Below, piece after piece: positions 1 through 64,000 of a DNA stretch of 64,000 bases. A program made the translations under genes and the position numbers. The stretch's first letter is position 1, and each line of letters opens with the position of its first letter. The DNA lies in NCBI GenBank assembly GCA_946495655.1, contig CAMMDS010000004.1, positions 1 to 64,000 on the forward strand, written 5' to 3'. Under the pieces are notes generated by a model. It was given only the letters and a program-made list of their open reading frames with translations, ran no database searches and was not told the origin of the DNA. The stretch is from an uncultured Clostridium sp. GTDB taxonomy: Bacteria; Bacillota; Clostridia; TANB77; CAG-508.

Positions 1-266
1 GAAGTATTAATATCTCCAAATAAATACATATCTCTAAATAATTCTGGGAAAGTACACATTCTAGGAAGTGTTGATACAAAGAAGCTTCTTGCATATCTAG
101 TAACATTAGAAATAATTTCTAAACGATCTATATTGCTTGCATCTATTCCTGAAGGAGCAATTAGCTCTTTTATTGTCTTTTTCTTTAAAATTTTAAATTC
201 ATCTGGTCTTGTATAGTCATTAGGCTGTCTTTGTTGTTCTTCTTCTCTTTGTTTTTTCTTTAACAT
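1..266 (-). CDS. VirB4-like T4SS ATPase, N-terminal part
   Basis: This is the first 88 codons of a gene that runs off the left edge of the window. The visible residues read MLKKKQREEEQQRQ, then a segment rich in NDYTRPDEFKILKKKTIKEL, then VTRYARSFFVSTLPRM and ELFRDMYLFGDI. That pattern is typical of the N-terminus of Firmicute VirB4/TraE ATPases, which energise pilus assembly and substrate transfer at the inner membrane. The start is the ATG at 266, placed 8 bases after a strong GAAGGAGG site; it lies inside the 3' end of the upstream gene (overlap of 47 bp), which suggests translational coupling. The ATPase motifs would lie outside the window, so the call rests on the N-terminus and on the PrgI and pilin neighbours. 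Confidence 0.8.
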   Translation of the reverse strand, partial: MLKKKQREEEQQRQPNDYTRPDEFKILKKKTIKELIAPSGIDASNIDRLEIISNVTRYARSFFVSTLPRMCTFPELFRDMYLFGDINT

Positions 267-1458
267 TTATTTCTGTACCTCCTTCTTCTTTTTTCTCTTG
301 TTCTTTCTTTTGTTGTTTTTCTTCATTAACTCTATTTATTGCATCATCTGCAATATCACTTCCAATTATTGTTCTATTTTGTTCGATTATAAGTTCTGCC
401 ATTTGAGATATTAAATCTTCCATATTTTCTTCTTTTTGTCTTAGTGCTTTCTCTTTTGCAGATTGAGCTTCTATTACCTTATCATTTGCTTTATTGAAAC
501 CTTCTTCTTCAATTTTTCTGTCCAGTGCTCTCATTTTCTTATCTAATACGTCTGGAGCTGTTGAGTATAGTTCATCATATCCAGCTCTTAAAGCCTTATC
601 TAATCCAAATGTTTCTTGCTCGTCTCTGTTATATGCTACATATAATAAATCAACCAATTCATTTGAAGTTAAAATTTTTCCATTTACTTCACATCCAGCC
701 AAAGTTCTTGTTAAAGATTGACATCTAGTATATAATTCTGAGAACGCTATATTTTTAATTTCTTCATTATCATAATCATTTTGTCCTAAATCTTCTGGAT
801 AATATGGTACTACTATATAATATTTTTGATTAAGTACATTTTTGTTTAAGCTCATTCTTTCTGTACTATTTATAATGTCTTTTCCATATTCATTTAAATT
901 TCTTTGCTTAGTAAGTTCGTAATATGCTTGATTAATTTGTTCCTTTGAATAATTTCCAGAACTAATCATGTCTTTATATCTTGCTTCTTGTCTAAATAAA
1001 TTATCTTCAATTTCTTGTACTCTATCTCTATATGTTTGTAAACTACTTTCGAGATTTATTGTTCTGGTTTGAACGTATATTTGTATTGGATATCTAATTG
1101 TGTTTAAAAATTGTACAAATCCTTCTTCCACAGAATTTTTTTCTATTTCAGACATAAGATCATAATTGATTCCTTGGCATTCAATTACCATTATGTACTT
1201 TGCTCCATCTTTTTGTATAATCATATTATCTTCAACTCTATCAAACTCCATAAAATCCATTACAGATTCTACTGCATAACTTTTTTCTTTTTGTGTTTTA
1301 TTATTATCTACTGAAATATCTGCTGATTTTGCTTTCGGAGCTTTGTCCTTTTTTGATTTTGATCTAAAATATATTAGTGATAGAATTGCTATTAATATTA
1401 CAATTGCTATAATTACTACTGTTAATATTATTGTCAAAGTTTCTACATTATTTAACAT
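220..1458 (-). CDS. T4SS membrane protein with VirB4-N/TraC-like domain
   Basis: A 412-residue protein with one N-terminal membrane segment (about residues 8-31), then a basic linker. A soluble domain beginning near VMDFMEFDRVEDNMII and continuing through KYIMVIECQGINYDL resembles the accessory N-terminal domain of VirB4-type proteins. A Lys/Glu-rich coiled-coil tail ends in KTKRRRTTKTA. No Walker motifs are present, so it is not an ATPase. It sits between PrgI and VirB4 in the order usual for Firmicute T4SS loci and overlaps VirB4 by 47 bp. It probably links the VirB4 ATPase to the membrane channel. The exact family is uncertain; the secretion context is the stronger evidence. Confidence 0.65.
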   Translation of the reverse strand: MLNNVETLTIILTVVIIAIVILIAILSLIYFRSKSKKDKAPKAKSADISVDNNKTQKEKSYAVESVMDFMEFDRVEDNMIIQKDGAKYIMVIECQGINYDLMSEIEKNSVEEGFVQFLNTIRYPIQIYVQTRTINLESSLQTYRDRVQEIEDNLFRQEARYKDMISSGNYSKEQINQAYYELTKQRNLNEYGKDIINSTERMSLNKNVLNQKYYIVVPYYPEDLGQNDYDNEEIKNIAFSELYTRCQSLTRTLAGCEVNGKILTSNELVDLLYVAYNRDEQETFGLDKALRAGYDELYSTAPDVLDKKMRALDRKIEEEGFNKANDKVIEAQSAKEKALRQKEENMEDLISQMAELIIEQNRTIIGSDIADDAINRVNEEKQQKKEQEKKEEGGTEINVKEKTKRRRTTKTA

Positions 1459-1795
1459 TTGTTTCTTCCTCCTTATAAATATATATCTTTTTTCCCTTTG
1501 TTTTAAATTTTATTGCTCTTCTTATAACGTCGTCTATGTTTTCTCCTCCAGTTTTCTTGGTAAATTCAAACTTTGCTAAATTTGGTACTTTGAAAGTTCC
1601 TATTACAAAGCCAATTAATGCAAAAACTGCTGTAATAATTATTCCAACCATAGTTAAATCAAAAGCTGAAAATATGAAATAAAAAAGTAATCCAATTCCT
1701 CCTGCTATTACAGTGTATATGATGCTTTTACCAGTAAAAATAAATAATATTCTACCTTCTCCTTTAACACTTCTAGGTAAATTATACGTTCCCAT
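1448..1795 (-). CDS. PrgI family T4SS membrane protein
   Basis: A 115-residue protein starting MGTYNLPRSVKGEGRILFIF, the classic N-terminus of the PrgI family of Firmicute conjugation and type IV secretion loci. Two hydrophobic segments follow (about residues 25-47 and 51-68), then a soluble tail. PrgI proteins form part of the inner-membrane channel and usually sit directly upstream of the VirB4 ATPase. Here a VirB4-N-like protein lies between them, overlapping this gene by 11 bp. A good AGGAG site precedes the start. Confidence 0.8.
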   Translation of the reverse strand: MGTYNLPRSVKGEGRILFIFTGKSIIYTVIAGGIGLLFYFIFSAFDLTMVGIIITAVFALIGFVIGTFKVPNLAKFEFTKKTGGENIDDVIRRAIKFKTKGKKIYIYKEEETNVK

Positions 1796-1873
1796 AGACT
1801 CCTCCTTAGTATATAATTGTATATATCATATATTATAGCAGATAATTCTTTAAAAAGATACAAAAAAAGCAAA

Positions 1874-1905
1874 AAAAGTGCATTTTATATGCACTTTTAA
1901 TATAA
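1874..1905 (-). terminator. Hairpin between pilin and prgI (attenuator/terminator)
   Basis: On the minus strand AAAAGTGCAT pairs with ATGCACTTTT and is followed by a T-run. It lies between the last pilin gene and prgI and would terminate most pilin transcripts, allowing more pilin than channel protein. Confidence 0.7.
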
Positions 1906-1937
1906 TTGTAATATTTTTGTAATATTTCTGTAACATT

Positions 1938-2309
1938 TTATACTTCTATATTTGAACCTAATGCAACAACTACTTTTGTTATAGCTGATGCACCAAATAT
2001 TAATATAGCACCAACTAAATATGGTATCATTGTTTTTTTGTATTCGGCTTTTTCTGATGCACTTCCCATCATATATTTTATACCTAATACTAGTAAAACA
2101 ACAACTGCAACAACAACACCAATAGTAGTAATTATTCCTATTATTTGATTACCAATATTAGTCACACTATCAGTTGCAGGAGTTTGTGTGCCTGTAAGTT
2201 GATCAGCAATATCTCCTGGATTCATTGCCAATGCATATGTATTAAATGCAAATACTAACATTAATGCAACAATTAGTATTACTCCAGTTTTCTTAAGTAC
2301 AGTACTCAT
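1938..2309 (-). CDS. VirB2/TrbC-like pilin (paralogue 1)
   Basis: A 123-residue protein with an N-terminal signal-type hydrophobic segment ending around ALA (residues 26-28), a short Pro/Thr-rich spacer, and two membrane helices. The C-terminal half holds the block SEKAEYKKTMIPYLVGA, shared with the two neighbouring genes. This layout is that of VirB2/TrbC major pilins, which are processed and assembled into the T4SS pilus. An AGAGGAGG site precedes the ATG. It is the last of three tandem paralogues and is followed by a hairpin before prgI. Confidence 0.75.
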   Translation of the reverse strand: MSTVLKKTGVILIVALMLVFAFNTYALAMNPGDIADQLTGTQTPATDSVTNIGNQIIGIITTIGVVVAVVVLLVLGIKYMMGSASEKAEYKKTMIPYLVGAILIFGASAITKVVVALGSNIEV

Positions 2310-2380
2310 ATTTTTCCTCCTCTATAATATATTTTTATATAAGTATCTCTTAATTTATTGAGATAATTTTAAAATCATTT

Positions 2381-2767
2381 TTATATTGAACTTAATATTT
2401 CAACTACGAGTTTCCATATAGCAAATGCTCCAAATATAACTACACATCCTGCTATATATGGTATTAATGTTTCTTTTACTTGGGCTTTTTCTGATACACT
2501 GCCCGTCATAAATTTTATTCCAATCGCTAAACCAATAATTACTGCAACAACTACGGCTAAAACTAAAAGTACATTATATATAGTGTCAGACATTGGTTTT
2601 AAGTCGTTTATATTTATAGGTTGAGAATCAGCTCCATCACTTACAAAATCATCAGCTCCTGTTATAATGCCATCAATACTTGTTGCATATGTATTGTTAT
2701 ATGGAATAATAGTAAAGATTATAAACGATATTAATATAATACTTATTATTTTTAATATTGTATTCAC
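2381..2767 (-). CDS. VirB2/TrbC-like pilin (paralogue 2)
   Basis: A 128-residue paralogue of the flanking pilins: N-terminal signal segment, a polar stretch rich in Asp and Gly, then two hydrophobic helices with KFMTGSVSEKAQVKETLIPY between them. It is the most divergent of the three, with AQVKETL replacing AEYKKTM. The start is GTG at 2767 with GGAGGG six bases upstream. It could be a minor pilin or an antigenic/functional variant; the sequence alone does not decide. Confidence 0.72.
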   Translation of the reverse strand: MNTILKIISIILISFIIFTIIPYNNTYATSIDGIITGADDFVSDGADSQPININDLKPMSDTIYNVLLVLAVVVAVIIGLAIGIKFMTGSVSEKAQVKETLIPYIAGCVVIFGAFAIWKLVVEILSSI

Positions 2768-2800
2768 TATATTCCCTCCATTTCCTCACATTTAGTAATT

Positions 2801-3205
2801 TTAAAATCCTTCAACAATAGATGCAATCAAAGCTACTAATTGTGTTATTGCAAAAAACATTATTGTCCCTATAAGATATGGAATCATTGTTTTTTTGTAT
2901 TCGGCTTTTTCAGATATACTTCCAGTCATATACTTAAGTCCTAAAACCATTAATGAAATGAAAGATACCACAACACCTATAACCTGTATCGTACCTATTA
3001 TTACATTTGACATATTCATCATAACGTTTATATCTGACTGAGTTGGATCTTGTGGTTCAAAATCATCTGGATCTATTACTCCTGTTGCTACTTTTATAGA
3101 ACTATTGACTTCAATACTTTTAGCATATATTTTATTAGGAATTATCATTGTTAATATAAATAAGAATATTATGCTAATAATCAATGCTTTTATTGCCTTT
3201 GCCAA
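2801..3205 (-). CDS. VirB2/TrbC-like pilin (paralogue 3, promoter-proximal)
   Basis: A signal-type N-terminus ending near IYA, then an acidic Asp/Pro-rich spacer (GVIDPDDFEPQDPTQSD) and two membrane helices around KYMTGSISEKAEYKKTMIPY. I place the start at the TTG at 3205 because GAGGTGA lies at the right distance; a GTG three codons upstream (3214) is possible but overlaps the ribosome site. It is first in the pilin series, directly behind a good promoter. Its C-terminal block is almost identical to that of paralogue 1 despite a divergent N-terminus. Confidence 0.72.
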   Translation of the reverse strand: MAKAIKALIISIIFLFILTMIIPNKIYAKSIEVNSSIKVATGVIDPDDFEPQDPTQSDINVMMNMSNVIIGTIQVIGVVVSFISLMVLGLKYMTGSISEKAEYKKTMIPYLIGTIMFFAITQLVALIASIVEGF

Positions 3206-3226
3206 TTTCTTCACCTCATTTATTTA

Positions 3227-3255
3227 ATTATAAATGATTTTTTTTTATTTTGCAA
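3227..3255 (-). promoter_or_regulatory. Sigma-A-type promoter of the pilin/T4SS operon
   Basis: TTGCAA at 3255-3250 and TATAAT at 3232-3227 on the minus strand with a 17-bp spacer, just upstream of the first pilin gene. Confidence 0.6.
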
Positions 3256-3329
3256 TATATGATATCATATTTTTGTTCTTTTTGACTATTTGTAACAAAA
3301 AAATAATATTTTTGTAATATTTTTGTAAC

Positions 3330-3364
3330 AAAAGTGAAGTACCTAATACAAGTACTTCACTTTT
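3330..3364 (-). terminator. Terminator downstream of the Spo0E-like gene
   Basis: A perfect 13-bp stem, AAAAGTGAAGTAC with GTACTTCACTTTT, separated by a 9-nt loop. It lies between the Spo0E-like gene and the T4SS promoter and would insulate the two. Confidence 0.75.
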
Positions 3365-3432
3365 ATCCATTATTTAATTTAACAACTTATAATATTATAA
3401 TAATGAATATATTCAAATTCAATCTCGAACAA

Positions 3433-3615
3433 TTATCTTTTAACTTTAACCTTTTTCTTTACATTGTCTTTCCTTAAATCAAGTTCTGTTTTATAATATT
3501 CCGCAATTAGTTGGTCGAGCTCTACACTTATTTTATAAGTGATGGAATAATCATCTCCATTAATTATACTATTATTTAGTTCTTCTCTTAATCTACATAT
3601 TTCTTCTTTTAGCAT
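3433..3615 (-). CDS. Spo0E-like aspartyl-phosphate phosphatase
   Basis: A 60-residue protein with two predicted helices. The second carries SVELDQLIAEYYK, which matches the family signature (S-x-x-L-D-x-L-I) of Spo0E proteins. These small phosphatases remove the phosphoryl group from Spo0A~P and delay sporulation. The first helix (EEICRLREELNNSI) fits the usual antiparallel two-helix fold, and the length is normal. GGAG lies about 9 bases before the ATG. The lysine-rich tail is a lineage-specific addition. Its presence implies a Spo0A-type sporulation pathway in the host. Confidence 0.8.
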   Translation of the reverse strand: MLKEEICRLREELNNSIINGDDYSITYKISVELDQLIAEYYKTELDLRKDNVKKKVKVKR

Positions 3616-3755
3616 AACCCCACTCTCCTTTTCTACTTTTTTCTTTTGTATATTTTAAAAATAACATATTTTTTTATACTAGTCAACTGTTTTTTGTTGA
3701 TTTCAAGCGGTTTACGCCAACTTTCGTGTGCTTTTTTTCGACATTCTTCTACACT
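3616..3755. other. Intergenic, no gene seen
   Basis: T-rich on the plus strand. I see no coding sequence or clear hairpin. It probably holds the promoter of the Spo0E-like gene, but no convincing -35/-10 pair stands out. Confidence 0.4.
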
Positions 3756-5045
3756 TTATTTTTTTGATTTACATTTAACTACAGACATTACCATATTCTC
3801 TTTTTTAAAGACATTTTTCAAAATGCTTTCTGTGTATTCCTTTGTTACACTATTATATTTTTCTATATAATCAAAACTATCTATTTGTTTCATCTTGTCT
3901 GCCAAAAACATTCTTGCTATATTTCCAACACTGTTATATTCTGCTACATAATCTCCATAGATTTTTTTTCTTATTCTACTAAAATGTTCTTCATTTAAAC
4001 CTTTATTTTGAAATTCATCTACAATATTTCCAATTTTTTCTTTCACAATATCAGGATTCTTTGATTGACCAGAAATTAAAATATGTGCGTATTCATCACT
4101 AAATTCATAATCTAAATCTGGTTGAGATATTAATATTCCTTCTTCATATAATTCTTTATATGTTTCAGAACTTTTGCCAATTATCATATTTAATAATATT
4201 TCTATTGCTATATGTTTTTTTACAATCTCTTCTTTATCATTCAAGCCTTCTATATCTTTGTATCCAATAGCAAAAATTGGCACACTTACTTCCATTTCTA
4301 TTTCATTATATGGCTTATTTATTGAGTTTTCCTTAGTAGGATATATTCTCTTTATCTCTCCTTGTTCATTTTTTTGTATTAATCTCTTTTTTATTTCTTC
4401 TAGTAATTTTTCAGGTTCAAAATTCCCACATACAACCATTATCATATTAGATGGATTATAGAATGTGTTATAACATTTATATAAAACATCTGGTGTGATT
4501 TTGCTTATAGATTCTACACTTCCTGCAATATCTATTTTTATAGGGTTTTCTTTATACATACAATCCATTGCATTCATGTATAATCTCCAACTTGGCTCAT
4601 CATCATACATTTTAATTTCTTGAGCAATTATTCCTTTTTCTTTTTCTACATTTTCATCTGTAAAATATGGATGTTGTACATAATCCATTAATTCATCTAA
4701 ACCTTTATAAAAATTATCTGTGCATTCAAATAAATATGCAGTATGGTCATTTGTTGTGTATGCATTTGCTTCTAACCCTAATGCCATCAAAGTATCTAGA
4801 CTGTTAGTTCCATCTGGTTGTTCAAACATTTTATGTTCTAAAAAATGTGCAACTCCATCTGGAATGAATACTTCTTCACCAGTATCTGGCATAATAAATC
4901 TATTATCAATTGAACCAAAATGTGTACCCCAAATAATATATTTTTTATCTAAATTAGGTTTAGGTATTATTATTGCTGTCATACCATTATCTAATTTTTC
5001 TATATATTCCTTTTCTTTTATTCTTGAGCTTTCTATTATTTTCAT
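3756..5045 (-). CDS. M16 family peptidase, YmfH-type
   Basis: A 429-residue M16 (pitrilysin/insulinase) metallopeptidase. The inverted zinc motif HFLEH is at residues 67-71, followed about 70 residues later by the conserved Glu of EKGIIAQEIKMY, so the catalytic site looks intact. It follows the catalytically dead M16 partner with a 42-bp gap. The pair corresponds to the YmfF/YmfH pair of Bacillus, which family annotation links to EF-P 5-aminopentanol modification; I infer a heterodimer in which this subunit is the active half. The ATG is preceded by AAAGGA. Confidence 0.85.
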   Translation of the reverse strand: MKIIESSRIKEKEYIEKLDNGMTAIIIPKPNLDKKYIIWGTHFGSIDNRFIMPDTGEEVFIPDGVAHFLEHKMFEQPDGTNSLDTLMALGLEANAYTTNDHTAYLFECTDNFYKGLDELMDYVQHPYFTDENVEKEKGIIAQEIKMYDDEPSWRLYMNAMDCMYKENPIKIDIAGSVESISKITPDVLYKCYNTFYNPSNMIMVVCGNFEPEKLLEEIKKRLIQKNEQGEIKRIYPTKENSINKPYNEIEMEVSVPIFAIGYKDIEGLNDKEEIVKKHIAIEILLNMIIGKSSETYKELYEEGILISQPDLDYEFSDEYAHILISGQSKNPDIVKEKIGNIVDEFQNKGLNEEHFSRIRKKIYGDYVAEYNSVGNIARMFLADKMKQIDSFDYIEKYNSVTKEYTESILKNVFKKENMVMSVVKCKSKK

Positions 5046-5087
5046 TTAATATCATCCTTTCAAAAATTGCAGTTAAAAAAGTTGTTC

Positions 5088-6362
5088 TTAATCTCTTAAA
5101 AAGTATATTGTGTTAATCCAAATATCTTTTGCTACTTCTAGTATATCTTGTTTAGAAACTCTTTTAATCTTATCTACATATTTTTCTAGACTTGTAAATG
5201 TATCAGATAATTCTTGTCCATAATAGTATGTTATTTCTGAATCTTGTTCTGATGTAATACTATTTATTGAAGCTACGATTAATTCTTTAGAATTATTTAT
5301 ATCTTCATCTGTAAAGTTTCCATTTTTCATGTCTTCGATTTGTTCTTTAATTGTACTTAATGCTTTTTCATAATTCGCTATTTCAATTCCACATCTTATA
5401 AATATAGCGCTTTTTTGTCTTCTAAAAGTTGATCCAGCAGTATATGCTAAACTATTTTTCTCTCTTACATTTTGGAAAAGTTTAGAATTTGCTCCTCCAC
5501 CAAGTATTGCATTGTATACAGATGTAATGTATTTTGCCCCATCTTTTTGACTGTTTGCATTTAATCCTATAACTAGATTTCCTTGTCCTACTTGCATATG
5601 TTCTTCTACAACATTTTCTTCTCCTTTATCTGCTACTTCTGATTTTTCTTTGTTTACAATATATATTGGTTCTCTTTCTGTTAATTTCTTTATTTCCTCA
5701 TTATTCTTAATTAGTAGATTTATATTATCATTTTCTATCTCTCCAGATACAAAAATATCAATCTTACATTCGCTTATTATTTTTTTATAGTATTCATATA
5801 AATCTTGAGCTGTAATTTTGTCTAGGTCTTCTATATATCCATATTTATATAATCCGTAAGGCTCATTTTTGAACATTTCTTCAATACATCTCTCAAAAGA
5901 ATATACTCTCTTATTATCTATTTTAGATTCTATGATTTGTTTCAATTTTTCTTTTTCACTTTGTACATATTCTTCTTTAAAACCATTATTTTCTATTAAT
6001 GGATTAAATATTATATCAAATAAAATTTCTATACATTTTTTTGTTAATTCTTCTTTTTCTGGTAAAAAGCTTTCATTAATTGCTTCTAAATAAAATTTCA
6101 TAATATGATTATCACCAGTTTTTTCTATTCCACAGTCAAAACTTGCTCCATACATTTCCTCTAATTTCTTACTGATTAAATCTTGAGATTTTATATTTTG
6201 AGTTCCTCTTCTTAAAATTGCAGTAATCAACGCATTCTTAGTTACGTTTTCTCTACTTAAAGGTGTAGCTAAAAATACTGCAAATAAATTCGTTTTAAAT
6301 TTATTTGTTTTTATATTATGGATTGTAATACCCTTTTTTATTTCTGTTTTTGAATAATTCAT
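5088..6362 (-). CDS. M16-like protein without zinc site, YmfF-type
   Basis: A 424-residue protein with the two-domain M16 fold. The N-terminal half lacks HxxEH: the equivalent region reads LITAILRRGTQNIKSQDL. The C-terminal half keeps the substrate-binding block GGGANSKLFQNVREKNSLAYTAGS. This division of labour (one subunit with zinc, one with the R/Y motif) is seen in mitochondrial processing peptidase-like pairs and in YmfF/YmfH. It is upstream of and co-oriented with the active subunit, surely in one operon. AGGAGAG lies before the ATG. Confidence 0.82.
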   Translation of the reverse strand: MNYSKTEIKKGITIHNIKTNKFKTNLFAVFLATPLSRENVTKNALITAILRRGTQNIKSQDLISKKLEEMYGASFDCGIEKTGDNHIMKFYLEAINESFLPEKEELTKKCIEILFDIIFNPLIENNGFKEEYVQSEKEKLKQIIESKIDNKRVYSFERCIEEMFKNEPYGLYKYGYIEDLDKITAQDLYEYYKKIISECKIDIFVSGEIENDNINLLIKNNEEIKKLTEREPIYIVNKEKSEVADKGEENVVEEHMQVGQGNLVIGLNANSQKDGAKYITSVYNAILGGGANSKLFQNVREKNSLAYTAGSTFRRQKSAIFIRCGIEIANYEKALSTIKEQIEDMKNGNFTDEDINNSKELIVASINSITSEQDSEITYYYGQELSDTFTSLEKYVDKIKRVSKQDILEVAKDIWINTIYFLRD

Positions 6363-6443
6363 ATTTTCTCTCCTTCCATTTTATCATCTTTCTTATTATA
6401 ATATTATTTTTGTAAAGTATACAAGTATTTTATTGCAAACTAT

Positions 6444-6480
6444 AAAAACTGAAAACTAGATTATCTAATTTTCAGTTTTT
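6444..6480 (-). terminator. Terminator of rpsU
   Basis: AAAAACTGAAAACTAG pairs imperfectly with CTAATTTTCAGTTTTT; on the minus strand the stem ends in a T-run just after the rpsU stop. Confidence 0.7.
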
Positions 6481-6488
6481 TATATGTA

Positions 6489-6659
6489 TTAAAATTTTCT
6501 TTTTCTAGCAGCCTCTGATTTTTTCTTTCTTTTAACACTTGGTTTTTCATAGTGCTCTCTTTTTCTTACTTCTTGAAGTACACCATTTCTAGCGCATTGT
6601 CTTTTAAACCTTTTTAAGGCATCTTCTATATTACCATTATTAACTTTAACCTCTGACAT
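6489..6659 (-). CDS. rpsU: 30S ribosomal protein S21
   Basis: A 56-codon gene encoding [20 protein letters not shown], then [20 protein letters not shown] and a basic tail ending [10 protein letters not shown]. This is a full-length bS21, the small-subunit protein near the anti-Shine-Dalgarno region of 16S rRNA. The residues [11 protein letters not shown] and REHYEKPS are diagnostic. GGAAGGAGGGG lies 8 bases before the ATG, and a near-consensus promoter lies about 80 bp upstream, so this is a strongly expressed single-gene unit. Confidence 0.97.
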
Positions 6660-6741
6660 TTTATTCCCCTCCTTCCAGTATTACACATATATGTGTTCAG
6701 TGTGGGATTTCATTATGTTCTTTCATTCGTGAACAAATATT

Positions 6742-6770
6742 ATTATACTTAAAACTCTATATTTTGTCAA
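6742..6770 (-). promoter_or_regulatory. Consensus promoter of rpsU
   Basis: TTGACA (6770-6765) and TATAAT (6747-6742) on the minus strand with a 17-bp spacer: a perfect sigma-A promoter. The leader contains a small palindrome, ACACATATATGTGT. Confidence 0.85.
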
Positions 6771-6813
6771 TACTGGAATGAAGGTTTTGGCAATTTTATC
6801 CAAATTTTTGTCA

Positions 6814-8031
6814 TTATTTAATTCTAATTCTATCTCCAACATAAATTAAGTTTGGATTTAATATATCATTTTTCTTTACTAGGTCATCTACAGTTGTATT
6901 ATATTTTAATGCAATTTCTGATAATGTATCTCCTCTTTTTACTGTATAAAAACTTTCTGAATTTTCTTTATTTGTTCTAATCTTTATTGTTTCACCTGCA
7001 TATATCAAATTTGGATTTTGTATATTATTTAAATTTACTAGACTAATTACAGTTGTATCATGTTCTAATGCAATTTCTGATAAAGTATCTCCTTTCTTTA
7101 TAGTATATATTATTATATTTTCAGAACTGTTATTTTCACTTTCACTATTATTATGATTGCACGATATTGTTAATATTTCTCCAACAAAAATCAAGTTTGG
7201 ATTTTGTAAATCATTTATTAATACTAAATGATTTACAGTTGTATTATGCTCTAATGCAATTTCCGATAATGTATCTCCTCTCTTTACTTTATATAAGATT
7301 CTGTCCTCTTTATCACATTTAGGATCTTCTACACTAGGTACTTCTTCTACATTATTTAATAATATATCTTCTGTAAACTCATCTAAATCTACATTTCCAC
7401 TTATTCCACTAATTCTTCCGGTAGAAGAATATTGATATCCAACCCAATTTTTCCAATTTCCATTGTCTTGAGGTTCACTTACACCATATTGTGCGACCCA
7501 TAATGGTTCATTTGCAACTTCGCTATTAAATACATATTTAGCATCATATGTATTACTGTATACTACAACATCTTTTCCAGATAATCTTTTTACTTCTTTC
7601 ATATATACTACTGCTATTTCATTTATTTGAGATTTATTTAAGCTTCCAAATGATTCGAAATCCATTGCTAATTTACAATCTATTTGTTTTCCTGATATTA
7701 ATGATACAAAAAATTGGGCTTGCAGTTTAGCATCTTCAACACTTCTTGCAGTCATGTAATGATATACCCCTATTTTTAATCCATTTCTTTTTGCTTCTTC
7801 ATAGTTTCTTTCAAATTGAGCATCTTTATAGCTAAAACCTTGACCTGCCCTTATATATACCATTTCTATTCCCGCTTCTTTTACTCTTGCGAAATTGATA
7901 CTTCCTTGCCATTCACTTACATCTATTCCTTTGTATATTACATTACTTGATGGTGATAATGCATACACTGGAACAGAAATTATTAATAAAATTATAAGAA
8001 TAAAAGTTCCTGTTAGTATTTTTTTATGCAT
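6814..8031 (-). CDS. Secreted GH25 lysozyme with three LysM repeats
   Basis: A signal peptide (hydrophobic ILTGTFILIILLIISVPVYA) is followed by a GH25 muramidase domain: GIDVSEWQG near its start, the DFESFG acidic motif, and WVAQYG near its end. Three LysM domains follow, each with the pattern Y-(T/K)-V/I-K-(R/K)-G-D-T-L-S-E-I-A-L. GH25 enzymes hydrolyse the MurNAc-GlcNAc bond and LysM binds the glycan, so this is an exported peptidoglycan hydrolase for wall turnover or lysis of competitors. I start at the ATG at 8031 because AAAGGAG lies 8 bases upstream; an in-frame ATG six codons earlier overlaps that site. Confidence 0.92.
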   Translation of the reverse strand: MHKKILTGTFILIILLIISVPVYALSPSSNVIYKGIDVSEWQGSINFARVKEAGIEMVYIRAGQGFSYKDAQFERNYEEAKRNGLKIGVYHYMTARSVEDAKLQAQFFVSLISGKQIDCKLAMDFESFGSLNKSQINEIAVVYMKEVKRLSGKDVVVYSNTYDAKYVFNSEVANEPLWVAQYGVSEPQDNGNWKNWVGYQYSSTGRISGISGNVDLDEFTEDILLNNVEEVPSVEDPKCDKEDRILYKVKRGDTLSEIALEHNTTVNHLVLINDLQNPNLIFVGEILTISCNHNNSESENNSSENIIIYTIKKGDTLSEIALEHDTTVISLVNLNNIQNPNLIYAGETIKIRTNKENSESFYTVKRGDTLSEIALKYNTTVDDLVKKNDILNPNLIYVGDRIRIK

Positions 8032-8090
8032 TGAAAAAGCTCCTTTCATATATATTTCACTAATATATTATGAATAAAGCTTTTGTTTTG

Positions 8091-8112
8091 ATATAATATA
8101 ATATAATATAAT
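8091..8112. repeat. Short ATATA tandem repeat
   Basis: About four pentanucleotide units of ATATA between the lysozyme and the cysteine-synthase-like gene. It is a low-complexity tract that may supply a -10-like element. Confidence 0.4.
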
Positions 8113-8163
8113 TTATAATTTGCTATATAGAACTTAGATTTATGATATCATAATTTAATTATT

Positions 8164-9141
8164 TTATTTAGTAATACTTTTCTCTATGACCTCATAATCT
8201 AGCAATTCAATTTTGTTTGATATATATTCTTTATTATTATCAATATCTTTAGATAAATCTGTACTTAAATATTTTTTATTATCATCCGCAAATACTGTAA
8301 CTACTGGTTTATTTACTTTCTCTTGATAAATTACACTTGCTAAAAAATTTGCTCCTGATGAAATTCCAACTCCTAAACCTAAATCTTTTGCTAGTTTTCT
8401 GGACATATTAACTGCATCATCATCATTTACTAATATAATATCATCCACTAAATCTCTATCAAAAAGATCCGGAACAAAGTCGTCTCCAATTCCTTCAATT
8501 TTATGGTGTGCTATCATTTTATTTTGTGAAATCAATGGCATTTTATCAGGTTCTAATGCTATTATCTTTATATTATTATCATATTTTTTTAGTTTTTTAC
8601 CTATTCCTATTAATGTTCCTCCTGTTCCAACACCTGATATGAATGCGTCTACTTTTTCTGGTAATGCTTCTACTATTTCATTCCCTGTTGTTTCATAATG
8701 TGCTAATAAATTATCCGTATTCGCAAACTGATTAGCTAAAAATGCATTATTCTCTTCCGCAAATTTTTTAGCTTCTTCCAAACATTTTTTAAATCCTCCT
8801 TCTTCTTTAGAAATAAGAGTTACGTGTACTCCATAGTTATTCATAAGTTTTACTCTCTCTACACTTGCCCATTCTGGCATAAAAATATATACCGGATGAT
8901 TAAAATAAGCACCCAAAGCTGCAAGTGAAATTCCTGTATTTCCACTAGTTGCTTCAACTATTGGCATATTGGCTTTGAGTTCATTTCTTTCTTTAGCTTT
9001 AGTTATTATATAATATGCCACTCTGTCCTTTATACTACCTGTAGGATTATAAGCTTCCAATTTTGTATATACAAAATTGATTTTTTGATTCATTTTATAT
9101 GATATCTTTATCATTGGAGTATTTCCTATATGTTCAAGCAT
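8164..9141 (-). CDS. PLP-dependent cysteine synthase family enzyme
   Basis: A 325-residue fold-type II PLP enzyme. MLEHIGNTPMIKI is the usual start of CysK/CBS proteins; NPTGSIKDR carries the PLP lysine; EATSGNTGI binds the substrate carboxylate; GVGTGGTLIGIGK is the phosphate-cradle loop. The family joins O-acetylserine or serine with sulfide or homocysteine. The C-terminus has no CBS or ACT domain. I start at 9141, where AGGGAGGAG lies seven bases upstream; a longer reading to 9201 would begin inside the promoter. Substrate choice (cysteine synthase versus a beta-replacing relative) cannot be fixed from the sequence alone. Confidence 0.85.
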   Translation of the reverse strand: MLEHIGNTPMIKISYKMNQKINFVYTKLEAYNPTGSIKDRVAYYIITKAKERNELKANMPIVEATSGNTGISLAALGAYFNHPVYIFMPEWASVERVKLMNNYGVHVTLISKEEGGFKKCLEEAKKFAEENNAFLANQFANTDNLLAHYETTGNEIVEALPEKVDAFISGVGTGGTLIGIGKKLKKYDNNIKIIALEPDKMPLISQNKMIAHHKIEGIGDDFVPDLFDRDLVDDIILVNDDDAVNMSRKLAKDLGLGVGISSGANFLASVIYQEKVNKPVVTVFADDNKKYLSTDLSKDIDNNKEYISNKIELLDYEVIEKSITK

Positions 9142-9172
9142 TATATATCTCCTCCCTATTTTAAATGTATTT

Positions 9173-9201
9173 ATTATATATAATATACATTTTTTTGGCA
9201 A
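9173..9201 (-). promoter_or_regulatory. Promoter of the cysteine-synthase-like gene
   Basis: TTGCCA (9201-9196) and TATAAT (9178-9173) on the minus strand, 17-bp spacer. Its position supports the shorter start at 9141. Confidence 0.65.
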
Positions 9202-9220
9202 CTGTTATTTTTACTATGTA

Positions 9221-9249
9221 TTGAAAACCATTTATTTTTATAATATAAT
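9221..9249 (+). promoter_or_regulatory. Promoter of the metallophosphoesterase gene
   Basis: TTGAAA (9221-9226) and TATAAT (9244-9249), 17-bp spacer, 30 bp upstream of the ATG. Confidence 0.6.
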
Positions 9250-9279
9250 ATTTATATATAATTCGATGGAGGTGTAGTT

Positions 9280-10089
9280 ATGGATAAAATTGCAATTATT
9301 TCTGATGTTCACGGAAATATTACTGCCCTTAAAGCTGTAATTAATGATATTGAATCAAGACATATTGATAAAATATTCTGTCTAGGTGATAGTGTTTTAA
9401 AAAGTTGTAATTCAGATTTAGTAATCGATTTACTTCGTGAAAAATGCGATGTTATTATAAAAGGGAATTGTGATGAAGCTATAACTAGACCTGATATACC
9501 TAAAGGGAAATTTTGGACAAGAGATTTAATAGGCGAAGATCGTGCTTCATTTATATATAATTTACCCATTTCATATGAATTTTATTTAAGCGGATACTTA
9601 ATCAGACTTTTTCATGCATCACCTTTTGGATTAGATTATGTTTTTAATCCAATGTTCTCAAATAAAAATACAATATATTCTGCAACAGAAATACACAACG
9701 GTTTAGAATTGTTTGAAAATACAGAATTTATTGGAAAAACAAATGTTGATCCTATTCCTGATATAGTCGGATATGGACATATTCATACTCCAAATATTTT
9801 TAGAATTGGCAATAAAACTATATTTAACCCAGGAAGTATTGGTATGCCTATTGAGATGCTTAATGATAATCCATCAGACAAAACTAATCAATTTTCTACG
9901 GTTGCATCATATATTATCTTAGAAGGTAATTATGAGAGCAAAGTTCTTTCTTCTATAAGTTTTAATCTTGTAAGACTTCCATACAATATTGAAGAAGAGA
10001 TTAAACTTTTAGAAAAATCAACATTACCTAGTAAAAATAGAGTTATAGCTGAATTACGAAGTGCTACTAATTACTCGAATTTTAAATGA
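9280..10089 (+). CDS. Calcineurin-like metallophosphoesterase
   Basis: A 269-residue phosphoesterase with the metal-binding signature of the YfcE/protein-phosphatase-like family: D9-x-H11 (SDVHGN), GD in CLGDS, GN-C-D in KGNCDEA, a histidine in LFHASPF, and GHIHTP near residue 166, followed by NPGSIGMP. It is predicted to hydrolyse phosphomono- or diesters with a two-metal centre in the cytosol; the substrate is unknown. ATGGAGGTG gives a strong ribosome site. Only 24 bp separate it from the uridylyltransferase gene, so the two are probably one operon ending at the terminator near 11.4 kb. Confidence 0.85.
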   Translation: MDKIAIISDVHGNITALKAVINDIESRHIDKIFCLGDSVLKSCNSDLVIDLLREKCDVIIKGNCDEAITRPDIPKGKFWTRDLIGEDRASFIYNLPISYEFYLSGYLIRLFHASPFGLDYVFNPMFSNKNTIYSATEIHNGLELFENTEFIGKTNVDPIPDIVGYGHIHTPNIFRIGNKTIFNPGSIGMPIEMLNDNPSDKTNQFSTVASYIILEGNYESKVLSSISFNLVRLPYNIEEEIKLLEKSTLPSKNRVIAELRSATNYSNFK

Positions 10090-10113
10090 TTATTGTATAA
10101 AGAAGGTTTGTAT

Positions 10114-11358
10114 ATGGATGATAAACTGAAAATTGTAAAAGAAAAATTAGAAAAATATAATCAACAACATTTAATACAATTTTATTCTGAACTTACAGAT
10201 GTGCAAAAAAGTAATTTATTAAATCAGATATTGAAAATAGATTTTGAAGAAATTTTAGAATTATATGAAAAATCTAAAACTGATATATTTGAATCTACAG
10301 AAGAAATAGAACCTATAGATTATTCTATTAAATCTGAACTATCTAGTAATAAAATTAAACAACTAGAAAATTTAGGATTAAAGGCAATAAAATCAGGAAA
10401 AGTTGGTGTGATTACATTAGCAGGAGGTCAAGGCTCTCGACTTGGCTTTTCTGGGCCTAAAGGTACTTTTTGCTTAGATATTAAACCACAAAAATCATTA
10501 TTTGAAATTTTATGTGATTATTTAAAAAAATATTCTTTAAAATACAAAGTTAATATTCCCTGGTACATAATGACAAGTACTAATAACTATTTTGATACAA
10601 TAAGTTTCTTTGAACAAAATAATTTTTTTGGATATGATAGAAATAATATTCTATTTTTTACACAAGAAAATATGCCAATAATTGATATTCATGGTAAGTT
10701 AGTCCTTTCAGAAATATATTCTGTAAATCTAGCTTCTAATGGAAATGGTAATTTATTTAGTGCTTTAAAAAAAGCAAATTTAATTAAAGACATGGAAAAT
10801 AGAAAATTACAATGGCTTTTTGTAGGTGGAATAGATAATGTATTATTAGATCCATTAGATCCAATATTTATTGGATTTGCCATAAATTCAAAATTTGAAA
10901 TAGCTTCTAAAACACTATTTAAAGAATCTCCTAAAGACTTTAATTGGATATTTGCAAAAAAGAGTAATAAGCCTTCTATTGTTGACTGTGAGAACTTTAC
11001 TGAAGAAATATCAAAACTAAAAGATGGTAACGGAAAATTCTTGTATAGAGAAACAAATATGCTTGCTCATTTATTCAATATAAATGCAATTAAGAAAATG
11101 TCTAATATATCTTTACCATATCATAGGGCATTTAGAAAAAATCCTTTTGTTAATACTGAAGGTATGAAACAAGTGCCAGATACTCCTAACATATATAAAT
11201 TTGAACAATTTGTTTTTGATGCTTTTCCATATTTTGATAATATTGCACTTCTTAGAGTTGATTCAGAAAAAGAGTTTGCACCAATAAAAGATTTTAATAG
11301 TAAATTTAATCCTGAAATTGCTGCTCAAAAATATGAAAAATTTGTTTTAAATAAATAA
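10114..11358 (+). CDS. UDP-sugar pyrophosphorylase (UAP1/UDPGP family)
   Basis: A 414-residue protein of the eukaryotic-type UDPGP family, which makes UDP-GlcNAc or UDP-glucose from UTP and the sugar 1-phosphate. The nucleotide-binding loop is LAGGQGSRLGFSGPKGTF; NGNGNLFSAL and the VGGIDNVLLDPLDP metal/nucleotide segment follow, and the C-terminus has FEQFVFDAFP, characteristic of UAP1-like proteins. This is distinct from the bacterial GlmU and GalU families. I start at the ATG at 10114 with AGAAGG 7 bases upstream; a TTG at 10093 gives a longer but less likely form. Which sugar it uses is an inference. Confidence 0.8.
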   Translation: MDDKLKIVKEKLEKYNQQHLIQFYSELTDVQKSNLLNQILKIDFEEILELYEKSKTDIFESTEEIEPIDYSIKSELSSNKIKQLENLGLKAIKSGKVGVITLAGGQGSRLGFSGPKGTFCLDIKPQKSLFEILCDYLKKYSLKYKVNIPWYIMTSTNNYFDTISFFEQNNFFGYDRNNILFFTQENMPIIDIHGKLVLSEIYSVNLASNGNGNLFSALKKANLIKDMENRKLQWLFVGGIDNVLLDPLDPIFIGFAINSKFEIASKTLFKESPKDFNWIFAKKSNKPSIVDCENFTEEISKLKDGNGKFLYRETNMLAHLFNINAIKKMSNISLPYHRAFRKNPFVNTEGMKQVPDTPNIYKFEQFVFDAFPYFDNIALLRVDSEKEFAPIKDFNSKFNPEIAAQKYEKFVLNK

Positions 11359-11365
11359 TTTACAA

Positions 11366-11414
11366 AAAAAGATTGTTCTTATTTCAAATTTCGACAAATA
11401 AGAACAATCTTTTT
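11366..11414 (+). terminator. Strong intrinsic terminator
   Basis: A 19-bp perfect stem starting AAAAAGATTGTTC and ending GAACAATCTTTTT with an 11-nt loop, 7 bp after the uridylyltransferase stop. Confidence 0.9.
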
Positions 11415-11443
11415 AACAGATTTTACATTTTTTGTAAAAAGTA

Positions 11444-11472
11444 TTGATTTTTTTATTAAGATACAATATAAT
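11444..11472 (+). promoter_or_regulatory. Orphan sigma-A-like promoter
   Basis: TTGATT (11444-11449) and TATAAT (11467-11472), 17-bp spacer. No plus-strand gene follows for 1.1 kb. The possible transcript contains a short hairpin, TGGTAAGGCCATACCA, near 11.52 kb. It may drive a small RNA. Confidence 0.45.
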
Positions 11473-11721
11473 TTATTCATACTGTTAGAGATTAACGTAA
11501 TCCATTTTGTTTTTAATCTTGGTAAGGCCATACCATTTATTTCATAAATTTATTTTTGTCTAAAATATTTAGTTACGGAATTGTTTTGAGTCATGTTTTA
11601 TTTATTTCATTTTTTGATATACTATTTCCATATCTAGATACAAATATTAATTAGATAATAGTAATATCAGCAGTATGTACTGTTTTCTTTTGTGATGTAG
11701 AAGATGCATATTCTACATCTT
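11473..11721. other. Gene-poor intergenic stretch
   Basis: No coding sequence is convincing on either strand. It holds the TGGTAAGGCCATACCA hairpin and, at 11694-11719, an inverted repeat (GATGTAGAA with TTCTACATC) beside the stop of the minus-strand gene. Confidence 0.5.
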
Positions 11722-12219
11722 CTAATATTGCACTCCAACTAATTCATATTCATAATTTTTATAATTAGGAATATATTGTTTTAATATCTCTTGGAATTTC
11801 TTACTGCTTTTATTAATTTTCAAACGGCAGAACTCATAAAATATAACATATTCTATTATTTCTTTTCTATATTTTACTATATCTGGATTTATTATAATTC
11901 TATTTGCTAATCTTTTTCCCAATCTTTTATCCAAACGCATTATTTTATAATCATCTGGTGCAAATTTTAATGTTGTTCTTACTTTCTCCATTATAATATC
12001 TAGTTCTTTATTAGCAATTGCATCATACATTTTTTCTAATAACATTTCCACAATTATATCATTATTAACTTTTTTGTATTTTATTGGAAGGCTTATCGCT
12101 ATTTGTTTTTCTTCTAAATCTAGTTTAGGGTTTTTTATTCTTTTATAAGATACTTTTAGATTATAACTAATCCCAAAAATTTTTACTGATTTTAATATAC
12201 TTTCTTTAACATTTTTCAT
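11722..12219 (-). CDS. Degenerate YgjP/M48-like metallopeptidase homologue
   Basis: A 165-residue protein. Its C-terminal half (LGKRLANRIIINPDIVKYRK, IIEYVIFYEFCRLKIN, FQEILKQYIPNYK) aligns by eye with YgjP/DUF45 metallopeptidases, where the same positions read W-G-S-C, then V-x-H-E-L-x-H, then F-W-x-x-x-x-x-x-P-x-Y. Here the zinc motif HExxH has become YEFCR, so the two histidine ligands are lost while the fold-defining residues remain. The N-terminal half also fits the family's beta-sheet region. It is probably a non-catalytic relative. Codon structure is intact over the full length, so it is not an obvious pseudogene. Function unknown. Confidence 0.55.
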   Translation of the reverse strand: MKNVKESILKSVKIFGISYNLKVSYKRIKNPKLDLEEKQIAISLPIKYKKVNNDIIVEMLLEKMYDAIANKELDIIMEKVRTTLKFAPDDYKIMRLDKRLGKRLANRIIINPDIVKYRKEIIEYVIFYEFCRLKINKSSKKFQEILKQYIPNYKNYEYELVGVQY

Positions 12220-12439
12220 AGCATTTGCCTCCTATTTTTTATTTACAAATTAATTATTTACTTAGATTTTTATGTTTTTATTTTTTCTTTTTCTCTGAAC
12301 TTTTGTTTGTATTATTTTACACTTCATTTTATATTTTGTCAATAGTTTTTCTCAAAAATTTGTTCGGTTTTTTTAAAATTTTTATTTTTCATATTTTGAT
12401 ATTAAATTGACTAAAACAATTCTCTATGATAAATTATAA

Positions 12440-12572
12440 GAAAAGTGGCTTCGCCATATGTGCATTTCGCTTGGCGAATATGCACAGCCCAAAGAAACTT
12501 AACCTTGTTGTATAGTAAGAATCGCTAAAAATACTAAAATATCGAGGAAATCGTCGATTTTCACTATACAAT
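12440..12572. repeat. Pair of strong inverted repeats upstream of dgt
   Basis: Two stem-loops: GTGCATTTCGC with GCGAATATGCAC around a 3-nt loop near 12460-12485, and a 17-bp arm TTGTATAGTAAGAATCG (12508-12524) whose partner is at 12555-12571 with 15 of 17 positions paired. They may form a leader structure or a mobile palindromic element. Confidence 0.5.
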
Positions 12573-12603
12573 AAATAAATTAAAGAGAGGGTTGATTACA
12601 AAA

Positions 12604-13800
12604 ATGAGAAATTCTTTTAGCTCTGTTTCTATGAGCAATACAAATCCTAAATGGAATAATACAATTTCAAGATTATCTCCCTTATATTCTAGAAACAATG
12701 ATATACGCTCTGAATTTGAAAGGGATTTTACTAGAATTATACATAGTAATGCATACAGAAGATTAAAACATAAAACTCAAGTATTCTATTCTCCACAAAA
12801 TGATCATATATGTACACGTATAGAACATGTGAACCACGTTGAATCAATTAGTTATACAATATCTCATTATCTTGGATTAAATGATGAGCTTACACGTGCA
12901 ATTGCAGTATCTCATGATTTAGGTCATAGTCCTTTTGGTCATAAAGGAGAAAAAATCTTAGATAAAATTTGTAAAAGGGATTTGAATTCTTCGTTTTGGC
13001 ACGAAAAGAATGGATTATTTTTTATTGATAATACTGAACTTTTAGAAGATAATGAAGGTAATAAGCAAAATTTAAATTTAACATATGGTGTTAGAGATGG
13101 AATTATTTCACATTGTGGTGAAATTGATGAGAATTCTATTAAACCACGAGAAGATTTTATCTCTCTTGATGAATATCAATATCCAAATCAATTTGCTCCA
13201 TATACTTGGGAAGCTTGTGTGGTTAAAATTTCTGATAAAATTTCATATATTGGAAGGGATATTGAAGATGCTGTTACATTAGGAATACTAGATGAACATT
13301 TAGATAAATTATATGATTTATTAGGATATACTAGTGGAACTATTAATAATACCGTTATAATAAATAATTTAATTTATGATTTATGTAATAATTCATCTCC
13401 AGATAAAGGATTATGTTTTTCAGATCAATCTTTAGAACTTATGAATAAAATCAAAAAGTTCAATTATGAATATATTTATTTATCAGATATATTAAAACCT
13501 TCTGATAACTATTTCTCAGTCGTCATAGAACAAATTTATAATACTTTAAAAAATACATATAACGGTACAAAAACATTTGATCAGTTACATAAACTTAAAA
13601 AATTTTATCCTAATTTAGTAACAAGATTTATTGATTGGTTTGATAACTTTTCTACATTAGGTGATAGGAAAAACTTAAAGAATAAAGTATTATTTGATAT
13701 TGAAAAACCTAATGATTATTATTTTGCTATAGTTTTATATATAGCAGGAATGACAGACAAATTTGCTATTGATACTTATAATGAAATAATAGGATTTTAA
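12604..13800 (+). CDS. dgt: dGTPase-like HD-domain triphosphohydrolase
   Basis: A 398-residue HD-family enzyme. FERDFTRIIHSNAYRRLKHKTQV followed by RIEHVNHV and AVSHDLGHSPFGHKGE are the hallmark blocks of deoxyguanosinetriphosphate triphosphohydrolases; the HD pair is in SHDLGH. It converts dGTP (or dNTPs) to the deoxynucleoside and triphosphate. I use the ATG at 12604; a TTG at 12592 abuts the GAGAGGG site and is less likely. Anaerobic ribonucleotide reductase genes lie convergently beside it, so this block controls dNTP supply. Some dGTPases also limit phage DNA synthesis, but nothing here shows that role. Confidence 0.85.
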   Translation: MRNSFSSVSMSNTNPKWNNTISRLSPLYSRNNDIRSEFERDFTRIIHSNAYRRLKHKTQVFYSPQNDHICTRIEHVNHVESISYTISHYLGLNDELTRAIAVSHDLGHSPFGHKGEKILDKICKRDLNSSFWHEKNGLFFIDNTELLEDNEGNKQNLNLTYGVRDGIISHCGEIDENSIKPREDFISLDEYQYPNQFAPYTWEACVVKISDKISYIGRDIEDAVTLGILDEHLDKLYDLLGYTSGTINNTVIINNLIYDLCNNSSPDKGLCFSDQSLELMNKIKKFNYEYIYLSDILKPSDNYFSVVIEQIYNTLKNTYNGTKTFDQLHKLKKFYPNLVTRFIDWFDNFSTLGDRKNLKNKVLFDIEKPNDYYFAIVLYIAGMTDKFAIDTYNEIIGF

Positions 13801-13807
13801 TTAGATT

Positions 13808-13853
13808 AAAAGAGGTGAGAAATATAGTACTAAATTAATTTCTTACCTCTTTT
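13808..13853. terminator. Bidirectional terminator between dgt and nrdG
   Basis: AAAAGAGGTGAGAAAT (13808-13823) pairs with ATTTCTTACCTCTTTT (13838-13853), with T-tracts for both convergent genes. Confidence 0.85.
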
Positions 13854-13874
13854 ATAATATGTCTTTTATTTATT

Positions 13875-14396
13875 TTAAAATTTATATTCTACCATTTTAT
13901 TTTCTTTTAGACTTTCTTGTACATCAAGTATTCTTTGATTAGATGAACCTCTGAATTTTAATTTTAAATCTTTTTTATCTTCTTCAAACTTTCCATCTAC
14001 AACCACATCAATATATTTAAGCAATTCTTTAGTAGTCTCACTTTGTTTTGCCATTTTTCCTACTACATCTTTTTCAAAGTCAAATCCAGTATAGCACCAG
14101 ATTTTTTTATCTGGAAATTTTTCCTTTGCTTTTTTTACTAGTGGTAATAATCCTTCTTGATTTACTGGTTCTAATGGTTCTCCTCCAAGTAATGTAAGCC
14201 CTGAAATATAATCATGATCTAAATCTTTTAATACTTCTTCTTCTTGACTTTCTGTAAATTTTTTTCCATAGTTAAAATCCCAAGCACATTCATTAAAACA
14301 TCCTTTACAATGGTGATTACAACCACTGACAAATACAGAAACTCTAACTCCTTCTCCATTGGCAACATCTATTCTTTTAATATCTGCATAGTTCAC
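13875..14396 (-). CDS. nrdG: Anaerobic RNR activating radical-SAM protein
   Basis: A 173-residue radical-SAM protein with C26-x3-C30-x2-C33 (CNHHCKGC), the motif that holds the 4Fe-4S cluster, and GGEP (LLGGEPLEP) for SAM binding. It generates the glycyl radical on NrdD. Length and motifs are normal. It lies downstream of nrdD with an unusually long 193-bp gap that contains a structured element. AAGGAGGG precedes the ATG. Confidence 0.93.
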   Translation of the reverse strand: MNYADIKRIDVANGEGVRVSVFVSGCNHHCKGCFNECAWDFNYGKKFTESQEEEVLKDLDHDYISGLTLLGGEPLEPVNQEGLLPLVKKAKEKFPDKKIWCYTGFDFEKDVVGKMAKQSETTKELLKYIDVVVDGKFEEDKKDLKLKFRGSSNQRILDVQESLKENKMVEYKF

Positions 14397-14450
14397 TCTA
14401 TTTCCCTCCTTGTAGCTTGTTTTTATAGATTACTCTACATTGTTTTTCCC

Positions 14451-14578
14451 TTGCTAAACTTTGCTAGTTGGAAAAGAATTGCTATTTTGGCTAGGCAAAC
14501 AAGCAAGAAAACCGGAAGCGTACTTATTGTACGCTGAGGACTTTCGCAGGCGAAGTTTAACAACGCCAAAATACAATT
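14451..14578 (-). repeat. Structured element between nrdD and nrdG
   Basis: Contains TTGCTAAACTTTGC (14451-14464) complementary to GCGAAGTTTAACAA (14550-14563), AATTGCTATTTTGGC (14477-14491) complementary to GCCAAAATACAATT (14565-14578), and internal hairpins GCGTAC/GTACGC (14518-14534) and CTTTCGC/GCGAAG (14541-14555). The two long pairings cross, as in a pseudoknot or two alternative folds. It may be a palindromic dispersed repeat or a regulatory RNA. Confidence 0.55.
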
Positions 14579-14589
14579 ATTTTTCAACA

Positions 14590-16716
14590 TTATAGATGCA
14601 TTACTCTTTGCTTAATCTCCTTCGTCTTTCCAGCATTCCAGAAATTTTCCCCTAAGTAACCACATGTTCTTCTAACAACTGTCATTTTTGAATGGTCTTT
14701 ATTTCCACAGTTTGGACATTCCCACTCATTATTATCATTTATTATTATTTCTCCATCAAATCCACAGATATGACAATAATCTGATTTTGTATTAAATTCT
14801 GCATATTGAATATTATCATATATAAATTTAACTACTGTTTCTAATGCATCTAAATTCTTTTCCATATTTGGTATCTCTATATATGAAATTGCTCCACCTG
14901 ATGATATTTTTTGGAATTCACTTTCAAATTTTAGTTTCTCAAATGCATCTATTTTTTCTCTTACGTCTACATGATATGAGTTTGTATAGTAACCTTTATC
15001 TGTAACATCTTTAATAGTTCCATATCTTTCTTTATCTATTCTAGCAAATTTGTAACATAAACTTTCTGCTGGTGTTCCATATAAAGCAAATCCAATATTT
15101 GTTTCTTTTTTCCATCTATCTGTTGTTTCTCTTAAATGTTTCATTACTTTTACAGCAAATTCATGTCCTTCTGGCTCTGTCTGAGATACACCTTTCATTA
15201 ATTTTGTCATTTCATATACTCCAATGTATCCTAAAGAAATAGTTGAATATCCACCATACAATAATTTGTCTATTTTCTCTCCTTTTTGTAAACGTGCAAT
15301 TGCACCATGTTGCCAATGAATTGGGCTAATATCTGAATGTGTACCTAACAATGCATAATGCCTACACATTAAAGCTTCTTTACAAAGTTCCAATCTCTCG
15401 TCTAATAGTTTCCAGAATTTATCTTCATCGCCATCTGCTATAATTGCTACTTGTGGTAAGTTTATACTTACAACTCCTTGATTAAATCTTCCTTCAAATT
15501 TGTAATTTCCATTCTCATCTTTCCAAGGAGATAAGAAACTTCTACATCCCATTGGGCTAAACACATTACCTTCATAGTTTTCTCTCATTTTTTTAGCAGA
15601 GATATAATCAGGATACATTCTTTTTGCAGAACATTTAACAGCAAGTCTTGTTAAGTAATCATATTCTCCACCTTGTAAATTATTAAATTCGTCTAAAACA
15701 TAAACAAGTTTTGGAAATGCTGGTGTAACATATACTCCTGCTTCATTTTTTATTCCTTCATATCTTTGTCTTAAAATTTCTTCTATAATCATTGCATTTT
15801 CTTTTATATATGGATCGTCTTTTTCTAAGTGTAAGAATAATGTTACGAATGGTGATTGTCCATTTGTTGTCATTAATGTATTTATTTGATATTGAATTGT
15901 TTGTACTCCTGATTTTAGTTCAGCTTTCACTCTATCTTGTACTAAATCTTCTATGACTTCATCTGGCAATTTTCCTTTATATTTTTCGTCTATTTGTTTT
16001 TTAAATTTGTCATAGCTTTTTCTTAAATATTTTCCTAAATGTATCATATCAACAGATTGTCCACCATATTGATTACTTGCAACTGCAGCAATTATTTGAG
16101 TAGTTACTGTACATGCAACTTGGAAACTTTTTGGGCTTTCTATCATTTTTCCATTCATAACAGTTCCGTTATCTAACATATCTGCAATATTTATTAAACA
16201 ACAATTAAAGATTGGTTGTACAAAATAATCTGCATCATGGAAATGTAAAACTCCTTCTGCATCTGCTTTAGCTATTTTTTCAGGTAGTAATAATCTTCTA
16301 GTTAAATCTCTAGATACTTCTCCTGCTATATAATCTCTTTGTGTAGATGCTAACATTGTATTTTTATTTGAATTTTCTTCTGCTAATTCTTTATTATCAT
16401 TTCTTATAATTCCAAGTATTGTCTCATCTGTAGTGTTTTGTTTTCTAACTAGTGCTCTTGTATAACGATATACAATATATTTTTTAGCAAGTTCATATTT
16501 ATTTATTTCCATTAATTTTTCTTCAATAATGTCTTGTATATCTTCTACTAACATTCTTTTTTTATTTAATTCTTCGATATATTTAATAATTTCTTTTATA
16601 TCTTCTTTTGTTGCTCTTTCTGCTGGTTTTACTTCTTTATTTGCTTTTTCAATAGCTATTTGAATTTTAGATCTATCATAATCTACTGCCCTTCCATCTC
16701 TTTTAATAACTTTCAT
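14590..16716 (-). CDS. nrdD: Anaerobic ribonucleoside-triphosphate reductase
   Basis: A 708-residue class III RNR. The N-terminal ATP-cone (VIKRDGRAVDYDRSKIQIAI) gives allosteric control by ATP/dATP. The glycyl-radical region near the C-terminus reads RRTCGYLG with the radical glycine at about residue 686. A zinc site is formed by C648/C651 (CHIC) and C667/C670 (CPNC). It reduces NTPs to dNTPs without oxygen. GGGGGAGG precedes the ATG. It is followed by nrdG. The enzyme implies anaerobic growth. Confidence 0.95.
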   Translation of the reverse strand: MKVIKRDGRAVDYDRSKIQIAIEKANKEVKPAERATKEDIKEIIKYIEELNKKRMLVEDIQDIIEEKLMEINKYELAKKYIVYRYTRALVRKQNTTDETILGIIRNDNKELAEENSNKNTMLASTQRDYIAGEVSRDLTRRLLLPEKIAKADAEGVLHFHDADYFVQPIFNCCLINIADMLDNGTVMNGKMIESPKSFQVACTVTTQIIAAVASNQYGGQSVDMIHLGKYLRKSYDKFKKQIDEKYKGKLPDEVIEDLVQDRVKAELKSGVQTIQYQINTLMTTNGQSPFVTLFLHLEKDDPYIKENAMIIEEILRQRYEGIKNEAGVYVTPAFPKLVYVLDEFNNLQGGEYDYLTRLAVKCSAKRMYPDYISAKKMRENYEGNVFSPMGCRSFLSPWKDENGNYKFEGRFNQGVVSINLPQVAIIADGDEDKFWKLLDERLELCKEALMCRHYALLGTHSDISPIHWQHGAIARLQKGEKIDKLLYGGYSTISLGYIGVYEMTKLMKGVSQTEPEGHEFAVKVMKHLRETTDRWKKETNIGFALYGTPAESLCYKFARIDKERYGTIKDVTDKGYYTNSYHVDVREKIDAFEKLKFESEFQKISSGGAISYIEIPNMEKNLDALETVVKFIYDNIQYAEFNTKSDYCHICGFDGEIIINDNNEWECPNCGNKDHSKMTVVRRTCGYLGENFWNAGKTKEIKQRVMHL

Positions 16717-17043
16717 TTTACATTTCCTCCCCCTGTTAAATTATGTTTTTATTATATCCCTTTTTTTGTTTTTTTCTGTTGCAAATGCCACATATTATGA
16801 AAGTTAACTTTTTCGACCTTTTTCTCTTTACAGTCTGTAGCTTTTTGATTCTAAAAAAGAAATATTACATTTGTGTTACAATTTTTTTCTTAGATACCAT
16901 TGCTTTTGACTCTTGTTTCCTTTATAATAGTTTTATGTATATATGACATAAAAAATAGAGAATATTAAATGTACATAAGAAGAATTTATAAATATATAGA
17001 AAGTCTAAAATAAGATTATTTTTAGAAAGGAACGTATAATAAA
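16717..17043. other. Divergent promoter region, nrdD / Crp-Fnr-like gene
   Basis: No gene is visible. A TATAAT (16756-16751, minus strand) lies about 35 bp before nrdD with no good -35. A small dyad, TTGTGTTACAA (16871-16881), could be an operator, perhaps for a Crp/Fnr-type protein. The plus-strand regulator has AAAGGAAC before its ATG. Confidence 0.4.
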
Positions 17044-17677
17044 ATGGCTGATGGTTTTAATATTGATAGTTTTATTTATAATTTTTCTTGCAAGTGTAGC
17101 AAATTACAGAAAAAAACTTTCTCCAAGAATCAGTTGATTACTAGCTATATTCAAAAACGTAATCAACTTTGTATTCTTGTTGACCGGCAAAGCAGATTTA
17201 GTTAGATATGATTTAAATGGTAATAGAACCATCGTTGAACATTTTTCAAAAAATGCATTGTTTGGAGAAGTATTTTATAAAGTAACAACTAATAATGAAT
17301 TACTTGTTGAGGCCAAATCAAATTGCACTGTTCTATTTTATATCTACGATCAATTAAAACAGCCTTGTACTAAAAATTGCGAATTTCATTCCATACTATC
17401 AGAACATTTACCTGAATTAATATTAAATAAAATCACTGATTTAAATACCCGAATAGAGCTTTTAACACAGAGAACAACTAGAGATAAATTATTAATGTAT
17501 TTTTCTCTTATATCTACTAGAAAACTTTCTAAAACATTTGAACTTCCATTATCTTTAACTGATTTGGCTGATTATTTAAATGTAGATAGAAGCGCTATGA
17601 TGAGAGAACTAAAATTGTTGAAAGAAGATAAATTAGTCGATAAAATAGGGAATCGAATTATTCTATTATATGAATAA
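17044..17677 (+). pseudogene. Crp/Fnr family regulator, frameshifted
   Basis: Two overlapping frames together encode one Crp/Fnr-type protein of about 210 residues. The first begins at ATG 17044 (MADGFNIDSFIYNF, then KNQLITSYIQKRNQLCIL) and stops at 17205; the second resumes at about 17177 (LLTGKADLVRYDLNGNRTIVEHF) and runs to 17677. The join falls where a cyclic-nucleotide-binding beta-barrel would be continuous, and one extra base near 17176-17180 explains the shift. The C-terminal half keeps the winged helix (LSLTDLADYLNVDRSAMMRELKLL). It could be a real inactivation, a sequencing or assembly error, or slippage at the T-rich CTTGTTG. It lies divergent from nrdD, so it may have sensed redox or oxygen. 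Confidence 0.75.
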
Positions 17678-17715
17678 GAACAACGAAAACATATTCATTT
17701 TCGCTGTTCTTTTTG
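17678..17715. terminator. Bidirectional terminator
   Basis: GAACAACGAAAA pairs with TTTTCGCTGTTC, with T-rich flanks, between the convergent Crp-like gene and the 154-aa gene. Confidence 0.8.
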
Positions 17716-17720
17716 ATTAT

Positions 17721-18185
17721 TTATATTAAAATTTCTTTCTTCTGCATTTCTTTGTAAATATATCTCACAAGATCTATTTCGTATTCATCATAATTTTCAC
17801 TTAAAGAATTTCCATCCCATTGCCCGTAAAAAGCAGTATTACATAATATTTCCATTCCTCCTTCTGCATACTCTTCTATTACTGGCATCATTTTCTTTAC
17901 GTTCTCATAATCTTCAAATTTATTAAAATCATAATCGAACTCTTTAAACATCATACAAATTATTGCTAACAAATCTTTTTCACTAATATGCTCACTTCTC
18001 ATTTCTGTGGCTCTTTCTTTTACTGGAATTCTTTTATTATTTTTAAATCCTACAATACTTGCAAAAACGAATACTCCTGCTCTATTTTCAAATATTTTCT
18101 TTTTATCCACTAGCATCTCATAAATAGAATCATATTTTTTACTTCTATATACAAAGAAATTAGGTTTTAATACAAAATCTTTCAT
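17721..18185 (-). CDS. Unknown protein, last gene of DndD-like cluster
   Basis: A 154-residue acidic protein of no family I recognise. It has helical stretches (ISEKDLLAIICMMFKEFDYDF; VKKMMPVIEEYAEGGMEIL) and a final EIDLVRYIYKEMQKK helix. No signal peptide, membrane segment or catalytic motif is visible. It follows the SMC-like ATPase by 30 bp in the same direction, with AGGAG before the ATG, and ends at a shared terminator. I infer it is a component of the same system, possibly a regulatory or effector subunit. Confidence 0.65.
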   Translation of the reverse strand: MKDFVLKPNFFVYRSKKYDSIYEMLVDKKKIFENRAGVFVFASIVGFKNNKRIPVKERATEMRSEHISEKDLLAIICMMFKEFDYDFNKFEDYENVKKMMPVIEEYAEGGMEILCNTAFYGQWDGNSLSENYDEYEIDLVRYIYKEMQKKEILI

Positions 18186-18215
18186 GTTTTTCTCCTATCT
18201 ATATAAATATTATAA

Positions 18216-20255
18216 CTAATATATCTGACTAGATATATCTTTGATTTCTACTATTTGCGTTTTTCCTTTATCTTTCTGTTCTAATTTATAGAATTTATGC
18301 CATTTATTTGTTTTATACAAATACTCCATTTCTGTACTAGTCATTTCTGTATCAGTAACTAGCAATATCCATTGCTCCATTTCATTTGGTATAGCATTTA
18401 TAATATGTTTTCTATTTTCCATAGAAATCTTACCTAGAGGCGTGTCCATAAATAGTGGTACATTAATTATTCCATCTTCATTGCAAGCTAATTTTGATAA
18501 AGCAATAATTAATGATAAAGAAATAATGTGTTTTTGTCCTGAAGATATATCTTGTAATATTGAAATATCTTGCCAATTTCTCACATCTATTTCATAATTA
18601 TCATTTACTGTTATTTTTCCTATTAAATCTTTGTCTTTATCTTCGATTAATTCTTTAAAAATTCTATACATTTCATTTGATAATCTTTCTTTTACATCAT
18701 TTATGTAATCTTGTTTTATTTTTTCAAACATTTCGTATAGTTGATTTAAATATTCTTTCTTTTTTTGCTCTACTTTATTTTTTTCTTCTTGTTGTTCAAT
18801 CATTTTTTCTTCTTCTTGATAATTATTTAATTCTTCTTTTTTATTTTCTATAGTATGCTTTTTTATAGCTATATTAAGCTTTAGTTTATCTATTTCATTT
18901 TCTCTTTTTTCGAAATCTTTTTGATATTCTACTAATTCATTTTTTGAAGTATTATTAAATTCTTTAATTTTCTCTCTTACATTCTTTCGGTTTTCTTCTA
19001 GTGTTTCAATATATGATTTTTCATCACTTACTGATTTTAAATCCTTTTTCAGGTTGTTCTCTAAAATATTTTTTCTCCCTATATATTTATCTATTTCCTC
19101 TAACCAACCTGTATAGAATTTCCTACTTTCACTTTTTAAACTGTTTTTATAATTTTTTAATAATTGATAATTGTCTTGATCTTCGTCTATATGTGTTCCA
19201 CATATACATACTTTTTCTTCTAAGATTTTATCGATTAGTAATTCTGGAATATATATTGTTTCATCTCTATCCTTAAGCTTCTTTTTGCTGATTTCAATAT
19301 AGTTGAATATCAAATTATTAGCTAAAGAATTATTTAATAAATCTTTAAATCTTTCTTTATTACTATTTAGTTTGTCTTTTTCTTCTCTAATTTTTTGTTC
19401 TAATTTTTCGTCTTCTTCCCATAAAGATTTTACAGCTTCATTTTCTTTCATTTTTTGTTTTAATTTTTCCAATTGGTTATTGGCACTATCTAGTTCTTCT
19501 GTAAGATTATCCAAATCATTTTTAGCTTCTTCTATCTCTTCTTTAATTTCTTCTTGTTTATTATGATTTTCTCTCCATTTTGTACTAGCACTAGAATATA
19601 TTTTTTTCTTTTGTTCTGACAACATTTTTTCTAAAATAGAAACCGATTTTTCCAAATTATCTATTTGAAGTAATTTAATTATACCTGATTTTATTTCTTT
19701 TCTTGATTTAGAGTTTGTTCTAGCTAAACTTTCAATTTTATCTCCATTAAAAAAGAAAAAATCTTTTAACTTTGGATTTAGAATGTCTTCTAATATTTCT
19801 TCTATTTCTTCTTCATTTGTTTTTGTATTAGGATCCAAGTTACCATATTCGTCTATAATATCCATAGAAACTTTTGAATTACTACATTTAATTATTTCTT
19901 TTACATCTTCTTTCATGAGCTCATACATTTTTCTGACCACAATGTATGTTTTTCCCTCATTTTCAAAAATCACTTTTACAGAAGCTTCTACTTTTTTCCC
20001 TATGTTTTCTTCCAATGCATGGAGATTTACAAGATCTATTCTTTTGCTATCATTATCTTTTTCATCTTCGTCTTCTGCTATTTTTTCTAACCCATAAAGA
20101 CAAAACATCATTGCTCTAAATATTCCTGTTTTTCCGCAACCATTTTGTCCCAAAATAACTGTTATATCAGATCCATCACTATTTGCAAATTCTATTTTAT
20201 TATTTTCTCCATAATATTGTCTAAAATTATTTAATTCTATTGATATTAATTTCAT
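18216..20255 (-). CDS. DndD-like SMC/Rad50-type ATPase
   Basis: A 679-residue ABC/SMC ATPase. Walker A is LGQNGCGKTG (residues 35-44). A long coiled coil of roughly 350 residues is interrupted by a CxC hook-like motif (VCICGTHIDED, near residue 350). The C-terminal head has signature ISSGQKHIISLSL and Walker B PLFMDTPLGKIS, with the MDTPLG form typical of DndD rather than of SbcC or RecF. DndD proteins act in phosphorothioation, but none of dndA, B, C or E is present here. Related ATPases pair with helicases or nucleases in other defence systems. It is preceded by a 53-aa gene with a 3-bp gap. Confidence 0.8.
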   Translation of the reverse strand: MKLISIELNNFRQYYGENNKIEFANSDGSDITVILGQNGCGKTGIFRAMMFCLYGLEKIAEDEDEKDNDSKRIDLVNLHALEENIGKKVEASVKVIFENEGKTYIVVRKMYELMKEDVKEIIKCSNSKVSMDIIDEYGNLDPNTKTNEEEIEEILEDILNPKLKDFFFFNGDKIESLARTNSKSRKEIKSGIIKLLQIDNLEKSVSILEKMLSEQKKKIYSSASTKWRENHNKQEEIKEEIEEAKNDLDNLTEELDSANNQLEKLKQKMKENEAVKSLWEEDEKLEQKIREEKDKLNSNKERFKDLLNNSLANNLIFNYIEISKKKLKDRDETIYIPELLIDKILEEKVCICGTHIDEDQDNYQLLKNYKNSLKSESRKFYTGWLEEIDKYIGRKNILENNLKKDLKSVSDEKSYIETLEENRKNVREKIKEFNNTSKNELVEYQKDFEKRENEIDKLKLNIAIKKHTIENKKEELNNYQEEEKMIEQQEEKNKVEQKKKEYLNQLYEMFEKIKQDYINDVKERLSNEMYRIFKELIEDKDKDLIGKITVNDNYEIDVRNWQDISILQDISSGQKHIISLSLIIALSKLACNEDGIINVPLFMDTPLGKISMENRKHIINAIPNEMEQWILLVTDTEMTSTEMEYLYKTNKWHKFYKLEQKDKGKTQIVEIKDISSQIY

Positions 20256-20258
20256 ATT

Positions 20259-20420
20259 TTATTCCTCTCTTACTAAATTATTAATTTCCCTCTCTATATT
20301 ACTTTTTATATTTTCTTCGCTTTTACCTTCGGATACTAATTCTAATGTTTTTATAGCTATGTTTTTTAGTTTTGGATCAATTTCATAATTTATTACTTTT
20401 TCTTTTAAATTAATATTCAT
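20259..20420 (-). CDS. 53-aa protein between helicase and SMC ATPase genes
   Basis: A short frame, easily missed, encoding MNINLKEKVINYEIDPKLKN and then helices AIKTLELVSEGKSEENIKSN and IEREINNLVREE. The start ATG at 20420 overlaps the helicase 3' end by 11 bp and the stop is 3 bp before the ATPase ATG, with GAGAGAGGAA inside its 3' end serving the ATPase. Tight packing on both sides argues that it is translated. No family recognised; a small helical adaptor is plausible. Confidence 0.65.
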   Translation of the reverse strand: MNINLKEKVINYEIDPKLKNIAIKTLELVSEGKSEENIKSNIEREINNLVREE

Positions 20421-22488
20421 CTGTCTCATTTCCTTCACCTTCCTCTCTCATCTCTTGATAAACTTCCCATGGTAATTTATTCATATTTGGTTCTAAATTG
20501 TATTTTGAAACCATATCATATATTTCATCTCTAGCTCTATTTTTATTTTCAGCATTTTGGGCAAATTCTGCAAATCTTGGTAATTCTTTTTTTATTATAT
20601 TCTTTTCAACACTTCTATTTTTACATTCTTCATATGGAAATACAATAAAATCATACAATTCAGCATATTTTTTATAATCAGATGTTCTTAGTATTCTTCC
20701 TCTTCTTTGTATAAATTCTCTTGGATTTGATGTGCTGGACAAAAAGTAAGCTGTTTTGATGCTTGGTATATCTACGCCTTCATCTAGGCATTTAATTGCA
20801 ACTAAAATTTGATATTCTCCAGCTGAAAATTTTTGTAATATTTTCTTTCTATCTTCTATATCAACATCATAAACAAATTCATGTACTTTAAATCCCATAT
20901 CGCTAAGATGTTTTGTAACATCTTTACTTTCTCCTTGTGCAACATATACAAGTGTATGTGATATTGTCTCTGTTTGCATTTTTTCTTTTAATAATTTATA
21001 TAAAGTTACATACTTACTTCTACAAGTGTTCATTATTCTTCTTCGTTTTCTATATATTTTTTTAATATAATCATCATCTTCTTCATCACTGTTTCTTTTA
21101 TTTAAATAATTTGATATTCTTCTGGTTAATTCTGTATACTCTTCTTGTTCTTCGTAATCTAATCTTGTTACTATAGGATAGTAATAGTATGGAGTTAGTA
21201 AATTGTCCTGTATTGCTTTTTCTAATGTATACTCATATACAGTTTTATTAAAGTATTGTTTTATCTTTTGAGTTCCATCTTCATCAAACCATCTATCTGG
21301 TGTAGCAGATAATCCCAATCTAACCTCAATATTATCTAACATCATATTCTGTCCATTATTAGTTCCCATATTGTGGCATTCATCTGCTATTAAACAAAGA
21401 TTACTTTCTATTTTCTTTATCGCTTCATAAAAATCAGTAGATGTTGAAGTTTTATATGTTGAAACAATACATACATTATCGATAAGATGACTATTATAAT
21501 CTTTTATCCTCGAAATAAGTCTGTTGTACCATTTTTGTTTAGATCCCATACATTTTAGTATAGCTTCATACCCTTGTTCTGCAAGCTCTTCAGTCCATTG
21601 TTCTACCAAATGTGTAAAAGGAACTAATACTATAAGAAATTGTCTACCTTTCTCTTCTTTATATTTTAACATTGCAAATATACTTGTTAATGTTTTTCCC
21701 GTACCTGTAGCCATTTCAAATATGCCTTGCCAATTGTTTTCTTTCAATTTTTGTATAGCTTCTAATTGATATTTTCTTGGTTCTTTTTTCTTCACTGTGC
21801 TATTTCCAAATATATAATTTTTATCAAAATTTTGTGATAGGTCTCTAAATGTACATTTCAGCTTTTCTGGCATATCAATTACAGTATAAAATTCTCTTTG
21901 GCCATTCCACAATTCCATAAATCTTTTTTTATGTTCGTTACAATATTCAAAACCTGTCCCCCAACTTTTAAATACTGATACTCCCTCACCATTAAAATTT
22001 GCTTGTAATGATGCGTTTATTGAGCCATGTATACAAACCATATCTTGATTGTCTTCAAATATTGCTATTTTGTCATGATATATACCTATCCCATTTTTAC
22101 ATACTGCGAATTTCATTTCTAATATTTCTTCAGCAATAAGCCAAGACAAGAAATTCAGTAATTCTTTTTTATCTTTTGCATCAAATTTTTCTAACTCTTG
22201 CTTTATAGAATTATATATTACTTCATCAGTTTTTGCTTTGTTTCCTTTTTTTATTGCTTCATAGTCATCTTCTGTTAAGTTTGGAGAGGTAATCATATAT
22301 ATTTTTCCATTATTTTTAATAATACTTTCTATTCCTTCTAAAGCCACTTGTATCCAATTCGATGAAAAATAACCTATTCCTCTATAGTATTTATTTGACT
22401 CTTGCATTAAAGGAATAAATAAATCTTTTTCGATATTGTCTTTAGAACTATCATATATTAACTTAACTTCTACATCTCTAAGTCCCAT
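20410..22488 (-). CDS. PLD-nuclease-like / DEAD-DEAH helicase fusion
   Basis: A protein of about 692 residues. The N-terminal 220 residues look like a phospholipase-D-type nuclease domain (YRGIGYFSSNW; YHDKIAIFED near residue 136, then CIHGSINAS). A superfamily-2 helicase follows: QLEAIQKL, Walker A ATGTGKT near 261, DECH near 367, LSATPDRW, and QRRGRILR near 593. This architecture occurs in several anti-phage and restriction-like systems. I choose the ATG at 22488 because GGAG lies five bases upstream; a GTG at 22506 overlaps the stop codon of the preceding gene. It is immediately downstream of the 1178-aa gene. Confidence 0.82.
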   Translation of the reverse strand: MGLRDVEVKLIYDSSKDNIEKDLFIPLMQESNKYYRGIGYFSSNWIQVALEGIESIIKNNGKIYMITSPNLTEDDYEAIKKGNKAKTDEVIYNSIKQELEKFDAKDKKELLNFLSWLIAEEILEMKFAVCKNGIGIYHDKIAIFEDNQDMVCIHGSINASLQANFNGEGVSVFKSWGTGFEYCNEHKKRFMELWNGQREFYTVIDMPEKLKCTFRDLSQNFDKNYIFGNSTVKKKEPRKYQLEAIQKLKENNWQGIFEMATGTGKTLTSIFAMLKYKEEKGRQFLIVLVPFTHLVEQWTEELAEQGYEAILKCMGSKQKWYNRLISRIKDYNSHLIDNVCIVSTYKTSTSTDFYEAIKKIESNLCLIADECHNMGTNNGQNMMLDNIEVRLGLSATPDRWFDEDGTQKIKQYFNKTVYEYTLEKAIQDNLLTPYYYYPIVTRLDYEEQEEYTELTRRISNYLNKRNSDEEDDDYIKKIYRKRRRIMNTCRSKYVTLYKLLKEKMQTETISHTLVYVAQGESKDVTKHLSDMGFKVHEFVYDVDIEDRKKILQKFSAGEYQILVAIKCLDEGVDIPSIKTAYFLSSTSNPREFIQRRGRILRTSDYKKYAELYDFIVFPYEECKNRSVEKNIIKKELPRFAEFAQNAENKNRARDEIYDMVSKYNLEPNMNKLPWEVYQEMREEGEGNETDEY

Positions 22489-22502
22489 TTTCACTCCAAC
22501 TT

Positions 22503-25500
22503 TCACAATATTTGTATAATACCATCATTGAATTCTATCCTTGGATCTTCAAGAAAATCTTTCGGTATTTCTTTTTTTATTATATTTTTTCTTATCAGAT
22601 ATTCTTTTATTTTACTTACCCTAATATATTTACATTTCAACTCTTTTTCCATAATATTTAATAACAAATCATTAAAATTTTCTATCTTACTTTCTTTTCT
22701 AACTATGATCGGCATGTAATATCTCCAATCTATTATATCTTTTTCTACTTCTTTGTAATATTTATTTAATACTTTTTTTACAATAGAGTTTAAAGAATAT
22801 TGATTCCATGTAAAATATTTAATTTGTGGTAAATTATTCATTTTTGTTTCTAAATCTTTTAACACTAAATATTCTTTACCTATAATTTGTTCGTCAACAA
22901 ATTTTTTTATTTGATTTGTTTCATTTTCAGATAAATTAACATTTTTCATATTCATATATGTATCTATATCAATTTTAAATAATTCTTTTTGTAACTTTGA
23001 TATTACAGTTGATGCTGTGCCTGCTTTAAAATTCATTTCTTGTGTAAATTCTACAATATCATTTCTTTCTATATATTTAAAGTCTTTGAAATAATCATTT
23101 ATTACATAATCCAATTCAAATTTGTTATCATCAATTGTTTTATCTAAAATAAAATTATTTTTAAAATTATATTGTGATTCTAATTTTATTTTTAAAAGAT
23201 TATATAATGATTCAACATCATTTATTTTGTTTTCTATTAAATCCAATTCTATTTCTTTGTATATAGTATAAACAGGTACATATTTTCTTTTTTTCATTTC
23301 TTTTTCTATTGCTTCTGTAATAATAGATTTCATTTCATCTGTGAATCTAATTAGATCAATATGATTAATTTTTTTATGTTTATCCCAATATATTAATTTT
23401 TCAGAAATTGCAATAACGTTACTTAATCTATCTTCATTTAAATCAAATTTATATTTTATTTCATCTACTATAACCGCTTCTCCTTTATTTAATATATATT
23501 CTTCTATTTTTTCAGGTTTAGTTAAATTATTATAATCATTGCTTAATTTTGAAATATTTAATCTTCTAAATGAAAATTCATCATCATATAAATATCTTAA
23601 TATTCCATATAAAAATATTTCGTTATTTATTGAAGTTTTTTCTAATAAATCTTTTTTGAACATATTAAATATAGTATGTGGAGAAACATTTTCTTTTGTT
23701 TTTAAGATTTTTATTAATTCTTTTCTTATTTGATTAATTAAATGTTTATCTACTTTTACATTGTCGAAATGTATATATTTGTTATTATCGCATATAATTA
23801 TATTTCTTTCTCTTGATAAAGATGATTTTATTGCATGTGCTTCTTGACTATATTCTATTTCATTTCCAAATATTTCTCTTATTTTTTCTTTTAATTTTTC
23901 TATTCCATCATCATCTAATTTTATTCCATCTTTAAAATAATTTTTTACTATATACTGAAACAAAAATGTATTACTATTTTTTTTACAATAAATGTTATTA
24001 ATTACATGGTAACCTCTTCTTTCTAAATAACTTTCAAAATATTCTATTGGTAAATAATCTATCTGTTCTTCTTCTAAAACATTTTCAATTTTATCGATTT
24101 CTTCATAGTAGTAAAAAACATCTCCTAGTTCCTTTACAATATTATCATATATATTTTGTATGTTTTTTGAATTTGATTTTGTAAAAATGTTTAAATCTTG
24201 TATGTACTGAATATCTTTTATGTTACTATTTATAAGAAGATATTTTATTACTTTTACATCATTTAAAGGATATATTTTTTCTAGATCTTCTTGTGTTAAA
24301 AACTGTTTTTCATTAATATAATTTTTTATTATCTTAAATATTGTTTTTATATATTTTTGAAGTTCTGCTTCTACACTATTAATTCTTTGTCTCACTCTTT
24401 CTTTAGTAATTCCCAATTCTTGGCCTATTTTTTCTAATGTATAATTATTGTTTATTCGTTTATATAATAGATTAATAGAACTATTTTTTTCCTTTATGTC
24501 ATCTAAATCTTTATACAAAAATAAAGTTAAATTATCATCTTTGTATTTTAAATCAATTTCATGTATTAATTTAGAAAATTTTTCAATATCAAATTTCTCA
24601 AAAATATCTATAAAATTTATATCTTTTATTGATTGATAATTTTGTTTTAAACAATACACATATATTTCTTCATCAATTTCTTTTATACTTGATAATAAAT
24701 CATCTATTTCATGCTCTCCTATAGAAAAAATTTCATTTGTAAATTCCTTAACCCTACTAATTTCACTGTTTTCATTTATTAATAAAAATAAATTTAAAGT
24801 TTCCAATTGATTAATTTTTGTTATATTTAATCTTTGTAATTTATTATAAATTTTTCCATATTTATTATCGAGAAAAATATTTTCTAAATCGTCTTGTATT
24901 GAATATACATATTTTATTTTATTAACATATTTATAATTTATTAACTCAAGAATTTTCATACAGTCTGCTAAGTTCATTGGAGTAAAATTGTATTTAAAGA
25001 AATTCTTATAATCCCAATTGGTAAAATCTTCAAGTTTCGTTACTTTATTTCTTTCTATTTCTTGTAAAAATATATTTATTGTTTTACTTGATTTTGAGTT
25101 TTGATTAATTACATCTAATAAATTATTACATTTTGTTGTCTCTTCATTATCGATTTTAAGATTTAATAGATATTCTACGTCTTCCAATGTCATTTTATTA
25201 TTCATAACTAATTTAATAAAATCAGTATGTTTTAATTTTATTACATGTTTTATTTTTTTTGAATTACAATATTCTTTAAATTTGTAACTTAGATCTAATT
25301 TATTAATTTCTTCTGCTCCATTAAAACAAAAGTTATTATTACATGTTAAATCAATTTCATTTGTTTTTAACAATTTTATAAATTTTCCAATCCTTGTAAT
25401 ACCTACTCCTTTTATTAAAAGCAGTTCATTCTTATTCAAATTAGATAATTCTCTTTTATTATTTTTTATACCTCTTTCTTTTAAAAACTTAGAAATAAGC

Positions 25501-26039
25501 TTATCTTTTATTTCTATAATATCTTCATCTTCTATTGAATTTTCTTCATCATATTTTTCTTCATTCTGGCAAAGAATCTGAAAGCCACATCTTTCAAGGT
25601 GGTTTGCAAGTAAATCCAAATCTATATTTGAATTAAAATATTGAAATCCTTCTAGAGGGATATAATTAAAAAATAGATCAGAATCAATTTTAAATTTTTC
25701 TGTAAATTTGCCTAATAAAAACATTCCAAAATTGATCTTTTTATATTTTTCAGTATTTTTATTAGTATAAATATATCTATAGTTATTTTTATCAATACTA
25801 AATCTAGGCAAAATAGATTGCGGAGTGTTAGTTATAAATGTAAAACCTCTTAATACCAATTCATCAATAAATTTAAGTATAAAATCATAATCTTTATTTG
25901 CTACATTCCTTATATCATCAATAGTTATATTATCCAAATTTTCTATATGATTATATTCCTTAAATTTATTAATATAATAACTATTATTAAATTCATATTT
26001 TTCTGGTACATGTGGTAGTTTATATATTCCTTCGTCCAT
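22503..26039 (-). CDS. Large protein with HhH and sigma-region-4-like motifs
   Basis: An 1178-residue, Lys/Asn/Ile-rich protein. Visible parts: a helix-hairpin-helix-like segment (LLLIKGVGITRIGKFIKLL, roughly residues 205-225); a sigma-70 region 4-like helix-turn-helix (LEKIGQELGITKERVRQRI, about 530-555); and a C-terminal third made of repeating helical blocks that look like winged-helix or HARE-type modules (KKRKYVPVYTIYKEIELDLI). No catalytic motif or membrane segment is evident. It probably binds DNA, or mimics sigma contacts, as the recognition subunit of the cluster. It is first in the operon, with AGAAGG before the ATG. I do not recognise a named full-length family. Confidence 0.7.
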   Translation of the reverse strand: MDEGIYKLPHVPEKYEFNNSYYINKFKEYNHIENLDNITIDDIRNVANKDYDFILKFIDELVLRGFTFITNTPQSILPRFSIDKNNYRYIYTNKNTEKYKKINFGMFLLGKFTEKFKIDSDLFFNYIPLEGFQYFNSNIDLDLLANHLERCGFQILCQNEEKYDEENSIEDEDIIEIKDKLISKFLKERGIKNNKRELSNLNKNELLLIKGVGITRIGKFIKLLKTNEIDLTCNNNFCFNGAEEINKLDLSYKFKEYCNSKKIKHVIKLKHTDFIKLVMNNKMTLEDVEYLLNLKIDNEETTKCNNLLDVINQNSKSSKTINIFLQEIERNKVTKLEDFTNWDYKNFFKYNFTPMNLADCMKILELINYKYVNKIKYVYSIQDDLENIFLDNKYGKIYNKLQRLNITKINQLETLNLFLLINENSEISRVKEFTNEIFSIGEHEIDDLLSSIKEIDEEIYVYCLKQNYQSIKDINFIDIFEKFDIEKFSKLIHEIDLKYKDDNLTLFLYKDLDDIKEKNSSINLLYKRINNNYTLEKIGQELGITKERVRQRINSVEAELQKYIKTIFKIIKNYINEKQFLTQEDLEKIYPLNDVKVIKYLLINSNIKDIQYIQDLNIFTKSNSKNIQNIYDNIVKELGDVFYYYEEIDKIENVLEEEQIDYLPIEYFESYLERRGYHVINNIYCKKNSNTFLFQYIVKNYFKDGIKLDDDGIEKLKEKIREIFGNEIEYSQEAHAIKSSLSRERNIIICDNNKYIHFDNVKVDKHLINQIRKELIKILKTKENVSPHTIFNMFKKDLLEKTSINNEIFLYGILRYLYDDEFSFRRLNISKLSNDYNNLTKPEKIEEYILNKGEAVIVDEIKYKFDLNEDRLSNVIAISEKLIYWDKHKKINHIDLIRFTDEMKSIITEAIEKEMKKRKYVPVYTIYKEIELDLIENKINDVESLYNLLKIKLESQYNFKNNFILDKTIDDNKFELDYVINDYFKDFKYIERNDIVEFTQEMNFKAGTASTVISKLQKELFKIDIDTYMNMKNVNLSENETNQIKKFVDEQIIGKEYLVLKDLETKMNNLPQIKYFTWNQYSLNSIVKKVLNKYYKEVEKDIIDWRYYMPIIVRKESKIENFNDLLLNIMEKELKCKYIRVSKIKEYLIRKNIIKKEIPKDFLEDPRIEFNDGIIQIL

Positions 26040-26085
26040 ATTTTTACCTTCTTATTTTATTACACATTTACTTTTGGATATTATA

Positions 26086-26691
26086 TCATATATTTGCTTG
26101 TTTATCTATATTATTCCATCTTTTATTTACTATATTCCAATTGATTATATTCCAAAAAGCATTTATATAGTCTGCTCTATTTGTTTTATATTGTAAATAA
26201 TATGAGTGTTCCCACATATCTAAAACAAGAAGTGGTACACAGCCCCATAATGTTAAATTTTGATGTTTCTCACATTGTAATATTTCTAATTTTTTAAATG
26301 CAGGTACCCATACAAGCAAATTCCATCCTGAGGCTTCAACAACTTTACTACTCTCTGTGAATTGCATTTTAAATTTATCAAAACTACTAAAATCAATATT
26401 AATTTGCTTCATCAAATCAACTCTTGGACTTGTGGGTATCGCAGGTCCCATACTAGTAAAAAACAACTCATGTAATATTGCTCCAGATCCCAAAAAGCTT
26501 AAATCTTTTTCCAAGCATTTTATGTTTTTAAAATCATTTGTATCTCTTGCTTGTTTTAGTTTTTCTTCTGTTTTATTAGTATTATCAACATAACCAGAAT
26601 AAAGAATATCATAATGAAGTACTAAAGTTTCTTTATTGTAATATGGTTCTAAAGCATCTACTGGATAAGGTAAATCAATTTTGTTTATCAT
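26086..26691 (-). CDS. Fe/Mn superoxide dismutase family protein
   Basis: A 201-residue SOD. PYPVDALEPYYNKETLVLHYD supplies the first metal His; ILHELFF the second; DMWEHSYYLQYKTNRADYI the Asp and third His; the gateway Tyr is in GYVDNTN. The usual HH pair of K-H-H-x-x-Y-V is replaced by I-L-Y, so the active-site surroundings deviate while all four metal ligands remain. It dismutates superoxide to H2O2 and oxygen in the cytosol. Metal preference cannot be told from this reading. Together with the desulfoferrodoxin at 55 kb it gives two superoxide defences. Confidence 0.85.
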   Translation of the reverse strand: MINKIDLPYPVDALEPYYNKETLVLHYDILYSGYVDNTNKTEEKLKQARDTNDFKNIKCLEKDLSFLGSGAILHELFFTSMGPAIPTSPRVDLMKQINIDFSSFDKFKMQFTESSKVVEASGWNLLVWVPAFKKLEILQCEKHQNLTLWGCVPLLVLDMWEHSYYLQYKTNRADYINAFWNIINWNIVNKRWNNIDKQANI

Positions 26692-26718
26692 TTCTTTCTC
26701 CTTAATATTTATATAAAA

Positions 26719-27177
26719 TTATCTATTTAATAAATATATTCCAACATTTAAGTATGTTGCAAAAATTGTCCATATTAGATATGGTATTTGTAAATAAGCC
26801 GACAATTTATTTTCTTTATAAAATTCCATTATCATTTTAATAATTAATATTACTAATAATATTATCCATATACATGAGAATAATCTCCATTTAAATACAA
26901 AAAATAATATTGGCCAGATTAAATTTACTATTAATTGTAAGTAATATGTTTTATTGATTTTTTCATTAATTAATCCTTTTGTATCTAATATTCCATAAGA
27001 TATTCCCATTAAAATATATAGTATCGTCCAAACTATACCAAATATAAATCCTGGTGGTGATAGTGGTGGTTTATTTAAAGTGTTGTAATCCATAAACTGA
27101 GATACTATTAATCCTACAAGACCTCCTAAAATAACTGGTATTAAAATTGCTTTAATCCAAACTTTTTTGTTTTTCAA
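26719..27177 (-). CDS. TspO/MBR family membrane protein
   Basis: A 152-residue, five-helix membrane protein of the TspO/peripheral benzodiazepine receptor family. Diagnostic blocks are KPPLSPPGFIFGIVWTILYILMG near the start of helix 2 and LIWTIFATYLNVGIYLLNR at the end. Family members bind tetrapyrroles and are linked to porphyrin handling and stress. The length is typical. It is downstream of ucpA but separated by a terminator, and upstream of the SOD gene by 27 bp, so it may be co-transcribed with SOD. Confidence 0.88.
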   Translation of the reverse strand: MKNKKVWIKAILIPVILGGLVGLIVSQFMDYNTLNKPPLSPPGFIFGIVWTILYILMGISYGILDTKGLINEKINKTYYLQLIVNLIWPILFFVFKWRLFSCIWIILLVILIIKMIMEFYKENKLSAYLQIPYLIWTIFATYLNVGIYLLNR

Positions 27178-27198
27178 AATAACCTCCTAAACAATAAA

Positions 27199-27246
27199 AA
27201 ACTGAATATAATATAATAAATTTCTTTATCATATTATATTCAGTTT
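27199..27246 (-). terminator. Terminator after the ucpA-like gene
   Basis: AAACTGAATATAATAT pairs with ATATTATATTCAGTTT, a 16-bp perfect stem with a 16-nt loop. Confidence 0.75.
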
Positions 27247-27267
27247 AATTTGCTTTATTCGTTTAAG

Positions 27268-28050
27268 TTATACTCCTACACTCATTGTCTCTGGTAGTGT
27301 AGATCCACCGTCAATGACATAGCTTTGACCTGTTAAATAAGAAGCTTCATTACTTGCTAAAAATGCTGCAAGTTCTCCAAGTTCTTCTATTGTACCTAAT
27401 CTTTTCATTGGAATACCTTTAGCAATTCCTTCAACTACCGAATCCGGATTATTACTATCAGAATCTTTTGCAATTCCTTCTACCATAGGTGTCATTATAT
27501 ATCCTGGAAGTATCGCATTTACACGTATTCCTTTTTCAACCACTTCTGCTGCTAATCCTTTTGTAAATCCAAGTAAAGCTGCCTTTGTTGTAGCATATGC
27601 TACCTCTCCTGTATCTGCAACCATTGTACCTGTTACAGAAGACATGTTAACAATTGCTCCACCTTGTCCCATATGAGGTAGTACAGCTTTTGACATATTC
27701 CATGCTCCCTTAATATTAATATCAAAATGAAAATCTCTTATTTCGTCTGTTGTTTCTAAGAAAGGAGTTAGTTTTGCAACACCTGCATTATTTACTAATA
27801 TATCAACATGTCCATGTTTTTCTATTACTTTATCTACCGCTTCTTTTATTTTTTCATTATCACGAATGTCTACTTTATACCCGTCTACTTCATATCCTTC
27901 TTTTTTTAAATTTTCTACTGTTTCAAATAATTTCTCTGAATAATCAAATATTGATATTTTAGCACCATATTTTAAGAATACTTTAACAATTCCTAATCCA
28001 TTTCCCATAGCTCCTCCTGTAACTATGGCCACTTTATTTTCTAATTTCAT
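27268..28050 (-). CDS. ucpA: UcpA-like short-chain dehydrogenase/reductase
   Basis: A 260-residue SDR. The NAD(P)-binding loop is TGGAMGNGLGI, NNAG follows, and the catalytic set is N-S-Y-x-x-x-K (MSSVTG; AYATTKAAL). The stretch FHFDINIKGAWNMSKAVLP, the LASNEASYLTGQ block and the ending GGSTLPETMSVGV closely match my recollection of E. coli UcpA. The substrate is unknown. The ATG at 28050 is used because the GGAGGA just before it is the ribosome site; an upstream ATG at 28062 overlaps that site. Confidence 0.85.
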   Translation of the reverse strand: MKLENKVAIVTGGAMGNGLGIVKVFLKYGAKISIFDYSEKLFETVENLKKEGYEVDGYKVDIRDNEKIKEAVDKVIEKHGHVDILVNNAGVAKLTPFLETTDEIRDFHFDINIKGAWNMSKAVLPHMGQGGAIVNMSSVTGTMVADTGEVAYATTKAALLGFTKGLAAEVVEKGIRVNAILPGYIMTPMVEGIAKDSDSNNPDSVVEGIAKGIPMKRLGTIEELGELAAFLASNEASYLTGQSYVIDGGSTLPETMSVGV

Positions 28051-28113
28051 ACATTCCTCCATTCTGGCAATCTCGCCAAGTAATTAATATTTTCTATTAT
28101 GTACTTTTTTGAA

Positions 28114-30045
28114 TTATATATTTATTTTTTGCAAAAGTAAAGACCTATATTTTCTATAGGTCTTACTATCTGCGGTGTTATCTTCCTCCACCGCCACCTC
28201 CGGCCACCGGCCTCCGCCGCCTCCGCCAGAGAAACCTCCGCCTCCACCAGTTGATGATGAGTAAGCAGATGAAATCGATGAGTTAATTGCACTACTGAAA
28301 CTTGATGAAAAATTACTATGATACATAAAATACATGTATGTTGATGTATTCAAAGTATCTAAAGAATCTATATTTGGATAAACTGTTTTTAATTGTTTTA
28401 ATACTTTATCTGCAATTCCAAATGCAGTAGCATAAACCAAATAATGCTCCCATACCTCTATAGCTGGAACTTCTTTCTCATTTAATAATGAGAAATCTTC
28501 CATATATTTTTTTAACCCTTTCCATTTTTCCTTAGCATTTACTCCTTTTTGTGTTAATACATTACTCTTTTTCTTTATTCTAGAACATAATATTCCGTTT
28601 ATTAGAAATATTATTGATAGTGGAAATGCCCAAAATAGTGTTATTATTACAAATACATAATATACTCCTGCGAGTCCATTGTAATTCACATAATCCTCTT
28701 TTATTTCTTTACTTATCATTTCCTCTTCTGCTAATTGCTTTTCTATTAATTTTCCGTTTCTTTCTATTAAACTTGCTACACTTGATGAATGTGAAGTAAT
28801 ATATTTTTCTAACTCTTTTATCTCTATTTCTTTTTTTGATTTGTATATTTTTGATATAAAGTTTAGTATTGCTTTTTCATCACTTTTTAATGAATTATCC
28901 GCTTCTTTTAATTTCTTTATATAAATCTTCTCTTTGTTTTTCTCATCTTTTTCTACTCTTAAGTCTAGATATTTTTTTAATTTTAAATCAAGAATAGTTG
29001 CAGAAAATATTTTCCCAAAACGATTTGATATTCCAGTATATGTTTCTTCTAAAATATATACTGCTTCACCTGGTGTCGTTTTTTCGTCTGGAAGTTCTCT
29101 AAAATAATCTAATTTTTGCTCTGGTTTATATTTTTGCATTCCATTTAATTTTTTGCCATATTTCACTGCTTTTTCTATAAAAATTATACATAATGCTAAT
29201 ACAACAAAAATCATAAAGACAACTATGACGTCATCTTGAATTTCTTCCCATTGTCTTCTTAAGTTAGCCTGTTTAGCCCATTTTGATTCTTCTTTTATAA
29301 CTTCATCATATCTATCTTCATCATAGATTCTACCAGAAGTTGTTATCATATTTGTAGGAAATAATGTCCTTACTTCAACATACACACCTGCATCAAAATC
29401 ATCTATTTTAAATTTTATTGTATTTTCATCTGTAACATATATTTCTCCATTCAACCCTTCTGTATGTCCCCATACTTTTATATCGTCAATATTATTTGCA
29501 TCTTCCGGAAGAATTATTGTCCCAGTGATTTTATCAGCATCAATCTCAAAATTTTCTCCTACAAATTGCCAATAAAGCTCAGCATAATCGTTATATTTTC
29601 CTATTGCATCTTTTACCGTATAAGAAATCTCATATGTTTTTGTATCATAGCTATTATCCAATCCTACTCCCCATGCAATCTCAAAATCACCTTTAGAATT
29701 TTTTAGCGCATAATAGCAGTTTTTTGTAACATGATACATTTCTTCATCTATTTGTGTAAATTCTTTATTTAATGTAACATCTTTAACTTTTACATTTTCT
29801 ATACTAGAATACTTGTCTTTATCTGTTTTAAAAGTTTTATATAATGTATTAGTGTTTCTTATATCTATATTCCAAGTTTCTGTTACATCCATACTTCCAT
29901 CAGAATTAATAGTAACAGAAAAATCAAGTTTATTTAGATATAGACTACCATCATCTGCTGCTTTAGCATTGTTGTTAATAAAAATTACATTAAACATGAA
30001 AATAAACATAAATATAACAAATAGTTTTTTCAAATTTCTAAGCAT
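28114..30045 (-). CDS. DUF2207 membrane protein with altered C-terminus
   Basis: A 643-residue protein: signal peptide, an extracellular DUF2207 domain (LDFSVTINSDGSMDVTETWN), membrane segments near residues 275-290 and 465-490, and a C-terminal tail. The family usually ends in a run of glycines. Here FSGGGGGGR is followed by WPEVAVEEDN and about 25 more residues that read through the terminator hairpin. In an adjacent frame the glycine run continues and stops at 28178-28180 (GGGGGGR, stop). A one-base indel in the GC-rich glycine tract is therefore likely. The protein should be a surface-exposed membrane protein of unknown role. Confidence 0.8.
   Translation of the reverse strand: MLRNLKKLFVIFMFIFMFNVIFINNNAKAADDGSLYLNKLDFSVTINSDGSMDVTETWNIDIRNTNTLYKTFKTDKDKYSSIENVKVKDVTLNKEFTQIDEEMYHVTKNCYYALKNSKGDFEIAWGVGLDNSYDTKTYEISYTVKDAIGKYNDYAELYWQFVGENFEIDADKITGTIILPEDANNIDDIKVWGHTEGLNGEIYVTDENTIKFKIDDFDAGVYVEVRTLFPTNMITTSGRIYDEDRYDEVIKEESKWAKQANLRRQWEEIQDDVIVVFMIFVVLALCIIFIEKAVKYGKKLNGMQKYKPEQKLDYFRELPDEKTTPGEAVYILEETYTGISNRFGKIFSATILDLKLKKYLDLRVEKDEKNKEKIYIKKLKEADNSLKSDEKAILNFISKIYKSKKEIEIKELEKYITSHSSSVASLIERNGKLIEKQLAEEEMISKEIKEDYVNYNGLAGVYYVFVIITLFWAFPLSIIFLINGILCSRIKKKSNVLTQKGVNAKEKWKGLKKYMEDFSLLNEKEVPAIEVWEHYLVYATAFGIADKVLKQLKTVYPNIDSLDTLNTSTYMYFMYHSNFSSSFSSAINSSISSAYSSSTGGGGGFSGGGGGGRWPEVAVEEDNTADSKTYRKYRSLLLQKINI
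28140..28164 (-). terminator. Terminator read through by a frameshifted gene
   Basis: AAGACCTATA pairs with TATAGGTCTT around a 5-nt loop. It lies inside the apparent coding sequence of the DUF2207 gene, which supports the frameshift described there. Confidence 0.75.
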
Positions 30046-30278
30046 ATTCTATCTCCTTTATTTTATATATTTATATAATAGCATTAATCAAATTATTCTT
30101 CAATCTATTTAAATTACTACTATTTTCTTTTTTCTACTTTAATTAAAAATCATTTACATTATATCATAAATTATTGGAATATTTTAGTTTTTTTCTGCAT
30201 ATAATTATATAAAGTATTAATTAAGCATAATGTAATGAAAATATTTTTATAAATTACATAAAAAATACCGCTTATGTA
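30046..30278. other. Intergenic upstream of tRNA-fMet
   Basis: AT-rich with no gene seen. It separates the divergent DUF2207 gene from the tRNA promoter. Confidence 0.4.
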
Positions 30279-30308
30279 TTGACAATATATTATTTTAAGT
30301 AGTATAAT
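30279..30308 (+). promoter_or_regulatory. Promoter of tRNA-fMet
   Basis: TTGACA (30279-30284) and TATAAT (30303-30308), 18-bp spacer, 16 bp before the tRNA. Confidence 0.8.
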
Positions 30309-30324
30309 TAATATGTTAACATAT

Positions 30325-30400
<76 letters not shown>

Positions 30401-30409
30401 AAGTATATA

Positions 30410-30441
30410 TCACTAGAACTGTAACGGTTTTAGTGATTTTT
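30410..30441 (+). terminator. Terminator of tRNA-fMet
   Basis: ATCACTAGAAC pairs with GGTTTTAGTGAT and is followed by TTTTTT. Confidence 0.8.
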
Positions 30442-30494
30442 TATTGCCTTAAACTTAGTTGCAATAATGCTTAAAAATGGCATTATTATGTCAA

Positions 30495-30517
30495 ATTGGG
30501 TAAAAATTGGGTAAAAT
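30495..30517 (+). repeat. Left integrase arm-type repeat
   Basis: Two tandem copies of the 11-mer ATTGGGTAAAA, 122 bp inside the left core. The same 23 bp recurs near the right end (51475-51497), also about 120 bp from its core. Confidence 0.75.
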
Positions 30518-30597
30518 AACCACCTCAAACGCCCGAAATTCTAATAAAAATTCAATAAAAAATTTGCTATAAATTTATAATTTTTATAAAAATCTTC

Positions 30598-30650
30598 AAG
30601 TAAAAAACTTTTGGGAAAGAGATATAAAATCTCAAAGTTTTTTACTTTTT
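30598..30650 (-). terminator. Terminator of the integrase gene
   Basis: AAGTAAAAAACTTT pairs with AAAGTTTTTTACTT, with an inner GAGAT/ATCTC stem; T-rich on both strands. Confidence 0.7.
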
Positions 30651-30696
30651 AATATCGTGAAAATTTGTAATTTGTGAAAATTAGAAAAAAGTGAAA

Positions 30697-31890
30697 TTAA
30701 GACCTTGTTGGTAATAGTAAGTTTTCTAGTGCATATCCAGCTTTTCTATTATGAGAAAGTAGTGGATGTACATAAAAGTCAAGTGTTGTACTTATTTGTG
30801 CATGACCTAGTCTTGCAGAAACAACAGCTATATCAACATTTTGTGCAACTAGTAAACTTGCATTTGTATGTCTTAATCCGTGAAAATTAATTACAGGTAA
30901 TCCTATTGTACCTACATATTTAACAAACCATTTGCTTATAGAAGAAGGATGCATAGGTTTGCCATCAGCTTGTACAAATAACCTATCAGAATTCGTCCAT
31001 AATTCGCCATATAGCGATTTTTGATCTTCATACCATAACTTATATTCCTCAAGCAAAGAAATGATAAATTCGGGTATTGCAATCTCTCTAATGGAGCTTT
31101 CTGTTTTAGGAACTTTTGTAAATACTCCCATATCTGATAGATACTGACTAGAACGGTTAATACTTATAATTCCATTTCTAAAATCAACATCTTGCCATTC
31201 TAATCCCATTAATTCACCTAAACGAACACCAGTAAAGATAGTAAGAATGATAGCAACTTTATATTTAGTATCTTCTACAGAAAGTTTTTCTAAATTTTCT
31301 AATAATATTTTAGTTTGCTCATCATCATAAGATCTTCTTTTAGGCTTTTTAGCTCTAGGTGGTTGAACACGTTCAGCAGGATTACTTACAATTAATTGCC
31401 AGTAAACAGCTCTATGAAGCATTGCTCTTAATAGTCTGTGATGTTCTAAAATGGTTTTACCAGATAAAGGCTTTTTAGTTTTTGTGCCATTGTTACCTTT
31501 TTTTCTAACTAATTGAGTATCTTTTTCAAGTAAGTCATAGAATTTCATAATGTCAGTTGGTCTGATTTTGTTTATATAAAAATGTCCAAAGTATGGTAGA
31601 ATTCTTGTTTCTAACATTCTACAATATCGTTTGTATGTAGTTGGAGCTAATTCTTTTGAACCATAATCTCTTTTCCATACATCAACAAATTCAGAAAATT
31701 TAAGAGATTTACCATCTATGACTAAACCATTTTGTACTTCAGTAACAAATTTTGCTAATTCAACTTCAGCTTCTTTTTTAGTTCCGTGAATAGTTTTTCT
31801 GTGTATCATTGGTTTTCCGTTTAAGTCAAATCCTTCTGATACTGTTAACCTGTAACTATTTTTTCCTCTTTTTTCTATACTCCCAGCCAT
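30697..31890 (-). CDS. int: Tyrosine recombinase (integrase) of the element
   Basis: A 397-residue phage-type integrase. The N-terminal residues 1-55 form an AP2-like arm-binding domain (GSIEKRGKNSYRLTVSEGFD); a SAM-like core-binding domain follows (about 60-165). The catalytic domain has Arg in FTGVRLGELMG (about 222), HGLRH (about 335-339), LGHA and the nucleophile Tyr in LDFYVHPL (about 371). It should act at the tRNA core site and at the ATTGGGTAAAA arm repeats. AAAGGAGGTG precedes the ATG. Its stop is about 320 bp from attL, the usual position for an integrase. Confidence 0.95.
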   Translation of the reverse strand: MAGSIEKRGKNSYRLTVSEGFDLNGKPMIHRKTIHGTKKEAEVELAKFVTEVQNGLVIDGKSLKFSEFVDVWKRDYGSKELAPTTYKRYCRMLETRILPYFGHFYINKIRPTDIMKFYDLLEKDTQLVRKKGNNGTKTKKPLSGKTILEHHRLLRAMLHRAVYWQLIVSNPAERVQPPRAKKPKRRSYDDEQTKILLENLEKLSVEDTKYKVAIILTIFTGVRLGELMGLEWQDVDFRNGIISINRSSQYLSDMGVFTKVPKTESSIREIAIPEFIISLLEEYKLWYEDQKSLYGELWTNSDRLFVQADGKPMHPSSISKWFVKYVGTIGLPVINFHGLRHTNASLLVAQNVDIAVVSARLGHAQISTTLDFYVHPLLSHNRKAGYALENLLLPTRS

Positions 31891-32116
31891 TACTTATTTC
31901 ACCTCCTTTCAAGTATAACTATGGAAGGGAGAGTATTTATGTGTATTATATAGTATTTTTTGATAAATTACCAGCTATTTTTGTTTATTTTTAGATACTT
32001 TCAAAGATTACAATAAAATTCATAAAAGAAAATATAAAAACATAAAAATACTGGATGAAATGTAATACGATTTGATTTACAAAATTTTACAATAGATGCA
32101 ATATTTTACTAAATCC
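31891..32116. other. Divergent regulatory region, int / PHP-SMC gene
   Basis: AT-rich, no coding sequence seen. It carries the int ribosome site at its left edge and leads into the promoter of the PHP-SMC gene. Confidence 0.4.
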
Positions 32117-32145
32117 TTGAGAAAAATGGAAAATTTTGATATAAT
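32117..32145 (+). promoter_or_regulatory. Promoter of the PHP-SMC ATPase gene
   Basis: TTGAGA (32117-32122), 17-bp spacer, extended -10 TGATATAAT (TATAAT at 32140-32145). It closely resembles the promoters at 38686 and 51782. Confidence 0.7.
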
Positions 32146-32171
32146 TCATAAAAAATAAAGGAGAACTTAAA

Positions 32172-34772
32172 ATGGATATTTTTAAAAATGGAGTGAGATT
32201 TGTAAGATTTGATTGTCATTTACATACAAAATCAGATAAAGAATTTAAGTATGATGATGAAGAAAATAAATTTTTAGAAAGATATATAAATAAACTAAAA
32301 GAAAAAGAAATAAATGTGGGAATTATCACTAATCATAATAAATTTAATTATAATGAATTTAAAAATTTGAAGAAAAAAGCCATAAAAGATGAAATTTTCT
32401 TAATACCAGGGGTGGAATTATCAGTTAAAGAGGGAAGTAATGGATTACATGTTTTAATCGCTTTCTCAGAAGAGTGGATTAGTAATGGAAACGATAAAAT
32501 AAACGCTTTTTTAGATTCTGCTTTTATTAATGTAACAGAAAATAGAGAAAATGAAAATACAAGGTGTGATTATGATTTATTTCATTTAATAGAAGCGTTA
32601 AATAGAACTCAGAAAGATTATTTTATTATTTTTGCTCATGTGGATCAAAAATCAGGGATTTTTTATGAATGTGATGGAGGAATGATTTCTACATTATTTA
32701 ATAAAAACATTTTAAGAGAAAAGACCTATGGATTACAAAAATCATATAATAATGATAACTATCAGAATTTTGTAAATTGGACAAATATGAGGTTACCTAG
32801 AATAGAGGGCTCAGATCCAAAATGTATAGATGATATAGGAAAAGGAAATAAAAAAACATATATAAAAATAGGAGATTATTCATTTAATACAATAAAAAAT
32901 GCATTGACAGATTTTGAAAACAGAGTTTCTGATAAAGCTGAAAATACTGAAAAACATGGATACATTGAATCGCTTAATATTGAAGGAGGAAAATTTAATG
33001 AGAAAAAGTTTTACTTTTCAAAAGAATTAAATAATATAATAGGTATACGAGGAAGTGGAAAATCAGCTGTATTAGAAATTACTAGAGACATTTTAGGATT
33101 AAAATCAGATATAGATAAAAATTACAAAGATAATTTGGTTAAATATTATGTGGATTCTGGATGTAAGGCAACTTTAAATATTGTAGATAGATATAATAGA
33201 AAATATAAAATTATTAAATATTTTTCTGATAATAAAACATATATTGAGAACGATAATGGAGATATTGAAAATATATCAGTAGATGCTTTAATAAAAAACC
33301 CGTTATATTTTGGACAAAAAGATTTATCCATGAGAACGGATAATTTTGAAATGAAGTTACTAGAAAAATTAGTAGGTTATAAGGATGTACTTTATACAGA
33401 AGATTTTAATAATATAAATAATCAAATAAAAGAAGATTTCGCTATATTAATTAATCTGTTGGAAATTCCTGATAAAATAGCAGAACAAACAATAGAAAAA
33501 AATAATATCAATACTCAATTAAAAGTATTTAAGGAAAAGGGAATAAATGAAAAATTAGGAAAGATTCAAAATTTTAATGAAGATACATTAGAGATAGAGA
33601 ATACTATTCAAAAGTTAAATACGTTAATTAATGATATGAATAATTCAACAGAGATAACTGTAAATGATATAGAAGAGTTAAAAAAATATGAATCAAAATA
33701 TAATTCAGAGATTTTTGAAGAAATTAATAATGCTATAAATAGAATAATTATGCAGATGCAATCATTTGAAAAAATTAAAGAAAATATAAACAAGGAGATT
33801 ACTTTATTAAAACAAATACAGGGAAAATTCATAAACAAAAAGGATGGATTTATTGATGAATTTGAAAAAATAAAAAGAGAAATTAATCAAGACTTGAATC
33901 CAGATACATATTTAAAATTAAACCAAGATAAGGTAAAGCTAGAAACATCAATTAAAAATTATAAAGATAAATTAGAAAATATAAATACGACAAAAGCAAG
34001 ATTAACTAATAATTTGAAAAAAAGAAGAGAACTTATAATGAGAGTTAATTCAATTTATAAAGAAAGAATACAAAAAATAAATGAAAGCCAAGATAATATA
34101 AAAATTACATTTGTTGCTAATGGAAATAAAGAGAAGTTTATTGATGATATGAAGAATCTAGTAAAAGGCAGTGGAATAAGAGGAGATGTTATAAGTAAAT
34201 TAAACAATTTTTCAGATTATATAGGCATTATGGAGGATATTTATTTAAATGATTCTAAAATTTTAAAAACATTAATTAAAGATTCAGATATAGAAAAAAT
34301 AAATAGTATAATGAAAGGAAAATTAGATATAGTCTGTGAATATGTGTCAGAGAATTATGTTGAAATAAAATATCACGATAAACCATTAAAAAACCATTCT
34401 CTAGGACAAAGAGCCTCTGCTATTATTTTGTTCATTATTGAACAAAAAGAAAACGATTTAATAATTATAGATCAGCCTGAAGATGATTTAGATAATCAAG
34501 TGATTTATAAGGAATTAATAACTACAATAAGAAAAAGGAAAAAAGACATACAATTTATTTCCTCAACTCATAATGCAAATATTCCAGTATTAGGAGATGC
34601 CGAACAAATAATTTGTCTGAAAGATGATGGAAGCAATATTAATATAAATAATAATAGCATAGATAATAGTAGTATTCAAAATGATATAGTACAGATAATG
34701 GAAGGTGGTCCAGAAGCTTTTAAAAGAAGACAACAAATTTATAAAGAATGGAAAATAAATAGTAGCATATAA
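32172..34772 (+). CDS. PHP-domain SMC-like ATPase (TrlF/Ppl-like defence protein)
   Basis: An 866-residue two-part protein. The N-terminal PHP phosphoesterase domain has FDCHLHT (residues 13-19), ITNHNK, PGVELSV and FAHVDQ as metal ligands. An SMC-type ATPase follows: Walker A GIRGSGKSA (about 289-297), a coiled coil of roughly 330 residues, signature SLGQRAS (about 742-748) and Walker B LIIIDQPEDDLD (about 763-774). This matches the TrlF-family PHP-ATPases, and to my knowledge the single-gene anti-phage system called Ppl has the same architecture. It is a likely single-gene defence unit, with its own promoter and a terminator at 34.77 kb. AAGGAGAA precedes the ATG. Confidence 0.82.
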   Translation: MDIFKNGVRFVRFDCHLHTKSDKEFKYDDEENKFLERYINKLKEKEINVGIITNHNKFNYNEFKNLKKKAIKDEIFLIPGVELSVKEGSNGLHVLIAFSEEWISNGNDKINAFLDSAFINVTENRENENTRCDYDLFHLIEALNRTQKDYFIIFAHVDQKSGIFYECDGGMISTLFNKNILREKTYGLQKSYNNDNYQNFVNWTNMRLPRIEGSDPKCIDDIGKGNKKTYIKIGDYSFNTIKNALTDFENRVSDKAENTEKHGYIESLNIEGGKFNEKKFYFSKELNNIIGIRGSGKSAVLEITRDILGLKSDIDKNYKDNLVKYYVDSGCKATLNIVDRYNRKYKIIKYFSDNKTYIENDNGDIENISVDALIKNPLYFGQKDLSMRTDNFEMKLLEKLVGYKDVLYTEDFNNINNQIKEDFAILINLLEIPDKIAEQTIEKNNINTQLKVFKEKGINEKLGKIQNFNEDTLEIENTIQKLNTLINDMNNSTEITVNDIEELKKYESKYNSEIFEEINNAINRIIMQMQSFEKIKENINKEITLLKQIQGKFINKKDGFIDEFEKIKREINQDLNPDTYLKLNQDKVKLETSIKNYKDKLENINTTKARLTNNLKKRRELIMRVNSIYKERIQKINESQDNIKITFVANGNKEKFIDDMKNLVKGSGIRGDVISKLNNFSDYIGIMEDIYLNDSKILKTLIKDSDIEKINSIMKGKLDIVCEYVSENYVEIKYHDKPLKNHSLGQRASAIILFIIEQKENDLIIIDQPEDDLDNQVIYKELITTIRKRKKDIQFISSTHNANIPVLGDAEQIICLKDDGSNININNNSIDNSSIQNDIVQIMEGGPEAFKRRQQIYKEWKINSSI

Positions 34773-34791
34773 ATGTTACTATTTATTTTTT
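34755..34791. terminator. Bidirectional terminator overlapping two gene ends
   Basis: AAATAGTAGCAT pairs with ATGTTACTATTT, flanked by a T-run. The convergent stops (34772 and 34779) lie inside it. Confidence 0.75.
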
Positions 34792-35864
34792 TCCATCCAT
34801 TCAAGCAATTCATCTTCTGAAATTATATTACTATTAAATTCTTTAATTTTTTCTTTAGCAAGTTTCTTCCAATTATTAAAAGCTATTTTAACTTGTTCAT
34901 CATTAGATCTTTTAACTTGCATTAATCTTCTTTGATAATTATTTCTATAAAATTTAATTCCTTCTATAGTATTTCTTTTTTTAGAATAAGAATTGTTAGC
35001 ACCAATCTTTTTACAAGTTACTTCATCTTTACAATATACAATATCACAATATTTTTCGTTATTTTTAAGTGGAATAAAATATTTACCACAGTTTTTACAA
35101 CTTTTAATTTTTATATTCTTATTAGTGGCTATTTCAAATAAGAAAATATACAATATATTAGATAAGTATAAAGTGTGAAAAACAGGACTATTACCTAAAC
35201 TTATTATTCCATTTTCTAGATGTTCTCTAACAATTTTAGGTGTTATAGATTGTGAAGCTATATGGTATATATCATGTGCAAATTGCTGGTAATAATATAC
35301 TTCTATGTTTGTAGAATATTTAAATAAATTATTAAATATAGAATAAGCAAGATATTTTTCTAAAGGACTATAATTTTTATCTACTAAATTATTATTTAAA
35401 TTAAACATATAGTCCACACATTGTCTTATTAAATACTGTAATTTTTTTAACTTAGGTTTAACTCTATTAAAAATAGGTTGATAAGTTTTTATAAATTCAT
35501 TGTCTGTTTTATAAAATTTTAATAAAGGAATAGATTTATCAAATTCACTTAAAATAGTAAATCCATAAAAACAGAAAAATGTACGATAAGAGCTTTCAAA
35601 AGATGCAAAATTTGCATTAAGGAATTTTATTAAAAAAGTACCATAACTTTCTTCAAAAGGCTCTAACAATGTGGATGAAGAAAAATAAATTTCTTTATCA
35701 TTATTAGCATTATCCAAAAGTATATTTGGGAATCTATTATTTTTATCATGATTAAAAGTAGTTTTATACAAAGAAATAGAAGTTGTATAAAACTCTTTTC
35801 TTTTTTCTCTATTAAACCAAAAGTTAAAACAATTTTTTACTGGAATATTATCTTCTCTTAACAT
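34779..35864 (-). CDS. DUF6076-like protein with C-terminal zinc ribbon
   Basis: A 361-residue protein. The N-terminal 230 residues are aromatic and helical with no motif I can name. Near residue 255 is CKNCGKYFIPLKNNEKYCD followed by CKDEVTCKK, a CxxC...C...C zinc-binding module of the kind found in CGNR/DUF6076 proteins. A basic helical tail ends the protein. It is common in mobile elements, but no function is known to me. The gene is convergent with the PHP-SMC gene and has its own promoter (TTGCAT/TATAAT), so it is a separate unit. It may be a regulator of the island. Confidence 0.6.
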   Translation of the reverse strand: MLREDNIPVKNCFNFWFNREKRKEFYTTSISLYKTTFNHDKNNRFPNILLDNANNDKEIYFSSSTLLEPFEESYGTFLIKFLNANFASFESSYRTFFCFYGFTILSEFDKSIPLLKFYKTDNEFIKTYQPIFNRVKPKLKKLQYLIRQCVDYMFNLNNNLVDKNYSPLEKYLAYSIFNNLFKYSTNIEVYYYQQFAHDIYHIASQSITPKIVREHLENGIISLGNSPVFHTLYLSNILYIFLFEIATNKNIKIKSCKNCGKYFIPLKNNEKYCDIVYCKDEVTCKKIGANNSYSKKRNTIEGIKFYRNNYQRRLMQVKRSNDEQVKIAFNNWKKLAKEKIKEFNSNIISEDELLEWMEKNK

Positions 35865-35929
35865 ATAAACACCTCAAAATATAAATTGCAATGTGTTTTA
35901 TTAAATAAAATTGCTAACAAAGTACCTTA

Positions 35930-35958
35930 ATTATACAAAAAAATAGTGAAAAATGCAA
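35930..35958 (-). promoter_or_regulatory. Promoter of the DUF6076-like gene
   Basis: TTGCAT (35958-35953) and TATAAT (35935-35930), 17-bp spacer, minus strand. Confidence 0.6.
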
Positions 35959-36134
35959 TAAAAATTACAAATAAAAAATCATATAACCATTGAAAAAACT
36001 GAAAAAGAAGAAAATACAATAAAAAATTTAAAAAAATTTTAAAAATAGCACAAGATTTTATGGTTGTACTGAGCTTTATAGTAGAAGGGAGGGAGAGAAT
36101 GAAATTTTAAACGATAAAGAAAGGAGGCAGTATT

Positions 36135-36332
36135 ATGATAAATAACCAAATTCAAAGAACAACACTAACGATGAAAGAAGCATCAGAATATTTAGGTATT
36201 TCATATTGGTTAATTAATCAACTGGTAAGGAAAAAACAAATTCCGTATTGTAAAGTTGGTGGAAAATATTTATTTAGAGTACAAGCACTAGATGAATATT
36301 TAAGAAATATGGAATTACAATCTATGCTTTAA
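36135..36332 (+). CDS. Excisionase-like helix-turn-helix protein
   Basis: A 65-residue winged-helix protein of the excisionase/HTH_17 type: LTMKEASEYLGISYWLINQLVRKKQIPYCKVGGKYLFRVQALDEYL. The pattern (helix, E-A-x-x-Y-L-G-I-S, K-x-x-I-P, G-x-K-Y-L-F) is that of proteins that bend DNA to favour excision, or act as replication-gene regulators. AAGGAGG precedes the ATG. It opens the replication operon of the element. Confidence 0.8.
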   Translation: MINNQIQRTTLTMKEASEYLGISYWLINQLVRKKQIPYCKVGGKYLFRVQALDEYLRNMELQSML

Positions 36333-36360
36333 ATTTTGAAGAAAGAGAGGAAAGGAGGCA

Positions 36361-36885
36361 ATGTATAAGATACAATGGTTAAAAATTGATGTAAATTTAT
36401 TTGCAAATAGGAAAATTCAAATATTACTGAAAGAGCCTGATGGAGATACATATATTAGAGTATGGCTTCAATTATTAATTTTAGCTATGGAATGTAATAA
36501 AGAAGGAAAATTATTAATAAGTGATAATAAACCAATGACAATCGAATATTTTTCAAAGATTATGGGAAAGTCTTATGAAAAAATGAAGAAAATTATTGGT
36601 AAATTTTTAGAATTAGAAATGATTATTCTAGAAAACGAAGTATATAAAATAAAAAACTGGAATGAATATCAAAGTATTGAAACTTATGAAAAATACAAGG
36701 AACAAGCTAGATTAAGACAACAAAAATATCGTGAAAAAAAGAAAAGTGAAAATGAAAAAAATGACGTTACAGTAACGTTACGTAACGGAGAAGAAGAGAA
36801 TAAAGAAAAGAATAAAGAAAAGAAGAGAAAAGAAATAAGAAAGGAAGAAGAAAACACAAATGGATTTAGAAAATATGAAATGTAA
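36361..36885 (+). CDS. Phage replisome organizer (DnaD-like N-terminal domain)
   Basis: A 174-residue protein. Residues 1-105 match the phage replisome organizer N-terminal domain (WLKIDVNLFANRKIQILLKEPDGD; VWLQLLILAMECNKEGKL), a winged helix that binds origin DNA. The rest is a highly charged tail. Such proteins recruit the helicase loader, which is the next gene and overlaps by 26 bp. Together they indicate theta-type replication of the excised element. Its AGGAGG lies close to the ATG (about 3 bases). Confidence 0.82.
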   Translation: MYKIQWLKIDVNLFANRKIQILLKEPDGDTYIRVWLQLLILAMECNKEGKLLISDNKPMTIEYFSKIMGKSYEKMKKIIGKFLELEMIILENEVYKIKNWNEYQSIETYEKYKEQARLRQQKYREKKKSENEKNDVTVTLRNGEEENKEKNKEKKRKEIRKEEENTNGFRKYEM

Positions 36886-37696
36886 TTCTAAAGACAAGAT
36901 TTTCCACAATAAATGCAAATTCTGTGGAAAAAATTTAAAGCCAATAGGTCTAGATTATTTATATGCAAATATTCCATTAAGTTCAATAAAGTATGAAAGA
37001 TGCGATTGTAAACAATCAAAAGCTTATTGGAATGAAATAGATTTAAAAGAAGAAATACAAAAGAAAAGAAAACGTTTTGAACAAATGATTAGGCAATTTT
37101 ATATAAAAAATTATAGTAGTAAACAAATAAAAGATTATCAATTTAAAAACTTTATAATAACAGAAATTAATAAGAAAGAAATAGAAATTGCAAAAGATTT
37201 TACAGAAAAATGTATAAATAAAAATCAAAAAAATGGACTTATTATTACTGGAAAATCTGGAGTTGGAAAAACACATTTAGCAACAGCTATTTTAAATAAA
37301 CTAACTGAAAAAGATATGCTAGTTTTAATGGGAAGACTAATTTTATTGCTGGATGTAATTAAAGATACTTTTAAAGATTTTTCAAGTAAAGAAAAAGACA
37401 TAATAGAATTATATTCTAAAGTTGATATGCTTATAATTGATGATTTAGGAACAGAAAGAATTAGTAACTGGGCGTTAGAAAAACTATATACAATTATAGA
37501 AAATAGAAATGAAAATAAATTGCCAATTATAGTAACAACTAGATTTAATAAAGAGAGTTTATTAGATAGATTTTATCAAAGTGAAGATGAAGAATTAGCA
37601 GAAGCTGTTATTGAAAAATTATATCAATTTTGCTATGGAATTGAACTAAAAAAATATGATGAATATGAAAAAGAAAAAGTTAGTATAAGCGACTAA
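36860..37696 (+). CDS. DnaC/DnaI-like helicase loader ATPase
   Basis: A 278-residue AAA+ ATPase. An N-terminal Cys cluster (CKFCGKNL ... CDCKQ) resembles the zinc-binding region of DnaI-type loaders. Walker A is ITGKSGVGKTHLA, Walker B LLIIDDLGTER, and the sensor region VTTRFNKESLLDRF follows. It would load the host replicative helicase at the element's origin under the direction of the preceding organizer. A structured, gene-free segment follows and may be that origin. Confidence 0.85.
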   Translation: MDLENMKCNSKDKIFHNKCKFCGKNLKPIGLDYLYANIPLSSIKYERCDCKQSKAYWNEIDLKEEIQKKRKRFEQMIRQFYIKNYSSKQIKDYQFKNFIITEINKKEIEIAKDFTEKCINKNQKNGLIITGKSGVGKTHLATAILNKLTEKDMLVLMGRLILLLDVIKDTFKDFSSKEKDIIELYSKVDMLIIDDLGTERISNWALEKLYTIIENRNENKLPIIVTTRFNKESLLDRFYQSEDEELAEAVIEKLYQFCYGIELKKYDEYEKEKVSISD

Positions 37697-37760
37697 ACAA
37701 AATACTAACTTAATCCAAAAACTAATATAATTATAAAATATTTATACATAAAAGTAAAGC

Positions 37761-37800
37761 AAAAAAGTTCAAGTTTTTGGTTTAAAATTTGAACTTTTTT
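37761..37800 (+). terminator. Terminator of the replication operon
   Basis: AAAAAAGTTCAA pairs with TTTGAACTTTTTT around a 15-nt loop. Confidence 0.75.
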
Positions 37801-37849
37801 GAAAATATTTAAAATAAAAATAATAGATTTTTTATAAAAAATTATCACT

Positions 37850-38010
37850 CGGAGAGCCAAAAGGGTATTAGGGCATTTTGCCCTAAACAGCAAAAAGGGT
37901 GTCAATACACCTAGCTGGCGAATATTAGGTACTAAAAAATACTACCCAATATTCGTGCAAAATAAATTTTGCTAATTATTAATGCTTCGTAAGCTAGCAT
38001 TAATAAATTT
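37850..38010. other. Multi-hairpin segment, possible replication origin or RNA
   Basis: Four stems in about 140 bp: TTAGGGCA/TGCCCTAA (37868-37886), GGTGT/ACACC (37898-37911), GCGAATATT with AATATTCGTGC (37919-37958) and TTATTAATGCT/AGCATTAATAA (37976-38006). It sits between the helicase-loader gene and the next gene, and is less AT-rich than its surroundings. Confidence 0.5.
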
Positions 38011-38032
38011 TTATAGTAAGGAAGTGATGAAA

Positions 38033-38656
38033 ATGTGGAGAGATTCAGAGCAAGCTTTAGATAATATTTTTTTATCATATGATAAAATTTTAAAAAGATT
38101 ACAATTATTAGGAATAACAACTAAACATGGTAAAGAAGTAAAGCATGTAGATTTAAGAAAAGCTGTAGATGTTATGTTGGAAAAACATCCAACTTGCAGA
38201 TGGAGAAGTGAAAAAATAAGAAGTAGAAAATATTTAATTCTAATAGAGGGATATGAATGGATAAAACGAGTGTATTTTGAAAAAGAAAAATCTTTAATAG
38301 ATGCTGATATAAATTTTTTTGAAACCAGAATTAAATTGTACGAAGATCTTTTGAAAGTAGAACATAATGAAAATTGGTGGAATGAAGATATGGATATAAA
38401 ACAATTAGAAAAATATTTTAATAGAGCAAAATCTAGTATAAGAAAAGCAATTAAGAAGATGTGCGATAATGGCTTTAGTAGTTATAAATATTTAAATAAT
38501 AATAAAGTTGTTATTTCAAGTAGAGGAGTTGAATGGATTTGTAAAAATGTGTTTAAGCAAAAGTATTTAGAGTTATTGGAAAAATATAAAATGGAGTTAA
38601 CAGAGATATATATTGAAAAAGGATATATTTATGATGAATTTTTTGGAAAAAATTAA
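38033..38656 (+). CDS. Unknown element protein
   Basis: A 207-residue basic protein (MWRDSEQALDNIFLSYDKIL...). I recognise no family. It is mostly helical, with an HTH-like middle (IKQLEKYFNRAKSSIRKAIKKM) followed by SSYKYLNNNKVVISSRGVEWI, which looks like a winged helix. DNA binding is therefore likely. I start at the ATG at 38033, 8 bases after AAGGAAG; ATGs at 38027 or 37982 would lengthen it. Its place after the replication genes and the hairpin region suggests a role in replication or its control. Confidence 0.6.
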   Translation: MWRDSEQALDNIFLSYDKILKRLQLLGITTKHGKEVKHVDLRKAVDVMLEKHPTCRWRSEKIRSRKYLILIEGYEWIKRVYFEKEKSLIDADINFFETRIKLYEDLLKVEHNENWWNEDMDIKQLEKYFNRAKSSIRKAIKKMCDNGFSSYKYLNNNKVVISSRGVEWICKNVFKQKYLELLEKYKMELTEIYIEKGYIYDEFFGKN

Positions 38657-38685
38657 TCTTATAATAATAAATATAAGCTAATATA

Positions 38686-38714
38686 TTGAGAAAAATGTAG
38701 TTTTATGATATAAA
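38686..38714 (+). promoter_or_regulatory. Promoter of the PLD-helicase/methylase operon
   Basis: TTGAGA (38686-38691), 17-bp spacer, extended -10 TGATATAAA (TATAAA at 38709-38714). Confidence 0.65.
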
Positions 38715-38749
38715 ATGTAATAGATAATTATAAATGTGGGGGATTTATA

Positions 38750-41700
38750 ATGAGTAATAATGATTTAACATTTTTTACAAATGAACCTGAAAGAAATTTG
38801 TATGAAAGATTTAACAAGATACTTAACCGAAATACACAATTTTTTGATGTTCTTGTAGGATATTTTAGAGCAAGTGGTTTTTATCTAATGCAGAATGCAT
38901 TAGATAAAGTTGAAAAAACAAGAATATTAATAGGAATTAATACAGATAAACAAATTGTGGATATGTTTGAATCAACGCAAGATGAAATTAAGCAATTAAG
39001 TTTATCTAATAAAGAGTCTATTTCAGAATATAAAAAAGAATTAGAAAAAGAGTTTGAAAAATCAGACGATACGGAAGAAGTTGAAAATGGAGTCAATAAA
39101 TTTGTATCTTTATTAAAAGATGGAAAATTAGAAATAAGAATATATACAAAACAACCTATACATGCCAAAATATATATTATGAGGGACTTTAAGGATAGTC
39201 CTGATTTGGGTAGGGTAATAACTGGTTCTAGTAACTTTTCACAAGCCGGACTTGTTAATAATTTGGAATTTAATGTAGAATTGAAAAATTCGGCGGATGT
39301 TCAATTTGCATTAGAAAAATTTGAAGAATTATGGAAAGAATCGGTTGAAATTAATCAAGAATGTGTTGATACAATAGAAAATAAAACCTGGATAAAATCA
39401 GATATTACGCCATATGAATTATATGTAAAATTTTTGTATGAATATTTCAAAGAAGAGATAAATGATGATTTAATAGATAGTACAAAGAACTCATCAAAAT
39501 TTTATCCAGATGGATTTGTCCCATTACAGTATCAAAGAGATGCAGTAATTCAAGCAAAAAGAATATTGGAAAAGCATAATGGAGTTTTTATTTCTGACGT
39601 TGTAGGCTTGGGAAAAACATATATGTGTGCAATGTTAGCACAAGAATTAGATGGAAGATCTTTATTTTTATGTCCGCCAGTATTAATAGATTATTGGGAT
39701 AGAGTTTTGAGCGATTTCGGAGTTAGAGGCTATAAAGTAGAATCAGAAGGAAAATTGGATAAAATAATTGAAGAAGGTACAGAACAATACAGATATGTTT
39801 TTGTGGATGAATCACATAGATTTAGAAATGCTGAAACAGAACAATATAGGCAACTACATGAAATTTGTGTAGGAAAAAGAGTTATACTTATTTCTGCTAC
39901 ACCTCAAAACAATTATACTACAGATATAGCTAATCAATTGTATTTATTTCAATCAAAAAATAGATCTACAATTGTAAATGCAAGAAACCTAGAGTTATTT
40001 TTTGATACTTTAAGAAAAAAGGTAAGATCTTGTGAAAAAGATAGTGATGAGTATAAAAAAGCTGTTAGAGATGCTTCGGAAGAAATAAGAGATAAAATTT
40101 TAAGAGAGGTAATGATTAGAAGGACAAGAACAGAAATTAAAAAAAATTATGCAGATGATTTAAAGAAACAAGGATTAGAATTCCCAAAAGTTTCAGATCC
40201 TATTAAATTAATTTATGAATTTAGCGAAAATACAGAAGATGTCTTTGAAAAAACCATACAAAAAATAGCAGAGTTAAATTATTCAAGATATAAACCATTG
40301 ACTTATGTTAAAGAACATAAATTAAAATCCAGTGAAAGATCTTTGTTAGTTGGTCAAGCTAATATGGGCGGATTTATGAAAGGAATTTTGGTAAAAAGAT
40401 TAGAAAGTAGTAAGTATGCATTTGAAATGACGCTAGGTAGATTTATAGATTCTTATAATGAGTTTATCAGAATGTATAAAGAAAAAGGTATAGTATGGAT
40501 TAGTAAGAAGTTAAATATTATAGAATTGTTAGATAACGAAGATTTTGAAAAGTTGGATAGAGCTTTGAAAAATGAAGATGTTTTTAAATTTAAAGCAGAG
40601 GATTTTAATAGTAACTTTATTATAGATTTAGAAAAAGATTTAAAAATTCTTCAAAGCTTAAAAGACATATGGAATACAGTTCAAACAGATGATAAATTAG
40701 AATATTTTATAAAAGAATTAAAAAACAATAAGAATTTGAAAAACAACAAATTAATTATATTTACTGAGTCAAAAGAAACAGCTGAATACTTAACTGATAA
40801 TATTCAAAGAAGATTAAATGAAAAAGTATTAATGTTTAATGGAACTATGCCTGACAGTATTAGAAATTCTATAAGGGCAAATTTTGATCCTAATTATAAT
40901 AAAGATAGACAAAGAAATGAATATAGAATATTAATTACAACTGATGTACTTGCTGAAGGAATGAACTTACATAGAAGCAATGTAATAATAAATTATGATT
41001 TACCTTGGAATCCTACCAAGATAATGCAAAGAGTAGGGAGAATTAACAGAGTTGGAACCAAGCATAGTGAAATTTTTGTATATAATTTTTTCCCAACAAG
41101 TAAATCAAATGAGCAAATGTCTTTGGAAGAAAATATAATTAATAAAATGCAGATGTTTCATGATATTTTAGGAGAAGATTCTAAATTCTTAACGGAAGAT
41201 GAAGAAGTATCTACACACGAATTATTTAAAAGAATGACTACTATAAATGAAGAAGATGATGGAGAAGTTGATTCAGAACTTTCTTACCTTAAAATCATTC
41301 GTGATATAAGGGATAAGGATAGAGAATTATTTGATAAAATAAAAAATTATCCCAAAAAAATAAAAATAGGTAGAAAAAAAGAAAATATAAACGGTTTAAT
41401 TACTTTTTTCAGAAAAGGATATTTAAAAAAATTTTATATTGCTAACTCTGATGAGACTAAGGAAATTACGTTTGAACAGGCTATTAAATATATTAAAGCA
41501 ATTAAATCTGAACAAAGTAAAAAAGTAAAGGGTGATTATTATAATTTATTACGATTAAATAAAGCAGCTTTTGAAGAGGCAGAAAAAGAGGAAAATAGTA
41601 GTGAAGTAATTTCTGTAAATAAAAAAGGTACTAGTAATGCAAAAAATATTATAAAAGTATTAAAAGAATGTTTAAAAATGGATTACAAATTTACAGATAT

Positions 41701-41947
41701 GGAGATTGACAATATAAATAAAATTATTAACTTATTAGAAAATGGAGAACTTCCTATAAAAATTGTTAAAGAAGGAAATAAGGCAATAAAGAAAATAAAA
41801 GGCATTAACGATATAGCAAAATTTTATAAAGAATTAGAAATAATGATACCAAAAGTTTATCTTGAACAGGAAACAAAGGTTGAAATAAATAAGAAAAAAG
41901 CTAGTAAAAATGAAAAAGAAATAATATTATCAGAATATATTTTTTAA
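38750..41947 (+). CDS. PLD-nuclease/SNF2-type helicase, restriction-like subunit
   Basis: A 1065-residue protein. The N-terminal PLD-like nuclease domain carries HAKIYIMRD (H about 138) and GSSNFSQAGL. An SF2/SNF2-type helicase core follows: LQYQRDAV, Walker A DVVGLGKTYM (about 285), VDESHRFRN, ISATPQNN, then TTDVLAEGMNLH and QRVGRINRVG (about 760). The C-terminal 250 residues are helical and charged. Paired with the next methylase it forms a restriction-modification-like unit in which ATP-driven translocation could feed the PLD nuclease. It recalls components of DISARM (helicase, PLD, class I methylase), but drmA and drmB are absent. Confidence 0.82.
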   Translation: MSNNDLTFFTNEPERNLYERFNKILNRNTQFFDVLVGYFRASGFYLMQNALDKVEKTRILIGINTDKQIVDMFESTQDEIKQLSLSNKESISEYKKELEKEFEKSDDTEEVENGVNKFVSLLKDGKLEIRIYTKQPIHAKIYIMRDFKDSPDLGRVITGSSNFSQAGLVNNLEFNVELKNSADVQFALEKFEELWKESVEINQECVDTIENKTWIKSDITPYELYVKFLYEYFKEEINDDLIDSTKNSSKFYPDGFVPLQYQRDAVIQAKRILEKHNGVFISDVVGLGKTYMCAMLAQELDGRSLFLCPPVLIDYWDRVLSDFGVRGYKVESEGKLDKIIEEGTEQYRYVFVDESHRFRNAETEQYRQLHEICVGKRVILISATPQNNYTTDIANQLYLFQSKNRSTIVNARNLELFFDTLRKKVRSCEKDSDEYKKAVRDASEEIRDKILREVMIRRTRTEIKKNYADDLKKQGLEFPKVSDPIKLIYEFSENTEDVFEKTIQKIAELNYSRYKPLTYVKEHKLKSSERSLLVGQANMGGFMKGILVKRLESSKYAFEMTLGRFIDSYNEFIRMYKEKGIVWISKKLNIIELLDNEDFEKLDRALKNEDVFKFKAEDFNSNFIIDLEKDLKILQSLKDIWNTVQTDDKLEYFIKELKNNKNLKNNKLIIFTESKETAEYLTDNIQRRLNEKVLMFNGTMPDSIRNSIRANFDPNYNKDRQRNEYRILITTDVLAEGMNLHRSNVIINYDLPWNPTKIMQRVGRINRVGTKHSEIFVYNFFPTSKSNEQMSLEENIINKMQMFHDILGEDSKFLTEDEEVSTHELFKRMTTINEEDDGEVDSELSYLKIIRDIRDKDRELFDKIKNYPKKIKIGRKKENINGLITFFRKGYLKKFYIANSDETKEITFEQAIKYIKAIKSEQSKKVKGDYYNLLRLNKAAFEEAEKEENSSEVISVNKKGTSNAKNIIKVLKECLKMDYKFTDMEIDNINKIINLLENGELPIKIVKEGNKAIKKIKGINDIAKFYKELEIMIPKVYLEQETKVEINKKKASKNEKEIILSEYIF

Positions 41948-41962
41948 TGGGGGTAAAATAAA

Positions 41963-44900
41963 ATGGCTATTGCAAGTGATAAAACAAAAGAATATTTGCA
42001 AATGCTTGAAGAAAAATTTAATATAAATAAATTTTATGAATTTATAAAAGATTTATTAAATTTAGAGAATGAGAATATAGTAAATGGAAATTGGCAAAAA
42101 GCAACAAGTGAACAGTATAAAAATTATATTGATACAACACAATTATTTGCAGAATACGAAGATGATAAAAGAAGAAAAATAGGAGTTCTTATTATTAAAT
42201 TGCAAGATAATAAACATCCTGCAAATGCAAGAACTATGCAAAGAAATTATATAGCACATTTATTAGATGCCTATAATTTAGATGCTTCTTTATCAGCAAT
42301 ATATAGTAATGCTGACGATACTTGGAGGCTATCTTTTGTAAGGCAAGAAATCGATTTTAGTGAAGGTAAATTAAAATCAAAATTTACTCCGGCTAAAAGA
42401 TATTCATACCTATTTGGAAAAGATGAGCCAAATCATACAGCAAAAAAACAATTAGTAGATTTTATTGAAAAAAATGATAAAAAATATACTATTGAAGAGA
42501 TAGAAGAAAAATTTAGTGTAGAAAAAGTTACAAAAGATTTTTTTGAAAATTATAAAGAAAATTATTTAAAATTGAAAGAAATTTTGGAAAGTAATGAGGA
42601 ATTTATTAGTGAATCTAAAAGATGTGATTTTACTTCTGAAGAGTTCACAAAAAAATTAATGGGACAAATTGTTTTTATATATTTCTTGCAAAAAAAAGGA
42701 TGGTTAGGAGTAAAACTGGTTCCACAAGTTATAAATGTAAAAGATTTTGAAGACATTTATAAAAATAGTGATGTTATTCAGAAGAAAATATTAGATAAAT
42801 ATTATATAACTTTCAATAATACAAAAAAGATAAAAAAAGAATTATTAGAAAGATATAATGAAAACAAACAAGAAATTGAAAATTTATCAGATATATTTGT
42901 AAATACAAAATTTGACTGTAAGTGGGGAACAGGAGAAAAAAGATTTATTAGAAAAATATTTGAAAACTGTGTGAATAGAAACAAAAACTTCTTTGATAAT
43001 TATTTAGAACCTTTCTTTTACGATGCACTTAATAATAAAAGAAAAAACCAATATTTTAGCCTTTTTAATTGCAAAATACCATTCTTAAATGGAGGATTAT
43101 TTGAACCACTAGATAACTATCAGTGGCAAATTGCAAAGTTTAATATAGATAATGAGATTTTTTCAAATAAAGAAAAAACTGGAATTTTGGATTTCTTTGA
43201 TAGATATAACTTTACTATGGATGAAGAAGAACCATTAGAAAAAGATGTCGCAGTTGATCCAGAGATGTTAGGTAAGATATTTGAAAATTTGTTGGATGTA
43301 AAAGATAGAAAATCTAAAGGAGCATTTTATACTCCTAGAGAAATAGTACATTATATGTGTCAAGAAAGTATTGCTAATTTTTTAGTTAATAAAGTTGGTG
43401 TTGATTATAATGAAATAAAAGAATTTATACAATATGGAGAAATGATAAGAGATGTGGATTTAAAAGAAGCTACTAAAGATTCATATTTAGTAGGAAAAAC
43501 AATATTTAAGAATATTGTAAAAATAGATAATGCACTTGAACATATTAAAATTGCCGATCCAGCAGTAGGTTCAGGAGCTTTTCCTTTAGGAATTTTAAAC
43601 GAAATTGTTAAGTTAAGAGATATATTAACATCATATATGTTGATATATAACAGACTAGGATTATTTGGTAAAAAATATTCAGAAGAACAGATAACTAATT
43701 ATAAAAGAAGTATTTATCAATTAAAGTGGAATACCATAAAAAATAGTATATATGCAGTTGATATTGAAAATAGTGCGATTGATATTACAAAACTTAGATT
43801 ATGGTTATCAATAGTAGTTGATCAAAATGATGATCCTGAGCCATTGCCAAACTTAAATTGCAAAATTATGCAAGGTAATTCATTAATTGATGAATATGCA
43901 GGGATAAAGCTTATTGATAAAAAATTTATAGATGAGCTAAAAGATAGACAAAATGTTACATTTAATAATGGTGGAAAAATTAAAAGTGGAAAGAAAATGA
44001 TTGAAGTTTCTTCAAATCAAATTCAATTTGGGGATGGTCAAAAGAAAGCTCAAATAGATGACCTTATAAACTTAAAACTAGAATTATATGGAGAAAATGA
44101 TCCTGAAAGAAAGAAAATATTACTTGAGAAAATACAAACAGCTAGAAAAGAATTATTGAAACTAAATTTCATAGGAACAAATAAAGAAAAAGAATTATTT
44201 GAAATAGATAAATCACATAATAAACCATATTTTGCTTGGAGATTAGAGTTTATAGAAGTATTTATTGAAAATGATGGTTTTGATATAATAATAGGTAATC
44301 CTCCTTATATTGGACAAAAAGGTCATAAAGAATTATTTGAACAAATGAGTAATAATGAAAATTTTGAAAAAAAGATGGATTACTGGTACTTTTTTTTACA
44401 TAATGCTTATGAGATGACAAATGAGATTGGTATTGTTTCCTATATCACTCCAAATTATTGGATAACAGCACAAGGTGGAAAAAAATTAAGAAACAGAATA
44501 GTGAATGATTTTTCATTTATTAAATATATTAATTTTAATGAAAATAAAATATTTAGTGCTGGAATTCATACAAATGTATTTGTATTAAGTAAAATTATAA
44601 AACAAGATAATGAAGTTAGTGTTTGTATTTTTGATAATAATTATGAAAATGATTTCATTAAGCATATGAGCAATCAAAATAATTTTAAAATTAAACAAGA
44701 CATATTATTAAATAAATGGACTAGATTTGTCAATTTTATAGACACATACAATTTAAATCTTTTAAATAAAATGACTCAAAACTGTGAAAAATTATGTGAT
44801 AATGAAAGTGAGGGAAAATCAAAGAAGGGAGTTATTACAGGGAAAAAGGTAACAAACGGAATTTGTAATCTTAATCAAGGATTAGTAACTGGTAAAGATA

Positions 44901-45679
44901 GGTTAATTACAGAAGATATTAATAAAGGAGTTTTTATACTATATCCAGAAGAAATATCGGCTTTAGCTTTGGATGATGATGAAAAAAGATATATCAAACC
45001 ATTTTATAAAAATTCTGATATAAAACAATACTGGATAGATAAAAAAAGTAATACAAATATATTATATGTAAATAATATAAATGACGAAGCTGAACTAAAA
45101 AAGCATCATAATATATATCAACACTTATTAAAGTATAAAGATATTTTACTAGAAAGGTCAGTAAATGGTGTATTAAAGTCTGCTTTTTCTAAAGGAAAAT
45201 GGTGGGCATTAACGACAGATAGACCAAATATAAAATTTGACGGAGAAAATATAGTATTTCCTCAAAGAAGTAAAATAAATAAATTTGCATATTCAAATAA
45301 TGAATTTTATTCTTCTGCTGATATATATTATATGTCATTAAACAAAGAAGAGTATGATTTAAAATATATATTAGCCATATTAAATAGCAAATTGATGTAC
45401 TTTTGGCTTTATTGGATGGGAAAAAGAAAAGGAGAAGCATTAGAACTATATTTGGAGCCTTTACAGTTTGTACCTATAAAAAAAATTAGCAAAGAAGAGC
45501 AAATCAGTTTTATTAAAATTGTAAATCAAATTCTTAAAGATAAAAAAAATAAAGAGGTACTCAAATCAGAGTTAGATAAAAAGATATATAAATTATATAA
45601 TTTAAATGAAGAAGAAATAAATTATATAGAAGAATTTTATAATAAAAAAATAAGTAGTGAGGATGAAATAAATGAATGA
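41963..45679 (+). CDS. Eco57I-type adenine methyltransferase of defence operon
   Basis: A 1238-residue class I DNA methyltransferase. KSKGAFYTPREIVHYMC precedes the SAM-binding motif DPAVGSGAFPLGIL (about 532-545); the catalytic motif IIGNPPYIGQ is at about 775-784, which indicates N6-adenine methylation. The last 350 residues resemble a target-recognition domain (LNQGLVTGKDRLI; SADIYYMSLNK). Size and order fit PglX/DrmMI/type IIG-like enzymes. It starts 15 bp after the helicase gene and overlaps the next gene by 8 bp. Host DNA methylation would mark self. Confidence 0.87.
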   Translation: MAIASDKTKEYLQMLEEKFNINKFYEFIKDLLNLENENIVNGNWQKATSEQYKNYIDTTQLFAEYEDDKRRKIGVLIIKLQDNKHPANARTMQRNYIAHLLDAYNLDASLSAIYSNADDTWRLSFVRQEIDFSEGKLKSKFTPAKRYSYLFGKDEPNHTAKKQLVDFIEKNDKKYTIEEIEEKFSVEKVTKDFFENYKENYLKLKEILESNEEFISESKRCDFTSEEFTKKLMGQIVFIYFLQKKGWLGVKLVPQVINVKDFEDIYKNSDVIQKKILDKYYITFNNTKKIKKELLERYNENKQEIENLSDIFVNTKFDCKWGTGEKRFIRKIFENCVNRNKNFFDNYLEPFFYDALNNKRKNQYFSLFNCKIPFLNGGLFEPLDNYQWQIAKFNIDNEIFSNKEKTGILDFFDRYNFTMDEEEPLEKDVAVDPEMLGKIFENLLDVKDRKSKGAFYTPREIVHYMCQESIANFLVNKVGVDYNEIKEFIQYGEMIRDVDLKEATKDSYLVGKTIFKNIVKIDNALEHIKIADPAVGSGAFPLGILNEIVKLRDILTSYMLIYNRLGLFGKKYSEEQITNYKRSIYQLKWNTIKNSIYAVDIENSAIDITKLRLWLSIVVDQNDDPEPLPNLNCKIMQGNSLIDEYAGIKLIDKKFIDELKDRQNVTFNNGGKIKSGKKMIEVSSNQIQFGDGQKKAQIDDLINLKLELYGENDPERKKILLEKIQTARKELLKLNFIGTNKEKELFEIDKSHNKPYFAWRLEFIEVFIENDGFDIIIGNPPYIGQKGHKELFEQMSNNENFEKKMDYWYFFLHNAYEMTNEIGIVSYITPNYWITAQGGKKLRNRIVNDFSFIKYINFNENKIFSAGIHTNVFVLSKIIKQDNEVSVCIFDNNYENDFIKHMSNQNNFKIKQDILLNKWTRFVNFIDTYNLNLLNKMTQNCEKLCDNESEGKSKKGVITGKKVTNGICNLNQGLVTGKDRLITEDINKGVFILYPEEISALALDDDEKRYIKPFYKNSDIKQYWIDKKSNTNILYVNNINDEAELKKHHNIYQHLLKYKDILLERSVNGVLKSAFSKGKWWALTTDRPNIKFDGENIVFPQRSKINKFAYSNNEFYSSADIYYMSLNKEEYDLKYILAILNSKLMYFWLYWMGKRKGEALELYLEPLQFVPIKKISKEEQISFIKIVNQILKDKKNKEVLKSELDKKIYKLYNLNEEEINYIEEFYNKKISSEDEINE

Positions 45680-45887
45680 AATAAAATATGAAATAATAGA
45701 ACAACTTGGGGTTTTATCAGAAAGTGAAAAAGGTTGGAGAAAAGAATTAAACTTAATTAGTTGGAATGGAAGAGAACCTAAATATGATTTAAGAGATTGG
45801 TCGGAAAATCACGAAAAGATGGGAAAAGGCATAACATTGACAAAAGATGAGCTAGAAAAATTAAAAAATATTCTTAATACAAACTAA
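45672..45887 (+). CDS. YdbC-family PC4-like ssDNA-binding protein
   Basis: A 71-residue protein (KYEIIEQLGVLSESEKGWRK; LNLISWNGREPKYDLRDW; HEKMGKGITLT) that matches the YdbC family, bacterial relatives of the eukaryotic transcription coactivator PC4 that bind single-stranded DNA as a dimer. The full domain is present. YdbC is usually a lone housekeeping gene. Here it overlaps the methylase gene by 8 bp and uses GAGG inside it, so it is translationally coupled and is presumably a working part of the system, for instance binding ssDNA exposed by the helicase. Confidence 0.8.
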   Translation: MNEIKYEIIEQLGVLSESEKGWRKELNLISWNGREPKYDLRDWSENHEKMGKGITLTKDELEKLKNILNTN

Positions 45888-45906
45888 TACAAGAGGAAAT
45901 AACAAC

Positions 45907-47100
45907 TTGGAAAATTCAAGTATTAAAATAGATATACATAGTCTATATGAAATATTGCAAGATAATTTTTCAATAGCCTTTTTGGGAAAAGTTTTAAATA
46001 AAATTAATAATATTGAAGCTAAAATTGCAATTCAAGAATTTATTATTGACTTTTCTCCAGTTTTAATATATGAAGCTTATTTGTTTTTGAAGAGTAATAA
46101 TCTAATAGAAGAAAATAAATTTTACAAAAGCAAAGAATTAAAAAATAAAGTTGAAGAATATAGAATGATTACTGCGAAGAAAAAAGTAAAGGAATCAGAC
46201 TATATAAAATCAATAACAGAAAAGATGGGGATTATTTTATCTGAAAATGTTTATGATATTAATGTCATTTCGAGCAATAATCAAGTAAAAGGATTTAATT
46301 TTGCAGAATATAAAAAAAGAGAAGAAAAAGAGTTTTTGGAAATGTGTTATTCAACCAATCTTGAATTTTCAAAAGTCACATTTAAAGAATTAACTGGCAT
46401 TTCCGAAATTGATTATAATAATATAATAAATTTGATTATAGAAAATAAAACTGAAGACATAGAAGAACTTGAAAAAAGCTTAGCAGGTAATAGATATAGT
46501 TATAAAAGTTCTAAATTATTTGGAGATACAAATATTCAAGATGATGATAAATTTTTTATTTTATATAGATTTAATACTGTAAACACAATAATAGAATTAA
46601 AAAATTTCTTAAATAAAAATAAAATAGTAATAGATACAAATAATGGTCTATCAATTAATATTGATAAATTTATTGATAAAATAATAGCTTTAGAAATCGA
46701 TGTACTCGGTAGAGATATACAATCTTTGAATACGGAATTTATTAAGAACTTAGGCAAAAAATTAGACGAAAAAATGTTAAATAATAAAAAGACAAAAGCC
46801 GGAGAAAACTTTTATCAATTAAACAGGAAATTAAGAAATAATATTCATTATAGTAAAATTGAAGAACTAGATAAAGACATATATTGTGAGGTAGTAAATT
46901 TACAAGAAGAATATTTATACAAAGTACATAATGAAATGGAAAATAATATGCATTTTAGCCTTGATGAAGAAGATATTTTAATGAATAAATTTTTTTATTA
47001 TTGTAATGAAAATAATATTAGTGAAGAAGAAATTATAGAAAATTATAATGATTATTATACTCAATATTATTTTAAGAAATATATAGATAGAAAATTATGA
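45907..47100 (+). CDS. Unknown helical protein ending the defence operon
   Basis: A 397-residue, mostly helical protein with no named family I recognise. The start is TTG at 45907 with AGAGGAAA upstream. Near residue 310-325 is NRKLRNNIHYSKIEEL, which resembles the R-x4-6-H element of HEPN ribonucleases (here R-x6-H, or R-x3-H from the nearer Arg). That would make it a candidate RNase effector, but the match is short. It follows ydbC by 19 bp in the same direction. Confidence 0.55.
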   Translation: MENSSIKIDIHSLYEILQDNFSIAFLGKVLNKINNIEAKIAIQEFIIDFSPVLIYEAYLFLKSNNLIEENKFYKSKELKNKVEEYRMITAKKKVKESDYIKSITEKMGIILSENVYDINVISSNNQVKGFNFAEYKKREEKEFLEMCYSTNLEFSKVTFKELTGISEIDYNNIINLIIENKTEDIEELEKSLAGNRYSYKSSKLFGDTNIQDDDKFFILYRFNTVNTIIELKNFLNKNKIVIDTNNGLSINIDKFIDKIIALEIDVLGRDIQSLNTEFIKNLGKKLDEKMLNNKKTKAGENFYQLNRKLRNNIHYSKIEELDKDIYCEVVNLQEEYLYKVHNEMENNMHFSLDEEDILMNKFFYYCNENNISEEEIIENYNDYYTQYYFKKYIDRKL

Positions 47101-47348
47101 TGTGGTGTTAAAATAATAGAATATCTAATAATTTAAATATCAATTTTAATGATAATTGAAAAATATACTAAGAACTGTATATATTAATATAAAAGATGAA
47201 AATCAGAATGTTAAACTTGCACTGATACTATTTAAATCAATATAAAATATTCAATTATGGAAAACTACTACAAGATATTAATAAAAACTTTCTTTTTTAG
47301 AAACAATATGATATAATAGTATTATAACTAAAAAGGAGAGTTTTTATT
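47101..47348. other. Intergenic with extended -10 promoter for the Fic gene
   Basis: AT-rich, no gene. TGATATAAT near 47310 is an extended -10 with no good -35, about 35 bp before the XRE-Fic gene. A weak hairpin lies near 47140. Confidence 0.45.
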
Positions 47349-48275
47349 ATGTTAGGGAAAAAAATAAAAAAATATAGAGATGAAAAAAAATTGACTCAAT
47401 TAGAGATTGCAGAGGTATTAGGAGTAAAGCCAGCTACAATATCTAAATACGAGGCTGGAACTTTAGAGCCTAATATTGAATCATTAAAAAAATTAGCTGA
47501 ATTGTTTGGAGTTTCAGTTGATGAATTATTAAAAGAAGATGAATTTGATGTTTCTAAGATAAATGTATTAAAAGTTTTAAGAGAACAAAAAGAAATGAAA
47601 CTAAGAGGAAATTTGTATCACAATACACAGATAATTTTTGCATATAATACAAACCACATTGAGGGAAACAAATTAACAGAAGACCAAACAAGATACATTT
47701 ATGAAACCAATACGTTATTGACAGAAAAAGAATCAATTACAAATTTAGATGATATTATTGAAACTGTCAATCATTTTGGATTAGTTGATTATATGCTGGA
47801 TGTAGCAGATGAAGAGCTAACAGAAGAAATGATTAAAGAATTTCATAAAATATTGAAAGAGGGAACATCAGATGGTAGAAAAGACTGGTTTAATGTTGGC
47901 AACTATAAAAAGTTAGCAAATGAAGTTGGAAATATGAAAACATCATTACCTAAAAATGTACAAAAAGACATGGTAAAACTACTGCAATGGTATAATTCAT
48001 TAGGAAAGATAAAAATAGAAGATATAATAGAATTTCATTATAGATTTGAATGTATTCATCCATTTCAAGATGGAAATGGTAGAATAGGTAGAATTATAAT
48101 GTTTAAGGAATGCTTAAAAAATAATATTATTCCATTTATTATATTAGATAAGAATAAATTATTTTACTATAGAGGGTTAAAAGAATATAAAGATGAAAAA
48201 GGTTATTTAATAGATACTTGCTTAAATGCACAAGATCAATATATTGAAATGATTAGATATTATTTAAAATATTAA
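47349..48275 (+). CDS. XRE-Fic fusion protein (AMPylator-like, self-inhibited)
   Basis: A 308-residue protein. Residues 1-60 form a Cro/C1-type helix-turn-helix (LTQLEIAEVLGVKPATISKYE). The Fic domain has the catalytic motif HPFQDGNGRIGR at about 237-248 and, at residues 101-106, TNHIEG, which fits the S/T-x-x-x-E-G/N inhibitory helix that blocks ATP. Fic enzymes transfer AMP or related groups to target proteins. The fused HTH suggests autoregulation or DNA-dependent release of inhibition. AAAGGAGAG precedes the ATG; the next gene follows by 20 bp. Confidence 0.88.
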   Translation: MLGKKIKKYRDEKKLTQLEIAEVLGVKPATISKYEAGTLEPNIESLKKLAELFGVSVDELLKEDEFDVSKINVLKVLREQKEMKLRGNLYHNTQIIFAYNTNHIEGNKLTEDQTRYIYETNTLLTEKESITNLDDIIETVNHFGLVDYMLDVADEELTEEMIKEFHKILKEGTSDGRKDWFNVGNYKKLANEVGNMKTSLPKNVQKDMVKLLQWYNSLGKIKIEDIIEFHYRFECIHPFQDGNGRIGRIIMFKECLKNNIIPFIILDKNKLFYYRGLKEYKDEKGYLIDTCLNAQDQYIEMIRYYLKY

Positions 48276-48295
48276 TTCGAAAGAGAGAAAATAGT

Positions 48296-48643
48296 ATGAA
48301 GTATATAATGAAATTAAATCCAAAATATTTTGAATATGTAAAAAACGGAACTAAAAGAGTAGAAGTTAGACTTAATGATGAAAAAAGAAAAAGTATGAAA
48401 GTGGGAGACACAATTATATTTCAAAAAGAACCAGAGTTAAAAGAAGAAATAAACACTCAAATAGTTAATTTAATAGTAAAGAGAAACTTTAAAGAATTAA
48501 TTAGAAATCTAGATGTTAGTGAATATTCTGATAAAAGTGAATCAGAAGAAAAATTTTTAAAAGATTTGTATATGTTTTACACAAAGAATCAAGAAGAAAA
48601 ATATGGAGTTGTAGGAATACAAATAAAAATTAAAAAGGGGTAA
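48296..48643 (+). CDS. ASCH-domain protein (PUA-like fold)
   Basis: A 115-residue protein of the ASCH type: YIMKLNPKYFEYVKNGTKRVEVRLND, KVGDTIIFQ and KYGVVGIQIKI are the domain's usual blocks (N-x-G-x-K-x-x-E-x-R and V-G-D-x-I). ASCH belongs to the PUA-like superfamily and is thought to bind RNA or modified bases. It starts 20 bp after XRE-Fic and ends 2 bp before the PIN-GNAT-EVE gene, so the latter pair is surely co-expressed. Confidence 0.8.
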   Translation: MKYIMKLNPKYFEYVKNGTKRVEVRLNDEKRKSMKVGDTIIFQKEPELKEEINTQIVNLIVKRNFKELIRNLDVSEYSDKSESEEKFLKDLYMFYTKNQEEKYGVVGIQIKIKKG

Positions 48644-48645
48644 AT

Positions 48646-50130
48646 ATGAAGGAAAAAGTATTATTAGATACAAATATGATGATATATCTTTTAGACGATC
48701 ATATATTAGATGAAAAAATCTCAAAATTAACTAAAATATTATATGATTCTGATAAATATATAATAGCAATACATCCAAAAACATTTGAAGAAGCAAGGAA
48801 AATAAAAGATCAAAATAGAAAAGATATATTTATTTCAAAATTAGAAGTATATAAGATTATAGATAATCCACCAAAAGCAACGGAGGAGTTTAACAAATGT
48901 GTTGGATGCAAAAATGAAAATGACATCATAGATAATGAAATGTTATATGCTGTAGCAAGAAATTGTGTTAGTTATTTTGTTACAAATGATAAACATCTTT
49001 TAAAAAAAGCAGAGTTAATAAATATAAAAGACAGAGTTTTATCAATTGATGAAGCAATAGAGAAATTCAAACAAGAAGAAAAAGTAGTTATTGAAACACC
49101 TGTATTTATAAAAAAAGAATTTTTATATAACATGAATTTGAATGACGATTTTTTTACCACATTAAGATTTGATTATAAAGGTTTCGATAAATGGTTTATT
49201 AAAAAGCAAAGAAATGGCGAAATGGCATATGTTACGAAGACAAGAGATAATAAAATTACATCATTCCTAATGTTAAAAGAAGAGGATGAAAACGAAGATT
49301 ATTCAGGCTTTGAGAAACCCTTTAGTCCTGCTAAAAGAATAAAAGTATCTACTTTTAAAGTGGCTGATACAGGAAAGAAAATAGGAGAATGCTTTATAAA
49401 AATAATGGTGAATGAAGCTATACAAAAGAATGTAGATGAAATATATGTAACTACTTTTGAAAAACAAGAGTCATTAATATATTTATTAAAGCAATATGGT
49501 TTTGAATTATTTACATATAAAAATACTACGAAAAGTGATGATACGGAAGAAAAAGAAGCTATATATGTTAAAAATATGAAAGATAAAAGTCAATACCCAT
49601 ATGTTCAACTAAAGGATCAAAGAATTTTTATTTTTCCCGTTATACCCAAATATCATAAATTGTTGTTTGAAGATGCTGAAAGAGAATATCAAATAAGCAT
49701 TGATGATACACAAGGAAAAAATACATCTGCTAATGCAATAAAAAAAGCTTTTATCTCTAATGCCAATAGAAAAAAGATAAAATCTGGAGATATTATACTG
49801 TTTTATGCATCTCATGATAAAAAAGCAATAACTACATTAGGAATAGTAGAAACAACTTGGAATGAATTCGAATCTCAAGAAGAAATATTTAATATAGTTA
49901 GAAAAAGAACAGCTTATGATGAAGAAGAATTAAAGCAAGTTGCACGATTAGATAGTTTAGTTATAATGTTTAAGCATTATATTACATTCAAAAATCCAAT
50001 AACTTATGAGTTTTTGTATAACAATGGAATTGTAAACGGATATATTCAAGCACCAATAAGTATAGAAAAGGAAGATTTGGAAAAAATAATTGAACAAAGC
50101 CAAACACAAAATATGTTTGAAATATGCTAA
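48646..50130 (+). CDS. PIN-GNAT-EVE/PUA-like three-domain protein
   Basis: A 494-residue fusion. Residues 1-140 form a PIN nuclease: D8 (LLDTN), E48/E49 (TFEEARK), D93/D96 (ENDIIDNE) and D115 (TNDKHLL) supply the acidic site. Residues about 170-320 look like a GNAT acetyltransferase (KRIKVSTFKVADTGKKIGE; YVTTFEKQESLIYLLKQYGF). Residues about 325-494 look like an EVE/PUA-type module (KKIKSGDIILFYASHDKKAI; GIVETTW). RNA cleavage, acetylation and base sensing in one chain suggests a toxin or surveillance factor acting on RNA or tRNA. AAGGGG precedes the ATG. Confidence 0.75.
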   Translation: MKEKVLLDTNMMIYLLDDHILDEKISKLTKILYDSDKYIIAIHPKTFEEARKIKDQNRKDIFISKLEVYKIIDNPPKATEEFNKCVGCKNENDIIDNEMLYAVARNCVSYFVTNDKHLLKKAELINIKDRVLSIDEAIEKFKQEEKVVIETPVFIKKEFLYNMNLNDDFFTTLRFDYKGFDKWFIKKQRNGEMAYVTKTRDNKITSFLMLKEEDENEDYSGFEKPFSPAKRIKVSTFKVADTGKKIGECFIKIMVNEAIQKNVDEIYVTTFEKQESLIYLLKQYGFELFTYKNTTKSDDTEEKEAIYVKNMKDKSQYPYVQLKDQRIFIFPVIPKYHKLLFEDAEREYQISIDDTQGKNTSANAIKKAFISNANRKKIKSGDIILFYASHDKKAITTLGIVETTWNEFESQEEIFNIVRKRTAYDEEELKQVARLDSLVIMFKHYITFKNPITYEFLYNNGIVNGYIQAPISIEKEDLEKIIEQSQTQNMFEIC

Positions 50131-50160
50131 AAAATACACTTAAAACAGTGTATTTTTTTT
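50131..50160 (+). terminator. Terminator after PIN-GNAT-EVE
   Basis: AAAATACACT pairs with AGTGTATTTT, followed by T-run. Confidence 0.85.
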
Positions 50161-50169
50161 GTGAAAGTA

Positions 50170-50198
50170 TTTACAAGTTAATAATTATTATATATAAT
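50170..50198 (+). promoter_or_regulatory. Promoter of the XRE-ASCH pair
   Basis: TTTACA (50170-50175) and TATAAT (50193-50198), 17-bp spacer, directly before the palindromic operator. Confidence 0.7.
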
Positions 50199-50200
50199 AT

Positions 50201-50230
50201 TAACAAATATGCTTATAAGCATATTTGTTA
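50201..50230. promoter_or_regulatory. 30-bp perfect palindromic operator
   Basis: Half-site TAACAAATATGCTTA followed by its exact reverse complement, with no mismatch. It begins 2 bp after the -10 and ends 5 bp before the ribosome site, so a protein bound here would block transcription start. The XRE protein encoded just downstream is the obvious ligand. Confidence 0.85.
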
Positions 50231-50242
50231 AAAGGAGAAAAA

Positions 50243-50608
50243 ATGAGTAAGAAATTTGGAGAATTGGTGAAGGAATATAGAGGAAAAAGGACTTTAAAAG
50301 AACTAGGAGATGAAATAGAAATTACATCAGCTTATCTATTGGATATAGAAAAAGGAAATAGATTTCCATCTAAGGATAAATTAGATAAATTAATAAAAGT
50401 ATTTGATTTAAAAAAAGAAGAAAAAAATACGTTCTATGATTTGGTAGCTAAAGAGAGTCCAAATAAATATAAAGTTTCAGTCGACATAGCAGAATATATT
50501 ATGAAAAATGAATATTTAAGAAATTTTATTAGAATAGCTAAGGATAAACAGGTAGATAATAGTTATTGGAAAAATAAAATTCAAGAATTAGAAAGTGAGA
50601 GTAAATAA
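50243..50608 (+). CDS. XRE-family transcriptional regulator
   Basis: A 121-residue protein with an N-terminal Cro/C1 helix-turn-helix (FGELVKEYRGKRTLKELGDEIEITSAYLLDIEKGNRFPSKDK, given here in outline). The C-terminal half is helical (SVDIAEYIMKNEYLRNFIRI). I start at ATG 50243 with AAAAGGAG 6 bases upstream; a TTG six codons earlier overlaps that site. It is preceded by a perfect palindrome at the transcription start and followed 3 bp later by an ASCH gene. It is probably an autorepressor that controls the pair. Confidence 0.85.
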   Translation: MSKKFGELVKEYRGKRTLKELGDEIEITSAYLLDIEKGNRFPSKDKLDKLIKVFDLKKEEKNTFYDLVAKESPNKYKVSVDIAEYIMKNEYLRNFIRIAKDKQVDNSYWKNKIQELESESK

Positions 50609-50611
50609 GTT

Positions 50612-50980
50612 ATGTGTAATATGTTAATTTCAATAAATCCAGAACATGTAGAAAATATTTTTAATGGTAGTAAAAGATATGAATATAGAAAAATAAAATG
50701 CAGACAAGATATAGATAAAATAATAATATATTCCACTGCACCAATTATGAAAGTAGTAGGAGAAGCAAAAATTGAGAAAATTTTAGTAGATTCACCAGAT
50801 ATGATATGGGAGGAAACTAAAAAATATTCGGGAATAGATTTAGAATTTTATCATAAATATTTTAAAGATAGAACTAAAGCTGTAGCATATAAATTAACAG
50901 ATATAAAAAAATATAATAAGCCTAAAGAATTATCTAGTTATGGAATTAAGACAGCACCTCAATCATTTATTTATGTATAA
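50612..50980 (+). CDS. ASCH-domain protein, second copy
   Basis: A 122-residue ASCH/PUA-like protein: MLISINPEHVENIFNGSKRYEYRK is the characteristic opening (I-x-P-x-x-x-x-x-I-x-x-G-x-K-x-x-E-x-R), followed by IIIYSTAPIMKVVGEAKI. It is distinct from the 115-aa ASCH protein upstream (48.3 kb). Coupled to the XRE gene by a 3-bp gap, it may be a ligand-sensing partner that modulates the repressor. A terminator follows. Confidence 0.82.
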   Translation: MCNMLISINPEHVENIFNGSKRYEYRKIKCRQDIDKIIIYSTAPIMKVVGEAKIEKILVDSPDMIWEETKKYSGIDLEFYHKYFKDRTKAVAYKLTDIKKYNKPKELSSYGIKTAPQSFIYV

Positions 50981-51047
50981 ATTATAAATAGCAGAATAAA
51001 AAATTTGACATTTAAATTTTCAACAATTTGAAAAAAGTACATAAAAA

Positions 51048-51085
51048 TCCAAAGTTTTTTCTAAATTTTGAAAAAACTTTGGATT
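51048..51085. terminator. Bidirectional terminator
   Basis: AATCCAAAGTTTTTTC pairs with GAAAAAACTTTGGATT around an 8-nt loop, between the convergent ASCH and 97-aa genes. Confidence 0.85.
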
Positions 51086-51093
51086 AATTTTAA

Positions 51094-51387
51094 TTATTTA
51101 TCAATACAACCAATAATTAATTCAACTCCATCACAAAATCCATTTCTATAATACTTCTCATTCCAATAACAAATATAATCCATAAAATTCTTATCAAGTC
51201 TATCTAATTGATTTTTTACATGCTTTTGATTCTGTTTAGGAACATTCTTTAAAATATTTTCAGCAATCTCATCAAAATAAATATAATGTTTTCTATCTTC
51301 ATCAGTAAGTCTACCTAAAACAGTTTCCTCTCTAAAACTTAACCAATCTCTTAAAATATCATCATTAACTTCTCTATAATTATTCAT
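51094..51387 (-). CDS. Small helical protein near right end of the element
   Basis: A 97-residue acidic/aromatic protein (MNNYREVNDDILRDWLSFRE; ...; YRNGFCDGVELIIGC). I know similar small proteins beside phage or element ends, but no function. GGAGGAT precedes the ATG. It is the only minus-strand gene at this end and has its own unit. Confidence 0.6.
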   Translation of the reverse strand: MNNYREVNDDILRDWLSFREETVLGRLTDEDRKHYIYFDEIAENILKNVPKQNQKHVKNQLDRLDKNFMDYICYWNEKYYRNGFCDGVELIIGCIDK

Positions 51388-51474
51388 AATATAAATCCTC
51401 CAAAAATTAAAATTTTTATTAATAAAATTATCCTTTACAAGAGCCTAAAATACTAGAACAAACGTACTACACTT

Positions 51475-51497
51475 ATTGGGTAAAAATTGGGTAAAAT
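51475..51497 (+). repeat. Right integrase arm-type repeat
   Basis: Two tandem ATTGGGTAAAA units identical to the left copy (30495-30517), in the same orientation, 117 bp inside the right core. Confidence 0.75.
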
Positions 51498-51614
51498 CTT
51501 CTCAAAAAATGCCCTAAAAATGCACAAATGTTCTTTAAATAAAAACTCTTGTAAATACTGAAATACCAACAAAAACTCTAATTTTCACAAACTTACAAAA
51601 AGTGGTCAGGTCTC

Positions 51615-51632
51615 GCTCATAACCCGAAGGTC
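51615..51632 (+). other. attR core with decayed tRNA 3' end
   Basis: Exact copy of GCTCATAACCCGAAGGTC. The following bases (ATAAATCTGTTTCTTCCCCC) resemble the tRNA 3' part GTAAGTTCGAGTCTTACCCC with several changes, as expected of a displaced tRNA end that no longer has to function. Confidence 0.82.
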
Positions 51633-51781
51633 ATAAATCTGTTTCTTCCCCCCTACTTTCCTATTTTCAAAAAATATTTGAACATAGCAAATAATTGCTT
51701 TTGTAATCAATAGCATATTTCTATAAATTATCTTATCTTTATTTATTAATCCCCTACATATTACAAAATAATATATAACTA
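51633..51781. other. Host flank right of attR, no gene
   Basis: AT-rich, no coding sequence. It holds the decayed tRNA end at its left and leads to the restriction-modification promoter. Confidence 0.4.
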
Positions 51782-51810
51782 TTGAGATTAATGATAATAT
51801 ATGATATAAA
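51782..51810 (+). promoter_or_regulatory. Promoter of the type II R-M genes
   Basis: TTGAGA (51782-51787), 17-bp spacer, extended -10 TGATATAAA (TATAAA at 51805-51810). Very similar to the 38686 promoter inside the element. Confidence 0.65.
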
Positions 51811-51871
51811 ATGTTATAGGAAAATTATATAAAACAAAAAAATATATATAAATATAAACGGAGGAGTAATT

Positions 51872-52672
51872 ATGAATGCATGGACAAAAATCAGTGCAGA
51901 ATTGGCACAACAAAAAAATTATTTAGATGAACTATATAAAGTATATCCAATAACACAAAATCCAAAGAGAGAACTTTCTAAAGAAAATGAAAAAGATATA
52001 AGAGAAGCTTTTGATAATAAAGATGATGAAAAATTGATTGTAAGCCTACTAAAACTTAAATTGTTTCCAATAAAAGATTCTTTTGTTGCATACTTAAAAA
52101 AGGATAAAGAAGCGATAAGTCGTAATCCTCAAACAGTTAACAGAATCGCTGAAATTCTATATCAAATGGGTATAGATGAGATAATGGAAAAATGTACTGC
52201 ACCAAAAGAAACAAACAGACAAATAGGTCCTATGTTTAAAAAATGGATTGATAAAGGAACATTAGGTGCACCAGTTATAAAAAATAGTGAAGAATTTTTA
52301 AATTATGATGGGAATTGTATCTTTAATTCTTCAGATATTGAAATGGAAAAATTTGCAGCAAAATACTTAGGATTTACTAGAGAAAAAGGAATTGATTTTA
52401 TTGCAAAATTTAATAATAAATATGTAATTGCAGAAGCAAAATTCTTAACAGATTTTGGTGGACATCAAAATGCACAATTTAATGATGCCGTTAGCACTAT
52501 GCAAAACTCATTTGAAGGTAAGAAAGTAGCTAATGAGATTATACCAATAGCAATTATGGATGGTGTATTATATATTCAAGGGAAGAAAAAAATGTATAGA
52601 TATTTGCAGAATCATCCAGACCAAATTATATTATCTGCTTTAGTATTAAGAGAATTTTTGTATTCTATATAG
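51872..52672 (+). CDS. Type II restriction endonuclease, PD-(D/E)xK type
   Basis: A 266-residue protein. The catalytic core is visible as GIDFIAKFNNKYVIAEAKFL: D in GIDF and E-x-K in AEAKF fit PD-(D/E)xK. IGPMFKKWIDKGTLG and GGHQNAQFNDAV are blocks I associate with small type II enzymes, but I cannot name the recognition site. It cleaves unmodified DNA. GGAGGAG precedes the ATG. The methyltransferase gene follows by 16 bp; endonuclease-first order with a shared promoter is notable because the enzyme would be made before protection unless regulated. Confidence 0.75.
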   Translation: MNAWTKISAELAQQKNYLDELYKVYPITQNPKRELSKENEKDIREAFDNKDDEKLIVSLLKLKLFPIKDSFVAYLKKDKEAISRNPQTVNRIAEILYQMGIDEIMEKCTAPKETNRQIGPMFKKWIDKGTLGAPVIKNSEEFLNYDGNCIFNSSDIEMEKFAAKYLGFTREKGIDFIAKFNNKYVIAEAKFLTDFGGHQNAQFNDAVSTMQNSFEGKKVANEIIPIAIMDGVLYIQGKKKMYRYLQNHPDQIILSALVLREFLYSI

Positions 52673-52688
52673 TGAAAGAGAGAAAGAA

Positions 52689-53795
52689 ATGGAATTATAT
52701 TATAAAAACAAAAAAAGCCAAACCCAAATATTAAAAAATGCAGCTAAAGTAAAATATAATATTAATTTGGATAATAATTCATTATTATTTAAAGGAGATA
52801 ATTTCTCTGCTCTATCATTTCTATTAAAAGACTACAAAAACAAAATCGATCTAGTATATATAGATCCACCATTTAATACACTAAACGATTTTTATGTTTC
52901 TGATACGAGAGCAAATTCAATTAGTTCAAATAAAAATTCTACATTGGCATATTCAGATAAAATGAGTAAAGAAGAATATTTAGAATTTTTAAGAGAACGT
53001 TTAGTGTTAATCAGAGAATTATTATCTGAGAAAGGTTCTTTGTATTTGCATATAGATTATAAAATAGGACATTATGTAAAAATTATTACGGATGAAATTT
53101 TCGGAGAAGAAAATTTTAAAAATGATATTACACGAATAAAATCTAATCCTAAAAATTTTTATAGAAAAGCATATGGTAATGAAAAAGATTTGATATTATT
53201 TTATTCTAAAAACAGCAAAACCAATATATGGAATGATTTAAGAATACCTTTAGAAGATGATGAAATAAATGAAAAATTTAAAAAAGTAGATGAAAACGGT
53301 AGAAGATATACAACAATTCCTTTACATGCTCCAGGAGAAACAAAGAACGGAATTACAGGACAACCTTGGAGAAATATTCCTGTACCCAAAGGTAGGCATT
53401 GGAGAACTGATCCAACAGAATTTGATAAGCTAGACTCTCAAGGAGATATAGAATGGTCATCAACTGGAAACCCTAGAATAAAAAAATATGCAGATCAGCA
53501 TGAAGGAAAAAGAATACAAGATATTTGGAAATTCAAAGATCCACAAAATCCAATATATCCTACACAGAAAAATATTGAAATGTTAAAAAGAATAATCTTG
53601 CAATCATCAAATGAAAATAGTATTATTCTTGATTGTTTTGCAGGTAGTGGAACTACACTTGAATGTGCTAATAAATTAGGAAGAAATTGGATAGGAGTAG
53701 ATAATTCTGATGTTGCTATAGATAAAATACAAAGTAGAAAAATTGGAGAATACCAATTTATTGATATTACAAATTATAATAATAAAAAAAAGTAA
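52689..53795 (+). CDS. Type II DNA methyltransferase, beta class
   Basis: A 368-residue DNA methyltransferase. The catalytic motif IV comes first (VYIDPPFNT, about residues 57-65) and the SAM-binding motif I last (DCFAGSGTTLECA, about 322-334), an order that defines the beta class. DPPF is found in both N6-adenine and N4-cytosine enzymes; adenine is more usual for DPPFNT. It protects host DNA against the adjacent endonuclease. AGAGAAAG precedes the ATG. Not part of the element, because it lies beyond attR. Confidence 0.9.
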   Translation: MELYYKNKKSQTQILKNAAKVKYNINLDNNSLLFKGDNFSALSFLLKDYKNKIDLVYIDPPFNTLNDFYVSDTRANSISSNKNSTLAYSDKMSKEEYLEFLRERLVLIRELLSEKGSLYLHIDYKIGHYVKIITDEIFGEENFKNDITRIKSNPKNFYRKAYGNEKDLILFYSKNSKTNIWNDLRIPLEDDEINEKFKKVDENGRRYTTIPLHAPGETKNGITGQPWRNIPVPKGRHWRTDPTEFDKLDSQGDIEWSSTGNPRIKKYADQHEGKRIQDIWKFKDPQNPIYPTQKNIEMLKRIILQSSNENSIILDCFAGSGTTLECANKLGRNWIGVDNSDVAIDKIQSRKIGEYQFIDITNYNNKKK

Positions 53796-53901
53796 CCATA
53801 ATTTAATAGAAAGTAATTTATTTAATAATCAATTTTATAATATCATAAATAATATCAATAAGATTGATGTGTAATTCTAAAAAGTTTTTCTTTTTATTAG
53901 A

Positions 53902-53923
53902 GTCGTAGAGAATTACGACTCTT
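53902..53923 (+). terminator. Terminator
   Basis: GAGTCGTA pairs with TACGACTC, followed by TTTTTT, downstream of the methyltransferase. Confidence 0.85.
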
Positions 53924-54043
53924 TTTTGAGAAATAAACACCTTTTATTGATTTTCGATAAAAATATATTGACATTTAATAATATTTGTATTATACTTCTT
54001 TTTAGTTAATATATATTAATTATATTTAAAAAGGAGTATTACA

Positions 54044-54781
54044 ATGGTAACTATGAAAAAATTAGATAAATTTACTTATGTTTCCATACTAGTATTAGGA
54101 ATACTAGCAATAATAGCAATTTCATACTTTATTTTGCTATGTACTACATCTATTATGAATTCCACTGAATTTGCTAATATATTAATAGATCTAAATGTCT
54201 ATTCTACTTTCTATCTAATTACTAGTAGCATCTCTTCCCTATTCTTTCCTGTATTAATCTCTATATTTATTTTGATAATACCATATTTAATAATGAGTCT
54301 TCTAATATGTATTCTTTTTATTTTTAAGTATACTAAATATACTGGTAAAAAAAGAAATAAAATAATAAAAACTATTATTTTATCTTTCATCATTTTATTA
54401 TTATTAATTAGTGGTTTTCGTTTGTTTCCACTAACAAATCAGTATGAAATAAAAGTGAACTCATATATAAGTCAATTTTCTAATTCGGCTGTTAGACAAT
54501 TTTTACAAGATGAATTGGATAATGATTATTACGTATATAGGATTGAAATTAGGCAAGGTTTTCCCGATGATTACAATGTGAATATATATTATAGAGACAA
54601 TATAACTAAAATAGAACGTGCTTTTTTATCAGATTCTAATTATGAATTTGTTGAAAACAATGCTAAAAATTTAACTAATTCTTTAGCAATCAAATCTATT
54701 ATTCTAATGATTTTTGCAGATGCTTTATATATCTATTTCCTTGTATACATTTTAAATGAATTTAAAAGAATAATACAATAA
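54044..54781 (+). CDS. Four-helix membrane protein, unknown
   Basis: A 245-residue protein with hydrophobic segments near residues 14-35, 55-100 (probably two), 118-133 and 222-240. A soluble extracellular-type region of about 80 residues lies between the last two (SQFSNSAVRQFLQDELDNDYY). No family recognised. AAAAGGAG precedes the ATG, which is strong. It is a single-gene unit with no functional hint from its neighbours. Confidence 0.7.
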   Translation: MVTMKKLDKFTYVSILVLGILAIIAISYFILLCTTSIMNSTEFANILIDLNVYSTFYLITSSISSLFFPVLISIFILIIPYLIMSLLICILFIFKYTKYTGKKRNKIIKTIILSFIILLLLISGFRLFPLTNQYEIKVNSYISQFSNSAVRQFLQDELDNDYYVYRIEIRQGFPDDYNVNIYYRDNITKIERAFLSDSNYEFVENNAKNLTNSLAIKSIILMIFADALYIYFLVYILNEFKRIIQ

Positions 54782-54899
54782 ATATTTCCCGTTTTATTTT
54801 AATTAATTACAAAAATAAATATATATTAAATATAAGTATGAGAGCAACATTTAGTTGCTCTCATTTTCAGAGGTTAGTATTTTAGGTTAGATAACTTTT

Positions 54900-55280
54900 T
54901 TATTCAACATCCGCTTTCCATAAACCATGTTTATTGCAATATGCATAAAGTGTAGCACCTTTTATATATGGAAATCTACATTCAGCATTTTGTTCTGGAT
55001 ATAAGTTTACAGTATATTCTCTATTTTCTTTTATTAAAGAAATCCATTCAATATAATGTTCTTTTTCCATTACATGATTTACTTTAACAACTATTTCATC
55101 TTCTATTACTTCATATGTTGGTACATGCTTTTCTATAGCTGCATCTACAGAATTTGGAACCATTACTTGCATAGGTTCATCACAACATACTATTCCGCAT
55201 CCATTGCAATTACAATCATTAATAACTTTTACTATTGCTCCGCAATGATTACATTTTTTTACTATTAATTCATTTTTCAT
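54900..55280 (-). CDS. dfx: Desulfoferrodoxin (superoxide reductase)
   Basis: A 126-residue protein. The N-terminal rubredoxin-like site is given by CNHCG and GIVCCDEP. The superoxide-reducing iron site is given by KHVPTYE, NHVMEKEHYIEWI and the Cys/His of YAYCNKHGLWK. It reduces superoxide to hydrogen peroxide without making oxygen, as is usual in anaerobes. I start at the ATG at 55280, eight bases after AGGAGG, rather than two codons earlier. Confidence 0.92.
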   Translation of the reverse strand: MKNELIVKKCNHCGAIVKVINDCNCNGCGIVCCDEPMQVMVPNSVDAAIEKHVPTYEVIEDEIVVKVNHVMEKEHYIEWISLIKENREYTVNLYPEQNAECRFPYIKGATLYAYCNKHGLWKADVE

Positions 55281-55331
55281 TATCATTACCTCCTAGTTTA
55301 TTTATATATAATTAATTTTTTAACCATATAA

Positions 55332-55360
55332 ATTATACCTTCTTTTTCATTTTTTGTACA
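55332..55360 (-). promoter_or_regulatory. Promoter of dfx
   Basis: TGTACA (55360-55355) and TATAAT (55337-55332) on the minus strand, 17-bp spacer; the -35 is weak. Confidence 0.5.
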
Positions 55361-55370
55361 GACCAATTTG

Positions 55371-56060
55371 TTAAACTGTTACATTATCTTTTATATCTGA
55401 AAATTTTGCATCACCAATACCTTTTACATTTTGTAAATCTTCGATTTTCTGAAAGTTACCATTTTCTTCCCTATACTCTATAATTCTCTGAGCAATTGAT
55501 GGCCCTATACCCGGTAAACTATCTAATTCACTTTGATTTGCAGTATTTATATTCACTTTATTCTCCTTTCCTTCAGTTGATTCTGAATTCTTATTCTCTT
55601 CTACAATTACATTATTCCCACTTGATACTGTAATATACTCAGTAATTTTCTCATTTTTATTTGGTATATATACTTTTTGTCCATCTTGAAGTTCATATGC
55701 CAAATTTATTTGGGATAAATCCGCTTCTTTCGTTTCTCCTCCGGCTTCTTTTATTGCATCAATGATTCTAGAGCCTTGTTTCAAGTATACTATTCCCTCT
55801 TTTTTCACTTCTCCCGCTATATGAACAATTATTTCTTCTGTTTCATCTATTTCATTTACTAACTGATTTTCTGATTGTTTATTAATTTCATTATTTATGT
55901 TTTCTGCTATATTTTCATTATCTGAAACTAAACTATCTAAAGATATTTCGTTATATGTATTTGTACTTATTGTATAAATTATAAAAGCTATAATAATTCC
56001 TATTATTAAAATTATTAATATTATTAATTTCTTTTTATTATCTATTTGCATAAATTTCAC
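55371..56060 (-). CDS. comEA: ComEA-like DNA uptake protein
   Basis: A 229-residue protein: short cytosolic start, one membrane helix (about residues 11-29), an SLBB domain (IVHIAGEVKKEGIVYL; VYIPNKNEK) and a C-terminal helix-hairpin-helix pair (VNINTANQSELDSLPGIGPS; KIEDLQNVKGIGDAKF). It captures DNA outside the cell membrane for transformation. The ATG lies after GAAGG. It stands alone here: no comEB or comEC is next to it in the window. Confidence 0.9.
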   Translation of the reverse strand: MKFMQIDNKKKLIILIILIIGIIIAFIIYTISTNTYNEISLDSLVSDNENIAENINNEINKQSENQLVNEIDETEEIIVHIAGEVKKEGIVYLKQGSRIIDAIKEAGGETKEADLSQINLAYELQDGQKVYIPNKNEKITEYITVSSGNNVIVEENKNSESTEGKENKVNINTANQSELDSLPGIGPSIAQRIIEYREENGNFQKIEDLQNVKGIGDAKFSDIKDNVTV

Positions 56061-56213
56061 CTTCCTTTATTACTTAATTCTTTAAATACCTGAATAAAAC
56101 AAAAAGTTTTTTTATTTTATTCACCAAATATATTGAATTTTTTTTTTATTTAATATATAGTAATATATATTTTTAATTTGAAGTTGTTTTTTTATACAGA
56201 AATGGGGTGTCAT

Positions 56214-57572
56214 ATGAAACAACTTAAATCAATAGTAGTTTTTACTATTATTTTTATTATGTTTTTACTGCCAATAAATACCATATTGGCTGCAGATATA
56301 AATACGAATGATTATAATCCTGATAATATAACAACTAATTCACCTTCTGTTTTATTAATGGATCCTGAAACTGGTAAAATTTTATATTCTAAGAATGCAT
56401 TTGAACAAAGATATCCTGCAAGCACTACTAAACTTATGACTGCTATCCTAGCCATGGAAAATTGTAAATTAGATGATGTAGCTACAGTTAGTCATAATGC
56501 TATTTATTCTATTCCAGTAGGATATTCACATGCAAATCTACAAGAAGGGGAAGAACTTACAATAGAGCAACTTCTTAATGTTTTGCTCATTCCTTCTGCT
56601 AATGATGCAGCTATAGTTATTGCAGAGCATATAGCCGGTTCTGTTGAAAAGTTTGCTGATATGATGAATGCAAAAGCTGAAGAATTAGGTTGTTTAAATA
56701 CACATTTCATTAACCCTAATGGAGTTCACATTGAAAATCATTATTCTACTGCATATGATTTAGCTCTTATTGGAAAATATGCAATGAAATTTGGTGATAT
56801 AATGAGAATAGCTAAGGTAAGCCAATATACATTACCTAAAACTAATAAGTATAATAAAGAAGATAGAATTTTTAATGCTACTAACGGATTGATTACTAAA
56901 AACGATGAATATTATTATCAATATGCAACAGGTCTTAAAACTGGTTATACTGATAAATCTGGATATTGCATAGTTACTACGGCCGAAAAGAATAATGTAA
57001 AGCTTTTAGTAGTAGTACTTGGTAGTGATTCTATTAAAGATAGATATGAAGATTGTATAAAATTATTTAACTATGGATTTGACAATTATTCATATCAAAA
57101 ACTAGTATCAACTCGTGAAATTATTGATAATATAGAAATTGCTGGAGCAACTAATGAAACTAAATCATTGAATGTTATCGCAAAAAATGATATAAAAGTT
57201 CTTTTAAAAAATGATATTAATCCTGATGATTTGGAACCAAAAATAGAATTGAATAAAGATTTATCTGCGCCAATAGCTCAAGATGCTGTAATAGGTAAAA
57301 TCTCTTATGAGATTGATGGAGAAACATTTTCTACTGATCTTATTGCTGAAAAATCTGTTGAAGCATCTAATTTAGAAACAATAATATTTAGAGCATTACT
57401 TATATTTTTAATTTTATATTTATTAGTTGTAATTTTAAAAAGAATAAATAAACCTAGGGGGAAAGGAAAATCACAATCATATTCAAACAATAAAAGAACT
57501 CAAAAACATAAAAGAGTAAAATCTAAAAAAGGCGGAAGATATAAATTTAACCAAATTATCGATTATTTATAA
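56214..57572 (+). CDS. D-alanyl-D-alanine carboxypeptidase (DacA/PBP5-like)
   Basis: A 452-residue secreted, membrane-anchored serine carboxypeptidase. After a signal peptide (ends near ILA) comes SxxK as STTK (S70, K73), SAN in PSANDAA, and KTG in GLKTGYTDKSG. A C-terminal membrane helix (about 396-414) is followed by a basic tail rich in Lys and Arg. It trims the terminal D-Ala of peptidoglycan pentapeptides. I start at the ATG at 56214, where GGGGTG lies 6 bases upstream; a TTG at 56178 is unlikely. Confidence 0.9.
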   Translation: MKQLKSIVVFTIIFIMFLLPINTILAADINTNDYNPDNITTNSPSVLLMDPETGKILYSKNAFEQRYPASTTKLMTAILAMENCKLDDVATVSHNAIYSIPVGYSHANLQEGEELTIEQLLNVLLIPSANDAAIVIAEHIAGSVEKFADMMNAKAEELGCLNTHFINPNGVHIENHYSTAYDLALIGKYAMKFGDIMRIAKVSQYTLPKTNKYNKEDRIFNATNGLITKNDEYYYQYATGLKTGYTDKSGYCIVTTAEKNNVKLLVVVLGSDSIKDRYEDCIKLFNYGFDNYSYQKLVSTREIIDNIEIAGATNETKSLNVIAKNDIKVLLKNDINPDDLEPKIELNKDLSAPIAQDAVIGKISYEIDGETFSTDLIAEKSVEASNLETIIFRALLIFLILYLLVVILKRINKPRGKGKSQSYSNNKRTQKHKRVKSKKGGRYKFNQIIDYL

Positions 57573-57578
57573 TTTTTT

Positions 57579-57612
57579 CACAGTAAGTATATAACTTACT
57601 GTGAAATTTTTT
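57579..57612. terminator. Bidirectional terminator
   Basis: TTTCACAGTAAG pairs with CTTACTGTGAAA, with T-runs outside, between convergent dacA and LCP genes. Confidence 0.85.
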
Positions 57613-57617
57613 TCATG

Positions 57618-58931
57618 CTACATTACATAGTCTGTACCTATTATTATTGTAGTTTTTGTACTTGTATCTGAATTACCTGATGTAACACTGTTTATATGTA
57701 ATATTTCTTTTATTTGTGATAACTCTGTTTCAGATATACTGCCTCTATCTATAATAGTTGTATTATTAGTTGTTGAAGTGTTTCCTGTTTGTGTAACTTC
57801 AAAACCTTCTGCTTCAAGCTTTGATATTACTTCACTTAATTTGCTAGAGCTTCCACTACCATTTAATATCTCTATATTTGCATTTTTTGTATTATTTATT
57901 TCATCACTTGAAACAGTATTTCCATCTATTGTGTTTGCGTCTATATTTTCTTCTGGAACAACTCCAAAAAACAATTCATTTATCGTTTCTTCTATTTCAT
58001 CTTCATATGGAGTATAAATCCAAGTTCCTGTTCCTGATGATTGTTCTGCAATTCCTGGTAATGTATCTGTTTTTAAATCATCTATATTAAAATCAATTAT
58101 ATATGGTACATAATCTTTAATTGCATCAAAATTCAAATTTGTTTCTACATACTTTTCTGCAATGTCTAAAAATCCCAAAATAGTATTAACGTCCATATTT
58201 TCTATTGTTTGCTCTAATAATGCTGTTAGAAATTCTCTTTGGGTTCTCATTCTTCCTATGTCTTCTCCACCATATTCAGAAGGATATGTAGTGCCGTCTG
58301 AATTATGTCTAAATCTAACTACTTGTTCAGCTTTATCTCCATCTAACAATTGATATCCTGCTTTTAAGTCTATATATAACCCTTGTCTTCTGTCTGTATA
58401 ATGCATATCTATTGGTACATCAAAATATACTCCCCCTATTTCGTCTACCAATACTTTTAGTGCTTCAGTATCTACTTTTAAATAATATTGCACATTTATT
58501 CCTGTTAAATTTCTAACATCTTCTAGTAAACCATCTACACCAAATTGATAAACAGCATTAATCTTATCATATGCTGAAGCATAATCTTTATTTTCTCCTA
58601 TAAATGTATCTCTTGGAATAGATAGTAATGCTGCTTCTTGTGTTTTTGGATCATATGATGCAAGCATTATTGTGTCTGTTAAGTTTTCACTTTGTCCTAA
58701 TATAAGACAATAAATCTTATCCAATTGTTTTACTGTTTCGCTGTCATGTCCTAGACTAGTTTTTAATACTCCTTGTAGTCCTCCTCCATTTTGATGAACT
58801 TTAACAGCAAATACCACTCCTGCTATTATTATAATAAATAATAGTACTAAAACTACTTTTAAGAAAACATGCTTTTTCTTTTTTCCCTTTTTATTTTCTT
58901 TTTCTTCTTTGGATTCTTTTTTCAAAGTCAT
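57618..58931 (-). CDS. LytR-CpsA-Psr (LCP) family protein with LytR_C domain
   Basis: A 437-residue protein: cytosolic Lys-rich start, membrane helix (about residues 24-45), LCP domain (LGQSENLTDTIMLASYDPKTQEAALLSIPRDT; IDGEVDLVRFRH-like segment GGEDIGRMRTQREFL), and a C-terminal LytR_C domain (ILNGSGSSSKLSEVISKLEAEGF). LCP enzymes attach wall glycopolymers to peptidoglycan on the outer face of the membrane. The catalytic/phosphate-binding Arg and Asp residues are present. It sits at the end of the minus-strand envelope block. Confidence 0.9.
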   Translation of the reverse strand: MTLKKESKEEKENKKGKKKKHVFLKVVLVLLFIIIIAGVVFAVKVHQNGGGLQGVLKTSLGHDSETVKQLDKIYCLILGQSENLTDTIMLASYDPKTQEAALLSIPRDTFIGENKDYASAYDKINAVYQFGVDGLLEDVRNLTGINVQYYLKVDTEALKVLVDEIGGVYFDVPIDMHYTDRRQGLYIDLKAGYQLLDGDKAEQVVRFRHNSDGTTYPSEYGGEDIGRMRTQREFLTALLEQTIENMDVNTILGFLDIAEKYVETNLNFDAIKDYVPYIIDFNIDDLKTDTLPGIAEQSSGTGTWIYTPYEDEIEETINELFFGVVPEENIDANTIDGNTVSSDEINNTKNANIEILNGSGSSSKLSEVISKLEAEGFEVTQTGNTSTTNNTTIIDRGSISETELSQIKEILHINSVTSGNSDTSTKTTIIIGTDYVM

Positions 58932-59020
58932 TCACTCCTATTTCGATAATATGTTTATCATTATACTAAACTTTTTCTTTAATAGCAACATTTTATGTCA
59001 TATTTTTATATTTTTTTACA

Positions 59021-59048
59021 GAAAAAAGGCCACCATTTAAGCGACCTT
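59021..59048 (-). terminator. Terminator after cvpA
   Basis: AAGGTCGC...GTGGCCTT forms an imperfect stem and the minus-strand reading ends in TTTTTT. Confidence 0.65.
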
Positions 59049-59066
59049 AATTTCTATACTTGTTAT

Positions 59067-59705
59067 CTAAAATATTATCTTTAATAATAAGTTATTGTTA
59101 TACATCATACTTCCAACAAATGATTCGTCTATAGCATTTGCTAAAGTTCCATTTATCATAGGTGATATAAATGAAATAATTGCTAATACTACATACACTA
59201 TAATTAGTCCCTCTAATATACCATATATAACTCCACCAAGTTTATCAAATTGTTTTATTACTGGTAACTTTGTAATCAATGATGTTATGAATCTTAAGAA
59301 AATTAGTAAAATTCTAGCAACTATAAATAATATAATCCAAGTAGCTGCTTTAACTATTGTTAATGCTACATCTCTTGAAGTACTATCTACTACTGCTTCT
59401 TTAGCATCATCTGAAGCTTCTTCCACTTTTTGACCAATATAATCAGTAATTGTTTCTGGTATATTTTCGCTTTCGTTTTGGTCTTCTTTTATTATTGCAT
59501 TTCTTATGGATTCTTCTATATTTTCATCTATTTGTGTGTTATCTATTATAAGGTTAGATATTGGAACAAATAGTACAAATGCAATAATTAATGCTAAAAC
59601 AAACGATACTATTTTTATTAAAGATCCTGTTAACCCTCTTATGTATCCAATTATTATACATAAAACTATTACTGCTAAAATAACTATATCTACTACAAGT
59701 GCCAT
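59067..59705 (-). CDS. cvpA: CvpA family membrane protein
   Basis: A 212-residue membrane protein with the CvpA pattern: VDIVILAVIVLCIIIGYIRGLTGSLIKIV, and LPVIKQFDKLGGVIYGILEGLIIVY. There are four hydrophobic segments with a soluble acidic stretch between the second and third. Family members are linked to colicin V production, and in Firmicutes to envelope processes; function unclear. GAGGTGG before the ATG. It follows a DUF5711 gene by 51 bp. Confidence 0.88.
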   Translation of the reverse strand: MALVVDIVILAVIVLCIIIGYIRGLTGSLIKIVSFVLALIIAFVLFVPISNLIIDNTQIDENIEESIRNAIIKEDQNESENIPETITDYIGQKVEEASDDAKEAVVDSTSRDVALTIVKAATWIILFIVARILLIFLRFITSLITKLPVIKQFDKLGGVIYGILEGLIIVYVVLAIISFISPMINGTLANAIDESFVGSMMYNNNLLLKIIF

Positions 59706-59756
59706 TCTTCCACCTCCTCTATTTATAACTAATTTTAATTTTAACCATTTTGTTGT

Positions 59757-60959
59757 TTATAAATTAACTATGTCAACTTTGTCCTGATACACTATTCCTG
59801 CAATACCATTTCCTAATACAACATTCTGTACCTCTTGCAATGAGCTATATCTTTTTAATAACCATCCACTGGTGTTTATAAATTCTATTTCTTGTCCTAA
59901 ACTTATTGCAATTACATTATTAAAACTGTAAATATCTTTTGCAGCTCCTTCTACGGTATAAACTACGTTTTTATCGTTTGTAGTGCCTTTTATTTCTATG
60001 ACTGTGTTTGTATTAAAAATTCCATCATTCTCTTCAATTGCTCTATATATGTAATTGTTTAAATTAATGTTAGAGAAATTTATGTTTTTACCATTCTCTC
60101 TTAAAGACATCAAAACTGTATTATTTTCATTTTGTATTGATGTTATTTCATTATCAAACATACATATTATTTGATTATTATCATCATATTTCATATTTGT
60201 AATTAATTTATTATTATCTGCTTTATATGTATATATAACAGATTCAGATGGTTCTTCTATTGATACTATTTTTATATTTGATTGAATTGTTGTTCCACTA
60301 GTATTAACTTCTGCAAATGCTAAATATTTGTTATCATTTGATATTGTAGTATCTACTACTGTAGTTGTGGCCAAATATCTTTTAAATAATTCATTACCTT
60401 TATTATCAAATGTTGCAATTACTGATTTATATGCTGTTCCTGTTAATATTACACTTACATACCCATTATTATTTACATTTATTTTTGATATATTGCCATC
60501 AACATCTTTAGTCCATAGAATTTCCGAACCTGATATCAAGTTTAATTTTGATCCGTTTTTTTCGCTAATTGCTATATATTTATTATTTATATTATAAACA
60601 GGGTTATTTATTTCTAGCTCTATTTCATTTTCTAATTTGCCAGACGAATTATATTGCATTAGCTTATTTTCTGCAAGTATACATATCTTTTTATCGTATG
60701 CAAACACATTAATATTTGAATCATAATTAAGTTCTATTGAATCCAACTTTTCCTGTGTTATATTTTTTCTAAAAAAGTATTGATCTAAAAATTTTCTTAC
60801 ATCTCTACTTGAATAATATAAAAGCATTGTAATTGCTACTACTACAAGAATAATTCCAATCGATATAGCTATTATCATTTTCTTTTTATTAATACTTTTT
60901 TTCGTTTTTTTATTGTCTCTTTCTTCGATATTTGCATAAATGTTTTTTATATCTTTCAA
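59757..60959 (-). CDS. DUF5711 family membrane-anchored protein
   Basis: A 400-residue protein: a short basic cytosolic segment, one membrane helix (IAISIGIILVVVAITMLLYY), then a repeated beta-rich extracellular domain that looks like a propeller (for example KYIAISEKNGSKLNLI; KYLAFAEVNTSG; NGIAGIVYQDKVDIV). I start at the TTG at 60959 (AAAGGAGG 7 bases upstream); the longer version from 61013 has no ribosome site. DUF5711 commonly neighbours CvpA in Clostridia, as here. Its function is unknown. Confidence 0.75.
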   Translation of the reverse strand: MKDIKNIYANIEERDNKKTKKSINKKKMIIAISIGIILVVVAITMLLYYSSRDVRKFLDQYFFRKNITQEKLDSIELNYDSNINVFAYDKKICILAENKLMQYNSSGKLENEIELEINNPVYNINNKYIAISEKNGSKLNLISGSEILWTKDVDGNISKINVNNNGYVSVILTGTAYKSVIATFDNKGNELFKRYLATTTVVDTTISNDNKYLAFAEVNTSGTTIQSNIKIVSIEEPSESVIYTYKADNNKLITNMKYDDNNQIICMFDNEITSIQNENNTVLMSLRENGKNINFSNINLNNYIYRAIEENDGIFNTNTVIEIKGTTNDKNVVYTVEGAAKDIYSFNNVIAISLGQEIEFINTSGWLLKRYSSLQEVQNVVLGNGIAGIVYQDKVDIVNL

Positions 60960-61028
60960 AATTATTCCTCCTTTGCTTGTACTATTTATATCAGTTTTTC
61001 TTCCTTTTTTCAATACTTTAATAAATTT

Positions 61029-61547
61029 TTAATAAGCTTGTTTATATTTGAATTTTAATTTGTTTTTTAAAAATTTTTTAAATTCTAATGCATTTCCTAT
61101 TTCAAATCCAGATTTGTTTAAAATAAGCACATCTTCTTTACTAAGATACAAATAAAAGAAATTTCTATTTTCATAAATTTTATATATTTTGTGATATCTT
61201 AGTTTGTAATCTTCATTCTCGTTAGTTATTTCAAAATATTTATTATAAAACAAATAACAGTTTTCCATATTGTTTTTTATTTTTTCTTTATTTAATTCTT
61301 TTTTTACTTTATATGCTGGATATAAAAATCTATACCCTAGAAATAGCAATAGAAAAATAAAAATTAATACTGCTATTATAAATGAATGATTTATTATTTG
61401 AATTATCATATATGATAAAAATACAATAGAGAAAAATGCTGTATATGCCCAATATTTCCAATTGTTTCTTTGCTCATGAAATTTTAATAATATCATATAG
61501 TTTTGTTTTGATAATTCGGTTCTATTTTTAAATAATAATTCTTCCAT
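61029..61547 (-). CDS. YcxB-like membrane protein
   Basis: A 172-residue protein with two adjacent membrane helices (about 34-53 and 57-74) and a C-terminal soluble part (LRYHKIYKIYENRNFFYLYLS; VLILNKSGFEIGNALEFKKFL) that matches the YcxB C-terminal region. The function of that family is unknown. Spacing suggests an operon with the next minus-strand genes, but the promoter is not clear. Confidence 0.65.
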   Translation of the reverse strand: MEELLFKNRTELSKQNYMILLKFHEQRNNWKYWAYTAFFSIVFLSYMIIQIINHSFIIAVLIFIFLLLFLGYRFLYPAYKVKKELNKEKIKNNMENCYLFYNKYFEITNENEDYKLRYHKIYKIYENRNFFYLYLSKEDVLILNKSGFEIGNALEFKKFLKNKLKFKYKQAY

Positions 61548-61638
61548 ATTTGTCCCTCTTTTATACCAATTAAATCCATAATACTTAGTATATTTTAATA
61601 TACTTTTTTAATATTAACAATACTTACTTACTAGAAAA

Positions 61639-62637
61639 TTATTTTAATATGTATATAAGTTGAGCAAAACCTAGTATTCCGAATACTGGGTAAGTAAGAT
61701 TTACTAATTTTGAAAAGCTTAAGTTTGATATAAATATTGCAAAAATACAAATAAATGCAGCTAATATTTTAAAATTATTTTGCTTTTTCGTACAATTATT
61801 CAAAAACCCATAACCTGCAGAAATCATAGTTGTATATATAGCAACAATAATAACCACGCTATAAATTATACTATAGGTTTTACCATGTTGATTTGCAATA
61901 TATACTAATGGTATTTCTATATTTTCTAAGCCATTTATATTAAACATAATAAAATATATTATTATTGATAAAATGAAGAAAATTATTGTTGATACTATAC
62001 TTACCTTTTTCTCATTTTTTATAGTATATTTTTTTAAACTAATTAACATTGGAATTAGCAATATACTGTTATAACTTGCATATTCTATTGCCCTCAATAA
62101 CCAATTCCCTGATAATTTTATGTTTGTTATATCAATATTATCTATAGTTCCTGGCAAATCGCTTTTTAATCCTAAGCCTAATATTATTAATATTAATACA
62201 GGAATAATTATTGTATTTATATTTGCTATTCCCTCTATATTTTTCATAAATGTTATGTAGCAAATAAGGGATATAATACTTGCTGTAATAATATTTGGTA
62301 TATTTAATTCTTGTTTAAAATATGCGCTAAATCCAGCTACCATGATATAAAATGACATTAATAAGAATATATTAATAATTACTTTTAAAATAATCTTTAT
62401 TCTATCTGAAATTTTACTTTGTTCTAATAGTTCATTATATGATTTAATATTTAAATCACTTGATTTTTTTAATACTATATATATTATCAATCCAATTAAA
62501 ATACTTGAGATGATTATTCCTATAATTCCATTTTCTTTATATACATTAAAAAAGCTATATATTTCTTGTCCTGAAGCAAATCCAGCTCCAATTATTGTCC
62601 CTATAATAACAAAAATTGCTTTTATACTATTTTTCAA
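61639..62637 (-). CDS. YkvI-like polytopic membrane protein
   Basis: A 332-residue protein with about ten membrane helices. The opening GTIIGAGFASGQEIYSFF is the diagnostic block of the YkvI family, which is distantly related to amino-acid/sodium symporters of the LeuT-type fold. The role is unassigned. It lies between the GldG-like and YcxB-like genes. Confidence 0.8.
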   Translation of the reverse strand: MKNSIKAIFVIIGTIIGAGFASGQEIYSFFNVYKENGIIGIIISSILIGLIIYIVLKKSSDLNIKSYNELLEQSKISDRIKIILKVIINIFLLMSFYIMVAGFSAYFKQELNIPNIITASIISLICYITFMKNIEGIANINTIIIPVLILIILGLGLKSDLPGTIDNIDITNIKLSGNWLLRAIEYASYNSILLIPMLISLKKYTIKNEKKVSIVSTIIFFILSIIIYFIMFNINGLENIEIPLVYIANQHGKTYSIIYSVVIIVAIYTTMISAGYGFLNNCTKKQNNFKILAAFICIFAIFISNLSFSKLVNLTYPVFGILGFAQLIYILK

Positions 62638-62640
62638 TAA

Positions 62641-62673
62641 TAAAACCCCCTCATAATATTTATGAGGAGGTTC
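62641..62673. terminator. Intrinsic terminator upstream of the YkvI-like gene
   Basis: AACCCCCTCATAA pairs with TTATGAGGAGGTT around a short loop; it follows the GldG-like gene stop on the minus strand. Confidence 0.75.
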
Positions 62674-62681
62674 ATTTTTTA

Positions 62682-64000
62682 TTACCTTTTTCTTCTTCTA
62701 ACTACCCACACTATAATTCCAATTATAATGATTATTGCAGGTATCGCAAATATTATTGAAAGAATTATAGTATTTTGTTCTTGAGTTACTGTATATGTTG
62801 AAACTTCAGCATCTTTTCTTATTGTAATCATGTTGTCTCTTTCTGTTAAATATGCAATAGAATTCATTGCTAAATCTTCATTGTTATAAAAATCTAGAGC
62901 ATAACTAAAATATTCTTGGCTAATTGCTATTCTTAGGTTTGTTATAAATATATTATTTGAATAAACAATTAATTCTGATGTAGTTTCTTCATCTATTGTC
63001 TTTTTTACTAATGCTCCTACTGTAGCACTTGGTGAATCTTCATCATCCTCTGTTTTTGAATTAGATTCTAGTGAATAATCTGTTCTATAAAAAGATTCTG
63101 TACTTGTAGTTGCTAATGTTTCTATTTCTACTCCTAGTTCTTCTAATTCTGCACTATCTGCCACATCTATTCTACCTGTTGTCATAAAACATGCATTCAT
63201 ATTCATATTAGTTTCTTGAGTTACGCTAGTATATGGACTTACAGTAACTAATATTGCAGATGGTGTTCCATAAAGCATTTTGCTACTATCTTGTTCTAAC
63301 ATTACTCCCTCTGAAATGCTTACCCCATATTCATCTAATATATCTTGGAAATTTGGCATTTCTTTTCCTGTTGTATTTGGATCAGAGAATAATATAATCT
63401 TTCCTCCAGCTTGAATATAATCTAATATCGCATCTCTTTCCGCTTCTGTTATATCTTCTGATAGAGTTGTTATCATTAATACTGCAGCATCTTCTGGAAT
63501 TTCTCCTGCTGTCAATAAATCTAAATCATTAAACTCATAAGCTTCATCTTGTAGATCTTGTATGAAATAGTAATAATAATCTGATGAATATTTGTTATGT
63601 CCTGTTAAATTATATATTACTGGTTTTTCTTCAGTTGTTACATCTATTATCGCATTTGTTAATGCCTCTTCTGTTATATCCTTTTGTTGATATGTTGTAT
63701 AATCTATGGTATATAAATCATAACTAGAAAGTACTTTAGATTTATCTCCACTTTTTACAATTATTGCATAGCTATCTGATGTTAATCCATATTCATCTGT
63801 TAAATCTGGTCTAGATGTAACATCATTTACAACTTCTACTTTTATTTTATCATTTACACTATTATATTTATTTGCATAATCTTCTTGAGATTCAGACATA
63901 TTAACTAATATGATTTCTACATCTTCATCTATTGATTCTGCTATATCTTTTGATTGTTCTGATAAACTATATATTTTATCTTCTGTAAAATCAAAATCTG
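62682..64000 (-). CDS. GldG-like ABC-associated protein, partial
   Basis: The gene continues off the right edge: the frame is open upstream of the first ATG (63899) to the window end, with DFTEDKIYSLSEQSKDIAES and DEDVEIILVN before it, the usual start of a GldG/DUF4350-like periplasmic domain. The visible part ends with one membrane helix and a basic tail (IIIIGIIVWVVRRRKR). Such proteins are encoded with an ABC transporter (GldF/GldA type) that would lie beyond the window. The role in transport or gliding-type export is by family only. Confidence 0.85.
   Translation of the reverse strand, partial: DFDFTEDKIYSLSEQSKDIAESIDEDVEIILVNMSESQEDYANKYNSVNDKIKVEVVNDVTSRPDLTDEYGLTSDSYAIIVKSGDKSKVLSSYDLYTIDYTTYQQKDITEEALTNAIIDVTTEEKPVIYNLTGHNKYSSDYYYYFIQDLQDEAYEFNDLDLLTAGEIPEDAAVLMITTLSEDITEAERDAILDYIQAGGKIILFSDPNTTGKEMPNFQDILDEYGVSISEGVMLEQDSSKMLYGTPSAILVTVSPYTSVTQETNMNMNACFMTTGRIDVADSAELEELGVEIETLATTSTESFYRTDYSLESNSKTEDDEDSPSATVGALVKKTIDEETTSELIVYSNNIFITNLRIAISQEYFSYALDFYNNEDLAMNSIAYLTERDNMITIRKDAEVSTYTVTQEQNTIILSIIFAIPAIIIIIGIIVWVVRRRKR

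Follow-up and report, generated by a model that had tools for sequence, protein, structure and literature searches.

A conserved multi-hairpin segment on a relaxase-less clostridial island is probably an origin of transfer shared with a family of integrative conjugative elements

Phage-inducible chromosomal islands combine a frame of integrase, excisionase and replication genes with accessory cargo, and the islands mobilized by SXT and IncC elements are examples of iOriT integrative mobilizable elements or oriT-mimic genomic islands. In this known class, an island with an integrase and no relaxase has an oriT-like segment in common with its conjugative helper (PMC11389934). An oriT is a short sequence that is difficult to spot, and relaxase-less islands are therefore usually classed as immobile. 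In Streptococcus, the relaxase-bearing IME_oriTs integrate at a precise point of the oriT of an ICE, in a conserved stem-loop where the nic site probably lies (PMC7563843). Here we describe a clostridial island in a window of 64,000 nt, to which all coordinates refer, that carries a hairpin segment of about 160 bases (37848-38006) and most likely joins the iOriT hitchers. It has the integrase, the excisionase and the att repeats of that class with no relaxase seen, and its segment is common to an ICE family as the oriT of a hitcher resembles that of its helper. It differs from the class as described in its clostridial hosts from an uncultured order, its own phage-type replication genes and its putative MOBP ICE helper.

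The source genome (1.55 Mb, 51 contigs) contains the island as a 21.3-kb insertion at tRNA-Met (30355-51632), bounded by an 18-bp att repeat in the anticodon region and with the integrase at its left end (Table 1); related contigs are labelled uncultured Clostridia in the database. What we read as a degenerate tRNA 3' half occupies 51633-51665, to the right of the attR core, which suggests that the original tRNA end decayed after the island integrated. The gene content runs from a TrlF-like gene and a DUF6076 protein (at 34779) through Xis, the replisome organizer, DnaC, the segment and an HTH protein termed c2 to candidate defence genes, and those of the island as a whole include TrlF-like, PLD/Snf2, type IIG-like restriction-methylation, Fic-type and PDC-M11A. 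The xis-repO-dnaC operon likely terminates at an inverted repeat followed up by its T tract, which our terminator scan did not report because its rule demands three G-C pairs. Across sister islands the frame xis-repO-dnaC-segment-c2 is constant and the genes beyond c2 are swapped. Neither a relaxase nor a phage structural or packaging gene was seen in the island, and the one relaxase match in the genome lies on another contig (C9), outside the window.

Table 1. Positions of the island features and of hairpins P1-P6 in the window.
Feature	Position	Strand	Basis or remark
attL core GCTCATAACCCGAAGGTC in tRNA-Met	30355..30372	+	18-bp repeat
Tyrosine integrase of island	30697..31890	-	profile match
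Excisionase-like protein (Xis)	36135..36332	+	profile match
Phage-type replisome organizer, RepO (Phage_rep_org_N)	36361..36885	+	profile match
Palindromic repeats GACGTTACAGTAACGTTACGTAACGG in replisome organizer gene	36763..36788	+	better candidate replication origin
DnaC-like helicase loader	36860..37696	+	profile match
Inverted repeat with T tract, likely terminator of xis-repO-dnaC operon	37760..37801	+	self match, opposite strand
P1 mini-hairpin CTC-GGA-GAG (variant CCC-AGC-GGG)	37848..37856	+	fold; T-A to C-G double change in 32/84 rows
P2 hairpin TTAGGGC-ATTTT-GCCCTAA	37868..37886	+	fold; two inner pairs covary (GC/AT, GC/CG)
P3 hairpin, outer CAGC/GCTG, inner GGTGT-CAAT-ACACC	37888..37917	+	fold, covariation
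CT dinucleotide, serine-recombinase IME crossover site in relatives (..AG-CT/GGCGAA)	37915..37916	+	candidate nic neighbourhood
P4 hairpin CGAATATT/AATATTCG, inner GGTA/TACC, A-rich loop	37919..37955	+	fold, covariation
P5 hairpin GCAAAATAAATTTTGC	37957..37972	+	fold; one group of copies without P5
P6 hairpin, TTCG..CTAG loop motif	37976..38006	+	stem variable; one group of copies without P6
HTH protein c2, candidate relaxosome accessory or regulator	38027..38656	+	precedes mobC-relaxase in ICEs
attR core, identical 18 bp, then degenerate tRNA 3' half	51615..51632	+	18-bp repeat

The first-pass annotation had reported four stems in a G+C-enriched stretch between the DnaC-like gene and an HTH-like protein. 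The stems are present, six of them nameable rather than four, the flanking protein is indeed HTH-like and without a known family, and G+C is 0.35 across 37850-38010 and 0.41 in the P1-P4 core, compared with 0.15 immediately upstream and 0.23-0.24 in the adjoining genes. Folded as single-stranded DNA, 37840-38010 reaches -32.7 kcal/mol against a shuffle mean of -14.4 (z -5.9, with 0 of 200 shuffles as good), and RNA folding gives z scores of -4.9 for the + strand and -6.3 for the - strand. The segment has the top fold stability within its mobile element, and when the whole window was scanned in 2,554 intervals of 171 nt, the only region to fold as well was that of tRNA-Met.

A DNA search at E 0.01 gave matches in 89 of the 290 genomes of the order, the weakest of them due to chance, and a covariance model placed the segment in 68 of the 290. 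RNAalifold on the raw MAFFT alignment recovered merely four pairs because the length-varying hairpins misalign in MAFFT, and it was replaced by a hand-set structure with covariance-model realignment. In the resulting test set (alignment A2, 84 distinct rows that are related to one another), 90.0% of cells are paired, compared with 33.6-51.9% in slid structures, and 212 cells carry double-sided changes, compared with 63.5 in shuffles; these changes fall at 20 of the 30 pairs. The comparative alignment that the first-pass annotation had suggested as a check therefore does reveal compensatory changes, such as GGTGT/ACACC to GGTCC/GGACC and CAGC/GCTG to AAGC/GCTT. The inner stem of P3 also occurs in relatives as GGTGC/GCACC and AGTGT/ACACT, and in P4 double changes are seen at every one of the seven outer pairs in the model. 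Judged from its sequence, the segment is conserved, covarying multi-hairpin DNA on a relaxase-less integrated island. In P1-P3, G.T cells (49) are more frequent than A.C cells (15), as would be the case if it is the single-stranded + strand that folds, which is suggestive only, the kinship of the rows weakening the point. Beyond the order, 391 genomes of the class yielded two weak partial matches (L163 and L164), both in one genome (G459). These are chromosomal intergenic repeats of the form GCCGCCTNAGCGGCAAAAAGG..TTTAGGGC..GCCCTAAA, one of which adjoins pyrH; what they have in common with the segment is limited to P1+P2-like hairpins, and they were set aside as relatives.

The covariation and the G.T bias are equally compatible with a structured RNA made from the + strand, either a small RNA or a leader of the HTH gene, with transfer, copy number or the expression of defence genes under its control. 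Such an RNA has a precedent in SGI1, a conjugation island that is reported to need its own small RNA (PMC9299015). We consider this reading unlikely. A scan for sigma-70-like promoters upstream of the segment on the + strand found none, the upstream operon closes with its inverted repeat and T tract, and of the Rfam covariance models run against the window only the tRNA matched, leaving the segment without a family. In many copies, moreover, the next downstream gene either has no relation to c2 or begins only after hundreds of bases, so that a leader role would not be general, and an RNA leaves unexplained the precise IME insertions described below. It should be noted that a segment this elaborate could also have an RNA function, and that one segment could be both RNA and oriT.

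Gene contexts were compared for 79 fetched copies. RepO/DnaC lie directly upstream in 22 and c2 lies within 300 bases downstream in 34, while the other upstream neighbours include ICE proteins, HTH_36 or other replication-like proteins, Abi_2 and what we read as HEPN/MNT pairs. In 69 copies there is no MOBP-type relaxase nearby and the hosts are other mobile elements, whose replication genes, integrases and cargo are unrelated; the recurrence of the segment among such unrelated modules implies a shared trans-acting factor. The segment mostly retains 84-92% nucleotide identity where RepO/DnaC are at 39-67% protein identity.

We propose that this factor is the relaxase of an ICE family and that the segment is an oriT common to these ICEs and to relaxase-less islands, which we consider probable. 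Two protein clusters of the ICE contigs, c5 and c6, are a NikA-like MobC and a MobA/VirD2-type relaxase, for which the nearest models are TraI/MobA(P), with scores below the curated cut-offs. Thirteen relaxases of this type (at least 67% identity) were found in the 290 genomes, and on the same strand, no more than 5 kb upstream, the segment is present in all 12 that could be assessed (11 intact, one split in G158:C29), the thirteenth (G187:C33) being 206 bases from a contig end. Downstream of the segment the ICE contigs have the order c2-mobC-relaxase-Dcm, and about 6-20 kb upstream of it TrsL/VirB6-like, PrgI, VirB4-like and NlpC/P60 genes stand in constant order in five genomes (G150, G219, G248, G131 and G206); in G223 and G072 VirB4-NlpC/P60 is at the contig edge, and some T4SS-type genes of these contigs are frameshifted in the assemblies. 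By eye and among those listed, no other relaxase of these genomes exceeds 38% identity, and just two (G211:C2 and G117:C1) are near a segment, at about 8-11 kb. An oriT is expected to adjoin the relaxase and MobC genes of a conjugative element and to carry conserved inverted repeats foldable on one strand, and both were found here. No match of the segment to a known oriT was obtained. The closest arrangement is that of Tn1549-type transposons (E. faecium NZ_LR135359), which also have mobC and then a MOBP relaxase with a structured intergenic region upstream; their relaxases are only about 27% identical to that of the ICE family and their upstream regions are unlike the segment by eye. As for a nic consensus, the nearly invariant GCTGGCGAA of the segment may recall the ColE1-type CTGG, and the Tn1549 region is by eye no match. 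In the source genome no relaxase of the right type was found, and the same-genus genome G187 has one. Extra segments occur in 5 of 13 ICE-bearing genomes compared with 56 of 277 others by hand count, a difference that is not clear.

A replication origin of the excised element had been the first suggestion for this region, and of that reading the structure and the importance to an excisable element are well supported, by the covariation and by the retention of the segment in many mobile elements, while an origin driven by RepO/DnaC is disfavoured, the segment also occurring without these genes. The segment adjoins RepO/DnaC in the copies counted above, some of its other upstream genes are replication-like too, and it might alternatively serve as a lagging-strand single-strand origin, which is likewise multi-hairpin and usable by any element. 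We nevertheless regard either kind of origin as quite unlikely. Rather than always accompanying an initiator, the segment is found without RepO/DnaC in the ICEs and in L059 (int-xis-segment-c2), or beside unrelated replication genes. The iteron-like repeats of the GTAACGTTAC type are located within the organizer gene and not in the segment, most close relatives retaining them in part, and the palindromic repeats of that gene (Table 1) are the likely replication origin. Known single-strand origins carry a TAGCGT motif, and none is present in the segment sequence. A replication origin would also leave the association with the relaxase unexplained.

The int-xis-replication-HTH order of the island resembles in our reading that of phage-inducible islands, and two of its replication proteins are phage-type, as might be expected if a satellite were packaged from the segment (cos/pac) and the HTH protein acted as its small terminase. 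To this we give almost no weight. In elements with T4SS genes, both the segment and the HTH protein stand ahead of relaxases, which links the segment to conjugation genes; DNA matches in plasmids and phages did not exceed chance, viral contigs contained no related loci, and neither structural nor packaging genes of a phage were seen in the island.

A second mobile element bears on where the proposed oriT would be nicked. Five of seven copies of a serine-recombinase IME lie in the segment at one CT dinucleotide, one of them within the ICE's own copy, and two lie outside it (G084 and G205:C39). In G158:C29 and G245:C35 the element of 7.6-8.4 kb splits the segment and both halves were recovered, with left junctions ..ATG-CT/CTTAG or ..AAG-CT/CTTGAC and right junctions ..AAT-CT/GGCGAA or ..AAG-CT/GGCGAA; a matching left junction is present in G205:C23, G153:C5 and L026. 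A single dinucleotide with both halves recoverable is what an attB of this IME should show. In the G158 copy, the serine recombinase is accompanied by a Mob_Pre relaxase. The IME inserted in the segments of an ICE (L143:5265-12840) and of another element (L085:2680-11010) has, next to the serine recombinase, a DUF6076 protein, a domain also present in the island, and in L143 a Mob_Pre relaxase and a HEPN/MNT-like pair in addition.

This precise insertion resembles that of the Streptococcus IME_oriTs, with the difference that the Streptococcus elements have a Rep_trans relaxase and target MobT oriTs (PMC7563843), and that the present IME, with its serine recombinase and Mob_Pre relaxase, goes into the segment of MOBP ICEs. 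The parallel supports, without proving, an oriT with its nic site near the CT dinucleotide. A breakpoint scan for recombination at this presumed nic site was uninformative, the left half of the segment being more conserved. The fixed CT and the swapping of flanking modules among copies could instead mean that the segment is itself a recombination site, for serine-recombinase attachment or cassette exchange, which we hold to be very improbable: the serine IME occupies merely about five copies, the window island integrates by a tyrosine integrase at the tRNA-Met att site, and being the attB of a parasite offers no explanation for the conservation of the segment in its hosts.

Under the shared-oriT reading we propose the following mechanism. 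Int/Xis would excise the 21-kb island, and RepO/DnaC would replicate the excised form. If an ICE of the family described above resides in the same cell, its MOBP-type relaxase and MobC would then bind the + strand hairpins and nick that strand near AGCT/GGCGAA, within the AGCTGGCGAA neighbourhood. The secretion system of the ICE would carry the island to a new cell, and the island's own c2 possibly aids assembly of the complex. We regard c2 as a candidate relaxosome accessory or transfer regulator because it is retained with the segment in islands and stands upstream of mobC in the ICEs. Its AlphaFold model is confident and mostly helical (pLDDT 87.8); profile searches gave no family match, and Foldseek returned no global match, only weak local ones of winged-helix, MarR and Xis-like type.

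A broader view, possible and on balance doubtful, is that the segment together with c2 is a minimal "ticket" module of a new sort, in which a dedicated adaptor joins a multi-hairpin oriT (which may double as an RNA or single-strand origin), acquired by unrelated defence islands for transport by one ICE family and parasitized by a second IME as an integration site. The precise IME insertions amount to a second layer of parasitism at the segment. With the covariance-model oriT, mostly located away from its relaxase, islands could be assigned to conjugative carriers, and the anti-phage defence genes of the riders make this a testable route for the spread of defence islands. A further island type (L048, L056, L075, L080 and similar) has Abi_2 or HEPN/MNT, the segment, a serine recombinase and a peroxiredoxin-like gene, which suggests a second integration module using the same hairpin segment. 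Directly beyond the right att repeat of the window island lies a type II restriction enzyme and methyltransferase pair (51872-53795).
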